DNA of 46,320 nt from Acidimicrobiaceae bacterium (lineage in GTDB: Bacteria; Actinomycetota; Acidimicrobiia; Acidimicrobiales; Acidimicrobiaceae): contig JABEUN010000066.1 of the NCBI GenBank assembly GCA_013044385.1, positions 1-46,320 of the forward strand, read 5' to 3'. The notes beneath the pieces were generated by a model that made no database searches, was not told the DNA's origin, and saw nothing but the letters and a program-made list of their open reading frames with translations. Shown piece by piece: positions 1 through 46,320 of this stretch. How positions within the stretch are numbered: position 1 is the first letter of the stretch; the number at the start of each line of letters is the position of its first letter. The translations under genes were made by a program, and so were the position numbers.

Positions 1-315
1 AATCTGAAGTACGTCTAGCAGCTCTTCAACAAGTCTGAGCGAATCGTCTCTGGGACGTGCTGACCATAGTTGTCAACCGTATTCACTGCCCACACTTATT
101 GCACAGTGACGATGTTTGACAACAGTGAGCTATTCACACAGCACGTATTCGATGAACCGCTGTTTTCCACTCAGCGAACCTTTCGAAAATGGAAGCTCGC
201 ATTAGCTCATCAAAGGGCAGTGGAACAGCAGTTCTGATTCTGCGGTCGTTCTAGCCGGCATGGTTTTGTTGGTGATGGACGGCTCAAGGTAGAGGTTTTG
301 GCTTGGACAGTTGAT
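1..315. other. gene-free left edge
   Basis: No reading frame with credible coding character, tRNA or clear terminator is seen here. It lies downstream of the leftward permease gene that ends at 316, so it should hold that gene's 3' untranslated region. I found no stem followed by a T tract on the minus strand. Confidence 0.5.
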
Positions 316-1827
316 TTAATGTGGCTTGCCAGTTACCGATGAACTTGAGACCTCCTGAACCGGTTCAGTCGAGACGTCCTGACCATGGAACTGGTACACG
401 TTGTGTCGGTCCCTGGAAATCCTGGAAAAGATGAGGCCCATTGCCAGTAGTGCGGCAATCACATAGTCGATTGACCTTCCAATCACCCTGGGGCCGAATA
501 TTAGAAATCCAACCATGAAAGCGAAAAAGAGGGCGGAGGACAGCGCTGAGAGGGCCAACAAGGGCCGATGGCGGTGCACCGTTGAATCTTCGAGTGGTTC
601 CAGGATCTTGTGAACTCGTCTCAGAAACACAGTGGCGGTGAACGAGTCCAAAAAGAACTCCAGAACCAGGAAGAATCCAGCGGTTGCGAGGACGAGGGAG
701 AAAAACGATGCCAAGGATGTAAATAGACTCTGAAGCGTTGTCACGATGAGTGCAGCCGTAATTGTTACAACCGTTGCGTATCCAGGGGTGCCATGCTTGT
801 TGACGCCGGAAAGCTTCCGAGGAACGAGCCCTTCTCTGCCCATTGCAAATAGAGCCCTGATAAGGATGAAGGATGTGAGCCACAGGCCCCCTGCCGTTGA
901 GGCTAGGACCGGTATGAGCAGGAGCCATGGAGCACCTGGAACCAGCCTTTGGCCCCAGATTGCCATAGGATTAGCAGCTCCAGCGAGTAGGTGAAGTGGA
1001 GTTTCGCCAAACATGAGGGGATAGATCAAGGCATAAAATCCAAGAGCCATGAAGGCGCCGATAATCCCGCCCATACCGGGATCGGACTTTGGTCGCTGAG
1101 CCTCCTCCGAAGCGTAGCTGTCTATCTCCCACCCATCTAGTATCGTCGCCGCCACTACAGCCGTGATGATCATGCCGGCTATTGGCGGCTTACCGAAATG
1201 GATTGGCACCGAGATGGCATGCCACCGCAGAAGTGCGATCGTGATGATTACCGCAACCGAGATCAACTCGATGCCAAGGAAGATTTGAGTAAGTTTGGCC
1301 GTTGGTCGGGCCCCCCGGAGTAACGGAACCATAGCAAAACTCGCCCAGAATATAGACACTCCGATCTCTGCAAGCGATGATGGATGGTAGTTCGGGAAAA
1401 CTAGATTCAAGGTATAGGTCGCGGCCGGGATGATAATCGGTGGAATCGAGGAAAAGTAGGCCAAGATCAGCACCCAGGCCTGAAATCGAGACGCTCGCCT
1501 ACCGAGCACCCTCGCCGACCAGTGGTAAGAGGCTCCGGCGTGTGGGAAGTGTCTATTCAGGAGACGGAAGACGAAGGCGGCGATAATGAAAGGGATCGAT
1601 ATGACTCCGATTGCCGGGAGGGTCCAGAGCCCAGCGTTTGCCGCCATGACTCCTCCGGTCGCCGCAATCGAGAACAGGGGTCCCACACTTGAGACAGAAA
1701 GAGCGACAAGGTCACGCACGTGCAAGCTCTGACTCAGTCCCGGTGATCTAATCAGGTCCGGAGTCACCGTCGCGGCCTCTGACGTCTGTTGCTCCTCGGC
1801 CAAACCGGGTTTCCCTCCACCTTGCAT
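316..1827 (-). CDS. APC-superfamily amino acid/polyamine permease
   Basis: Predicted multi-span inner-membrane secondary transporter of the APC superfamily, probably importing an amino acid or amine with protons or by exchange. The protein is almost entirely hydrophobic helices. The first begins about 40 residues in, with the glycine-rich stretch GPLFSIAATGGVMAANAG typical of APC helix 1. Later segments include a conserved acidic patch (DGWEIDSYASEEA), which recalls the helix 6 region of the family. Length (503 residues from this start) is normal. The frame stays open to a TTG at 1962, but that adds 45 polar residues with no family look, so I prefer ATG 1827; neither has a strong ribosome site. 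The gene stands alone and is divergent from the ABC exporter at 2084. Substrate not determinable. Confidence 0.8.
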   Translation of the reverse strand: MQGGGKPGLAEEQQTSEAATVTPDLIRSPGLSQSLHVRDLVALSVSSVGPLFSIAATGGVMAANAGLWTLPAIGVISIPFIIAAFVFRLLNRHFPHAGASYHWSARVLGRRASRFQAWVLILAYFSSIPPIIIPAATYTLNLVFPNYHPSSLAEIGVSIFWASFAMVPLLRGARPTAKLTQIFLGIELISVAVIITIALLRWHAISVPIHFGKPPIAGMIITAVVAATILDGWEIDSYASEEAQRPKSDPGMGGIIGAFMALGFYALIYPLMFGETPLHLLAGAANPMAIWGQRLVPGAPWLLLIPVLASTAGGLWLTSFILIRALFAMGREGLVPRKLSGVNKHGTPGYATVVTITAALIVTTLQSLFTSLASFFSLVLATAGFFLVLEFFLDSFTATVFLRRVHKILEPLEDSTVHRHRPLLALSALSSALFFAFMVGFLIFGPRVIGRSIDYVIAALLAMGLIFSRISRDRHNVYQFHGQDVSTEPVQEVSSSSVTGKPH

Positions 1828-2009
1828 TGACTTTGCACATGCGATCTGTTCGCATTTATAACGATACCACTCCGCATAAGATTCCGTGGAGGACGAGTTT
1901 GTGGTGCATGACGGTGGTGAATCGCGGCCGAAGTAATGGATGGACCCGTAGGGCATCCGCAAAAAATGGCGGGTGATCCGGTGCGAATTGGCTTCTGGTC
2001 CCGATCTGT

Positions 2010-2042
2010 ACAGTACCTAAGGACTATTCCTTTGGGTACTGT
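2010..2042. promoter_or_regulatory. imperfect inverted repeat, candidate operator for the ABC exporter gene
   Basis: The half-sites ACAGTACC (2010-2017) and GGGTACTGT (2034-2042) pair, and the inner AAGGA/TCCTT also pair with one offset, giving a long dyad with a 4-6 base centre. It lies 42 bases before the ATG at 2084 and between divergent genes. A drug-exporter repressor or a MerR-like activator would bind such a site, but no regulator gene is adjacent. It could instead form an RNA hairpin in the leader. Confidence 0.45.
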
Positions 2043-2083
2043 CGATTCGACGCTCACCGAACGTTGTCTGAAGAAGGAGCGAT

Positions 2084-4003
2084 ATGAACGCAATGGGCAG
2101 AGGTGGTGCAGCTGCCAACTGGGGATTAATGCGTTCCTTTCGAAGGGACGGTTCAGTTACACAGCAACAGCTACCCAAGGGGCTTTTCAAGAGGATCGCT
2201 AGCTTTGCGAAACCGTATCGGAGCAGGCTGGCAGTATTCCTACTCTTGATAATCGTAGATGCCGTGATCACGGCATCTACTCCGCTTTTTTACCGAGCCA
2301 TCATCGATAGCGGAATCCTCCATAAGAATGTGCACCTCATTGTGGTGTTGGCGCTAGTGGTAGGTGCCCTGGCCATACTTGACGTCGGAATTTCACTATG
2401 GCAGAGGTGGATCTCTGCCCAAATTGGTGAAGGGTTAATCTTCGATATGCGAACTCGAGTGTTCGCACATTTCCAGGACATGCCGATTGCATTCTTCCAA
2501 CGGACCCAGACTGGAGCCCTGGTGAGCCGGCTGAACAACGATGTGATGGATGCTCAACAGGCCTTCACGGACACCTTCTCGTCAGTCATTTCTAATATCA
2601 TCAGTGTTGCAATAATGCTGGTTGCGATGCTTTTCCTTTCCTGGGAAATTACGATCGTTGCCCTCATCCTGCTCCCAATCTTCGTCATTCCCGCCCGTTT
2701 CGTGGGTAAACGGATTCAGACGATCACGCGGGAGAGTTACAACCTCAACGCCAAGATGTTGAATACGATGACCGAACGCTTCAACGTGTCGGGTGCGATG
2801 CTCGTGAAACTTTTCGGACGCAGGCAGGACGAAGTCAGAGCTTTTGAGTCCAAGGCAGGCAGGGTCAGAGACATCGGAATCACACAGGCGATGTACACGA
2901 GAATATTCATGGCGTCGCTTCTTCTAGTGGCCTCATTGGCAACTGCAATCGTCTATGGGTGGGGTGGAGTCCAAGCGGCTGAAGGAATACTAAAGGTAGG
3001 TACCGTTGTCGCACTGACCCAGTATTTGACGCGACTGTACGGACCCCTTACGGCGTTGTCGAATGTCCAGGTAGACGTGATGACAGCGTTGGTCTCCTTT
3101 GACAGGATCTTCGAGGTTCTCGACCTCCAACCGATGATCAAAGAGGTGGAGAGTCCGACAGAGATACCCCGTGGCCCCACTGCGGTTGAATTTAGACACG
3201 TGGCCTTCAGCTATCCAAAACCTGAAGATGTATCACTTGCTTCACTCGAATCGGTGGCAGTATTGGACCAGACGCCGAGTGCTCAAGTACTTTTTGATAT
3301 CGATTTCCGAGCAGAGCCGGGTCAACTCGTTGCTCTCGTTGGGCACTCAGGTGCAGGCAAGACCACGATCAGCCACCTTGTTTCTCGACTCTACGATGTG
3401 ACCTCGGGTTCGGTTGAGATTGGTGGTGTTGATGTAAGAACCGCCAGCCTCAAGTCGTTGCATCACAGTGTTGGTGTGGTGACCCAGGATGTACACCTTT
3501 TCCACGAGACAATCCGGTCAAATCTACTGTTTGCGAAGCCGGATGCTACGGATGCTGAGCTGGCCGATTCACTGAAGTCGGCGCAGATCCTTCACCTGAT
3601 AGAAACCCTTCCCGACGGTTTGGACACTGAGGTAGGGGAGAGGGGCTACAGACTGTCAGGCGGCGAAAAGCAGCGGATCGCCATCGCGAGACTCCTGCTG
3701 AAAGCTCCTGATGTCGTAGTACTAGACGAGGCGACAGCACACTTGGACTCGGAGTCCGAGGCCGCAGTTCAATTGGCACTCAAGCACGCACTTAGAGGTC
3801 GAACTTCCTTGGTGATCGCTCACCGACTTTCTACGGTCAGGGAGGCAGACCAGATTCTCGTCATCTCCGAGGGTCGAATTGTCGAACGGGGTAGACATGA
3901 CGAGTTGGTTGAGAGAAACGGTACGTATGCGGACCTCTACCGTACGCAGTTTCAGGCTCAGGAATCGCTCGATCTTGAAACTGGGGCCACAACGAATCAG
4001 TAG
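2084..4003 (+). CDS. ABC exporter, fused permease-ATPase half-transporter
   Basis: Type IV ABC exporter half-molecule (MsbA/BmrA/LmrA-like) that would homodimerise in the inner membrane and export a drug, lipid or peptide using ATP. Residues about 45-335 are the six-helix transmembrane domain. The nucleotide-binding domain follows, with Walker A GHSGAGKTT at 420-428, signature LSGGEKQR at 524-531 and Walker B VVVLDEAT at 544-551, then the H-loop in VIAHRLS. All catalytic motifs are intact, and 639 residues is normal. A strong AAGGAG lies 7 bases before the ATG at 2084, which decides the start. There is no partner ABC gene, so a homodimer is expected. The dyad at 2010-2042 may control it. The cargo is unknown. 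Confidence 0.88.
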   Translation: MNAMGRGGAAANWGLMRSFRRDGSVTQQQLPKGLFKRIASFAKPYRSRLAVFLLLIIVDAVITASTPLFYRAIIDSGILHKNVHLIVVLALVVGALAILDVGISLWQRWISAQIGEGLIFDMRTRVFAHFQDMPIAFFQRTQTGALVSRLNNDVMDAQQAFTDTFSSVISNIISVAIMLVAMLFLSWEITIVALILLPIFVIPARFVGKRIQTITRESYNLNAKMLNTMTERFNVSGAMLVKLFGRRQDEVRAFESKAGRVRDIGITQAMYTRIFMASLLLVASLATAIVYGWGGVQAAEGILKVGTVVALTQYLTRLYGPLTALSNVQVDVMTALVSFDRIFEVLDLQPMIKEVESPTEIPRGPTAVEFRHVAFSYPKPEDVSLASLESVAVLDQTPSAQVLFDIDFRAEPGQLVALVGHSGAGKTTISHLVSRLYDVTSGSVEIGGVDVRTASLKSLHHSVGVVTQDVHLFHETIRSNLLFAKPDATDAELADSLKSAQILHLIETLPDGLDTEVGERGYRLSGGEKQRIAIARLLLKAPDVVVLDEATAHLDSESEAAVQLALKHALRGRTSLVIAHRLSTVREADQILVISEGRIVERGRHDELVERNGTYADLYRTQFQAQESLDLETGATTNQ

Positions 4004-4172
4004 TACCCAATTGGTGCCGTACGTTTATTAGGGACGTGGGAAGTCAGCAATTTTCTCGGTCATGCGGCTTTTACATCTATCTCCTTGAAGACAAATCGCT
4101 CGACTTGCCAATTCGTGAGGATCGTCTGTGGCCGTTTGGTTTGGATTGCGGATTCACCATTAGATTGATGAT

Positions 4173-4505
4173 GTGACAGTCATCAAGATTAACGTCCTTA
4201 CCGTACCCAGCGAGGGTGGGCAGGAGTTGGCAAAGCGATTCGCTGCCCGCGCAGGCGCAGTGGACAATCAGGACGGGTTTGAGGGCTTTGAATTACTGGA
4301 ACCTTCTGACGACAGGAACGAATGGCTAGTGATCACGAGATGGCGTGACGAGGACGCATTTGCTGCGTGGCTGACTTCATCAGCATTTGGACATGGTCAC
4401 GCAGGCGTGGCCAAATCCGATTCCCCAGCACCGCCTGTGGCACTTCGCTCTGAACTCTGGAGTTACCGAGTATCTCTTTCTTCCCCAGGCGGATCAGCGC
4501 ATTGA
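4173..4505 (+). CDS. MhuD/IsdG-like haem-degrading monooxygenase (ABM fold)
   Basis: Small dimeric alpha+beta barrel protein of 110 residues, close in pattern to mycobacterial MhuD, which opens haem and releases iron. The N-terminus (VIKINVLTVP) carries Asn7. WRDEDAFAAW contains Trp66, and His74/His76 follow at the place of the MhuD haem-ligand His75. These are the residues that matter in MhuD. An antibiotic-biosynthesis-monooxygenase relative with another substrate is the alternative. It starts with GTG at 4173 and lacks a clear Shine-Dalgarno sequence. It follows the ABC exporter by 169 bases on the same strand and may be separately transcribed. Confidence 0.72.
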   Translation: MTVIKINVLTVPSEGGQELAKRFAARAGAVDNQDGFEGFELLEPSDDRNEWLVITRWRDEDAFAAWLTSSAFGHGHAGVAKSDSPAPPVALRSELWSYRVSLSSPGGSAH

Positions 4506-4656
4506 AGTTTCGTAGATAAGGAAAATTTCTTCGGCTTTGCTGGCAAGCGACGTAGGGGTCTTTGTGACCTGAAAATGTAAAACTCATCACGGATGAGTGC
4601 TCATCACAGGTTGCAGCCTAAGGTGGCTGCGCAAGCGAGCAGTTGAGGTTTGAATT

Positions 4657-5358
4657 TTGGAGAGTAAAGAGAGTGGGTCAATCGCGTCTGATCTACTGAC
4701 GGCACACCTGAATGATTATCTCGGATCGTGGTCCACAGACAGGGACCTCCTGCAGGTCGTTGGCTCCGAACGTCGTTTGCTTCCAGATTGGGATGGGGAG
4801 GTTCGGGATTTCGTCGGCGTAGTGGACGCTGCCGGTCATGGTGTGATTTCAGTACCACCGAACTTAGTGGAGCCAGTGACTGAGCTAGTGGCTGAAGTTG
4901 ACGGATCTGATAGGAGTCCCCTTAGAAGGCTTCCCGCCCTACTTGATCTCAAGAACTCCACCTACTTTGAAGGCGTTTTCCGCTTTACTGCGAGCCCAGA
5001 GCCGTTAGCAAGTGACGGAGTATGGACCCCATGTTCAAGTAAAGAAGTTCCAGGCTGGCTAAAGCCATTCGGTGGAGACGTTCTTTTGGCATTCGATGAT
5101 TCCGGTAGATACATAGCCGGGGTCGGAATAAAGCGCCTAAGCCGGTTTGGTCGGGAACTTGCCGTTGTAACCGAGGAGCGAGGCAGAGGTGCCGGTCTAG
5201 CCAAGGCACTGATATCACAAGCCTCGGTAAGGATCCTTGAAGAAGGCGCGGTTCCGATATACCTCCATTCGCAACAGAATTTCGCGTCTGCTCGTGTCGC
5301 TGATGCCGTCGGATTCTACGACAAGGGATGGCGTATCTTGGGCATTCATCGGCAGTAG
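4657..5358 (+). CDS. GNAT-family N-acetyltransferase
   Basis: Predicted acetyl-CoA-dependent acyltransferase of the GNAT superfamily, cytoplasmic. The recognisable part is the C-terminal third. A beta strand (RELAVVTEE) runs into the pyrophosphate-binding loop RGRGAGLA (175-182), a helix follows, and then the typical end SARVADAVGFYDKGW (211-225). The first 130 residues show no family I know and may form the acceptor-binding half or a degenerate GNAT repeat. The start is a TTG at 4657, with TGAGG about 8 bases upstream. It is convergent with the DUF1989 gene, only 53 bases apart. The acceptor substrate cannot be inferred. Confidence 0.7.
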   Translation: MESKESGSIASDLLTAHLNDYLGSWSTDRDLLQVVGSERRLLPDWDGEVRDFVGVVDAAGHGVISVPPNLVEPVTELVAEVDGSDRSPLRRLPALLDLKNSTYFEGVFRFTASPEPLASDGVWTPCSSKEVPGWLKPFGGDVLLAFDDSGRYIAGVGIKRLSRFGRELAVVTEERGRGAGLAKALISQASVRILEEGAVPIYLHSQQNFASARVADAVGFYDKGWRILGIHRQ

Positions 5359-5411
5359 TTGGTCTGGAACGCCTAGGACTAGACGATGGTGTGTCGACGT
5401 GCTAAGACTGG

Positions 5412-6029
5412 CTATTTTCGCTCGAGAAGTTCGATGCGTAAGGCGCTTAGGCCTCCCGAACTGATTTCGTAGACGTCCATCGGACAGGCTGAGAGGACAA
5501 GGATTACGTCCTCAATAGCCTTGAAAAGGACGAAGTCACCAGGTGCGGCCGTGGAGGGAGTTACCTCAAGACCTCCGCTTTCAGAGACGTGCACTTCCAT
5601 GAAGAGGTTGAAGGGTTGAGGTGTTGGCATACCCAGACCGCCAAATACCGCCATGGCCTCCTCGAGGTTGGTCGCACAGGTCCTATGGTCGGGTAAGGCG
5701 CCGAGCATTTCATAACGTTTCGGGTCACACGCAGCGTATAAGGTGTCGTGTCTTCCCGGAGACGAGTCGGTTACGAGCTGCAGCATTGGGCGCCTCTCGC
5801 TGCTGAAGATGAACTCGCCCTCGGAAGGGAACAGCCGCCTCGTAATCGAGCGAGTGTGCGGAGCGCTTGCATACTCCGACCTCTTTTCAGCAACGAAGGC
5901 GAATAGATCACCAACTTGCCCGCCGTCGGCATTTACTATTCTCACGAGGCCCTCTGCCTTTATTTCTGCAACTGCATATCCGGACGCGGGTGCCTCGAAA
6001 GTCCTCGATACTTCCACGGGTTCCTCCAA
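5412..6029 (-). CDS. DUF1989 / urea carboxylase-associated family protein
   Basis: 205-residue protein of the DUF1989 family, whose members often sit beside urea carboxylase or one-carbon genes; the biochemical role is not established. Visible family features are the N-terminal GQVGDLFAF, the segment TLYAACDPKRYEMLG, the DHRTCATNLEEA block and the C-terminal VLSACPMDVYEISS. The conserved Cys and His residues in these blocks are thought to form a metal site. The start is TTG at 6029 with GAGGTG 7 bases upstream on the minus strand. No urea carboxylase, urease or allophanate hydrolase gene is in the window, so it is out of its usual context. Confidence 0.75.
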   Translation of the reverse strand: MEEPVEVSRTFEAPASGYAVAEIKAEGLVRIVNADGGQVGDLFAFVAEKRSEYASAPHTRSITRRLFPSEGEFIFSSERRPMLQLVTDSSPGRHDTLYAACDPKRYEMLGALPDHRTCATNLEEAMAVFGGLGMPTPQPFNLFMEVHVSESGGLEVTPSTAAPGDFVLFKAIEDVILVLSACPMDVYEISSGGLSALRIELLERK

Positions 6030-6571
6030 CGCTCGACACCTCTTCGATGGTTGCCAGTCTCGATCCGGCTGGTAGAGGCTACGTGAAAACCGGGTTACAG
6101 GTGCTGAACAAGACTTTAGTTAATCAACTGTTATCGACTCACCAGAATGCGACTCCTAACAGGTATCGATAGCTCGCCTACGACTTCTGCATCTTGGTAG
6201 GCCCTTGGTGCAAGGCTCGGTTGCTCGAAAGCGATGTCCGAGAAAGTCGGTTTGTGAGATATCGCCTTGAATTCTGACAAGCCGATCGGAACTGAATTTT
6301 GAGATCGATCCCACTATCCTTAGCGCGCACGCGACGAGGTTGGTCGAAGGAGCGAATCTGCTTGTCTTGGGGAAGAACAGAACCTACTGTCTATTTGGTT
6401 TTCGGACCCTTCTCCCTGGCCATATTGGCAACTTGGCGAAGCTGGGATCGCTTTTAGTGATCCGGATTGCAAAGTGGCCAGTTCACGGCATGCCGTATGC
6501 ATCCAGTACTTACCGGAGTACTTTCGAATTTGTCGGAAGAGGAAGCCTCCGTCTGCGAAACAAATCTGAAG
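6030..6571. other. gene-free stretch ahead of module 1
   Basis: About 540 bases with no convincing gene. A 79-codon open frame at 6340-6579 begins with TTG and has no recognisable protein pattern, but it ends exactly in the terminator-like hairpin at 6572-6597. That coincidence is the only hint that a small transcript could come from here. Confidence 0.4.
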
Positions 6572-6597
6572 CAGCTTAGAAGAAGCTGAATGTTTTT
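6572..6597 (+). terminator. terminator-like hairpin upstream of module 1
   Basis: Stem CAGCTT/AAGCTG (6 bp, 6572-6577 with 6583-6588) and loop AGAAG, then AATG and five T (6593-6597) followed by more T-rich sequence. The stem is short, so termination would be modest. No recognised gene precedes it on the plus strand; it would insulate the promoter at 6609 or end a small unknown RNA. Confidence 0.4.
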
Positions 6598-6608
6598 GTT
6601 TCTAATGT

Positions 6609-6637
6609 GTGACGGGGACTTGCATATTGGATACAAT
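6609..6637 (+). promoter_or_regulatory. probable promoter of module 1
   Basis: -35 GTGACG (6609-6614), a 17-base spacer and -10 TACAAT (6632-6637, five of six consensus bases). Start of transcription would be near 6644, giving a leader of about 60 bases before the GTG at 6706. The -10 lies inside the perfect palindrome at 6619-6644, which suggests repression. Confidence 0.5.
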
Positions 6638-6644
6638 ATGCAAG
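6619..6644. promoter_or_regulatory. perfect 11-bp inverted repeat, candidate GntR operator
   Basis: Half-sites CTTGCATATTG (6619-6629) and CAATATGCAAG (6634-6644) are exact reverse complements with the 4-base centre GATA. The core ATTGGATACAAT is one base from the ATTGTATACAAT type of site bound by several FadR/FCD-class GntR regulators. Such a regulator is encoded at 14229 in the same module. It covers the -10 and the predicted transcription start. Confidence 0.6.
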
Positions 6645-6705
6645 TGGTGGCCGGGGAGGCAATTTACCCCGGTGCCGCTTACGACCAATTCAATGGGGGG
6701 TAATT

Positions 6706-8031
6706 GTGCGTGTCACGCTGTTAAAGGGCGTCACTGCTACGGCGGCGCTAGGTGTGATGGTAGCTGCCTGCGGGTCGACTGCGTCGACTTCAACCGGTAG
6801 CAGTAGCGGGGGATCTGGTGCATCAGCCGGATCGCCGCTCGTCATCGCAGGCGTCATCGCCATCACGGGTTCAAGCAGCTTTGAAGGCTCGAACCAGGCC
6901 GGTGGTATCTATCCAGCCATCAACCAGATCAATGGTGCTGGTGGTGTGCTTGGACATAAGTTGGTTTATAAGGGTGTTGACACCCGTGGCGATCCGGCAG
7001 ACGCACTCCCAGCAGTGCAGCAGCTGCTGGCCACCACGAGCAATCTAGTACTGGTAGCGGGACCTGGCACGGCTTCGGCACCCACAATTGTTCCAGTCCT
7101 GAACTCAGCGAGTATCCCAATGACAGCCGTCGCTGGTGAGTCCTCCTACAACAGGAGTACCTATCAATATTTCTGGAGGCTGTTCCCACCAGACTCTGCA
7201 AACGGTACAGGTATGGCACTTTGGGCGCAGAAGAAGGGCTACACCCGGGTGGCTACGGTATTCGGAACTGATAGCGGATCACAGGGTGACCTTCCTGGCG
7301 TGCTAGCCAGCTTGAAGGCGCTTCACATGACGTTGGTCTCCCAGCTAAATATCACACCGGATCAGCCGTCTTATCTGTCTTCGGTCCAGAAGTTGATGGC
7401 CAGCAATCCACAGGTCATCATGACGGAATCTGATGCAACAACAGCAGGTACTTTCTTCGGTGAACTGAAGCAGCTTGGTGGTTTGAAGCCAATAATCGGA
7501 ACTGAGGCGACATTTACCGCGCCTTGGCTAACTGCTGTCAAAGGTGCCCTTGGTTCTGCTTTCCTGACGGACTACACCGGCATGGTTACGGAGCCTTCTC
7601 AGACGACAGCTGCTGTCACAGCATTCCAGAATGGCGTCCGTGCAAGCAAGGCTCAGGTACCGCCTCCATGGCAGTCATACTTGAATAACCCCTTCTCCAT
7701 TACCTACTACGACGGTGTAGTCGCAGTGGCATTGGCGATGGAAGCGGCTCACAGTGTGAACCCGAAGGTGTTCAATAGCTACATCTCCAAGGTGACAAAT
7801 CCTGCACCGGGCAAGACGGTTGTATACACCTTCGCCCAAGGAGTGGCAGCATTGAAAGCCGGAAAGCAGATTCAGTACTTCGGCGCTACCGGCACCATCA
7901 ACTTCGACAAGTATCACAACTCTGATGGCAACCAGGAAGCCGTTCAGAGCGATGCATCGTTCAATCCGATTCCCCTCGGTGTTGTGACTGCCAAGCAGAT
8001 CGCGGCTGTTCCGGTTCAGGGAGTCGCATAA
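6706..8031 (+). CDS. LIV-type ABC importer substrate-binding lipoprotein
   Basis: Extracytoplasmic ligand-binding protein of the periplasmic-binding type 1 family (LivJ/AmiC/UrtA-like), anchored by lipid. The signal peptide ends in the lipobox VAAC with Cys22, followed by a Ser/Thr/Gly linker up to residue 45. The mature domain opens with the family's LVIAGVIAITGSSSFEG and contains the QLLATTSNLVLVAGPGTASA segment expected in this fold. 441 residues is usual. The GTG start follows GGGGGG. It is the first gene of module 1, 2 bases from the permease. Ligands of this family include branched-chain amino acids, amides, urea and aromatic acids; the downstream enzymes argue for a carboxylic or aromatic compound. 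Confidence 0.87.
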   Translation: MRVTLLKGVTATAALGVMVAACGSTASTSTGSSSGGSGASAGSPLVIAGVIAITGSSSFEGSNQAGGIYPAINQINGAGGVLGHKLVYKGVDTRGDPADALPAVQQLLATTSNLVLVAGPGTASAPTIVPVLNSASIPMTAVAGESSYNRSTYQYFWRLFPPDSANGTGMALWAQKKGYTRVATVFGTDSGSQGDLPGVLASLKALHMTLVSQLNITPDQPSYLSSVQKLMASNPQVIMTESDATTAGTFFGELKQLGGLKPIIGTEATFTAPWLTAVKGALGSAFLTDYTGMVTEPSQTTAAVTAFQNGVRASKAQVPPPWQSYLNNPFSITYYDGVVAVALAMEAAHSVNPKVFNSYISKVTNPAPGKTVVYTFAQGVAALKAGKQIQYFGATGTINFDKYHNSDGNQEAVQSDASFNPIPLGVVTAKQIAAVPVQGVA

Positions 8032-8033
8032 CG

Positions 8034-8924
8034 ATGTTCGATACGCTAATCTCGGCGGTTGCCTTCGGTGTAGTGCTCGCGTCAGTAGTCGCCATCGGAT
8101 CGATGGGATTCACCATTCAGTTCGGACTGACCAACATGCTGAACCTCAGCTACGGTGGGGTGATGACGGCGGCTGCTTTTGTGGCCTACATCTTGGTGAG
8201 TCACCATGTGAGTGCGTGGCTGGGCCTCGTGGTTGGCGGACTCTTCGGAGCGGTTATGACCTTGGCTATGGGGGTCTATGTTTTCCGTCCATACGCTCGA
8301 AGAGGTGCAAAACTCTTTGAGTTGATGATGGTGACCCTCGGCCTCGGCCTCGTGATCGACTATGGGCTGCAGGCGTTGTCTAGAAACAACATCTACCAGT
8401 TCACAGTTTTGCAAAGTGCACCGATCCACCTAGGTCCGGTAGTAATTACACCTACTCAGGTAATCTTGGCGGCAATTGGACTAGCGGTCTTTATCGGCCT
8501 CGAGCTCCTGCTTAGGCTGTCACGGGTTGGCAAGGCACTGCGGGCGACCGCTGCCGAGCCAAGCCTGGCCCGTTCGTGCGGTATTAGGACCGGACGGGTA
8601 GTTACCGTGACCTGGCTACTCAGCGGCTTCCTGTGTGGTCTGGCTGGTGTGGTATATGCCATCGACTCCCAGAGCATTGGTTACTCATCGGGCCAGACTT
8701 TCCTGCCCCTTGTCATTGCAGCGGCCCTTCTAGGTGGTGCGGGTTCACCGTCGGGAGCGGTTCTGGCGGCTCTTGCAATGGGCATCGTTACACAGTTGGT
8801 GTCCGCTCTTGGGCAGCCTGCTTACAGTCAGGTTGCTGGTTTTGCGGTACTCGTGATAGTGCTGCTTGCACGACCGGGAGCGGTTGGTGGAGGACACAAT
8901 GCCGAGGCGCAAGTCACGGTCTGA
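8034..8924 (+). CDS. livH: LIV-type ABC importer permease, LivH family
   Basis: First inner-membrane permease of the importer; the symbol marks the family, not the substrate. It has about eight hydrophobic helices. The N-terminal helix ends in FTIQFGLTNMLNLSYGG, equivalent to the conserved LivH segment around N-x-AHG. The cytoplasmic coupling loop lies in LSRVGKALRATAAEPSLARSCGI, with GLAGVVYAID after it. 296 residues is normal. Only 2 bases separate it from the binding-protein gene. It is followed by a 14-bp intercistronic hairpin and then the partner permease. Confidence 0.87.
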   Translation: MFDTLISAVAFGVVLASVVAIGSMGFTIQFGLTNMLNLSYGGVMTAAAFVAYILVSHHVSAWLGLVVGGLFGAVMTLAMGVYVFRPYARRGAKLFELMMVTLGLGLVIDYGLQALSRNNIYQFTVLQSAPIHLGPVVITPTQVILAAIGLAVFIGLELLLRLSRVGKALRATAAEPSLARSCGIRTGRVVTVTWLLSGFLCGLAGVVYAIDSQSIGYSSGQTFLPLVIAAALLGGAGSPSGAVLAALAMGIVTQLVSALGQPAYSQVAGFAVLVIVLLARPGAVGGGHNAEAQVTV

Positions 8925-8933
8925 GCTGTAAAT

Positions 8934-8967
8934 GGAGTGCCTGCTGGCCCGTTCCAGCAGGCACTCC
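8934..8967 (+). promoter_or_regulatory. 14-bp perfect intercistronic hairpin
   Basis: GGAGTGCCTGCTGG (8934-8947) pairs with its exact complement at 8954-8967 around a 6-base loop. No T tract follows, so it is not a standard terminator. It lies between the two permease cistrons and ends 14 bases before the Shine-Dalgarno sequence of the next gene. Likely roles are mRNA 3'-end protection after processing or tuning of downstream expression. Confidence 0.6.
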
Positions 8968-8996
8968 CTCGCACACCATTTGAAGGAGATCTGCGC

Positions 8997-10028
8997 GTGG
9001 GCGCTTGGGAATTTTACATAACTACTTTGCTCGTTTATTTCGCTATCGATGTCTTGTCTGCTTACTCGCTGAATCTGCAGTTCGGTTTCGGCGGGATCAT
9101 CAATCTCTCCTACATAATCTTTCAGGCGATCGGCGCATACGTTGCGGCATCGGTTTCGCTCGGTCCGGACACCGGTGCAAACGCCTTTCAGACCTACCTT
9201 TTTGGGGCGAGCCTTCCATTTCCGCTTCCTCTGATTCTGGCTACTCTTGCCGGCGCAGTTTTGGCCCTCGTTATCGGTTCATTTGGACTGCGGCGTATGC
9301 GCAAGGATTATCAGGCGGCGGTGCTACTTATCGTGTCGCTAATCGCCTGGCAGGTTGTCAGTTCTGATACGCACCTCTTTAACGGTTCGAACGGAGTCAC
9401 CGGCGTTGGCCGTCCGTTGGGCACTACTCTTCCCCTTTCTAGCTTGGGCTACCAGTGGATCTACGTTGTGTGGACATTGGTGATCTGCGCTGTGGTCTAT
9501 TTGCTGGTGCGATGGCTTTCGGTTTCTCCTTGGGGACGCGCCCTTAGAGCGATGCGTGACCAGGAAGATGCGGCTATCAGCTTGGGCATAAACGTGACAG
9601 CGCTTCGCTTGCAGGTTTTTGTTATAGGTGGGGCAATCGCTGGCTTGAGCGGTGGTCTCTTAGTTGAATACATTGGAGCTTGGTCTCCCGGAGCGTGGGG
9701 CTATGCCGAGACCTTTGTAATCCTGACCGCCATGTTCGTAGGTGGGAATCGAAACTACAAGGGCGTGGTGTTGGGTACACTCCTCGTCCCGATCCTGTTT
9801 TTAGAGTTGCCGCGCTTTCTTCCGCCGTTCGGGTACCCGGGGCTGATCGATTCGCTGGAATGGGTGGTAATTGGCCTCATGTGGATGGCGAGCCTTCTCA
9901 TTCGGCCACAAGGGATCATTCCAGAAAAGCGAAACCTCGTATATGCGGGCAACTTTGATGGAGTTCTAAGAGGCAGGTCCATGTCAAAGCTTTCGCTGCG
10001 CCGAACACAAAAGGCAGAGGCGAAGTGA
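8997..10028 (+). CDS. livM: LIV-type ABC importer permease, LivM family
   Basis: Second permease of the module 1 importer, about nine hydrophobic helices. Family marks are LQFGFGGIINLSYIIFQAIGAYV near the N-terminus and the coupling loop SPWGRALRAMRDQEDAAISLGINV, then GLSGGLLVEYIGAWSPGAW. The GTG at 8997 is chosen because GAAGGAG stands 8 bases upstream. The open frame continues back to 8937, but that start lies inside the intercistronic hairpin. The product has 343 residues. It pairs with the permease at 8034 and the ATPases at 10075 and 10956. Confidence 0.86.
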   Translation: MGAWEFYITTLLVYFAIDVLSAYSLNLQFGFGGIINLSYIIFQAIGAYVAASVSLGPDTGANAFQTYLFGASLPFPLPLILATLAGAVLALVIGSFGLRRMRKDYQAAVLLIVSLIAWQVVSSDTHLFNGSNGVTGVGRPLGTTLPLSSLGYQWIYVVWTLVICAVVYLLVRWLSVSPWGRALRAMRDQEDAAISLGINVTALRLQVFVIGGAIAGLSGGLLVEYIGAWSPGAWGYAETFVILTAMFVGGNRNYKGVVLGTLLVPILFLELPRFLPPFGYPGLIDSLEWVVIGLMWMASLLIRPQGIIPEKRNLVYAGNFDGVLRGRSMSKLSLRRTQKAEAK

Positions 10029-10074
10029 AGACCCAGGGTTGCAGAGCTGAGACATTGAATAGTAGGGGGTCGGC

Positions 10075-10890
10075 GTGATTGAATCGGAGAAGCTAGCAGA
10101 TGCACCTGTGGAGCGTACGGCCTCTGATGGCGATGGGCGAGTAGTCCTTTCTGCTAGAGATGTAGTGGTGCGATATGGCGGCGTGGTCGCAGTTGACGGT
10201 GTCTCCTTCGACGTAAAAGCGGGAGAGGCGGTTGGACTGATCGGACCTAATGGGGCTGGCAAATCAACCATGCTTGCCTCCTTGGGCGGCCAAGCAAAGG
10301 CTGCAGGAGGATCAATTCTCCTCGACGGTCGTGACGTGACGAAGTTGAGTGCATATAGGCGAGCTCGACTTGGACTTCTTAGGACCTTCCAATCGACGAG
10401 CGAGTTCGGCGATATGACGACTTTTGAGAATCTGGTTACCGCTGGTAACGGATTCAAGGGGGCGAGCTTGACTTCGGTGGTTTTCCATCGAAAGGAGAAC
10501 TCCCGTTCTGATCGAGAGATCGCAGGTCGGGCTTGGGAAATGCTAGAGCGCTTCGATATGACCCACGTTGCCAATGCTTACGCCAAGGAGCTGAGTGGTG
10601 GACAGCGCCGGCTGGTCGAGATTATGCGATGTCTGATGACATCACCAAAGCTACTGCTTTTGGACGAGCCGATGGTCGGAGTGGCACCTCACTTGGTCGA
10701 GAAGCTCGTTGGAGATCTTTGCGCTATCCGTGATGAAGGTATATCAATCATCATCGTAGAGCACGCCCTCGAGGTTGTGCGGGCACTGAGCAATCGTGTC
10801 GTGGTGATGTCCTTTGGCAAAAAGATCGCAGACGCACCATACGACGAGATTGTCAACAATCGAGAGGTGCAAGATGCATACCTCGGCTGA
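10075..10890 (+). CDS. livG: LIV-type ABC importer ATPase, LivG family
   Basis: Cytoplasmic ATPase of the importer. Walker A GPNGAGKST at 57-65, the LivG-type RTFQSTSEF Q-loop, signature LSGGQRRLVEIMR, Walker B LLLLDEP and a switch His in VEHALEVV are all present. The extended C-terminus (GKKIADAPYDEIVNNREVQDAYLG) is that of the LivG group. An N-terminal extension of about 25 residues precedes the usual start and is supported by the GTG at 10075 following AGGGGG; an internal start is possible. It forms a heterodimer with the next gene product. Confidence 0.86.
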   Translation: MIESEKLADAPVERTASDGDGRVVLSARDVVVRYGGVVAVDGVSFDVKAGEAVGLIGPNGAGKSTMLASLGGQAKAAGGSILLDGRDVTKLSAYRRARLGLLRTFQSTSEFGDMTTFENLVTAGNGFKGASLTSVVFHRKENSRSDREIAGRAWEMLERFDMTHVANAYAKELSGGQRRLVEIMRCLMTSPKLLLLDEPMVGVAPHLVEKLVGDLCAIRDEGISIIIVEHALEVVRALSNRVVVMSFGKKIADAPYDEIVNNREVQDAYLG

Positions 10891-10955
10891 TTTTGAGAGA
10901 GAGTTTGCCGTAGTGTCGCCATCTAGGTGCGATGCTCGGCCGGAGCAGATCGGTG

Positions 10956-11726
10956 ATGAGAGTGACTGAGCGGCCAAAGGCCTTTCTGGAGGTGTCCGGC
11001 ATTAGTGCCGGCTACAACCGGGTGCCAATTGTAAGAGATGTAAGTGTACAAGTTGGCCTTGGAGAGATCATCTTGATCATGGGTCCAAATGGTGCAGGCA
11101 AAAGCACGCTTGTGAAGTCAATCATAGGTGAGTTGCCAGCGATTACAGGGTCGGTAAGACTCGACGGTGTCGATCTAACGCCTATGGGTGAGGAGGATCG
11201 AGTCGGCCACGGCATTGGCTACGTTCCTCAGGTGCGTGACGTGTTTCCCCCTCTGACTGTTCAGGAGAACATCGAGATGGGCGGCTACGCCTACAAGGGT
11301 AAAGATCTCAAGGAGCGGGAGGAGGAGGTTTATACTCTTTTTCCTCAACTTACCAGGAGCAAGAAGCGAGCTGCACGTACGTTGTCCGGTGGCGAGCGAA
11401 AGATGCTTGGGATTGCTCGAGCCTTGATGACCCGCCCTCGCCTCCTCATTCTGGACGAGCCGACTGCCAACCTGGCACCATTGATCGCTGAGAAGGTCTT
11501 GCAGGGTATCGTCGCTGTCGGAGCTAATGCTGGGCGAGCAGTTCTGCTGATTGAACAGCGAGTAAGTCTCGGCCTCGAGGTGGCTTCTTGGGGTTACATA
11601 CTTACCGATGGTCAGCTCAAAATGGAAGGTAGCGCTGAAGAGTTGAGAGCTATCCCTGACCTTGGCAAGCTGTTCTTGGGACGTGGTAACGCTGGACCTC
11701 TCGTGAGCGGAGCGACTGGAAAATAG
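10956..11726 (+). CDS. livF: LIV-type ABC importer ATPase, LivF family
   Basis: Second ATPase. Motifs are MGPNGAGKST (Walker A), the LivF-type YVPQVRDVFPPLTVQENI, LSGGERKMLGIAR (signature), LLILDEPTANL (Walker B) and a Glu-Gln (LLIEQRV) in place of the usual His-loop context, normal for LivF. I take ATG 10956, where GGAG stands 10 bases upstream. ATG 10932 is also in frame but its AGGTG is only two bases away. It closes the transporter part of the operon; an aldehyde dehydrogenase follows after 85 bases. Confidence 0.84.
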   Translation: MRVTERPKAFLEVSGISAGYNRVPIVRDVSVQVGLGEIILIMGPNGAGKSTLVKSIIGELPAITGSVRLDGVDLTPMGEEDRVGHGIGYVPQVRDVFPPLTVQENIEMGGYAYKGKDLKEREEEVYTLFPQLTRSKKRAARTLSGGERKMLGIARALMTRPRLLILDEPTANLAPLIAEKVLQGIVAVGANAGRAVLLIEQRVSLGLEVASWGYILTDGQLKMEGSAEELRAIPDLGKLFLGRGNAGPLVSGATGK

Positions 11727-11811
11727 AGATGTCCTATGCCAGCTATCGAGTCGTGTGGTTTCGCCCGCCCGTGTACTGCGATGATGAATTTTCTAAAGGA
11801 GTTGTTTAGGC

Positions 11812-13305
11812 ATGTGTGCCCAGAAAGGACTTCTGATTGACGGCGTATCCGTCGAAGGTAGTGCCGATCCACTTTCGGTACTAAATCCATCGACAGGTAC
11901 GGAGATTGCCCTTGTCTCGTGTGCTAATGCGGCAGACATTGATCGGGCCGTTGAAGTTGCGGCGAAGCGATTTGAGGATGGAGTCTGGAGCAGGCGCAGC
12001 GTGCATGACCGGGCGAGGATCCTCACCTCATTCGCTGACAGGATTGAAGATGCTCTTGAGGAACTCTTCCAACTCGAGACCTTGAATAATGGGAGACCAA
12101 TTCGGGAGACTCGAGCTCAGATACAACGTCTGCCAGAATGGTATCGTTACAACGCCGCACTTCTTCTTGCAGATCGCGGCAGTGTGGTTCCCATGCCGGG
12201 GCCGTACCACTCCTATACCGAGCGCTCTCCTATTGGGGTGGTTGGTATCCTCTCGTCCTTCAACCATCCGTTGATGATCACTTCTAAGAGTCTTGCTCCT
12301 GCTCTAGCAACTGGAAATTCAGTGGTGTTGAAGCCATCTGAGCTGACCCCCCTCACTGCGTTGCGTCTGGGAGAGCTCGCACTTGAGGCTGGCATTCCAG
12401 CCGGCGTGCTGAATGTAGTTCCAGGTTTAGGTACGGTTGCAGGCGCTCGCCTAGCTGCTCACCCTAAGGTTGCGAAGATCGTCTTTACTGGTGGAACAGA
12501 CGCGGGTAGAGCAGTGTCCAGTGCTTGTGCTCAGCGCTTCGCTAAGTGCACGCTTGAACTTGGTGGCTCCTCTCCGGTAGTGGTGTTTGCCGACTCGCCG
12601 CTAAAGGATGCAGTTCGTGGGGCTGCATTTGCGGCCTTCATCGGTGCTGGTCAAACCTGCATTGCGGGCCGAAGGTTCATTGTGGAAGACGCCATCTATG
12701 AGGAATTCTCCGAAGAGCTCACTCAAGTGGCACGAAGTCTACGTATGGGTGATCCGTCTGAACTTTCTACCCAGCTCGGACCTATGATCTCATCGGCTGC
12801 TCGCCAGCGAGTGATCGACAAGGTGGGAAATGCTGAGCAGGACGGCGTCAAGGTGCTTTATGGTGGCGCGATAGCCTCCCTACAAGATCGCCCAGGCGGA
12901 TTCTTCATCGAGCCGTCAGTTTGTGTGGCACCTTCACAGGAGTATCGACTTGCCAGGGAAGAGATCTTTGGACCAGTGGCTTTTGTTGTTCCATTTCGAG
13001 GTGAACAGGAGGCACTAGCTATGGCGAACGATTCAATCTATGGATTGGGTGCAGCACTTTGGACTCGGGATGTAGCGCGGGCTCATCGGGTGGCTTCTGG
13101 CCTTCGATCTGGGATTGTATGGGTTAACGACCACCATAGGCTCGATCCGAGTTCGCCTTGGGGGGGAGCAGGAGAGAGTGGGATTGGTCGAGAAGGCGGG
13201 TGGGAGTCATTTCATGACTTCACTAACGTGAAAGCGATCACGATTCGAACGGCTGAGGAGCCCGTGGATTGGTACAACGGGGAACGATTGGAGCGTTTGA
13301 ACTAG
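11812..13305 (+). CDS. NAD(P)-dependent aldehyde dehydrogenase
   Basis: ALDH-superfamily enzyme oxidising an aldehyde to the acid in the cytoplasm. Catalytic Cys283 lies in GAGQTCIAGRRF, the general base Glu249 in CTLELGG, Asn151 in SSFNHP and Lys174 in VVLKPSE; EEIFGPV marks the C-terminal region. 497 residues is full length. The pattern is nearest betaine-aldehyde or hydroxymuconic-semialdehyde-type ALDHs, but substrate class cannot be fixed. AAAGGAG stands 10 bases before ATG 11812. It is followed with no gap by the enoyl-CoA hydratase-like gene, so the two are translationally linked. Confidence 0.86.
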   Translation: MCAQKGLLIDGVSVEGSADPLSVLNPSTGTEIALVSCANAADIDRAVEVAAKRFEDGVWSRRSVHDRARILTSFADRIEDALEELFQLETLNNGRPIRETRAQIQRLPEWYRYNAALLLADRGSVVPMPGPYHSYTERSPIGVVGILSSFNHPLMITSKSLAPALATGNSVVLKPSELTPLTALRLGELALEAGIPAGVLNVVPGLGTVAGARLAAHPKVAKIVFTGGTDAGRAVSSACAQRFAKCTLELGGSSPVVVFADSPLKDAVRGAAFAAFIGAGQTCIAGRRFIVEDAIYEEFSEELTQVARSLRMGDPSELSTQLGPMISSAARQRVIDKVGNAEQDGVKVLYGGAIASLQDRPGGFFIEPSVCVAPSQEYRLAREEIFGPVAFVVPFRGEQEALAMANDSIYGLGAALWTRDVARAHRVASGLRSGIVWVNDHHRLDPSSPWGGAGESGIGREGGWESFHDFTNVKAITIRTAEEPVDWYNGERLERLN

Positions 13306-14025
13306 ATGAGTGATGGGCTGAAGATCGATTCGGTTGGGGCACTGCTGACTGTGGAGATGAACCACGGTCAGGGTAATCATTTCACCCGGGGGATGTGTGA
13401 GGAGCTTTCGAGCATTCTTGTCGATCCACCCAGTGGGTCCCGCATACTATTACTCAGGTCGAACGGAGAGACCTTCTGTACTGGAAGGGATGGCTCCGCT
13501 CGTGGTGCGTCCAATGTCAGTGCTATGGTTAGGGCGCTTGCTGAGGTCAACGTAGCCATTATCTCCAGTGAGTTGACTGTTGTCTCAGAGGTTGGTGGTC
13601 CAGCGGCTGGATTTGGTGTCGGACTGGTCGGTCTGTCAGATGTAACGATTGCATCATCGATTGCGAGTTTCGGTTTTCCCGAGGTTAGAGCGTCGTTGTC
13701 GCCAGCTTTAGTGCTCGCTTGGCTTCCCCACGTGGTGGGTCGGCGAGATGCTTTTTGGCTAGCATCCACCGGGGCAACTTTCGATGCCTCTGAAGCCAAG
13801 AGTTTGGGGCTTGTGAATGAAGTTGTGGCACCAGAGCTGCTCTCTAATCGCGTTCGAGCTGTAATAGATGAGCTTCTGGATATACCCGCTTCAGTGCTCA
13901 AAGCTATTAAGCGTGACCTTCGGTCGAGTATCGTCATGCAGGTGCGAGAGGACAGTTTTGCCGCAGCAGACAGGCTCGCATTGAGAGCCCTGATGGGTGC
14001 TGACCAAGAGCGGGCGCATGCCTAG
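13306..14025 (+). CDS. enoyl-CoA hydratase/isomerase (crotonase) family protein
   Basis: Crotonase-fold protein acting on a CoA thioester, 239 residues. The two oxyanion-hole segments are visible: NGETFCTGRDGS (usually FxAGxD) and GGPAAGFGVGLVGLSDV. In bona fide hydratases the second segment carries a catalytic Glu just after the glycines; here that place is Gly (GFGVGL). The later Glu in FGFPEVRAS is kept. The enzyme may therefore be an isomerase, hydrolase or decarboxylase-type member rather than a hydratase. The ATG directly abuts the TAG of the aldehyde dehydrogenase gene, so translation is probably coupled. Confidence 0.78.
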   Translation: MSDGLKIDSVGALLTVEMNHGQGNHFTRGMCEELSSILVDPPSGSRILLLRSNGETFCTGRDGSARGASNVSAMVRALAEVNVAIISSELTVVSEVGGPAAGFGVGLVGLSDVTIASSIASFGFPEVRASLSPALVLAWLPHVVGRRDAFWLASTGATFDASEAKSLGLVNEVVAPELLSNRVRAVIDELLDIPASVLKAIKRDLRSSIVMQVREDSFAAADRLALRALMGADQERAHA

Positions 14026-14214
14026 GTCTCTTCTATTGGGGTTGACATGGGAAGTGCTGCCATCCTGCCAGGGTCGGGGGAGCGGATCAGTTTGCCAGAA
14101 TTCGATATCAACAATCGGGAAACTCAGATGATGGAGATTCTTTGGGATGGTTCGAATGCACTATCGTTATCAGTTCGCCGAGGATAGTTCGTTGCACTTG
14201 GCACTGACCCTCGA

Positions 14215-14230
14215 AAGGAGGGGCCTCCTT
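14215..14230 (+). promoter_or_regulatory. Shine-Dalgarno inside a short palindrome
   Basis: AAGGAGG (14215-14221), two G, and CCTCCTT (14224-14230). The second arm contains the first two bases of the TTG start codon of the GntR gene. GGAGG is 7 bases from the TTG, which supports that start. Pairing, within one RNA or between two, could hide the ribosome site and hold regulator levels down. The loop is too short for all seven pairs to form in one strand. Confidence 0.45.
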
Positions 14231-14894
14231 GTCTGAAGTGAAGTCAGAGGTAGTTCCGCTACTTCTGAATCGGACAACTGCGACAGAGGCGGCGACCGAT
14301 GCGGTGCGGGGTCTCATACTTTCGGGCGCCATACCTCCCGGTTCCCTCATTCGCCAGGATCTCCTGTCGAAGAGGCTGGGTGTGAGTAGGACTCCGCTTC
14401 GTGAGGCGCTTCAGCGACTCACTGTGGAGGGTCTGATTCGACTCGACCATCATCGTGGCGCGGTAGCTGCGGCTCCTTCGATCACTGAACTTCGCGAGAT
14501 CTACGAGCTTCAGGAGATGCTTGAGTGCGTAGCCGCAAGAGATGCTTTGAAGCACTTCACTGACGCTGATCTGGCGGATCTCCGGGATTGTATAGACGAA
14601 TTGTCCCGTGCAGAGACGTCGGTCGAGTGGATCCGGGGAAATCTGGCATTTCATACAACGATGTACCGCATATCCGAAAAGAAGCTCGTCGTCGAGATGA
14701 TCACCCAATTGAGGAATAGGGCGATTCTGTATATAAACATGGTCGCACGCTCGGGTGAAAGCCGGAAGCGAGCAGAAGCCGACCACATTGAGATGGTGGC
14801 GGTTCTGGCCTCCGGTGATGGAGACCGTCTCGAGGAACTCATTCGAAGCCACTTGCGGGCAACGCTCGCATGGGTCGAGTCCATCATTGTTTAG
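14229..14894 (+). CDS. GntR-family transcriptional regulator, FCD/FadR subclass
   Basis: DNA-binding repressor of 221 residues. The N-terminal winged helix shows AATDAVRGLILSGAIPPGS, the QDLLSKRLGVSRTPLREALQRL recognition region and the EGLIRLDHHRGAVVA-like wing (residues about 12-80). The rest is the all-helical FCD ligand domain, with the EIYELQEMLECVAARDA start and His residues that normally bind a metal and a carboxylic-acid ligand. It lies between the ALDH/crotonase genes and the FAH-family gene. It is the natural candidate to bind the palindrome at 6619-6644. The start is TTG at 14229 (see the ribosome-site palindrome). Confidence 0.86.
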   Translation: MSEVKSEVVPLLLNRTTATEAATDAVRGLILSGAIPPGSLIRQDLLSKRLGVSRTPLREALQRLTVEGLIRLDHHRGAVAAAPSITELREIYELQEMLECVAARDALKHFTDADLADLRDCIDELSRAETSVEWIRGNLAFHTTMYRISEKKLVVEMITQLRNRAILYINMVARSGESRKRAEADHIEMVAVLASGDGDRLEELIRSHLRATLAWVESIIV

Positions 14895-14929
14895 ATCGTA
14901 ATATCCGCTGTGATTAGGAGAAAATAACG

Positions 14930-15781
14930 ATGCGATTAGCAACGTTGACAGACGGCTCGAGTACCGTCATTGCCGTCTGGTCTAAAGATGGCTGGCTCGA
15001 CACCGGCAGGACCGGGTCGACAGAGTTCATCGAGATACTAATTGGGGGCAGGGCCCTCGCCGATGAATATACCAGTGGTGGCAGATTGTTGCCAGCATCT
15101 TTCAAGCCGACGCTGCCTTTTCGTCCAGCGCGGAACGTTATGTGCCTTGGTAAGAACTATGTGGAACATGCGGCGGAGTTCGCCGCCTTCAACAACGATG
15201 TGGATGTAGTTCCTAAGGCGCCGATTGTATTCACGAAGGCGGCAACGTCCCTTTGTGGTGCAACCGATGAGATCCAGGTCGACTCAGCTCTGAGCCATGC
15301 ACTCGACTACGAAACCGAGTTGGCCGTCGTGATTGGTAAGGCGGGACGATCGATCTCTGCGGAGAAGGCGAACGATCACATCGCTGGTTATTCCGTTATC
15401 AATGACATCACCGCTCGAGATCTGCAGAGTAAGCATGCCCAGTGGTTTTTGGCGAAATCGCTACCTGCCGCATCCCCGCTTGGTCCAGTTGTGGTGACGC
15501 CGGACGAGATTGCGCCAAGAGATGAACGAGCGCTGTCCACTTGGGTAAACGGTGAGCTGAGACAGCATGCGTTGTTATCTGAGATGATCACGGGAATCGA
15601 GCAAGCGATCGAGACCATCTCCTCGGTGGTTTCCCTAGAGGTCGGTGACCTCATTGCGATGGGTACACCAAGTGGAGTGGCGGTGAGTTTTGATCCTCCG
15701 AAGTACCTCCTTAATGGCGATCTGGTGATCTCTGAGATCGACGGGATCGGAAGGTTGGAGAACCGTATCTCGATTTCTTAA
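14930..15781 (+). CDS. fumarylacetoacetate hydrolase (FAH)-family enzyme
   Basis: Metal-dependent hydrolase, hydratase or decarboxylase of the FAH family, 283 residues, cytoplasmic. Visible are the CLGKNYVEHAAEF motif with His80, the metal ligands Glu128 and Glu130 in LDYETELAVVIG and Asp159 in INDITARDLQ, and the closing GDLIAMGTPSGVAV. Relatives cleave acylpyruvates, 2-oxo-hept-3-ene-dioate or 2,4-diketo-3-deoxy sugar acids; this sequence alone does not choose. AGGAG precedes the ATG at 14930, 35 bases after the GntR stop, so they are probably co-transcribed. A second family member lies at 20091. Confidence 0.85.
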   Translation: MRLATLTDGSSTVIAVWSKDGWLDTGRTGSTEFIEILIGGRALADEYTSGGRLLPASFKPTLPFRPARNVMCLGKNYVEHAAEFAAFNNDVDVVPKAPIVFTKAATSLCGATDEIQVDSALSHALDYETELAVVIGKAGRSISAEKANDHIAGYSVINDITARDLQSKHAQWFLAKSLPAASPLGPVVVTPDEIAPRDERALSTWVNGELRQHALLSEMITGIEQAIETISSVVSLEVGDLIAMGTPSGVAVSFDPPKYLLNGDLVISEIDGIGRLENRISIS

Positions 15782-16400
15782 CTGTTAACTGATTGAGATT
15801 CCCAAGGAGGGTATTCAGCTGCTTATGTAGCTTCCGTTGGTTAATTGAGGTTGTTGACCTTTGCATTGAGGGCTAATCATGAGCCGGCGGAGGTCCAATG
15901 TCTAGGCATACTCGATCGCCGCAAGGCAGAACAACTTCAACAGGAGAGCCGGTCACAAGTTAGATCTGCTCAGCCCACTGCCGAAGGCGCCCCTACTTCG
16001 GCAGTGGGTCATTCTTTCCGAATGAATCCATCTGTATATGACATGGCTGGATCAGCGGGCCAAGTCCAGCGTCTCTCTTACGCCGACCAACATGAAATAG
16101 CCTTTTTGGGCGGCCGATTTCAGCGCTTTTGGTCATCCGCGCAGACAGAACTTTCGTTGGCAGTTACCTTCAACTGAGAATGTGCGGCAAACTTGGCTGT
16201 ACTGCCTCGGTGAGTCCGATGCTTGGATATTGAGGCATTCAATGGTAACGGTCATCTTTGGTGGCGCGGTTTAAAGTTGAAGTGCTCTAATTGCGGTAGT
16301 GGAAAGAGTATGCAACGGATATGGAGCCATGTTCCGGTTATTCAGCAAATCTGGATCATGATAGCTGTCGAGCTAGATGCTCTAAATGATCTACTCACGT
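15782..16400. other. gene-free stretch between modules 1 and 2
   Basis: About 620 bases with one strong hairpin (15974-16008). An open frame from TTG 15845 begins MRLLTFALRANH and passes GILDRR, which resembles the start of FAH-family proteins, but nothing after residue 30 does. It may be the decayed start of a further FAH-like gene. The rest shows nothing recognisable. Confidence 0.4.
15974..16008 (+). terminator. strong hairpin, probable terminator of module 1
   Basis: CCCACTGCCGAAG (15974-15986) pairs exactly with CTTCGGCAGTGGG (15996-16008) around a 9-base loop, 13 bp in all. TCATTCTTT follows, a weak T-rich run. It stands 193 bases after the FAH gene and before the convergent IclR gene, and could act on both strands. 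Confidence 0.6.
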
Positions 16401-17240
16401 TCAACTTCTGGCTGGACTTCCACCAAGCCGGAGCGAAATGCGTTGTGCTGCCTGCAGTAGGGGCTCCAAGGTAGTCGCGATTAGTCGATCTCCCGAGTAG
16501 TCCGAGCTGGGTACCGCCACATTCACCGCCGCTACTACTGTTCTGCCGCGTTGATAAATCGGTGCAGCTATCGAACTTAGACCTGGAATTGCCTCCTCGT
16601 GCTGGACGAGATAACCGTCGTTTCGAGCTGCCTCGAGCTGGATTCGGAGATCCCCAATGGTTCGTACGGCATTTGGACCCCACCGCCCCGCAAAAGATGA
16701 CTCAGAGATGCATCTTGTTAACTCTTCGTCGCTCATCGACGCGAGGATGACCTTCCCAATTGAACTGAAGACGGCTGGAACCGTGGAACCCTCCCTTATC
16801 CCGGCAGCAAGGAGGCTGTCTGTCCTAGGAACCCGAGCAACGAAGAGGACCTGATCGTTGTAGAGGACTCCTAGATTTACGGTCTCGCCGGTAGTTGCAG
16901 CGAGCTCACGGAGGATCGGAGCCGAACTCTGAACAACGTCAAGCCCCTGGACCGCTGCGAAGCCGAGTGCCAGAACACTGGTTCCAGGGCGAACCATTCC
17001 GTCAACCGTTCTTTCGAGGTACCCCTCCTCCTCTAAGGTAGCGACGAGTCGAAAGGCAGTTGGCATGGGTATTCCGCTCAATTGGACCAAATCTTTCACT
17101 CTCAATGCTGGCCTCTCAGCCGTAAAAAGTGAGAGCAACCTAAGTCCTTTAGACAGAGCCTCCACCCGGTATGACCGTGCTGGCACCTGTGCAGCGGGAG
17201 GTACTTCTCCCTCTGAGGGTTGATCGATTCTGTTACTCAT
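16401..17240 (-). CDS. IclR-family transcriptional regulator
   Basis: 279-residue regulator. Residues about 25-90 are the winged helix (RVEALSKGLRLLSLF, VKDLVQLSGIPMPTAFRLVATLEEEGYLER). The C-terminal domain shows the family's ligand half: VNLGVLYNDQVLFVARV, SSIGKVILASM (usual consensus near TALGKALLA), DGYLVQHEEAIPGLSSIAAPI. IclR proteins usually control adjacent catabolic genes and sense aromatic or small carboxylic acids. It is the last gene of the leftward arm of module 2. It is the best candidate to bind the duplicated palindromes at 19757 and 20047. ATG 17240 has GAAGG 9 bases upstream. Confidence 0.86.
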   Translation of the reverse strand: MSNRIDQPSEGEVPPAAQVPARSYRVEALSKGLRLLSLFTAERPALRVKDLVQLSGIPMPTAFRLVATLEEEGYLERTVDGMVRPGTSVLALGFAAVQGLDVVQSSAPILRELAATTGETVNLGVLYNDQVLFVARVPRTDSLLAAGIREGSTVPAVFSSIGKVILASMSDEELTRCISESSFAGRWGPNAVRTIGDLRIQLEAARNDGYLVQHEEAIPGLSSIAAPIYQRGRTVVAAVNVAVPSSDYSGDRLIATTLEPLLQAAQRISLRLGGSPARS

Positions 17241-17429
17241 CCGGACAGGCCTTCAATCTCCCGTAAAGGCAGATGAGGGAATTATCCGCCACTGGCTGCA
17301 AGGATAGCCCGACATTAGGTCCTCCCAATCGACACATGGAACTAGTTGAGAAGTCGGAATCGAAGCAGCAACAAGACCGCGCTGCTGAGGGAGTCAAGTA
17401 GTTCAACAAGTTTCGCACTTGGCACCGGG

Positions 17430-17984
17430 TTACTCGACACGAAAAATACGAAGTTGCAGTGCGAGCGTCGAGTAGTAGCCTATGAGCGTGAGCAGCTCGA
17501 AGACGATCTCTGGACCAACCTGATCCACCGCAGCTGCGTACTCGTCGTCGGTTAGATCTGCAGCTTGCAGGATTGTCCAAATGGTGTTCAGCATGACCTT
17601 TTCGGTTGGGTCAATCGAATGAAACGATCCGTTTTCGTGGATCGATGCCATTTCGGCTATCGAGACTCCTGCATTGGCGGCTATTGGCTCATGGGCACGT
17701 CGTTCGAAGTCACAGTTCCACCTACTTGCGACCATAAGTATCGCAATCTCGCGCAGACGAGGGGAGAGATTGGATTCATATCGGATAGAGGATCCCAATC
17801 TTTGCAGTCCTAAACCGACTCTTGGTGCAAGCAGCATTGCATTAAAGGGACCTTCTAGGGCTCCGTCCTGACCGACTATTGGAAAGTGCTGCTTTCCATC
17901 GGCTCGTCTGCCGCCGGAAATCTCCCCGTAGAGGGCAAGTTGCTCCTCGTTTAGATCCGACGGAACGTGTCGCTTAAGTCGCAT
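17430..17984 (-). CDS. carboxymuconolactone decarboxylase (CMD)-family protein
   Basis: 184-residue all-helical protein of the CMD/AhpD-like family. The signature region reads LSPRLREIAILMVASRWNCDFERRAHEP: a Glu, a single Cys and a His in the arrangement of the gamma-CMD branch rather than the CxxC of peroxidase-type AhpD. It may thus be a decarboxylase or lactone-handling enzyme, but many such proteins have no known function. It is the third gene of the leftward arm, after two SDR genes, with a 10-bp intercistronic hairpin just before it. Confidence 0.78.
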   Translation of the reverse strand: MRLKRHVPSDLNEEQLALYGEISGGRRADGKQHFPIVGQDGALEGPFNAMLLAPRVGLGLQRLGSSIRYESNLSPRLREIAILMVASRWNCDFERRAHEPIAANAGVSIAEMASIHENGSFHSIDPTEKVMLNTIWTILQAADLTDDEYAAAVDQVGPEIVFELLTLIGYYSTLALQLRIFRVE

Positions 17985-18014
17985 AGATCTTCTCCAATTC
18001 AGAACAGTAATTGT

Positions 18015-18051
18015 GGGTAGGTGCTACCGAAATTCTTCATGGCACCTACCC
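18015..18051 (-). promoter_or_regulatory. 10-bp intercistronic hairpin
   Basis: GGGTAGGTGC (18015-18024) pairs exactly with GCACCTACCC (18042-18051) around a 17-base loop. It lies between the SDR stop at 18083 and the CMD start at 17984. No T tract follows on the minus strand, so it is more likely an RNA processing or stability element than a terminator. Confidence 0.5.
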
Positions 18052-18082
18052 TCGGAGATACAAGCTTTGCCCAGGAGCCAAG

Positions 18083-18898
18083 TTAGGCGCCGATCATGCT
18101 GTAGCCCCCGTCGCACATGATAAAGTTCCCGGTCATATGTGACGCATCATCTGTTGCCAACCAGAGTGCCGCCGCTGCTAGCTCCTCTGGTTTTGGGATT
18201 CGACCCATCGGCGTCTGCGATATCACCCGCTCACGCCTGCCACTGTTCCAGTCTTCACGGGAAAGGGTAGATTCGGTCTCCATGAAGCCGGGGCCAAATG
18301 CATTGACTCGCACAGTAGGAGCAAAGGCGTAGGAGTATGACTTGGTGAGTCCGATTATTCCGTACTTTCCCGCAGCATACTGGGGCGCCCTGGGGCTCCC
18401 CCGGACCACAACCGTCGATGCTATGTTGACGATTGCTCCTCGTCCACGCTTTAACATCCGCTCGCCATTCTCGTGGATCATCAGCATGGTCCCTTTGATA
18501 TCGACAGCGAGTACCCGGTCTATCACTTCCTCCTTGATCTCGCGCCATGACATCTGATCCGTTGCTATGTCACCCACATTGTTTATGAGCGCATCAAGTC
18601 CGTCGGTCTGCTCCCAGACGTTCTGGACCATCGCTTTGATCTGATCCCAGCTCTTGAGGTCTGCCCTTACAACAAGAGCCTCTCTCCCATACGACTCGAC
18701 GAGTCTGGCTGTCTGGTGGGCTCCGGCTTCTGAGGAGTTGTAGTGAATGACGACATTAGCCCCTTCTGCAGCCGCCCGCTCAGCTAAGGTTGCGCCGAAT
18801 CCAGTGCCGGCACCGGTAACCATGACCCATTTCCCGGCGAATCTTGGGAAGACCTCCTGTGGGAATTTTGTCCTTCTCAAATCTTCATTCGTGCCCAT
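18083..18898 (-). CDS. short-chain dehydrogenase/reductase (SDR)
   Basis: Classical SDR, 271 residues, NAD(P)-dependent oxidoreductase of a hydroxy or oxo group. Cofactor motif TGAGTGFG at 28-35, NNVG at 106-109, catalytic Ser161 (NIAST), Tyr174 and Lys178 (YAAGK), and the C-terminal GNFIMCDGGYSMIGA expected in the family. AAAGGAG lies just before the ATG on the minus strand. It is second in the leftward arm, 67 bases after the other SDR. Two different SDRs side by side suggest successive oxidations or epimerisation of one substrate. Confidence 0.85.
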   Translation of the reverse strand: MGTNEDLRRTKFPQEVFPRFAGKWVMVTGAGTGFGATLAERAAAEGANVVIHYNSSEAGAHQTARLVESYGREALVVRADLKSWDQIKAMVQNVWEQTDGLDALINNVGDIATDQMSWREIKEEVIDRVLAVDIKGTMLMIHENGERMLKRGRGAIVNIASTVVVRGSPRAPQYAAGKYGIIGLTKSYSYAFAPTVRVNAFGPGFMETESTLSREDWNSGRRERVISQTPMGRIPKPEELAAAALWLATDDASHMTGNFIMCDGGYSMIGA

Positions 18899-18965
18899 AG
18901 GGCTCCTTTCTAGCTAAAGATATCTGTACTGGTTCGCTATCGACGGCAACATTGCCGGGAACTCG

Positions 18966-19736
18966 TCAGACCAGAGTTCTTCCACCATCGATATATAGGA
19001 CTTGTCCCGTGATAAAACTTGAATGTGGGGATGCGAGAAACAGAACTGGACCAGTCAGCTCCTGTGGTACTCCGAGCCTCCCCATAGGGACAAGAGAGGT
19101 GAGTCTCTGTCTATTCTCCTCCTTTTCGAGGTAACCAATAGTCAGTTCTGTCTCGATGTACCCTGGTGCAATTGCATTCAGGGTCACTCCATCATTGGCC
19201 CATTCCCTTGCCATTACGCGCATCATCTGGTTTAGGCCGGCTTTCGTGGCGGCGTAAGGAGCATGGTCGGGATGCGCTAGCTGACTAGAGACCGAGGAGA
19301 CGAGAATAATTCGACCTGACCGTCGAGGAACCATGTGCCGACCGGCCGCCTGTGCCAGCCAGAACGCACTATCGAGATTTACCTTGAGGACTTTGAGCCA
19401 CTCGTCCGGCTCGAGTTGTAATGAGGGTTTGCGGATGTTGATGCCTACAGCATGCAAAACTACATCTAATCCACCAAATTCGTCCTCGACTGCATCTACA
19501 GCAGTCTTGACCTGCTCCGGGACCGCCAGGTCGACTTCCCGAAGATAACACTCACTGGTCAGCGAACCACTCGCAGCCCTCAGCTTTTCGGGATTAGCAT
19601 CAAATATCGCAATTCTTGCGCCTACATAGGCGAACGCAGTGGCACACGCTAGGCCGATACCACCTGCTCCAGCTATCAAGACTCGGGCTCCGTCCAGGCC
19701 GAGCCATTGCCCTGGACGATCTGTGGATGAATACAC
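18966..19736 (-). CDS. short-chain dehydrogenase/reductase (SDR), first gene of the leftward arm
   Basis: Classical SDR of 256 residues. Cofactor loop AGAGGIGLA at 22-30, Asp46 at the end of beta2 (points to NAD), Asn120, Ser148, Tyr161 and Lys165 (YAATK). The usual NNAG segment is HAVG (95-98), an uncommon variant. The end, GQVLYIDGGRTLV, is typical. The GTG start at 19736 is 13 bases from GGAGG, a long spacing; a slightly later start is possible. It is transcribed from the promoter at 19786-19814, with the palindrome at 19757-19781 in the leader. Confidence 0.84.
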   Translation of the reverse strand: MYSSTDRPGQWLGLDGARVLIAGAGGIGLACATAFAYVGARIAIFDANPEKLRAASGSLTSECYLREVDLAVPEQVKTAVDAVEDEFGGLDVVLHAVGINIRKPSLQLEPDEWLKVLKVNLDSAFWLAQAAGRHMVPRRSGRIILVSSVSSQLAHPDHAPYAATKAGLNQMMRVMAREWANDGVTLNAIAPGYIETELTIGYLEKEENRQRLTSLVPMGRLGVPQELTGPVLFLASPHSSFITGQVLYIDGGRTLV

Positions 19737-19756
19737 CGAAGCTATTTCGTCCTCCC

Positions 19757-19781
19757 GTGAGTTTTATTCAGTAAAAGTCAC
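19757..19781. promoter_or_regulatory. palindrome, left copy of the duplicated operator
   Basis: Half-sites GTGAGTTTTA (19757-19766) and TAAAAGTCAC (19772-19781) pair at nine of ten places around a 5-base centre. Read on the minus strand, it and its flank match the right copy at 20047 at most places, for example ACTTTTACTG is identical in both. It overlaps the predicted transcription start of the leftward arm, so binding should repress. Probable ligand of the IclR protein (inference). Confidence 0.65.
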
Positions 19782-19785
19782 TTTC

Positions 19786-19814
19786 ATTATGCACAGTAAG
19801 AGACGTATTGTCAA
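19786..19814 (-). promoter_or_regulatory. promoter of the leftward arm of module 2
   Basis: On the minus strand: a perfect -35 TTGACA (19814-19809), a 17-base spacer and -10 CATAAT (19791-19786). Start near 19779, inside the operator. This is the best sigma-70-type promoter seen in the window. Confidence 0.7.
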
Positions 19815-20005
19815 CCACTGCGATGCGGACTGATCCGACTTTGCTTGCTTGTTGGACCTGTATTTTCGTTCTGGCCCTTTCTGCCACAGAGAAACCGACT
19901 TGGCGGCCGGGTGCTTGATCCTTTCAGTGGTCATACACATTGCGCATTGATATCTGGGTACTCGGCTACTGCGCCAAGTCGCGGAACGAAGATTGCCGTG
20001 CATGC
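19815..20005. other. remainder of the divergent control region of module 2
   Basis: The 354-base gap between the leftward SDR gene and the rightward FAH gene holds two promoters and two operator copies at its ends. The 190 bases between them show no gene and no further copy of the palindrome. Confidence 0.5.
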
Positions 20006-20034
20006 TTGACAGCTAACTAAGGCGCTGCTACGTT
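20006..20034 (+). promoter_or_regulatory. possible promoter of the rightward arm of module 2
   Basis: A perfect -35 TTGACA (20006-20011), a 17-base spacer and a weak -10 TACGTT (20029-20034). Transcription would begin about 20041, just ahead of the operator at 20047. The poor -10 leaves room for another start. Confidence 0.4.
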
Positions 20035-20046
20035 GAAAAGAGTGAA

Positions 20047-20073
20047 AGTTACTTTTACTGGATAAAAGTAACT
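20047..20073. promoter_or_regulatory. palindrome, right copy of the duplicated operator
   Basis: AGTTACTTTTA (20047-20057) and TAAAAGTAACT (20063-20073) are exact reverse complements around the 5-base centre CTGGA. This copy is perfect and has the same spacing as the left copy. It sits 18 bases before the preferred GTG start at 20091, in the leader or initial transcribed region. Confidence 0.7.
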
Positions 20074-20090
20074 GATGTTTGGAGGATGGC

Positions 20091-20963
20091 GTGAAGCTCG
20101 TTACCTTTGATGCAGGAAGGGTTGGCCGGCTGGATGGGGATCAGATCGTGGAGTTTGATTGCCCCGATATGCGTACCTACTTCGAGTTGGCTGGTCGGGT
20201 CAGAGAGAGTGGCGAAGTCGTTCCACTAGCTTCTGCGAGACTAAGGGCGCCAATTGTTCCGAAGAAGTTCTTCCACACTGCCGGCAATTTTCGCGAGCAT
20301 CATGAGGACCTCGTGAGGGTGAACTGGTCCCATCCGGTCAACAAGGGGATCGTTTTCTTCCAGAATGTCGATGCGATCGTGGGTCCCGATGAGCCAGTTG
20401 TCTACCCACCGCAACTAACGAATGAACTCGACTACGAATTAGAGATGGCGATCGTCATTGGTAAGCCGGGGAAGTTTTTCTCTGCTGAGCAGGCCCAGGA
20501 TCACATAGCGGGTTACCTGATATTCAACGACATTACTGCCAGGGATATTCAAAGACGAGAGATGAAGTCGGGAGTCTTCTCATTTTCCAAGGCCATAGAT
20601 ACTTTCTGCCCCATAGGACCATGGATAGTAACAGCCGACGAGGTTGGTGACCCTCATGCCCTGGATATGGAGCTTCGGGTAAACGGCCATGTGAGACAGA
20701 AGTCGAACACTTCGAAGATGTCAGTGTCGATACCTCAACTTGTCGCTTATCATTCTCCTCAGACCTACAGCGCTGGCGACCTTGTGACTACCGGAACCAT
20801 TGCAGGAGTTGCTGCAAGTATGGACGATCCTTTCGCAAACTATCTGAAGCCGGGTGATGTGGTGGAGGCCGAGATTGAGAAGCTCGGAGTTCTCAGATCG
20901 CCGATTGTCTCCTGGTTCGATACCTACGGGGAGGAGCCGCCTTCCGCTGACTCATGGGTCTAA
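20091..20963 (+). CDS. fumarylacetoacetate hydrolase (FAH)-family enzyme
   Basis: Second FAH-family hydrolase, 290 residues. His70/His71 lie in GNFREHHED, the metal ligands Glu116 and Glu118 in LDYELEMAIVIG, and Asp147 in FNDITARDIQ; GDLVTTGTIAGVA follows. Family members cleave a C-C bond of a diketo acid or hydrate/decarboxylate an enol acid. GTG 20091 is preferred (GGAGG five bases upstream); an in-frame TTG at 20079 would read through the ribosome site. First gene of the rightward arm, with a NitT/TauT importer next. It shares its operator with the SDR genes, so the dehydrogenases and this hydrolase probably serve one pathway. Confidence 0.85.
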   Translation: MKLVTFDAGRVGRLDGDQIVEFDCPDMRTYFELAGRVRESGEVVPLASARLRAPIVPKKFFHTAGNFREHHEDLVRVNWSHPVNKGIVFFQNVDAIVGPDEPVVYPPQLTNELDYELEMAIVIGKPGKFFSAEQAQDHIAGYLIFNDITARDIQRREMKSGVFSFSKAIDTFCPIGPWIVTADEVGDPHALDMELRVNGHVRQKSNTSKMSVSIPQLVAYHSPQTYSAGDLVTTGTIAGVAASMDDPFANYLKPGDVVEAEIEKLGVLRSPIVSWFDTYGEEPPSADSWV

Positions 20964-21078
20964 AACATCAGGGGCGTCGCCATAAGGTGAGGCAGGAATC
21001 GAAATTGAATCTCGTAGAAATAGTTGTCTCAGCACCGAACTTCAAGTTTAAATAGCAAATCCAGGGGGAGATTTGAGA

Positions 21079-22101
21079 ATGTCAAAAAGTGTTTTCAGCG
21101 TGAAAAAGGTGAGATTACTCTCGCTAGGTATTACAGCAGCACTGCTTGCAGCCTGTGGGAGCACTGCCTCAAGTAGCTCCTCTACGAGTACAACGGCAGC
21201 CAGCGTCACCTCTACGACGGCAGCGCCGGCAACCGTCAACGTCGGTGTTTTGCCGATTGCCGACGTAGCTCCTCTATACCTAGGTATCAAGCAGGGTTTC
21301 TTCGCAAAGCAGAACCTCACAGTTGTGCCTCACGCACTTCAGGGTGGTGCCGCAGTAGCGAGCGCTGTTGTTGGAGGTTCGCTCGACTTCGGATTCGGCG
21401 CAACGGCCAACCTTATTTTGGCAAGAGCACACAGTTTGCCGCTTCAATTCGTGGCCGAGGGCGACGCAGCCGCAGCCAGCTCTGCCCAGGCGTGGTCCGG
21501 AATTCTGGTGAGTGCGAATAGCGGAATTACATCGATCAAAGACTTAGCGGGCAAGACCATTGCTGCAAATGCCCTCCAGGGTGAGAACGAATTGGCGCTC
21601 GACAGCCTCCTGCTAAAGAATGGTGTAAACCCATCTTCAGTGCACGTTGTCGCTCTACCTTTCCCGACGATGCCCGCTGCACTTAGTGCTGGTCAGGTGC
21701 AAGCCGTCACCGAAGTGGAACCTTTTGTTTCAGCGATTAAGGCACACGGCGGTACCCTGTTGTCGCCGCTTTTTGAGGGCATGTTGCCCAGCATGCTTGT
21801 TGCTGGTTATTTCACTACCACGAACGAGATTGCGAGTAATCCTGGCCTGGTCAAGAGGTTTGTCACTGCGATGAACGAGTCGCTCGACTACGCAGCTGCC
21901 AATCCGGCTGCTGTCAGACTGATCATTCCAACTTACACGAGCATTCCCGCTGCAGTCGCAAGCGCTATGACGCTCCCGGTTTGGGGTTCAACACTCGATA
22001 CAAGCAGCGTTCAGGCCCAGGAGAGCCTGATGAAGCAACTGGGCTGGATAACCTCCGACGTAGCTTTGAGCAATTTAGTCTGGTCGGGGGCAAAGCAGTA
22101 A
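21079..22101 (+). CDS. NitT/TauT-type ABC importer substrate-binding lipoprotein
   Basis: Solute-binding protein of the SsuA/TauA/NMT1 family. Signal peptide with lipobox LAAC, Cys26, then a Ser/Thr/Ala linker. The mature part has the family's VGVLPIADVAPLYLGIKQGFFAKQNL opening, GSLDFGFGATANL and AGKTIAANALQG. Ligands of the family include sulfonates, taurine, nitrate, pyrimidines and aromatic acids such as phthalate. GGGGGAG stands 8 bases before ATG 21079; a TTG at 21073 is in frame but too near. First of four transporter genes in tight order. A carboxylate is likelier than a sulfonate here because no monooxygenase or sulfatase is near. Confidence 0.84.
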   Translation: MSKSVFSVKKVRLLSLGITAALLAACGSTASSSSSTSTTAASVTSTTAAPATVNVGVLPIADVAPLYLGIKQGFFAKQNLTVVPHALQGGAAVASAVVGGSLDFGFGATANLILARAHSLPLQFVAEGDAAAASSAQAWSGILVSANSGITSIKDLAGKTIAANALQGENELALDSLLLKNGVNPSSVHVVALPFPTMPAALSAGQVQAVTEVEPFVSAIKAHGGTLLSPLFEGMLPSMLVAGYFTTTNEIASNPGLVKRFVTAMNESLDYAAANPAAVRLIIPTYTSIPAAVASAMTLPVWGSTLDTSSVQAQESLMKQLGWITSDVALSNLVWSGAKQ

Positions 22102-22122
22102 GAGATCCAACAACGACCACGA

Positions 22123-22983
22123 GTGACGGAACTGGAGGAGTTGTTGACTGGCCCAATTGGATCGCGTTCTTCGAGTTCGAGCAGAACGGGGTCGCGATCC
22201 ACGGGGGGCCTAGACAATCCTGCCGCAAGGATTATGTTTCGCCGGGTCGGTGGTGTTGTATGCGCGTTGCTGATTTGGGAGCTGTTCAGTGAGACTGGCG
22301 TAATCAACAAAAGTGCGCTGCCGACCCCACAGGCGACAGCAGTTGCGTTCGTACACAACCTGTCAGGCCTTGGTCGGGGAGCCTTGGGCACCCTTGACGC
22401 TTGGGGACTAGGACTACTGGCGGCCAGTGTTTTTGGTGTGGCTATCGGTGTCGTCGTTGGTCGATCGAGGGTCGCCGACTCACTTACTGAGACCCTGGTC
22501 AGAATGATGCGTCCTCTGCCTTCTTTGGCACTTATCCCTATTGCTATTCTCATAGCCGGCCTTGGCCTGAAGATGACGGCTGGGCTCGTCTCATTCGCTG
22601 CGTTCTGGCCGATCTTCATCAACACCAGAGTTGGAGTCCGACAGATCGACAACCTGATTCTTGAGACTGGAAGGATGTTGGGGATGGGGCGATTGGAGCT
22701 GATCCGAAAAGTCGTTATTCCAGCTGCACTTCCGATGATCGCCACAGGAGTGCAAGTGGCGATCAGCCTCGCCCTGGTTGTCACGGTATCTGTTGAACTC
22801 GTTGGTGGTACGGGTGGGCTAGGCCAGTTCGTTTTGGTCGCGCAACAAGGTGGTGCAACTGCAACCATGTATGCGGGAATAATCCTAGGAGGAATGCTGG
22901 GGTGGGCATTGTCGATGGGATATAGCCGAATCGTAGATCACTGGATTCCGTGGAGGAGTAGAGGTCAGGTGACGACGTCTTGA
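22123..22983 (+). CDS. NitT/TauT-type ABC importer permease (SsuC/TauC family)
   Basis: Inner-membrane permease, 286 residues, about six helices in a BPD_transp_1 fold. The cytoplasmic EAA-type coupling loop is seen in GMGRLELIRKVVIPAALPMI. The first 35 residues are polar and serine-rich (GSRSSSSSRTGSRS) and precede the membrane part, unusual for the family but possibly only a loose N-terminus. The GTG start is 21 bases after the binding protein gene. Its stop overlaps the next start. Two distinct permease genes suggest a heterodimeric channel; most family systems use one. Confidence 0.82.
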   Translation: MTELEELLTGPIGSRSSSSSRTGSRSTGGLDNPAARIMFRRVGGVVCALLIWELFSETGVINKSALPTPQATAVAFVHNLSGLGRGALGTLDAWGLGLLAASVFGVAIGVVVGRSRVADSLTETLVRMMRPLPSLALIPIAILIAGLGLKMTAGLVSFAAFWPIFINTRVGVRQIDNLILETGRMLGMGRLELIRKVVIPAALPMIATGVQVAISLALVVTVSVELVGGTGGLGQFVLVAQQGGATATMYAGIILGGMLGWALSMGYSRIVDHWIPWRSRGQVTTS

Positions 22984-23792
22984 CCGCCAGTACTTCAGCG
23001 AGACCTCGGCACCGGAGACTCCGATCATTGTCGACCGTCGCTCTGGGATGGGTTGGAATTCTGATTCTCGCTGCAGCATGGCAAATTCTTGCGATTCTGC
23101 TTCACAAGTCAGTATTTCCGACATTCGTGGCGGCCATAGCTGCCGCCTACCATATTGTCACTGGTCCAGCGCTCCGCACAGATATTCTCCCCTCGGTGGA
23201 GCGAACGGCGGTGGGGTTTCTGATCAGCTCTTTACTGGGGGTTGGAGTTGGAATGCTCGTGGGGCACTACAGAGCAGTCCAGCAGTGGACCGCAACGGTG
23301 ATCGACTTCCTGAGGTCATTACCGACTCCACTCCTAGTACCAGTTGCGATCGTGGTGTTTGGACTCAATGGCAAGATGGTGGTGGCGACGATCATATCAG
23401 CGGCCATCTGGCCGGTCCTCATCAACACTGCTAATGGAACCGCCGAAATAGAGCCAACGATGATGGATACGGCAAATGTATTTGGGCTCAGGGGTCGAAA
23501 GTTATTCCTCAAGGTGATTCTTCCTGCTGCAAGCCCTCAAATATTTGCCGGCCTGAGAATTGCGTTAAGTGTCTCACTAGCCATCATGGTTGTTGCGGAG
23601 ATTCTTGGCGGATCATCGGGAATTGGTTACTACATATCGAATGCACAGCAGTCGTTTGATATCGTCGGCAGCTATGGCGGAGTGATCGTACTTGGTCTCC
23701 TTGGTTGGGTGTTTGACACCTTGTTTCTTGCTTTCGAACGCCGACTGCTCTCGTGGCAGCGGGGAACTGTTGGAGGATTTATCGATGGTTGA
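22980..23792 (+). CDS. NitT/TauT-type ABC importer permease, second subunit
   Basis: 270-residue permease of the same family as the preceding gene. Coupling loop GLRGRKLFLKVILPAASPQIFAG and the helices after it (LRIALSVSLAIMVVAEILGGSSGIGY) are typical. It begins with TTG at 22980, overlapping the previous stop by four bases (TTGA), so translation is likely coupled. Its end overlaps the ATPase start by 8 bases. With the previous gene it probably forms a hetero-dimeric pore. Confidence 0.82.
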   Translation: MTASTSARPRHRRLRSLSTVALGWVGILILAAAWQILAILLHKSVFPTFVAAIAAAYHIVTGPALRTDILPSVERTAVGFLISSLLGVGVGMLVGHYRAVQQWTATVIDFLRSLPTPLLVPVAIVVFGLNGKMVVATIISAAIWPVLINTANGTAEIEPTMMDTANVFGLRGRKLFLKVILPAASPQIFAGLRIALSVSLAIMVVAEILGGSSGIGYYISNAQQSFDIVGSYGGVIVLGLLGWVFDTLFLAFERRLLSWQRGTVGGFIDG

Positions 23793-24588
23793 ACCGGTGC
23801 TAAGCGTCCGGAACCTACAGGTGTCACTGCGGAGTCGCGATGGTTCGGTAAATCAAATTACCAAGGACGTCAGCCTCGATCTGATGCCACATGAATTCGT
23901 AAGCATCGTCGGTCCATCAGGAAGCGGGAAAACCACACTTCTAAGAAGCGCAGCCGGGTTACGCCCACCTTCTGGAGGACAGGTCCTATTCGAAGGAACG
24001 CCAGTTACAGACGTCCCTAAAGGCCTATCAATAGTCTTCCAAGAGTACAACAAAAGCCTATTTCCCTGGTTGTCAGTTGGAAAGAACGTTGCAGTTGGAG
24101 CTCGTGAACTTCCAGTTGATGAAAAGAATCAGAAGGTCTCTGAAGCGCTTGCCCACGTCGGACTAAAGGGATTTGAGAATCGCTACCCATGGGAGCTGTC
24201 AGGGGGTATGCAGCAGAGGGCCGCGTTGGCAAGAGCCATGGTCTCAGATCCAAGTATTCTCCTAATGGATGAGCCATTTGCCTCTGTCGACGCGTTGACG
24301 AGGAATCATCTTGAAGATGTGGTCCTTGCTTTGTGGTCGGAGTCGAAGTTTGCAGTACTGCTCGTTACCCATGATGTAGGTGAGGCGATCTACCTAAGCG
24401 ACAGAGTGCTAGTTCTTTCAGCGAGACCATCAACGGTTCTTGCAGAGGTAAAGATTGATCTGGAGAGACCAAGAAATCAGATTGGTACCCGGAGTCAAGC
24501 AAGATTTGCGGAACTCCATGCTGAGGTACTTGAGAGGGTCGAAGCTGCTGGTCGACTCGCCGTAGGCATCGATGGACATGTCGATTGA
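23785..24588 (+). CDS. NitT/TauT-type ABC importer ATPase
   Basis: Cytoplasmic ATPase of the SsuB/TauB family, 267 residues. Walker A GPSGSGKTT at 43-51, Q-loop in VFQEYNKSLFPWLS (with the LFPW of this family), signature LSGGMQQRAALARAM, Walker B ILLMDEPFASVD and His in VTHDVGEA. ATG 23785 is chosen because GGAGG is 8 bases upstream; the frame is open back to 23692 through the preceding permease gene. It overlaps the ThDP enzyme gene by 17 bases. Confidence 0.86.
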   Translation: MVEPVLSVRNLQVSLRSRDGSVNQITKDVSLDLMPHEFVSIVGPSGSGKTTLLRSAAGLRPPSGGQVLFEGTPVTDVPKGLSIVFQEYNKSLFPWLSVGKNVAVGARELPVDEKNQKVSEALAHVGLKGFENRYPWELSGGMQQRAALARAMVSDPSILLMDEPFASVDALTRNHLEDVVLALWSESKFAVLLVTHDVGEAIYLSDRVLVLSARPSTVLAEVKIDLERPRNQIGTRSQARFAELHAEVLERVEAAGRLAVGIDGHVD

Positions 24589-26203
24589 TGATGTGAGTGC
24601 AGCTAAGTTGACCACAGTCAGGGACGCGTCTTTTGATGTGCTTCGCATGACCGGCATGACCAGGATATTCTCCAATCCTGGATCGACGGAGATTCCGCTA
24701 TTGACAAACTTCCCTGACGAGTTTGACTTCATATTGGGACTGCATGAAGGTTCGGTCGTGGGCATGGCAACCGGCTTTGCGATTGCAACTGGCAGCCCTC
24801 AACTGGTGTTGTTGCACACTAGCGCTGGACTCGGAAATGCCGCTGGAGCGATCGCAACTGCAAGGGTCAACAGGGCACCTTTGGTGGTACTAGTCGGCCA
24901 GCAGGACCGCAGACACTTGGTGAATAGACCGTTCTTAGCAGGCGAATTAACTGGAATGGTGGGAAACTATCCGGTTTGGGAAGGCTTCCCAGTCCTAGCT
25001 AGAGACGTACCGACACTCCTTTTGAGAGCCTGGCACGAAGCAAATTCACGACGTGGTCCAGCTATTTTGATCGTTCCAATGGACGACTGGACAAATTCGG
25101 CGGATCCGCGCGGACTCTCGGCTCCTTCAAATATCGCCATTGGAGATGCCAGATCGTCTGCCGTAACGGAGGTGATCGATCTCCTGAATGGTGCTAGGAA
25201 TCCTGCGATTGTCGTGGGGTCTGACTGCGATAGTCATGTGGCCTGGGATGCGCTGGTTCAGCTAGCGGAACTGCTTCAATGCCCAGTATGGCAGGAGTCT
25301 TTCGGTGCCCGAGCGGGTTTCCCACAGGATCATCGACTTTTTGCCGGCCATATTCCTAGCGACAGGGCTCGAATGAGAAGCGTACTACGCGACAACGACG
25401 TCGTTTTGGTGGTCGGTGCACCTGCTTTTAGACAGTACCAATACCAAGATGGCGGGTTCGTTGCTGAAGGTACAAAGGTTCTGTTAATCACTGACAACCA
25501 GGAACTTGCCATCGAGAGTGTGGCTGAAAGAGCTCTCGTAGGGTCAATACCTGAACTCGTGAGAGCGATGGTCGCCTCATTGAATCGAAGGATCGCAGCC
25601 AGCCCGGTTGAACAGAAGTCGCCTCAAGCCCACGAGAGTTCGGGGGTAAAGCTGGATGTTGATTGGGTATTGCGAAAACTCGCAGAGCGCTTAGATCCGC
25701 GAACAATAGTCGTAGAGGAGTGTCCATCTGCTAGACCGATGTTGCACAGGTATATTTTGGCCAGAAGGCCACTTGGGTTTCTGAGTGCTGCAATGGGAGG
25801 TCTCGGATTCGCAATGCCGGCATCTCTCGGACTAAGAATGGCTGATTCAGCGCGCCCCGTATTGGCAATAGTGGGGGACGGATCTTCCATGTATTCGATA
25901 CAGTCATTATGGAGCGCTGCGAACTATGGAATCGGAGTACTTTTTGTCGTCCTAAACAACGGCCGCTACGAAGTCATGGACAGACTCGCCGAGGCAGCTG
26001 GTTGCAGCAATCCTCCTTGGCCTGCACTTTCGAATCTGGACGTAGCAGGTGTAGCCAGAGGTTTCGGTTGCGGTGCGGAAGTCGTTGAGACCAATGACCA
26101 GCTGATGACTGCCCTAGACAACCTGATACCGACGCTCGCTGAGCGCACGTCACCCTATCTGCTCGAGATTCGAGTGGGCGCAACGACCACCTTTGCTCCG
26201 TGA
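24572..26203 (+). CDS. ThDP-dependent 2-oxo acid decarboxylase, benzoylformate decarboxylase-like
   Basis: ThDP enzyme of 543 residues that matches benzoylformate decarboxylase along its length. Ser38 (SNPGS) and His82 (LLHTSAG) agree with BFD Ser26 and His70, and Glu59 (GLHEG) with the cofactor-activating Glu47. GDGSSMYSIQ with Asn462-463 is the ThDP-Mg site. The second catalytic His of BFD (His281, in FRYHQY) is Tyr289 here (FRQYQY), so substrate or chemistry may differ, for example an aliphatic 2-oxo acid or a carboligase. It overlaps the ATPase gene, closing the rightward arm. ATG 24578 is an alternative start. Confidence 0.8.
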   Translation: MDMSIDDVSAAKLTTVRDASFDVLRMTGMTRIFSNPGSTEIPLLTNFPDEFDFILGLHEGSVVGMATGFAIATGSPQLVLLHTSAGLGNAAGAIATARVNRAPLVVLVGQQDRRHLVNRPFLAGELTGMVGNYPVWEGFPVLARDVPTLLLRAWHEANSRRGPAILIVPMDDWTNSADPRGLSAPSNIAIGDARSSAVTEVIDLLNGARNPAIVVGSDCDSHVAWDALVQLAELLQCPVWQESFGARAGFPQDHRLFAGHIPSDRARMRSVLRDNDVVLVVGAPAFRQYQYQDGGFVAEGTKVLLITDNQELAIESVAERALVGSIPELVRAMVASLNRRIAASPVEQKSPQAHESSGVKLDVDWVLRKLAERLDPRTIVVEECPSARPMLHRYILARRPLGFLSAAMGGLGFAMPASLGLRMADSARPVLAIVGDGSSMYSIQSLWSAANYGIGVLFVVLNNGRYEVMDRLAEAAGCSNPPWPALSNLDVAGVARGFGCGAEVVETNDQLMTALDNLIPTLAERTSPYLLEIRVGATTTFAP

Positions 26204-26702
26204 TCGATAGAGGTCCAAGTAGGGTAGAGCGGTAGCGTTCGGGAAATATACAGAATGAAGTCAAGGTGACAGTTGGATAGCGCTACCACCAGGCAAGCGT
26301 TGCGGTTTTAATGCGTCACTTTGCACCGCCTATGGGTTCTTTTTGACGAGTCGCCGGTGCAGTCACTTAGTACTGAAATTTTCTCCCGATATCTCAATTT
26401 CCAATTCGCCGCTTTCCTGTCATGAACTTCTTGAGGACTAGTTGAGAGCGCTCAGACGGGGTCTTTCAACCCGAGGTTACTGGGGCTTGACGTTGTAAGT
26501 CGTGGCTGATTCATCTGTTAGAGGGATCTTCATGGCTCTGCACTGGCTAGGTCGAACTACTTTGCGGAACCCGCAATGCTCCTTGGTCAGGAAGGTGGGT
26601 TGTCACTCAATTGAAGCTTGTTGTTCGCAAGACTTAGTTACTTTAGGCGTTTCGCTTACCGTATCCGCTCAAGCCGCACAGTTAGAGATTCGATAGTTAC
26701 AT
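26204..26702. other. gene-free stretch before the chemoreceptor gene
   Basis: About 500 bases with no gene. A loose inverted repeat (GGTAGCG at 26231, CGCTACC at 26281) is too far apart to call a terminator. I see no clear promoter or flagellar-type sigma site before 26703. Confidence 0.4.
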
Positions 26703-27908
26703 ATGACGAGGAGCACGGCAAAAGCGGAGGTCAAGAGGCTGACCGCAGTATTGGATCACGTGGATAATGTAGTGATGCTCTGCGACACTACGAATGAAAA
26801 TCGTATCTTCTACATGAACGCCTCGGCGAAAAAGATATTGGAGAAATACGCCTCCCACTTGGCCGAGGCGCTCCGTGGCGCCGATGTCAGGAATGTCTTC
26901 GGAAATTCGATACACCAGTTCCAGCGAGAGCCCGATCGAATTCGGGCGATTTTCAAGGATATGGCCGAGGGTCGTGCCCCTTCCCATCAGGCTGACATTC
27001 TGATGGGCGAGGTATGTTTCCGGACCAAGGCCTACCCCATATGGCATCACAAGGATCCGAAGAGGCTCGTTTGTTTTGCCGCAGTCTGGTCGGATGTGAC
27101 TTCGGAGAAAAACTCTGAACGGGAGCGAAAGAGCATCGCAGAAGCGGCGTCAAGAGAACTCGCTGAAAAGGTCAACCAGATTGCCGTAGCGGTCAAGGAG
27201 ATGAGCATCTCTGTGGCGGAGGTTGCTCAATCGACCCAGAGTGCTTCTGTCAACGTTGGATCTGCTACTGACGGCGTATCGAGTGGTATAGAGATAGTCC
27301 GGCGAGCATCGACTTCTATGAGAGACGTCTCAGATGTTGTTGCATCTGCGAGTGGAATAGTGGCGGATCTCGGCGAACAGTCTGAACAGATTGGCGAGAT
27401 TGTCGTCTCTATCAAGGGGATAGCCGATCAGACCAATCTGCTTGCCCTAAACGCAGCTATTGAAGCCGCACGCGCTGGTGCTGCAGGACGTGGATTCGCG
27501 GTGGTGGCCGACGAGGTTCGACAACTTGCAGAGCGGGCAAGGTTGGCGGCGTCGGAAATTAGCGACCGTATTGGAGCCATGAGGCTTGGGACAGCATCGG
27601 CCGTCCAGGCGATGGAGCTGTCGAAGGAGAAGGCGAGTGTAGGTGTTGAACTGGCCGCCCAGGCAGACTCGTCACTAGAAGGCATCGTCGCTGACATTGT
27701 GATGGTCAGAGATGTTGTAGTTCGGATCGCTGCTGCAACCGAGGAACAGAGTGCTGTGTCGGCGGAAATCTCTGAGAGTCTGAGCTTGATCATCAAAGAT
27801 CAAATTGAAGACGGGGATGCCTCTGCTTCGGAGAGGCGCTTTGGTGCAAACCGGGGCGAGAGTTCTTCTGACCTTGCAGGTCGAGCCGCTGCACTATTTG
27901 GCCACTAA
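26703..27908 (+). CDS. soluble PAS-MCP signal transducer
   Basis: 401-residue chemoreceptor-like protein without membrane segments. Residues about 12-135 are a PAS domain: [12 protein letters not shown], the middle [18 protein letters not shown] and the final VWSDVTSEK match PAS domains often fused to MCPs. Then come a helical segment (140-235) and the MCP signalling hairpin [20 protein letters not shown] (240-259), followed by [18 protein letters not shown]; the far end ([12 protein letters not shown]) pairs back. The hairpin is what CheA and CheW bind. No che, flagellar or pilus genes are in the window. The C-terminus lacks a CheR/CheB tether. What the PAS senses is unknown. The ATG at 26703 has no clear ribosome site. 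Confidence 0.82.
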
Positions 27909-28676
27909 CTACACCTTGTCGTCCAGCAACTTTTACGCTCAATCGCCCTGGTCAGAATTACGAGGTCGATTCGATAACCGAAGTGCATATTGATGCTGAA
28001 TATCTCAGAAATGGCAGTCTCTTTGAGTCATTAATTGGAGCCTAGGACGTAGCGACCGTATGCATTTAAGGATTTGACCGTTCATCAACACTCTGGGCGA
28101 GTTCCCACTTAGGTGGTCGATTTCCGCCCTTGGACTTGAAAGGTGCGCACTGTGGCATCTCGGAGGATTCAGCAAGAAATCGCATCTTGGCAAGACAAAC
28201 TTGCTCCGTTTTGGTTTTGTACCACAGCGCCTCTGACCGGATGTTAGCTGTGATCTACCTGCATGCTCAGGAGTTTTGCCACCCAGTGCCCCGACATTCA
28301 GAAAGTGTCTGTTTTCGACTGCGACCTAGGTGCCGATCGCTGAGGTGAGGAGACCTAGTCGGAGTGCAGTAGTAGAAGTAAACGACCAAGCGTGGCTGGC
28401 CAAATCGCGAAACGAGATCTGGGGCAGATGAACGGTCGGCTCTATAGGTAGACCAATTTGCCGCTACGCCGTTTTATTGTTCCGACCAAAGCTCACTTAG
28501 CAATGTGAACAAAGCCTGCCTAGGGCTGCGGTGTTTCGACTCGGGGGGTCCAGCTCAGAGATGTATTATCCGGAGAAAGTTAAGCGTGAATTAGCGCCTG
28601 GGAAGGTGGATCCTACTTAAGTTCGTTTTGCCGTTAGTTGGTTATGACGGCGCTACTGCAGAACCTAAACGAGAGT
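27909..28676. other. long gene-free stretch before module 3
   Basis: About 770 bases with many stops in all frames and no long frame. No tRNA fold, array or insertion sequence end was recognised. The last 60 bases before the next gene carry the promoter and operator listed separately. A small RNA or decayed gene could be present, but nothing shows it. Confidence 0.4.
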
Positions 28677-28705
28677 TTCAGATTTCTACAAACGATTGCT
28701 ATGAT
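28677..28705 (+). promoter_or_regulatory. probable promoter of the molybdenum hydroxylase-LacI operon
   Basis: -35 TTCAGA (28677-28682), a 17-base spacer and -10 TATGAT (28700-28705). A start near 28712 gives a short leader and rules out translation from TTG 28705. The spacer contains a LacI-type site abutting the -10. Confidence 0.5.
28687..28700. promoter_or_regulatory. LacI-type operator, site A
   Basis: TACAAACGATTGCT matches the general LacI/GalR consensus TGNAANCGNTTNCA at 8 of 10 fixed places, with the central CG at 28693-28694. It shares CAANCG and TGC with sites B (33199) and C (33512). It fills the promoter spacer and its last base is the first of the -10. Confidence 0.6.
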
Positions 28706-28734
28706 TGCGCACCAGTCGACATTGTTTACGCGAT

Positions 28735-31029
28735 ATGCTTCCCACCATGGTGAACACGTACCGGAAATATGTCGGGAGGTCCCTCCATCGCTGCGAGGAT
28801 GAGCACTTTTTGCGCGGTGAAGGTACTTATGTTGCAAATATGGAGTCACACGATGCAATTTGTATGGCCGTGGTGCGGGCTACCATCGCACACGGACGCA
28901 TCCTGGGCATCGACAGCTCGTTCGCTAGGACTATGCCTGGTGTCATAGATGTAGTGACTGGATCTGAGATCGTCGCCAATACCGGAAGATTCGTACCGGT
29001 AGTCCAGCTTGGAGCATCGGTCACTGCGCCGGGACTACCAATAGCAGCTGATGAGAGTGTCCAGTATGTTGGCCAGGTGGTTGCTGCTGTGTTTGCAACT
29101 TCTCAGAGAGCTGCCATCGACGCCGTCAATGAGGTGATTGTTGATTACGATTCCCTGCCGGTGATTTCCGATATCCAAACCGCTAGATCAGGGGAGTACC
29201 TGATCCATCCGGAACTCGGGAGCAACATAGGTCTTCGGTGGCACGGTGGCGCAAACTATGAAGCAACTACCAGGTCTGCAAGAAAGGTTAGACGCACTTT
29301 CAAGATGCCTAGATTGATTGCCTCGCCAATGGAACCAAGGGCTTGTGTGGCATCTTATGACGAGGAAGGCGAGAGCTTCGAACTCATATGCTCCGCGCAG
29401 GACCCCCATCGACCGAAAGCTCAACTAGCAGAGCTTCTTGGCGTCTCCGAAGAGAAGGTACGGGTCATAGTTCCAGACGTTGGCGGAGCGTTTGGAGCTA
29501 AGGGCTCGATCGCCACCGAGTACGCGATTGCGGCTTACTGTGCAAGGCGACTTGGACAGCGCATTCGATGGATCGAAGAACGCGGCGAGAATATGACCGG
29601 GGGTTACCAAGGTCGAGGCATGGAGATAACAGTAGAGATTGCCGTTATGGACGACGGTAGATTTGTTGGCCTGAAGTCGTTGGTTGAAGCAGATCTTGGT
29701 GCATACGTATATCCGCTTACGACTGGAGTTCCAATTTCCGCTGCCGTTCTCATGACGGGTAACTACGTTTTCCAATCGGCAGAGGCCGATGTTATCGGTT
29801 ACCATACCAACGCCGTCCCGACCGGGCCTTACCGAGGGGCAGGCAGACCCGAAGCCGGCTTCTGCATCGAAAGAATCGTGGATGCAGCGGCGGCGGACCT
29901 CGGGTTCGATCCGGTCGAATTGAGAAGGATCAACCTGGTGCATAGTTCGGAAATGCCGTATACGACCCCGTTGGGGGTGGTATTTGACTCGGGCAACTAT
30001 TCGCAGGTGTTAGAGATGACAAGTGCATCGCTGAACGCCACCTACACGAAGGTTCGGAGTCACCTCTCTCCGGGAATGTTGGTTGGCAAGGGTCTATCGC
30101 TGTATATAGAACGTGCCGCTCCGGGTTTTTGGGAGCGAGGATCGGTCGAGATTGATCCAGATGGCCTCGTTTCCGCTAGCAGTGGATCTAGCAGTCATGG
30201 TCAGGGCCACGCGATATCGTTCGCGCAGATCATTGCAGATCAACTCGGTGTTTCACCTGAACTGGTCCAGTTAAGAGAGGGCGATTCCGCAGATGGGGAC
30301 GGAGTTGGAACTTTTGGATCGCGTTCAATGACCCTTGGCGGTGAGGCGCTAAATCTAGCCAGTATCGAAGTCCGGCGGATGGCCGTCGACCGAGCGTCAA
30401 AGTACTTCGAAGTCGAGCCGGAGGAGATCGTCTATGAACTTGGGCGGATGTACGTAACGGGCTCACCGAGCCGTGATATTGATATTTTTTCCGTGGCGGC
30501 AGTAGCCCGTGATGCTGGCGAACCGCTTGTGTCCGAGATCCGATCCCGCATTGAAGTGCCTGTTATCTCATTCGGTGGATACGGCGTGGTGGTTTCCGTA
30601 GACCCAGATACGGGCGAGGCGAGGGTGCAAGCCGTCGTCGCCGTAGATGATGCAGGAACACTCATCAACCCAATGCTTGCTGAAGGGCAGGTATTGGGAG
30701 CAGCTATGCAGGGTATCGGTCAAGCGCTCTACGAAGAGGCTATCTACGATGAGGATGGCCAACTTCTGACAGGATCTTTCCTCGACTACCTGATCCCGAG
30801 TTCCAGCGAAGCGGGATACAGCTTCGAAGGGACCTTTCTTGAGACCCCCACTCCGTACACAAGCCTCGGTGCCAAAGGCATAGGTGAGGCTGGCACGATC
30901 GCACTCCCTCCGGCCGTAGTGGCGGCCGTAGGAGATGCCATTGGCGTGGTAGATTCCTTGGTCCCGGACATGCCGCTTACTCCCGAAAAAGTTTGGAGAG
31001 CGCTGGCCATAAGAAAGTCGCATAGCTGA
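28735..31029 (+). CDS. molybdenum hydroxylase large subunit (xanthine dehydrogenase/CoxL superfamily)
   Basis: Molybdopterin-binding large subunit of a hydroxylase that inserts water-derived oxygen into a C-H bond of an aldehyde or N-heteroaromatic substrate. 764 residues. Visible are the opening KYVGRSLHRCEDEHFLRGEG, GGAFGAKG at 250-257, PYRGAGRPEA at 365-374 (so not the CO dehydrogenase active-site loop with Cys), SSSHGQGHAISFAQ, and GIGEAG with the catalytic Glu718. ATG 28735 fits the promoter; 28747 is an alternative. The 2Fe-2S and FAD subunits that normally sit beside it are absent, and this protein shows no such domains. The LacI gene follows 29 bases later. Confidence 0.83.
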   Translation: MLPTMVNTYRKYVGRSLHRCEDEHFLRGEGTYVANMESHDAICMAVVRATIAHGRILGIDSSFARTMPGVIDVVTGSEIVANTGRFVPVVQLGASVTAPGLPIAADESVQYVGQVVAAVFATSQRAAIDAVNEVIVDYDSLPVISDIQTARSGEYLIHPELGSNIGLRWHGGANYEATTRSARKVRRTFKMPRLIASPMEPRACVASYDEEGESFELICSAQDPHRPKAQLAELLGVSEEKVRVIVPDVGGAFGAKGSIATEYAIAAYCARRLGQRIRWIEERGENMTGGYQGRGMEITVEIAVMDDGRFVGLKSLVEADLGAYVYPLTTGVPISAAVLMTGNYVFQSAEADVIGYHTNAVPTGPYRGAGRPEAGFCIERIVDAAAADLGFDPVELRRINLVHSSEMPYTTPLGVVFDSGNYSQVLEMTSASLNATYTKVRSHLSPGMLVGKGLSLYIERAAPGFWERGSVEIDPDGLVSASSGSSSHGQGHAISFAQIIADQLGVSPELVQLREGDSADGDGVGTFGSRSMTLGGEALNLASIEVRRMAVDRASKYFEVEPEEIVYELGRMYVTGSPSRDIDIFSVAAVARDAGEPLVSEIRSRIEVPVISFGGYGVVVSVDPDTGEARVQAVVAVDDAGTLINPMLAEGQVLGAAMQGIGQALYEEAIYDEDGQLLTGSFLDYLIPSSSEAGYSFEGTFLETPTPYTSLGAKGIGEAGTIALPPAVVAAVGDAIGVVDSLVPDMPLTPEKVWRALAIRKSHS

Positions 31030-31058
31030 TCAAATGCTCTTCGAAGGGGAGTCCAGAA

Positions 31059-32093
31059 GTGAATGAGCGGAGTGTAACCCTAAGGGACGTTGCAAAGCGG
31101 GCCGGAGTCCATCCAGCAACTGCATCCAGAGCCCTCAATGAAGAGACGCGGGCTCGAGGGCTGGTCAACTCCGATACGGTAGCCCGGGTCATGCAGGCTG
31201 CCCGAGAATTGAACTACTCGCCTGATCCAGTGGCTAGGAGTCTTAAGACGCGTAGATCCCACACCGTTGGAGTCCTGATTCCCGACCTAACCAACCCGCT
31301 GTTTCCACCAATAATTCGAGGAATCGAAGACAGGTTGGCCCAAAGCGGATATGTCGCGCTTCTCGGGAACACAGATAACGATCCAGATCGTGAGAAGCTC
31401 GTACTTTCAGGAATGCGAACCCGCAGGGTAGACGGATTGGTACTTGCCACTGCGAGACGCCGGTACAGCGTCCTAAGCGAATTGAATATGGGCGACCTAC
31501 CTATCGTGCTTGTGAACCGTGTAGTTGAGGATCGAGCCCTTCCATCGGTCGCGACCGATGATGCTGCCGGTATTGCAATGGCTGTCACCCATCTGGTTTC
31601 ACTCGGTCATACAAGAATCGCCCACGTCGCTGGCCCACAGGAGCTGTCCACTGGTGCTGGACGATTGTCGGGATTTATTATGGCTATGGAAGCAGCAGGT
31701 CTTGAGGTGGGATCGGAATCGATCACATACGCCGAGAATTTTTCGGTTGCAGCGGGGACAAAGTGTTGTCGGGAACTTGTTGCGCACAAGCTCCATCCAA
31801 CTGCGATCGTTGCTGGAAATGACATGTTGGCTATCGGCTGCTACCAGGCACTTGAGGAGAGCGGACTAAAGTGCCCAGCCGACGTCTCCGTAGTCGGATT
31901 CAATGACATCTCCTTTTCGAGCAGGTTGTCGCCGCCACTGACATCGGTGAGATTTCCCCACTACCAGGTTGGCATTGAAGTGGCTCAGCTAATTCTTGAG
32001 AGAATTCAGGCTCCTACGGCGCCGACTAAAGTACTCTTTCTGCCACCTGAGCTCGTCGTCAGGGGTTCGACAGCGAAAGTAGCGACTCCTTAA
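31059..32093 (+). CDS. LacI-family transcriptional regulator
   Basis: 344-residue repressor. The helix-turn-helix and hinge are clear: VTLRDVAKRAGVHPATASRAL, then NYSPDPVARSLKTRRSHTVGV. The periplasmic-binding-like ligand domain follows (LIPDLTNPLFPPIIRGIED, DGLVLATARR, AIVAGNDMLAIGCYQAL, PLTSVRFPHYQVG). It is co-transcribed with the hydroxylase subunit. Three LacI-type sites at 28687, 33199 and 33512 make it the likely controller of module 3, including its own operon. The effector would be a pathway substrate, not necessarily a sugar. The GTG start is 31059; a GGGGAG lies upstream. It is convergent with the hydrolase gene, 20 bases apart. Confidence 0.86.
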   Translation: MNERSVTLRDVAKRAGVHPATASRALNEETRARGLVNSDTVARVMQAARELNYSPDPVARSLKTRRSHTVGVLIPDLTNPLFPPIIRGIEDRLAQSGYVALLGNTDNDPDREKLVLSGMRTRRVDGLVLATARRRYSVLSELNMGDLPIVLVNRVVEDRALPSVATDDAAGIAMAVTHLVSLGHTRIAHVAGPQELSTGAGRLSGFIMAMEAAGLEVGSESITYAENFSVAAGTKCCRELVAHKLHPTAIVAGNDMLAIGCYQALEESGLKCPADVSVVGFNDISFSSRLSPPLTSVRFPHYQVGIEVAQLILERIQAPTAPTKVLFLPPELVVRGSTAKVATP

Positions 32094-32113
32094 GCAAGGT
32101 TGAATGAGGAGGA

Positions 32114-33187
32114 TTATTGTGCTTTCAGGACCTCTGCAAGGAAGTCAGCGGACGCAGGGCGATGATGATGGATCATGTTTGCACATCCATGATTTCCAGA
32201 CTCGAGCAGGATTAGCTTGGATGGCCCTTGGCTCTCGGCAATTTTGATCGTGTCGCGCCAGTCGAATAGAGCATCTTTCTTTCCGGCTATGACCAGCAGT
32301 GGAGCAGTCAGCTTCGCTAATGATTCCTCAAGTCGGAACTGATCGGCTAGATCCATCGCATCCTGTTCATCTTTGCACTTTCCTCGAATGATGAAAGCCT
32401 CCTTGGTCAACGATGGGAGTCCGTTCCAGCTGGCCCGTAGGTTGTAAGGGCCAGAGAGACTGACGCAAGCTTTGAAACGCCCATCATGAGCTGTGGCTCT
32501 TATCGCGTAGTAACCGCCGAGGCTGACGCCGAACACACCCAGACGAGTAAGGTCGAGTTCGTCTTCTCCAGCTAAAGCATCAACAAGAGCTCCTGTTGCG
32601 AGTTCATAACGAGGCTCGATTCCAAAATCTCGCTCCGATTCACCTTGGCCAGGGCCATCTAGTGAGATGGTCGCCAGACCGCGTGAATGCATGACGGACT
32701 CCAGATCTCGGAACTCCTCCTTTGTGGAGTCCAGTCCAGGGATGAGAATAACGACTGGCGAGGGCCTAGATGTACCTGGTGGAACACGAAGAATTGCTGT
32801 CAAGTGACCATTACGGTATGGGACCTTTATGTACCTACCTGGAGGATTCAAAAAAGGAAGAGCCCTGGTCAAACAGGTGACCGCCCTTCGGTGTGCAGCA
32901 ACCTCGGCACCTCGATCAGGTCCGAAGAGGAACTTTGCAAAGTGAAAGTAAGTAGCAGCCCTGGCTAGGTGCTCGCCGGCACTTGTTGTCCTCCCGTCGG
33001 CCAAAGCCGCCTCGGCGAGTTGTGCATAGCCTTCGGCTTCAGTTGACCAGCTAGCGCACCAATCATCCCAAGTTGTTATCCGACCAGTGATACGGGCAAG
33101 GTCACTGGCATCCACACCATTTGCAGTGAAGCGCGGTGCCCAGTTCGTCAGTGCTATTTGGAGAGCTGAAGCCCCCGATTCAGTCAT
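32114..33187 (-). CDS. alpha/beta hydrolase, 2,6-dihydroxypseudooxynicotine hydrolase-like
   Basis: 357-residue serine hydrolase with a helical N-terminal lid. The lid resembles that of the C-C bond hydrolase of nicotine breakdown and its FrsA-like relatives: WDDWCASWSTEAEGYAQL, TSAGEHLARAATYFHFAKFLF. The core has the nucleophile Ser222 in FGVSLGGYYA, Asp305 in GKKDALF and His333 in GNHGC, plus LDGPGQGES. Members cleave 1,3-diketones or related C-C or ester bonds; the substrate here is unknown. ATG 33187 has no ribosome site, and the -10 at 33194-33199 predicts transcription starting at or next to the ATG, so the mRNA may be leaderless. Site B covers its promoter spacer. Confidence 0.8.
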   Translation of the reverse strand: MTESGASALQIALTNWAPRFTANGVDASDLARITGRITTWDDWCASWSTEAEGYAQLAEAALADGRTTSAGEHLARAATYFHFAKFLFGPDRGAEVAAHRRAVTCLTRALPFLNPPGRYIKVPYRNGHLTAILRVPPGTSRPSPVVILIPGLDSTKEEFRDLESVMHSRGLATISLDGPGQGESERDFGIEPRYELATGALVDALAGEDELDLTRLGVFGVSLGGYYAIRATAHDGRFKACVSLSGPYNLRASWNGLPSLTKEAFIIRGKCKDEQDAMDLADQFRLEESLAKLTAPLLVIAGKKDALFDWRDTIKIAESQGPSKLILLESGNHGCANMIHHHRPASADFLAEVLKAQ

Positions 33188-33193
33188 CAGATT

Positions 33194-33223
33194 ATTATTG
33201 CACTCGATTGTGTTGCGTGCCAG
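33194..33223 (-). promoter_or_regulatory. possible promoter of the alpha/beta hydrolase gene
   Basis: On the minus strand: -35 CTGGCA (33223-33218), an 18-base spacer and -10 AATAAT (33199-33194). The expected start is about 33187, the A of the ATG. Operator site B lies in the spacer. Confidence 0.4.
33199..33212. promoter_or_regulatory. LacI-type operator, site B
   Basis: On the minus strand it reads CACAATCGAGTGCA. It shares 10 of 14 bases with site C, including CAANCG and GTGCA, and abuts the -10 of the hydrolase promoter as sites A and C do with theirs. As a LacI consensus match it is the weakest of the three (about 7 of 10 fixed places). Confidence 0.45.
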
Positions 33224-33502
33224 TCGCTGTAGACACTTATGGCTTACAGAATATCGTTTAAGTAGAAATCAGCGAGTGATAACTACACAAAACTACCAGT
33301 TCATCCGGCGGAAAGCGCTGCTAAATGGGCATTGTAGACCATGTCAGTGCCAAATGTGTTTCGATTGCATCTAAATACCCAATACAAGCTATTTGAACTC
33401 GCTTGGTATCTGTGAAAAGTGAAGAGCTGATATTTCCAGTCAATACGAACACGCAGCTAGATAGGTATATAAGTAAAATGTTTGCCGGTTTGTTGATTTA
33501 AT
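33224..33502. other. gene-free middle of the divergent module 3 control region
   Basis: The 417-base gap between the hydrolase and dehydrogenase genes is AT-rich. The control sites lie at its two ends. This middle part shows no gene or further LacI-type site that I could find. Confidence 0.45.
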
Positions 33503-33531
33503 TTGGACTACTGCAACCGTGTGCATAAAAT
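33503..33531 (+). promoter_or_regulatory. promoter of the long module 3 operon
   Basis: -35 TTGGAC (33503-33508), a 17-base spacer and -10 TAAAAT (33526-33531, five of six). Start near 33538, giving a leader of about 65 bases. Operator site C fills the 3' part of the spacer. Confidence 0.55.
33512..33525. promoter_or_regulatory. LacI-type operator, site C
   Basis: TGCAACCGTGTGCA matches the LacI/GalR consensus TGNAANCGNTTNCA at 9 of 10 fixed places, with CG at the centre. It ends exactly where the -10 begins. Binding would block RNA polymerase at the operon that carries the transporter and enzymes. Confidence 0.65.
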
Positions 33532-33604
33532 CTACTGTATTATCTCAACTCAAGGTGGTTGGAGATAGTCGGATTTCGCCAACGCGACCACGACAAGGAG
33601 TATC

Positions 33605-34546
33605 GTGAGCACATTCCCGGAACTGACGAATGATGCCAAGATCGGTTGGATCGGCGCTGGTCGCATGGGTACAGAAATGGCACTGCGACTTCTTCATCAA
33701 GGCTGGAAGATTGAGATTTACAACAGGACGCGCTCCAAGCTGGAGCCACTGGTATCAGCCGGTGCTGTTGCAGCCGACAGTATCGCAGAGCTCTCGTCGT
33801 GTGACCTAGTGGTCGTTTCAGTCGCTTCGTCTGCTGACTTCGAGGCTGTCATGCTAGGCGAGGGTGGCTTGCTCACCCAAGCTACCGTTCCGAAGGTCAT
33901 TGTCGACTGCTCAACGGTCTCGATGGAGTCTTCTGGAAAGGTACGTACGTACGCCGCAGACAAAGGCGCTGCTTTGTTAGCGGTTCCGGTGAGTGGAAAT
34001 CCGAAGGTTGCCCGAGTCGGTAGGCTCACCATGGCTGTGTCCGGTCCAGAAGAGGCATATCGGTACGCTGCGCCAATACTCGATGCAATCGGCGCGGGTG
34101 TCACCTACGTTGGCGACGGAGAAGCTGCAAGGCTCGTGAAGCTCTGCCACAATATCTTTCTAGGTGTAGTCACTCAGTCGATGGCCGAGATCACGGCGTT
34201 GGCTGAAAAGGGTGGTGTCCCGAGGTCAATGTTTCTCGATTACATAAACAAGTCTGTCATGGGGTCGACCTTCTCCAAGTACAAAACGCCAGCTTTTGTA
34301 AATCTTGATTTCCATGCAACCTTCACTTCTAAGTTGCTGCGTAAGGATTTTGAACTCGGACTCGCTGAAGCGCGTTCGTTAGAGGTTCCGATGCAGACTG
34401 CAGCGCTCGTGCATCAGATTGTGCAGGGATTGATCGGCTTAGGTCATGGTGATGACGATTTCGCCACACTTTTACTGGTTCAGGCTGCGGCCAGCGGCAT
34501 GCAGCTTGAGGGGGAAAATGTCGAGGTCCAGGACGGACTCGACTGA
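33605..34546 (+). CDS. NAD(P)-dependent beta-hydroxyacid dehydrogenase (3-hydroxyisobutyrate dehydrogenase family)
   Basis: 313-residue oxidoreductase of the 6-phosphogluconate/3-hydroxyisobutyrate dehydrogenase superfamily. The Rossmann loop is GWIGAGRMG (about 15-22). NRTRSK after beta2 has Arg rather than Asp, which favours NADP. DCSTVS, PVSGNPKVARVGRLTMAVSG and the catalytic Lys179 in ARLVKLCHN are in place. It would interconvert a beta-hydroxy acid and the semialdehyde, or reduce a tartronate-like compound. GTG 33605 has AAGGAG four bases upstream. First gene of the ten-gene operon; the transporter follows after 120 bases. Confidence 0.83.
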   Translation: MSTFPELTNDAKIGWIGAGRMGTEMALRLLHQGWKIEIYNRTRSKLEPLVSAGAVAADSIAELSSCDLVVVSVASSADFEAVMLGEGGLLTQATVPKVIVDCSTVSMESSGKVRTYAADKGAALLAVPVSGNPKVARVGRLTMAVSGPEEAYRYAAPILDAIGAGVTYVGDGEAARLVKLCHNIFLGVVTQSMAEITALAEKGGVPRSMFLDYINKSVMGSTFSKYKTPAFVNLDFHATFTSKLLRKDFELGLAEARSLEVPMQTAALVHQIVQGLIGLGHGDDDFATLLLVQAAASGMQLEGENVEVQDGLD

Positions 34547-34666
34547 GGCCGCTAGTTCGGTGGGGGAGAGTTGCTTCTCAATCGACTCGGGGCAAGGGGC
34601 CGACCCTTCGGATTTGTCGGCATTGATATGGTAAGTAAGTCATAGTTCACATTTAGGGGGGAACTC

Positions 34667-35947
34667 GTGATTAAGTTAAGGCGAAAAGCAGCTCCCAATT
34701 TCGGGCGTAGGAAGCTTGGCGCAGCCTTAGGGGCTGCCGTAGCTGCCGGAGGCTTTCTCGCAGCGTGCGGATCATCGTCGGCTTCGTCGACCAGTGGTTC
34801 GACGACTACTTCAAAGCCAATTGTTATCGGAATATCCTTGCCACTCTCGGGTGACTTCTCTGCTGATGGCCTTGCTTTTAAGCAGGGCTACGAGATCTGG
34901 GCAGATTACGTAAACTCCCACGGTGGATTGCTAGGTCGGCAAGTACAGCTGAAGATCATCTCTGATAACTCGGACCCGGCGCAGGCGCAGACCGACTATC
35001 AGCAGCTGATCACGGTGGACCATGCAGATCTCGTATTTGGTCCGTTCTCCACGCTGCTCACAATTCCAGCTGCGAAGGTGGCGAATCGTTATGGATACGC
35101 CATGATCGAGGGAGCTGGTGGAGGGCCATCGGCATTCGCCCTTGGCTTGAACAATCTGTTCGACGTGTCGGCTCCTGTTGCGAACGCTCTGGTCCCTGCG
35201 GCGAAATGGCTTGCTTCTCTGCCTGTTGGTCAGAGGCCGAAGACCGCTGCCTATCCGACTTCTAACGACCCATTCACCGAACCACAGGTGTTGATCGCAA
35301 AGAAGATCATGGAGGCCGCTGGCATCAAGACCGTGTACTTCAACGTATTCGGGTCCGAGGTGACTGACTTCACGCCGATAGCAAGTGCTGTGGCAGCGAG
35401 CAATGCCGACGTTGTCATACTTGGTTCTGTCGATGTTCCCACCGTCTCGGCTTTCATCCAGGATTTTGCCCAACAGCACTACAACCCAAAGGCGTTGGTA
35501 GCAACTGGCGGCCCTGATCAAGGCTCGCAGTTCATTGCGGCGGTTGGAGCTGCAAATGCAAATGGTGTGATGGTTCCGAACACCTGGTACCCAGGAGCAT
35601 CAGCACCGGGATCCAACGCCATGGTGAGTACTTATATCAAGAAGTTCGGCGGGACAGTGTCCAATGTCAGCGCTGATGTTGCAGAGGCCTACTCTGTGGG
35701 TCAGGTCGCAGCTCAAGCGGTGACTCACGTCGGAAGCCTGAATCAGAAGGCAATCATCCAGTATCTCCACAGTGGTGTCACGCTCACGTCGGTACAAGGA
35801 CCGGTCAAGTTTGACAACCTCGGCGAGAACACTGCGGCGGCGATCTATGGATTCCAGTGGGTGAATGGAACCTTCAAGCAGGTTCTTCCACTGAGTGATC
35901 CTAACTCTTCGGGCCTTCTCTATCCAAAGCCGAATTGGGGCGCATAA
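34667..35947 (+). CDS. LIV-type ABC importer substrate-binding lipoprotein (module 3)
   Basis: 426-residue binding protein of the type 1 periplasmic-binding family. The N-terminus is long and basic, with GRRKLGAALGAA before the lipobox LAAC (Cys34); the twin Arg might allow Tat export, but Sec is as likely. The mature part starts IVIGISLPLSGDFSADG and has GGLLGRQVQLKIISDNSDP, as in amide/urea/aromatic-acid binders. It is clearly different from the module 1 protein, so not a recent duplicate. GTG 34667 follows GGGGGGAA. First of five transporter genes. Confidence 0.86.
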   Translation: MIKLRRKAAPNFGRRKLGAALGAAVAAGGFLAACGSSSASSTSGSTTTSKPIVIGISLPLSGDFSADGLAFKQGYEIWADYVNSHGGLLGRQVQLKIISDNSDPAQAQTDYQQLITVDHADLVFGPFSTLLTIPAAKVANRYGYAMIEGAGGGPSAFALGLNNLFDVSAPVANALVPAAKWLASLPVGQRPKTAAYPTSNDPFTEPQVLIAKKIMEAAGIKTVYFNVFGSEVTDFTPIASAVAASNADVVILGSVDVPTVSAFIQDFAQQHYNPKALVATGGPDQGSQFIAAVGAANANGVMVPNTWYPGASAPGSNAMVSTYIKKFGGTVSNVSADVAEAYSVGQVAAQAVTHVGSLNQKAIIQYLHSGVTLTSVQGPVKFDNLGENTAAAIYGFQWVNGTFKQVLPLSDPNSSGLLYPKPNWGA

Positions 35948-35950
35948 TAG

Positions 35951-36829
35951 ATGAGTAATTTCCTTCGCGCCGTCATTGACGGTGTTCTGACAGGAAGCGT
36001 GTACGCACTGATGGCGGCGGGGCTAACCTTGATTTTTGGAGTGATGGAGGTAATCAACATCGCTCAGGGTATCCTCGTCGTCCTCGGTGCCTACTTGAGC
36101 TACGTACTTTCGGTTCATCTCGGGATCGATCTCTTTGCAGGACTCATTATTACGATTCCTGTGATGTTCGTGCTCGGCGTAGGCATCCAGTGGGGACTGA
36201 TGCGACGGCTCGGCGAGAGGGAGAAGGTATCCATGTCGATCCTTGTCACCTACGCTGTCGCCATCATCCTTGAGGGCGTGTTGGACTTGATCTTCGGGCC
36301 TGGCTATCTTCAGTTGACAGCCTGGTACGTGAATCAGTCCATACATGTTTTCGGCTTCTATCTTCCCTACATATACGTATTCGGATTCATCTTGGCCGTT
36401 GGCCTCCTCGGATCTTTGTACTTCATCCTTTATAGGACGGAGTTCGGAAGGAGTCTTAGGGCCTCTCAGCAGAACAAGACCGCTGCGAGATTGATCGGGA
36501 TCGACGTCAATAGGGTGGCGGCGATAACTTTTGGAATCGGCGTGGCGGTTACCGCTGCAGGCGGAATGGTATTTGGTGCGACAACCGCGTTCAACTCGAA
36601 TTCGAGTGCTGACCTCATCTCTAGACTGCTGACGATCGTCATCCTCGGAGGCATGGGAAGTATCGGCGGCGCAATGGGAGCATCTGTGTTGATGTTGGTC
36701 ATCGAGGCGATCGTCTCGACCTACTGGTCTCCCACTTGGGCGACTCTGGTGTTCTACATGGTGCTGGTGCTGGTTTTGGTTGTTCGTCCCGCCGGCCTCT
36801 TTGGTCAGAAAGCTGTGAGGGCGCAGTAG
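35951..36829 (+). CDS. livH: LIV-type ABC importer permease, LivH family (module 3)
   Basis: 292-residue inner-membrane permease. Family marks are GSVYALMAAGLTLIFGVMEVINIAQG at the N-terminus, the coupling loop TEFGRSLRASQQNKTAARLIGIDV, and ILGGMGSIGGAMGAS. The ATG at 35951 is three bases after the binding protein stop. Its stop codon shares a base with the GTG of the next permease gene, so the two are translationally coupled. Confidence 0.87.
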   Translation: MSNFLRAVIDGVLTGSVYALMAAGLTLIFGVMEVINIAQGILVVLGAYLSYVLSVHLGIDLFAGLIITIPVMFVLGVGIQWGLMRRLGEREKVSMSILVTYAVAIILEGVLDLIFGPGYLQLTAWYVNQSIHVFGFYLPYIYVFGFILAVGLLGSLYFILYRTEFGRSLRASQQNKTAARLIGIDVNRVAAITFGIGVAVTAAGGMVFGATTAFNSNSSADLISRLLTIVILGGMGSIGGAMGASVLMLVIEAIVSTYWSPTWATLVFYMVLVLVLVVRPAGLFGQKAVRAQ

Positions 36830-37914
36830 TGAGTGCACTTACGAAAACATTCAAGAGTATGTCGAAGGCAAAGTTGGCTGCTGTGGTAGTAGCTATAGCA
36901 GTCATCGCAGTGTTTCCCTTGGTGTTTACGAATCCGACTGTGACCGAGATAGCGATCTTTGCATTGATGTTCATGGCCACATCGAGTGCATGGAACGGTT
37001 TTGCGGGCTCCTCCGGATATTTCTCCTTGGGTCACGCAATTTTCTTCGGGGTCGGGGCTTATGCGTTCACGATCATAGCGAATGACTTCAAGATGGCCCC
37101 TACATCGGCACTGTTCTTTTTGATGCCCGTTGCTGGAGTCTTTGCGATGGTCGCAGCAGTTGGTGTGGGGGCTGTCGCACTCAGAACCAAGAGGCATACC
37201 TTCGTCGTCATCACGATCGGTATCTTCTTCATATTCCAGCTGCTCGGCTTCAACCTCAATGTCACTGGCGGAGCCTCTGGACTACAGGTTCCAACGCCTT
37301 CTAATTGGAATGCAGCCACGTTTAACAACCCCTTCTACTATGCGGCGGCAATCCTTCTGGGATTCACTGTGCTGCTTTACTGGATAATCAAGAGGTCTGC
37401 ATTTGGCCTCCAGCTCCTGTCAATCCGTGATGACGAGGAGAGGGCTAGAGGACTTGGAGTCCCGGTCTGGCGAGTCAAGCTTTCCGCATTCGTGGTTTCA
37501 GCATTCCCAGTGGGGATGGCGGGCGCGCTGTTTGCGTATCTCATCGGCCAGATCTATCCCCAGACCGTGTTCAATCCGTTGTTCGATCTGTCCTGGGCAC
37601 TGATGACCCTCGTAGGTGGCATTGGTACGATTGTCGGACCACTACTTGGTGGTGTGGTGTTGGAATCCATCCAGCAGTATCTGAACCTGTACCTTTCGAA
37701 CGTGGATATTTACTTGATCATCTACGGAGTCGTTTTCCTTGCAGTGATGTTCTGGATGCCACGGGGGATCGTACCCACCGTCGTCGGGGCAGTGAAAAGA
37801 CGGCGGGGTACTCCTACAGGTCCGACGTCTATTGCAACTTCGGATGACAAGCAGCCAGCCAAGCCCGATCAAACCGCCGGATTGATTGTCACTGCAAAGG
37901 GAGCAACGGAGTGA
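36829..37914 (+). CDS. livM: LIV-type ABC importer permease, LivM family (module 3)
   Basis: 361-residue permease. GFAGSSGYFSLGHAIFFGVGAY, the coupling loop SAFGLQLLSIRDDEERARGLGVPV and VGGIGTIVGPLLGG are family marks. I place the start at GTG 36829, which overlaps the last base of the previous stop; the frame is open to 36736 but that part lies inside the previous gene. About 35 polar residues end the protein and overlap the next gene by four bases. Confidence 0.86.
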   Translation: MSALTKTFKSMSKAKLAAVVVAIAVIAVFPLVFTNPTVTEIAIFALMFMATSSAWNGFAGSSGYFSLGHAIFFGVGAYAFTIIANDFKMAPTSALFFLMPVAGVFAMVAAVGVGAVALRTKRHTFVVITIGIFFIFQLLGFNLNVTGGASGLQVPTPSNWNAATFNNPFYYAAAILLGFTVLLYWIIKRSAFGLQLLSIRDDEERARGLGVPVWRVKLSAFVVSAFPVGMAGALFAYLIGQIYPQTVFNPLFDLSWALMTLVGGIGTIVGPLLGGVVLESIQQYLNLYLSNVDIYLIIYGVVFLAVMFWMPRGIVPTVVGAVKRRRGTPTGPTSIATSDDKQPAKPDQTAGLIVTAKGATE

Positions 37915-38729
37915 CCGACCTCATAGAAGTAAAAGGTATTGCTAAAGCCTTTGGTGGAATTAAGGCGCTGAATGGCTGCTCCTTCACCGTTCAAAAGGGA
38001 GATATCCACGGACTGATTGGGCCCAATGGATCGGGGAAGACGACCCTGTTCAACGTAATGACCGGTTACGAACGGCCAGATGCAGGCTCCGTCAACTTCA
38101 ACGGCAAAGAGATCACGGGCCAATCACCCGGGAAGATCTTCCGAATGGGTATCGGAAGAACATTCCAGCTGACGAGGGTCTTCTCTAGGTTGAGTGTCCT
38201 TGATAACATGCTGATCGCTGCGCAACATCAACATAAGTGGTTCAAAAGTGCACTACGCTCGCCCGGCCAAGGTGGAGAACGACAAAGAGCACTCGATCTA
38301 CTCGACTTTGTGGGCATCGCAAGGCTCGCTGAACTGGAAGCGGGATCGCTCTCGTACGGACAAAGAAAGTTGCTCGAGCTTGCCTACCTGTTGATGGCAG
38401 ATCCGGACGTGCTGTTCTTGGATGAACCAGCAGGAGGAGTGAATCCGACCTTGATCAATCAATTGACCGAGCGGATTAGGGAACTGAATGCAGCTGGGAA
38501 GACGATCCTGGTTGTGGAACACAACATGGAGTTCGTGATGGGACTCTGTGATCGCATTACAGTCATGCATCAAGGCGTGGCACTTCTGACCGACCTGCCT
38601 GCCACCGTCCGGAGCGACCCTAGGGTGCTGGACGCGTATCTCGGTGGCGTAGAGGAAGAAGCAGAAGGCGGGGATCCGGACTCCATGGCTGATGCAACCT
38701 TCACACAGGCAGATCGGAGTGAGTCGTGA
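37911..38729 (+). CDS. livG: LIV-type ABC importer ATPase, LivG family (module 3)
   Basis: 272-residue ATPase. Walker A GPNGSGKTT at 37-45, Q-loop RTFQLTRVFSRLSV, signature LSYGQRKLLELA (Tyr instead of Gly, common in this group), Walker B VLFLDEPAGGVNP and VVEHNMEFVM. GTGA overlaps the previous stop by four bases. The end runs about 20 residues past the usual LivG end (DAYLGG) with an acidic tail. Confidence 0.86.
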   Translation: MTDLIEVKGIAKAFGGIKALNGCSFTVQKGDIHGLIGPNGSGKTTLFNVMTGYERPDAGSVNFNGKEITGQSPGKIFRMGIGRTFQLTRVFSRLSVLDNMLIAAQHQHKWFKSALRSPGQGGERQRALDLLDFVGIARLAELEAGSLSYGQRKLLELAYLLMADPDVLFLDEPAGGVNPTLINQLTERIRELNAAGKTILVVEHNMEFVMGLCDRITVMHQGVALLTDLPATVRSDPRVLDAYLGGVEEEAEGGDPDSMADATFTQADRSES

Positions 38730-39475
38730 CGATTACTGATCCCATCCTGAGTCTTGATGGCGTCTGCGCGGGGTATGGCGGAGGTGATGTCCTTCAAGGT
38801 GTGAGTTTTGAAGTAAATCGCGGCGGAATCACGTGCATTGTTGGTCCAAACGGTGCAGGGAAGTCCACGCTACTGGCTGCTGTAACGGGGCTAATCAAGC
38901 CCCGCGTCGGAAGCATTAAGTTCAACGGCGAAACGATTTCGGGCCTTTCACCTCGAGCCGTACTTTCTAAGGGTGTCGTTCTCGTCCCGCAGAACCATTC
39001 GCTTTTTCCCGATATGACGGTACGAGAGAATGTTGAGTTGGGGGCCTACACCATCAAAGATCGCCAGGTGGTGAAGGATCGGAGGGACAAGATTGAAGAG
39101 ATGTTCCCGGTTGTAAGGTCAAAGGCTAAGGACAAGGCTGGGTCGCTCTCGGGGGGCCAGCAGAGACTGGTTGAGTTCGCACGCTGCCTCATGCTCGATC
39201 CCTCGCTCGTGATATTAGACGAACCGTCGATGGGACTAGACCCTAAGACCCTTCACGTCGTTTTTCAGACCATGCGAGCGATGAATGCTGACGGCAGAAG
39301 TATCCTTCTGGTCGAACAAAACGCGAAGGCGGGCCTGAAAGCATCCTCGCACGGCGTCGTACTTGAAAACGGTCGAGTCAGACTCTTAGGAACCGGTCGT
39401 GAAGTGCTTGAGCATCCCGAGATTGCAACTCTATATCTTGGCGGATCCGTCGAAGCTGCCGGCGGTGTTCGGTAG
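38726..39475 (+). CDS. livF: LIV-type ABC importer ATPase, LivF family (module 3)
   Basis: 249-residue ATPase. Walker A GPNGAGKST at 40-48, VPQNHSLFPDMTVRENVELG, signature LSGGQQRLVEFAR, Walker B LVILDEPSMGLDP and LLVEQNAKAGL. It overlaps the previous gene by four bases (GTGA). It closes the transporter; the amidohydrolase gene follows after 53 bases on the same transcript. Confidence 0.86.
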   Translation: MTITDPILSLDGVCAGYGGGDVLQGVSFEVNRGGITCIVGPNGAGKSTLLAAVTGLIKPRVGSIKFNGETISGLSPRAVLSKGVVLVPQNHSLFPDMTVRENVELGAYTIKDRQVVKDRRDKIEEMFPVVRSKAKDKAGSLSGGQQRLVEFARCLMLDPSLVILDEPSMGLDPKTLHVVFQTMRAMNADGRSILLVEQNAKAGLKASSHGVVLENGRVRLLGTGREVLEHPEIATLYLGGSVEAAGGVR

Positions 39476-39528
39476 TGCACTACTCGAGACGCGTATGGGG
39501 TGCCGAACCAGCTCTAGGGAATATCTAA

Positions 39529-40509
39529 ATGGCGGCCACCGATGTACATGTCCACTTCATCCCCCCGTCACTTGCCGGCAACGGCTCTGATTGGAGGCCG
39601 GAACTAGTCGTTCATGAGCACGCCGTTACCGAAGTGGTGCTACATGGCAGGAGGATTGATTCAGCGGTTGACGAATTTTCCCGCCTAGACGCGATTGTTG
39701 AATCAGCTAAGGCGCGTGGTATCGATCGTCTTGTCGTGTCTCCTTGGGTATCGCTCATCCCCTCAAAGGGGAGTCCAGCCGACTTGGAACAGGTCTGTAG
39801 GATCCACAATGAAGCCATGGCGTCTGCGATTGTGGGGTTCGAGGACTCTGTTTCTGCCATGGCCATGGTGCCAGTGACTCCTGGGGCGTCAGCAATCAAG
39901 ATTCTGGATGAGGCACTTTCGATGGGTTTGGTTGGCGTCGAAGTGATGGCGACATACGGAGAGACGTTCCTTGGTGACGACTCTATGAGCGAGTTTTTTG
40001 ATTACGTCGCCGACCGTCACACGCCGGTGTTCGTGCATCCATCAACACGAGGTCTGAACTTGTCGGTGTTCGCCGACCGTTACATGTGGAACTCCGTTGG
40101 CAATCCGGTTGAAACTGCGACAGCGGCTACGAATCTCGTTCTTTCAGGCACTTTGGAGAGAAATCCGGAGCTGGCGGTTGTGTTGGCGCACGGCGGAGGA
40201 GCACTGCTCTCGATTCTCGACAGAGTTGAAAGATCTTTCGACGTTCGGCCAGAGGCGAGAGCGGTGCTTAAAAGACGCCCTAGTGAGAGCTTCTCGAAGC
40301 TCTACGTCGACACGGTCACGCATTCGCCGGTGCTACTTGCGGCATTGATCGCACGATTTAGTGCCAGTAACGTCCTGTTGGGGAGCGACTGGCCGTTTGA
40401 TATGGGGCTTGATGATCCGGTGACGATGCTCTTGAATACCGGTATCTCAGCTGCGGAGGCCGAAGCAATTCTCTCAGGAAACGCCAAAAGACTCTGGGGG
40501 CTCAGATGA
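39529..40509 (+). CDS. amidohydrolase 2 family protein, ACMSD-like
   Basis: 326-residue TIM-barrel metal enzyme of the amidohydrolase-2 group that contains 2-amino-3-carboxymuconate semialdehyde decarboxylase and resorcylate decarboxylases. The metal ligands are His7 and His9 (DVHVHF), His170 (FVHPST), and Asp287 (GSDWPFDMG), with His221 in LAHGGGALL as the expected acid/base. Decarboxylation or hydrolysis of an unsaturated or aromatic acid is the likely activity. AGGGA stands about 9 bases before the ATG. Neighbours are the LivF gene and the M24 gene. Confidence 0.82.
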   Translation: MAATDVHVHFIPPSLAGNGSDWRPELVVHEHAVTEVVLHGRRIDSAVDEFSRLDAIVESAKARGIDRLVVSPWVSLIPSKGSPADLEQVCRIHNEAMASAIVGFEDSVSAMAMVPVTPGASAIKILDEALSMGLVGVEVMATYGETFLGDDSMSEFFDYVADRHTPVFVHPSTRGLNLSVFADRYMWNSVGNPVETATAATNLVLSGTLERNPELAVVLAHGGGALLSILDRVERSFDVRPEARAVLKRRPSESFSKLYVDTVTHSPVLLAALIARFSASNVLLGSDWPFDMGLDDPVTMLLNTGISAAEAEAILSGNAKRLWGLR

Positions 40510-40573
40510 TCGGCCTTAGTATCTGCGCAACTTCGCGCCTTTTAGTTATTCAATACAGAAATGAGGTGGTCAT

Positions 40574-41815
40574 ATGACTGGTGCACTTGTACCCTCCCCG
40601 GGCAGAATGGCTGTGGACTTCGAAGAGCGAGTGAACTTCGACAGGTTGCGTGACTATCGAATCGGACGAGTGCGGGCTGCGTTGGCTGAGTCCGAGTTAG
40701 GCGCGCTGCTGTGCTTTGACGTGAACAACATTCGATACACCACGTCTACCCAGATTGGGGAGTGGGTTAGAGATAAGGTAGCGAGATATTCGCTGCTGAC
40801 TCGTAGTGGAGAACCGATGATCTGGGACTTCGGATCCGCCGCCAAGCACCACCGGATCTATGCACCGTGGCTGCAGCCTGAGAATTCGAGGCCGGGGATG
40901 CTCGGCTTGAGGGGTTCGGTTGCGCCAGAAGCTGGGTTTTTTGACTCGGCGGCTAGGGAGATCAAGTCTCTACTCGACGACGCCGGCGTTGGTGATCAGC
41001 CCGTCGGAATCGACATAGTAGAGCTTCCAATGCTGTTCGCCCTTCAGCGGCTAGGCGTGGATGTACGTGATGGGCAGCAAGTCATGCTGAACGCTCGTGC
41101 CATTAAATCTAGTGATGAGATAATGCTTCTTTCTACGTCTGCTGCGATGGTCGATGGTGCTTACCAGCTGATATCCGAGATTCTTAAGCCTGGAATCCGA
41201 GAGAACGAGATTGTTGGTCAGGTAAACGAGTTTCTATATGGTGCAGGTTCTGATGATGTAGAGGCCATAAATGCCGTGTCAGGCGAGAGATGCTCTCCAC
41301 ATCCGCATAATTTTTCAGACAGGATGATTCGGCCTGGAGATCAAGCATTTTTTGACATTATCCAGTCCTACAATGGGTATCGTACCTGCTACTACCGCAC
41401 GTTCTCGGTAGGCAAGGCAACAACCTCTCAGAGGGATGCCTACAAGAGGGCACGTGAGTGGATCGACGTCGGTATCGAGATGATCAAGCCGGGAATCACC
41501 ACCGATCAGATTGCGCTTTCATGGCCCAAGGCCACGGATTTCGGGTTCCCGAACGAGATGGAGGCTTTTGGCCTCCAATTCGGCCATGGACTCGGTATGG
41601 CACTACACGAGCGCCCAATCATCTCCAGGCTTAACTCGATCGAGAACCCAGTGAGGCTTGAGGTTGGAATGGTCTTCGCACTTGAGACATACTGCCCGGC
41701 TACTGACGGATACTCTGCGGCTCGCATTGAGGAGGAGATCGTTGTCACCGAGGATGGGCCGAGGGTGATAACGCTGTTCCCCGCTGACGAACTATTTGTT
41801 GCCAATGAGTACTGA
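40574..41815 (+). CDS. M24-family (creatinase/aminopeptidase fold) protein with altered metal site
   Basis: 413-residue pita-bread-fold protein, with a creatinase-type N-terminal domain (to about 175) and a catalytic domain. In aminopeptidases five residues bind two metals. Here Asp261 (FFDII), His338 (FGHGLG), Glu371 (ALETY) and Glu386/387 (RIEEEI) are kept, but the second Asp is Cys272 (GYRTCYYRT in place of GYxxDxTRT). His345 (ALHE) is kept. It is likelier a creatinase-, ectoine- or lyase-like C-N or C-S cleaving relative than a peptidase. GAGG precedes ATG 40574 by 7 bases. Within the module 3 operon it probably acts on the imported compound. Confidence 0.78.
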   Translation: MTGALVPSPGRMAVDFEERVNFDRLRDYRIGRVRAALAESELGALLCFDVNNIRYTTSTQIGEWVRDKVARYSLLTRSGEPMIWDFGSAAKHHRIYAPWLQPENSRPGMLGLRGSVAPEAGFFDSAAREIKSLLDDAGVGDQPVGIDIVELPMLFALQRLGVDVRDGQQVMLNARAIKSSDEIMLLSTSAAMVDGAYQLISEILKPGIRENEIVGQVNEFLYGAGSDDVEAINAVSGERCSPHPHNFSDRMIRPGDQAFFDIIQSYNGYRTCYYRTFSVGKATTSQRDAYKRAREWIDVGIEMIKPGITTDQIALSWPKATDFGFPNEMEAFGLQFGHGLGMALHERPIISRLNSIENPVRLEVGMVFALETYCPATDGYSAARIEEEIVVTEDGPRVITLFPADELFVANEY

Positions 41816-41885
41816 TCCAGCAAGGCATTGGTGATTGATTGCTGTCATCTAGAACAACCATGAACTTTGACAAGAGGAGGATTCC

Positions 41886-42914
41886 TTGTTGACCGAAGAT
41901 AATACGGCAACCGCCACCGTGGTTGGCGAGGGTGCGCCACAGTTGACTACCCGCCTGAGCCTATTTAGACGTATGACGGAGCTGAGGGTATTTGAGAAGC
42001 GTGTCTACGATATATTCCTCCAGGGCCTTGTAAAGGGCACGACGCACCTTTCGCTGGGACAAGAGGCGATTGCAGCTGGCTTTGGAGAGGCGATGCGGAG
42101 TGACGACTGGACCTTTGCTACATACAGGGGCCATGCGCACACCGTTTCGAGGGGGGTTCCATTTGCGCCGATAATGGCGGAACTGATGGGTCGCCGTGGC
42201 GGGCTGATGGCCGGAAAGGGTGGTTCGATGCACCTCACTTCGGTCGAGCACGGCATGATGGGCTCGTATGCGATTGTTGGTGCACATATACCGATTGCAA
42301 CCGGGGCGGCATTCTCAGCGAAATATAGAAAAAGCGGGCAGGTGTCGGTCTGTTTCTTCGGAGACGGAACCACGAATATCGGCGCTTTTCACGAAGCGCT
42401 CAATTTTGCGGCCGTCTGGAAATTACCAATTGTCTTCGTCTGCGAGAACAATCTCTACATGGAGTACACAGCTATCAGTGCTGTCACCGCAGTGGAACAC
42501 CCAGCTGCCGATCGGGCAGGCGCTTATGGGTTGGAGCGAATCATCGTTGATGGTAATGATGCCGACGCGATGTATGAGATTGCTAACAAGACCTTGGATA
42601 GGGCAAGAGTTGGTGGGGGACCATCACTGATAGAGGCGTTGACTTATAGACACGCCGGACATTCGCGCGCCGATCCGGGAAAGTACAGACCAGATGAAGA
42701 AGTTGCCGCCTGGATTGCAAAAGACCCGATACCGAACTACCGGAAACGGCTTCTCGATGCGGGTGTTGATGAGTCTGTTCTCGATCGAATTGAGAAAGAG
42801 GTGGCAGAGTCGGTGGACATTGCGACCGAGCTTGCCAAAGCGTCACCACCTCCGGGTGAGGACCTGATCTTGAAAGACCTATGGAGTGATGGGAGTTCGA
42901 CATGGCGGAACTAA
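41886..42914 (+). CDS. ThDP-dependent 2-oxo acid/acetoin dehydrogenase E1 component, alpha subunit
   Basis: 342-residue E1 alpha of the pyruvate/acetoin/branched-chain type. The ThDP motif is GDGTTNIGAFHEALNFAA (159-176) ending in ENN (187-189), and HAGHSRADPGKYR is the mobile loop with the usual His. With the beta subunit it decarboxylates a 2-oxo acid or cleaves acetoin. TTG at 41886 (or the next TTG at 41889) follows AGGAGG. The beta gene overlaps by 13 bases. No E2 or E3 gene follows, see findings. Confidence 0.85.
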   Translation: MLTEDNTATATVVGEGAPQLTTRLSLFRRMTELRVFEKRVYDIFLQGLVKGTTHLSLGQEAIAAGFGEAMRSDDWTFATYRGHAHTVSRGVPFAPIMAELMGRRGGLMAGKGGSMHLTSVEHGMMGSYAIVGAHIPIATGAAFSAKYRKSGQVSVCFFGDGTTNIGAFHEALNFAAVWKLPIVFVCENNLYMEYTAISAVTAVEHPAADRAGAYGLERIIVDGNDADAMYEIANKTLDRARVGGGPSLIEALTYRHAGHSRADPGKYRPDEEVAAWIAKDPIPNYRKRLLDAGVDESVLDRIEKEVAESVDIATELAKASPPPGEDLILKDLWSDGSSTWRN

Positions 42915-43879
42915 GTCTTAGAGAGGCCGTCGCTCGGGCCATAGCGCAGGAGATGCGCCGCGATCCAAATGTCGTCTTCCTCGGCGAAGATGTTGCAGCT
43001 GCTGGTGGCGTCTTCAAGACCACGACGGGGCTGTTGGAAGAGTTCGGGCCCGAGCGAGTGATCGATACGCCAATCAGCGAGCAGGCGATCCTAGGTACGA
43101 TAATGGGTGCCGCAATGACCGGACTTAGGCCAATCGCTGAGATTATGTATTCCGATTTCTTTGCAGTTTGTTGGGATCTAGTAGTGAACCAGATGGCGAA
43201 GACAAGGTACATGACGAATGGACAGGTTTCGCTTCCATTGGTAATGAAGACCGGCAATGGTGGGGGACTCCGCTTTGGGGCGCAGCACTCCCAGTCCATC
43301 GAGAACTGGGCGATGGCGGTTCCAGGTATCAAAGTTGTCATGCCATCGACTCCTGTTGATCTGGTCGGTCTTTTCGCCGCATCGGTACGCGATGACGACC
43401 CCGTACTGTTTCTAGAGCAGAAAGCTCTTTATACGGTCAAAGGAGATGTGCCCGATGGTGATGTCTGCTTTGAACTTGGTAAGGCAGTCGTCAGGCGCAT
43501 GGGTGCTGACGCGGCCGTAGTCACAATCGGGACGATGGTCCCGCGTGCACTTGAGGCGGCGGAGATATTAGCCAAAGAGCACGGAATCGACCTGACAGTT
43601 ATCGATCTGCGAAGTCTGATTCCACTCGATACCGCGTGCATCCTTGAACATGTCGTGAGGACCGGAAGGCTGTTCACAGTTGAGGAGAATCCACGAGTTG
43701 TTGGCTGGGGGGCTGAAGTAACGTCAATTGTGGCAGATGAGTGTTTCTTCGACCTCGATGCTCCACTCGTACGGATCACCACGCCTTATATCCCACTGCC
43801 ATCGGCCGGGGAGTTGGAAGACAAGACGATTCCCAGTGTTGAGCTGATTGTTGAGACGATTTTGAAGAGGATGGTCTGA
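42902..43879 (+). CDS. ThDP-dependent 2-oxo acid/acetoin dehydrogenase E1 component, beta subunit
   Basis: 325-residue E1 beta. FLGEDVAAAGGVFKTTTGL with the ThDP-activating Glu29 region, DTPISEQAILGTIMGAA with the catalytic Glu60, and the C-terminal transketolase domain VVTIGTMVPRALEAAE, LRSLIPLDT, VEENPRVVGWGAEV are all normal. The ATG at 42902 lies inside the alpha gene and follows GGGAG, so translation is coupled. The dehydrogenase gene starts two bases after its stop. Confidence 0.86.
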   Translation: MAELSLREAVARAIAQEMRRDPNVVFLGEDVAAAGGVFKTTTGLLEEFGPERVIDTPISEQAILGTIMGAAMTGLRPIAEIMYSDFFAVCWDLVVNQMAKTRYMTNGQVSLPLVMKTGNGGGLRFGAQHSQSIENWAMAVPGIKVVMPSTPVDLVGLFAASVRDDDPVLFLEQKALYTVKGDVPDGDVCFELGKAVVRRMGADAAVVTIGTMVPRALEAAEILAKEHGIDLTVIDLRSLIPLDTACILEHVVRTGRLFTVEENPRVVGWGAEVTSIVADECFFDLDAPLVRITTPYIPLPSAGELEDKTIPSVELIVETILKRMV

Positions 43880-43880
43880 G

Positions 43881-45335
43881 ATGGCTTCCACCCAACTGCC
43901 TGCAGATTTGAAATTTGGGCTGTACCTCAACGGTGAATTCGTGCCCGCCGGAGACGGTGGCACCTTTGCTGTTGAGGATCCCGCTACGGGTGAGGTACTT
44001 GCTGAAGTCGCTAACGGTACCGTTGAGGATGCAATCAGAGCGGTGGATGCTGCTCACGGTGCCCTTGACTCCTGGGCCGCAACTCCTCCCAGGGTGAGAG
44101 GCGAGATACTTCGTAAAGCGTTCGAGATCATGCGTGAGCGCACCGAGGAGATCGCCAGATTGATGGTCCTCGAGAACGGCAAGGCACTGCCTGATGCGCG
44201 ATCCGAGAGTGCTTATGCCGCTGAGTTCTTTCGCTGGTACTCCGAAGAGGCAGTTAGGATGTCCGGTGAGGTTGTTACCGCACCAAATGGTGGCTACAAG
44301 ATACTCGTGGTTCGACAACCAATCGGTGTTTCGGTCCTCGTCACTCCGTGGAATTTCCCAGCCGCTATGGCTACCCGCAAGATTGGGCCGGCTCTGGCGG
44401 CGGGCTGCTCTGTCATTCTCAAGCCAGCCTCGGATACACCGTTGACCGCACTACTTATTGCCCAGATTCTCGAGGATGCTGGTGTTCCCAAAGGCGTGGT
44501 AAACGTAATTCCCTCACGTCGCTCTGGGCCTACGGTGTCTGCGATGCTCAGTGATCCCAGGGTCAGGAAGATCTCCTTCACGGGTTCGACAGAAGTCGGA
44601 AAGCAACTGCTGCATAAGGCCGCCGACGGGATTCTGTCTGCGTCGATGGAGTTGGGCGGGAACGCGCCATTCATAGTGATGGAAGATGCCGATCTCGATG
44701 AAGCTATAGCTGGTGCAATGGTCGCCAAGATGCGAAACGCAGGGGAAGCCTGTACGGCGGCTAACCGCTTCTATGTTCACGCCAAAGTGGCCGAGGAGTT
44801 CACAAAGCGACTTTCTGTGGCTATGGGTGCTCTCAAGATTGGCCCGGGTATCGAAGTTGGTACGGAGGTGGGACCACTGATAAATGCTCCCGCTGTAGAC
44901 AAGGTCGAGGAACTCGTTGGCCTAGCTCTTGGTGCAGGTGCTGAGGTTCGCCTCGGAGCGACTCGCTTCGGTAAGCGTGGTTATTTCTACCAGCCAACCG
45001 TGCTCGGAAGAGTTCCTTACGATGCTCCGATTTTGAAGGAAGAGATCTTCGGACCGGTGGCGCCGATCGTGTCATTCGATGCAGAAGACGAGGTGATCGC
45101 GATGGCGAACGACACCGAGTTTGGACTTGTTTCATACCTTTACACCAAGGACATGAAGAGGGGACTCAGGATTAGCGAGTCACTTGAATCCGGGATGGTC
45201 GGCTTGAACCGTGGGCTCGTCTCTGATCCGGCGGCCCCATTTGGTGGAGTAAAGCAGAGTGGTCTCGGACGTGAAGGTGGCCACGACGGACTTTTGGAAT
45301 TTAGCGAAAGCAAATACATCGCCACGAGCTGGTAG
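43881..45335 (+). CDS. aldehyde dehydrogenase, succinate-semialdehyde dehydrogenase-like
   Basis: 484-residue ALDH of the SSADH/GabD type. Asn158 (TPWNFP), Lys181 (ILKPAS), Glu257 (MELGGNAPF) and catalytic Cys291 (GEACTAANRF) are intact; EEIFGPVAPI and PFGGVKQSGLGREGG mark the C-terminus. It would oxidise a semialdehyde using NAD(P). Its tight coupling to E1 alpha/beta suggests it takes the aldehyde made by E1. Last gene of the operon; a terminator follows at once. Confidence 0.87.
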   Translation: MASTQLPADLKFGLYLNGEFVPAGDGGTFAVEDPATGEVLAEVANGTVEDAIRAVDAAHGALDSWAATPPRVRGEILRKAFEIMRERTEEIARLMVLENGKALPDARSESAYAAEFFRWYSEEAVRMSGEVVTAPNGGYKILVVRQPIGVSVLVTPWNFPAAMATRKIGPALAAGCSVILKPASDTPLTALLIAQILEDAGVPKGVVNVIPSRRSGPTVSAMLSDPRVRKISFTGSTEVGKQLLHKAADGILSASMELGGNAPFIVMEDADLDEAIAGAMVAKMRNAGEACTAANRFYVHAKVAEEFTKRLSVAMGALKIGPGIEVGTEVGPLINAPAVDKVEELVGLALGAGAEVRLGATRFGKRGYFYQPTVLGRVPYDAPILKEEIFGPVAPIVSFDAEDEVIAMANDTEFGLVSYLYTKDMKRGLRISESLESGMVGLNRGLVSDPAAPFGGVKQSGLGREGGHDGLLEFSESKYIATSW

Positions 45336-45337
45336 CT

Positions 45338-45407
45338 CGAGCGATAAGGCGGTGGATGAGGGACGCCCACTCATTCACCGCCTCGACATTTAATTGCTCG
45401 TTTTTTT
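45338..45407 (+). terminator. terminator of the module 3 operon
   Basis: Inner stem GGCGGTG-G-ATGAG (45348-45360) with CTCAT-T-CACCGCC (45370-45382), 12 pairs plus a wobble. An outer stem CGAGC (45338-45342) with GCTCG (45396-45400) ends directly at seven T (45401-45407). The gene stop is at 45335. This is the clearest intrinsic terminator in the window. Confidence 0.8.
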
Positions 45408-45484
45408 GGCGTTGATGCTCAGAGATGGTGAGTCGGTATTTGATGCACCGTGATAAGTAGTCAGGCTGAATACAGGAGTAGTGT

Positions 45485-46225
45485 TTGTCTATGTTGCAAC
45501 GTAGGGCGTTCGGTAGAACTGGCCACCAAAGCAGCGAGGTGATTTTTGGAGCTGCAGGACTTGGCTCTGCAAGTCAGGATTTCGCGGACCGTATCCTTGA
45601 CGTACTGCTTGAAGTCGGGATAAATCACATAGATACTGCTGCGTCTTACGGCGACGCGGAGTTGCGTATTGGACCGTGGATGCAAAACCATAGGGATAAG
45701 TTCTTCCTAGCGACCAAGACCGGCGCTAGAGACGGAGCAACGGCAAGGAGGTCTCTTGAGGCCTCATTGCAGCGCCTCGGGGTCGATTCCATAGACCTTA
45801 TCCAGATGCACAACCTCGTCGAGGAGCAGGAGTGGATGCAGGCGCACGACAAGGGGGGAGCGCTCGAGGCTCTTGTCCGAGCGCGCGACGAAGGGCTGGT
45901 CAGATTTATCGGCGTCACTGGTCACGGCCTCAGGATTGCAAGGATGCATATCCGATCTTTGGCTGAGTATGCGTATGACAGTGTTCTGTTTCCATACAAC
46001 TTCACGCTCCTCTCAGATGCTGGATATAGGTCCGATGTGGATGAGCTGATAGGCGTCTGCAGAGACAGGGGAGTGGCAATGCAGTCCATCAAGGCCGTTG
46101 CACGAAGGCGGTGGCGCGCTGATCAGCCAGTTGACTCCCAGACCCACAGCTGGTACGAACCGCTTCGCGACTCAGAGGCGATCTCTCATGCTGTTGGCTT
46201 TGTGCTTGGCCGAGAGGATCTCTGA
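45485..46225 (+). CDS. aldo/keto reductase, apparently truncated by an insertion sequence
   Basis: NADPH-type aldo/keto reductase, 246 residues, short for the family (about 280-330). The catalytic set is visible: Asp and Tyr in HIDTAASYGDAE, Lys in FLATKTGA and His in LIQMHN. The reading ends at AISHAVGFVLGREDL, where close relatives run on with FLNTVGD-type sequence and a last helix. The TGA stop (46223-46225) coincides with the first bases of an IS3-like terminal repeat, so the stop appears to come from the element. TTG 45485 has GGAG six bases upstream; ATG 45491 is an alternative. Function is doubtful if truncated, since the lost end helps bind the cofactor. Confidence 0.75.
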   Translation: MSMLQRRAFGRTGHQSSEVIFGAAGLGSASQDFADRILDVLLEVGINHIDTAASYGDAELRIGPWMQNHRDKFFLATKTGARDGATARRSLEASLQRLGVDSIDLIQMHNLVEEQEWMQAHDKGGALEALVRARDEGLVRFIGVTGHGLRIARMHIRSLAEYAYDSVLFPYNFTLLSDAGYRSDVDELIGVCRDRGVAMQSIKAVARRRWRADQPVDSQTHSWYEPLRDSEAISHAVGFVLGREDL

Positions 46226-46320
46226 GGTGCCCCAAGGAAAATAGACACCCACTAAGCCAACTTACGATGTTGGTAGAAAGGATGTCATCTTGGGAGCAAC
46301 AAGAAGGAAGTTCACCCTCG
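46223..46320 (+). mobile_element. left end of an IS3-family-like insertion sequence (partial)
   Basis: The sequence from 46223 begins TGAGGTGCCCC and continues AATAGACACCCACTAAG, a pattern seen at the ends of many IS3-family elements (TG at the tip, CCCC, then GACAC). It leads in 67 bases to the start of a transposase-like frame. The right end is outside the window, so the inverted repeat and target duplication cannot be checked. Confidence 0.55.
46290..46320 (+). CDS. partial IS3-type transposase OrfA, first ten codons
   Basis: TTG at 46290 with AAAGGA seven bases upstream begins a frame reading MGATRRKFTL, cut off by the window edge. IS3 OrfA proteins typically start with RRKFTxEFK. Ten residues are few, so the call rests on this and on the terminal-repeat-like sequence just before it. 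Confidence 0.5.
   Translation, partial: MGATRRKFTL

Follow-up and report, generated by a model that had tools for sequence, protein, structure and literature searches.

Two similar inverted repeats lie between the divergent operons of a gene cluster in an Acidimicrobiaceae bacterium, and the question raised by this locus is whether they are operators and, if so, of which regulator. The original prediction, made from the 46,320 nucleotides of contig JABEUN010000066.1 (the whole stretch analysed, here called the window), placed both operons in a single regulon and named the encoded IclR-family protein as a candidate regulator. The genes and sites are collected in Table 1.

Table 1 Coordinates of the cluster genes, promoters and operators in the window
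Feature	Position	Strand	Remarks
IclR-family regulator, proposed binder of both operators	16401-17240	-	HTH_IclR and IclR_C domains
Carboxymuconolactone-decarboxylase-family protein (CMD), left operon	17430-17984	-	
Short-chain dehydrogenase SDR1, left operon	18083-18898	-	
Short-chain dehydrogenase SDR2, first gene of left operon	18966-19736	-	
Left operator, three boxes	19761-19786	-	dyad A centred 19779, dyad B centred 19769
Left operon promoter	19786-19814	-	TTGACA-17-CATAAT
Right operon promoter, probable	20006-20034	+	TTGACA-17-TACGTT
Right operator	20043-20068	+	boxes TGAAAGT 20043-20049, ACTTTTAC 20051-20058, ATAAAAG 20062-20068
Right operator dyads	20050 (A), 20060 (B)	+	positions are dyad centres
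Fumarylacetoacetate-hydrolase-family enzyme (FAH2), first gene of right operon	20091-20963	+	
ABC importer, NMT1/SsuA-like binding protein	21073-22101	+	
ABC importer permeases	22123-23792	+	ORFs 22123-22983 and 22980-23792; family-library scan covered first ORF
ABC importer ATPase	23692-24588	+	true start probably downstream of listed one
ThDP-dependent enzyme, benzoylformate-decarboxylase-like	24572-26203	+	484.2 bits, cut-off 493

None of the ten window proteins scanned reached an NCBIfam cut-off among the best 25 matches per protein. The IclR protein scores above the cut-offs of both its domains, with 55.7 bits against 22 for PF09339 and 122.2 bits against 24 for PF01614. FAH2 probably starts at the GTG at 20091, which has GGAGG ahead of it (20081-20085) and is aligned with the ATG of the relatives; the listed ORF begins with TTG at 20079.

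A matched pair of palindromes

The right copy (20047-20073) reads AGTTACTTTTA-CTGGA-TAAAAGTAACT and is a perfect 11+5+11 palindrome in which all 11 arm pairs match. The left copy (19757-19781) has the opposite orientation and consists of 10-bp arms with one mismatch around a 5-base centre. Read in one sense, both copies contain TGAAAGT.ACTTTTACTG.ATAAAA. The two repeats as originally predicted, together with their shared core and flanking GAAAG, are thus borne out by the sequence.

Long perfect palindromes by themselves are not rare in the window: those with arms of at least 11 are listed nine times, in five places (around 2257, 6619, 8937, 15976 and 20047), and 20 first-order Markov sequences predict 0.15 such entries. 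Nor is the 10-mer ACTTTTACTG enriched when taken by itself: it occurs six times in the genome and its reversed control seven times. The unusual thing is the matched pair, rather than a single palindrome or the 10-mer. Scanning the window for the 27 bases with up to seven arm mismatches gave matches at these two places only, and a search of the whole genome (2,817,353 bases) with two patterns, as suggested in the original prediction, found at up to three mismatches only the same two copies in the divergent region, the reversed controls giving none. The four other window palindromes with perfect arms of at least 11 (2254-2281, 6617-6646, 8936-8965 and 15976-16006) are possibly operators or terminators of other modules.

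Promoters and position of the proposed operators

The near-perfect promoter noted earlier at the left copy agrees with the consensus at 11 of 12 bases and is the sole sigma-70-like match in 19500-20300, where 0.5 matches are expected from shuffles. On the right, where the original prediction named no promoter, TTGACA (20006-20011) is followed after 17 bases by a poor -10 hexamer (3/6), and the -10 letters are poor in several of the 14 divergent regions compared below. In all 14 the operator begins 22 nt after TTGACA at the left promoter and 31-35 nt after it at the right one, and the two operators are separated by 205-305 bases. The left site lies across the expected start point. The operators thus overlie the -10 end, the expected transcription start or the bases transcribed first, a position that suits a repressor.

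Conservation in Acidimicrobiaceae

Conservation of the repeat in related genomes with the same gene order had been proposed as the test of the regulon, and the repeat passes it. All 14 divergent regions compared in Acidimicrobiaceae, that of the window among them, retain both sites; two of these regions (L034 and L042, from G003 and G004) carry identical sites. A 24-letter pattern, itself drawn from the sites of these regions, fits 23 of the 28 sites without mismatch, two with one, one with two and two with three mismatches; these last two lie on the left side of L044 and L045.

Orthologues of the IclR protein were found in 10 of the 60 genomes searched and those of FAH2 in 12 of the 42 family genomes, the own genome being included in both counts. 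At up to two mismatches the motif is present in 13 of the 42 family genomes, which are exactly the 13 with the cluster IclR or FAH2; one of them (G006) has an extra two-mismatch place on a separate contig (C25). At three mismatches 11 of the other 29 genomes also give matches; these number 18, and the reversed control gives 28 there. When 29 sites were made into a sequence-only profile, it reached E values of 0.011 or below in the same 13 genomes only, and its weaker matches (E 0.02 to 1) fall in those 13 and in 10 further genomes.

The gene order SDR2-SDR1-(FAH1)-CMD-IclR facing FAH2-binding protein-permease-permease-ATPase(-ThDP enzyme) is kept where contigs allow. Exceptions are the lack of a match for SDR2 in L044 and L045 and for CMD in L043 and L045, the window, where no FAH1 copy stands between SDR1 and CMD, and L038, where IclR faces FAH1-CMD. 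The other FAH gene of the window (14930-15781) is 36-41% identical to the relatives' FAH copy between SDR1 and CMD, and at this identity that copy seems to have been lost or moved in the window, not shifted to 14930-15781. One genome (G033) has two divergent clusters, on contigs C271 and C218 (L037 and L047), with both operators in each; 4% contamination is listed for it, so the two clusters may stem from two strains.

Three-box architecture of the proposed operators

The conserved unit is 26 bp long, with the consensus TRAAAGTNACTTTYACNNNRTRAAAC, and is larger than the palindrome as first drawn. Its boxes alternate in direction (TRAAAGT - ACTTTYAC - RTRAAAC), and three alternating boxes give two overlapping dyads with a common middle box, the centres of which are 10 bp, or about one helical turn, apart. 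Among 26 distinct sites, 62% of the pairs match in dyad A (TRAAAGT-N-ACTTTYA, axis at column 18) and 61% in dyad B (CTTTYAC-NNN-RTRAAA, axis at column 28), the next best axis being 50% paired. The sites thus have the layout of 15/16-bp and 17-bp dyads with a common middle box that characterizes three-box operators.

The palindrome originally described equals dyad B and to that extent stands; it was incomplete in that the overlapping conserved dyad A was omitted. The stretch 20047-20073 is dyad B lengthened by outer GTAAC letters, which are not common to most relatives. The flanking TGAAAGT is common to them, and the GAAAG noted earlier is part of box 1 and thereby of dyad A.

Right sites of five regions (L032, L033, L034, L035 and L042, from the window's genus relatives and G006) read TAAAAGTGACTTTCAC, with the arms of dyad A swapped. 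The same five sites contain a second copy with two to three mismatches, overlapping on the other strand, as if a fourth box were present.

Comparison with known IclR sites and regulators

The original remark that the sequence resembles no known IclR site does not hold for the layout, which is the published three-box IclR layout (PMC8222616). According to the survey of Suvorova and Gelfand (2021; PMC8222616), IclR motifs fall into two classes, and three-box sites, with one box pair per class, occur in 32 orthologous groups, in line with the earlier cases PcaU, PobR and HmgR. As in the three-box operators described there, the box directions alternate, the middle box is common to both pairs, and the sites lie near promoters of one or two operons adjoining the regulator gene; of the class motifs given in the survey, the 17-bp GTTYCRYW3RYGRAAC appears to fit one pair and the 15-bp TGRAACA-N-TGTTYCA the other. 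In contrast, the letters here are AAAGT/ACTTT where the published sites have AACA/TGTT, and the target genes are others (PMC8222616).

Slid over the 26 sites, the published classes fit best at columns 28 (mean 13.6 of 17) and 18 (mean 10.1 of 15), compared to best-of-offsets means of 10.0 and 8.3 for shuffled sites. Since single shuffles reach 15 and 13, and the right copy of the window fits motif class 1 at 12/17 at column 24 against 11 at the on-axis column 28, it is the agreement of the offsets that counts and not single scores.

The best NCBIfam match of the IclR protein, among the best 25 listed, is to the PcaR/PcaU/PobR family (TIGR02431), with 163.9 bits, and three-box sites are reported for PcaU and PobR (PMC8222616). 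Nevertheless, this score is far under the curated cut-off of 284.75, which places the protein outside the family as defined, and the targets as annotated here are not beta-ketoadipate pathway genes. Scores for the IclR, AllR and KdgR equivalogs are likewise below their cut-offs (99.2/380, 92.3/406 and 90.9/275 bits). The E. coli IclR site as quoted in the survey, TGGAAATNATTTCCA, forms, as dyad A (TRAAAGTNACTTTYA) does, a dyad of 15 bp around a single central base, but it differs in its letters and is given there without a third box (PMC8222616). TtgV (PDB 2xrn/2xro) and PcaU (8eju/8ejv), for which structures are available, are relatives of the IclR protein when compared by sequence alone (E 2.3e-10 and 2.6e-20), neither being the closest, as 2g7u is nearer (5.3e-26). 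Among the literature matches listed for the motif strings, no IclR regulator is named in a title, and the combination of IclR with benzoylformate decarboxylase, FAH and ABC transporter gave no match. The site design is already published and no new kind of mechanism is added; the present finding is that it occurs in a gene cluster found in acid-loving actinobacteria and their distant relatives.

The motif follows the IclR gene in other Actinomycetota

A contig scan with an alignment of nine of the ten IclR orthologues (A1, G033 left out) found 58 loci, and the same genes appear in other orders in Acidiferrimicrobium, Actinomadura, Naasia, Leifsonia, Microbacterium, Demequina and others. A site matrix trained on the 14 regions (17 distinct 26-mers) was applied to 43 loci outside training, with IclR identities of mostly 44-60%. 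From the 49 loci L087-L135, L092 and L131 (training genomes) and L089 (partial IclR, no cluster gene) had been left out, and L133-L135 (IclR 28-30% identical) were used as negatives.

The search upstream of orthologous clusters, which the original prediction had also proposed, gave 34 loci out of the 43 in which the top match lies no more than 300 bases ahead of the match to a cluster gene, against 2.6 expected by area. Five column permutations per locus had a best score of 12.3, which the top score exceeded in 32 of the 43 loci, 25 of these in the zone. The other nine in-zone matches (L098, L100, L104, L107, L110, L111, L113, L116 and L130) are weak, no better than permuted controls, and count by position only. 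The negatives score 2.7-5.8. The top match lies outside the zone in nine loci (L088, L093, L094, L095, L096, L109, L114, L123 and L132): that of L088 (25.8) is past the IclR end near the contig edge, that of L096 (29.8) is 1.5 kb beyond IclR, and L114 has a second match (22.4) between SDR2 and IclR.

The top matches of L093 (18881-18906, score 28.8) and L132 (19652-19677, score 25.7) fall outside the cluster and precede a homologue of window ORF 10075-10890 by about 45 bases, a hint that the regulon may be wider in those genomes.

Proposed regulation and alternative explanations

Comparison of genomes yields the site, its layout and conservation, its link with the IclR gene and its position relative to TTGACA. 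On this basis we consider it probable that both repeats are operators of the IclR protein, by which both divergent operons would be repressed, and we infer binding, repression, oligomeric state, effector and co-transcription as follows. The IclR protein would bind both operators as a dimer or tetramer; since these start at or shortly after the -10, the divergent promoters would both be blocked by the bound protein. It would come off in response to an effector, which is probably either a substrate of the encoded catabolic route or one of its intermediates. If co-transcribed with SDR2-SDR1-CMD, as the gene order suggests, IclR would also limit its own synthesis. The single regulon of the original prediction gains support from the sites in all 14 regions, from the finding that the 13 of 42 genomes with the motif are also those with the cluster, and from the motif travelling with the IclR gene. 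The IclR protein is likewise supported as its regulator by these comparisons, no other regulator following the cluster in the relatives' and distant loci.

It is rather unlikely that the same protein and sites serve activation, or repression on one side and activation on the other. The family does comprise repressors, activators and dual regulators (PMC8222616), the right -10 in the window is weak, and the distance from TTGACA is about 10 bp greater for the right operator than for the left; against this, both operators are placed at the -10 or downstream of it in every one of the 14 regions, a position where a bound protein usually blocks polymerase. A somewhat more doubtful proposal builds on the alternative dimerisation suggested for three-box sites (PMC8222616): the two dyads might be alternative registers of one IclR protein, which without effector would occupy one dyad and block the promoter and with effector would occupy the other, freeing or activating it.

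The sites might instead belong to another factor, with the IclR gene a mere neighbour. Long A+T-rich palindromes are also bound by other transcription-factor families, and a gene for a GntR/FCD protein (14229-14894) lies 5 kb away in the window. This explanation appears very unlikely: the GntR protein has no tblastn match in the loci of 16 relatives and one in 58 distant loci (L099, 33%), and was rejected as the regulator for not being conserved with the cluster. Motif and IclR gene, moreover, stay together across rearrangements, which bears on GntR and not on an unlinked regulator.

RNA hairpins in 5' leaders are more improbable still. The right palindrome lies in the expected FAH2 leader and could form an 11-bp stem, but pair counts over 23 distinct sites reveal no covariation beyond shuffles (dyad B 0.146 vs. 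0.127 shuffled, with 91 of 500 shuffles at least as high; dyad A 0.033 vs. 0.097), the window has no Rfam match at gathering thresholds, and the left site spans the expected start point; the covariation null and the missing Rfam match led us to disfavour this candidate. Chance palindromes, for which the five palindromic places in the window might speak, are a negligible explanation, refuted by the conservation in 14 of 14 regions and by the uniqueness of the pair in the genome.

Possible autoregulation and further targets

The gap before the IclR gene holds no site within five mismatches in the window and the nine relatives' loci containing this gap. Even L038, in which IclR and FAH1-CMD are divergent, lacks one, and self-regulation from that gap is thus unsupported. 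Where IclR faces SDR2 (e.g. L097 and L102), the site sits between them. In 19 Microbacterium, Demequina and related loci (L094-L096, L100, L101, L103-L106, L109-L111, L115-L117, L126 and L128-L130) a dyad-B-like GTTTCAC-NNN-ATGAAAG is found at the CMD-IclR junction near the IclR start. Perhaps it covers the IclR start codon, as a self-regulation site or a coding constraint.

A profile match with E 0.02 lies before a peroxiredoxin gene of the own genome (G000:C9:58207), where a related palindrome with AAAAGTCACTTTCAC follows a TTGACA (L156 3688-3735, corresponding to about 58187-58234 of G000:C9). As a third target this gene was rejected, and its site left out of the regulon, because by eye the site is absent before the orthologues in three same-genus genomes. 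An orthologue was found in three of the four other same-genus genomes searched; the copy of G003 has in-frame stops, and for it the upstream region alone was compared.

Implications

The cluster is an uncharacterised catabolic cluster of acidophilic actinobacteria, the relatives of which include Acidithrix ferrooxidans, and a predicted regulator, operator and regulon can now be proposed for it. The locus offers a clean example of a three-box IclR site, and such a compact and strongly conserved operator pair would make the idea of alternative registers testable. Regulator and operator stay together from Acidimicrobiaceae to Actinomadura and Naasia despite changing gene order.
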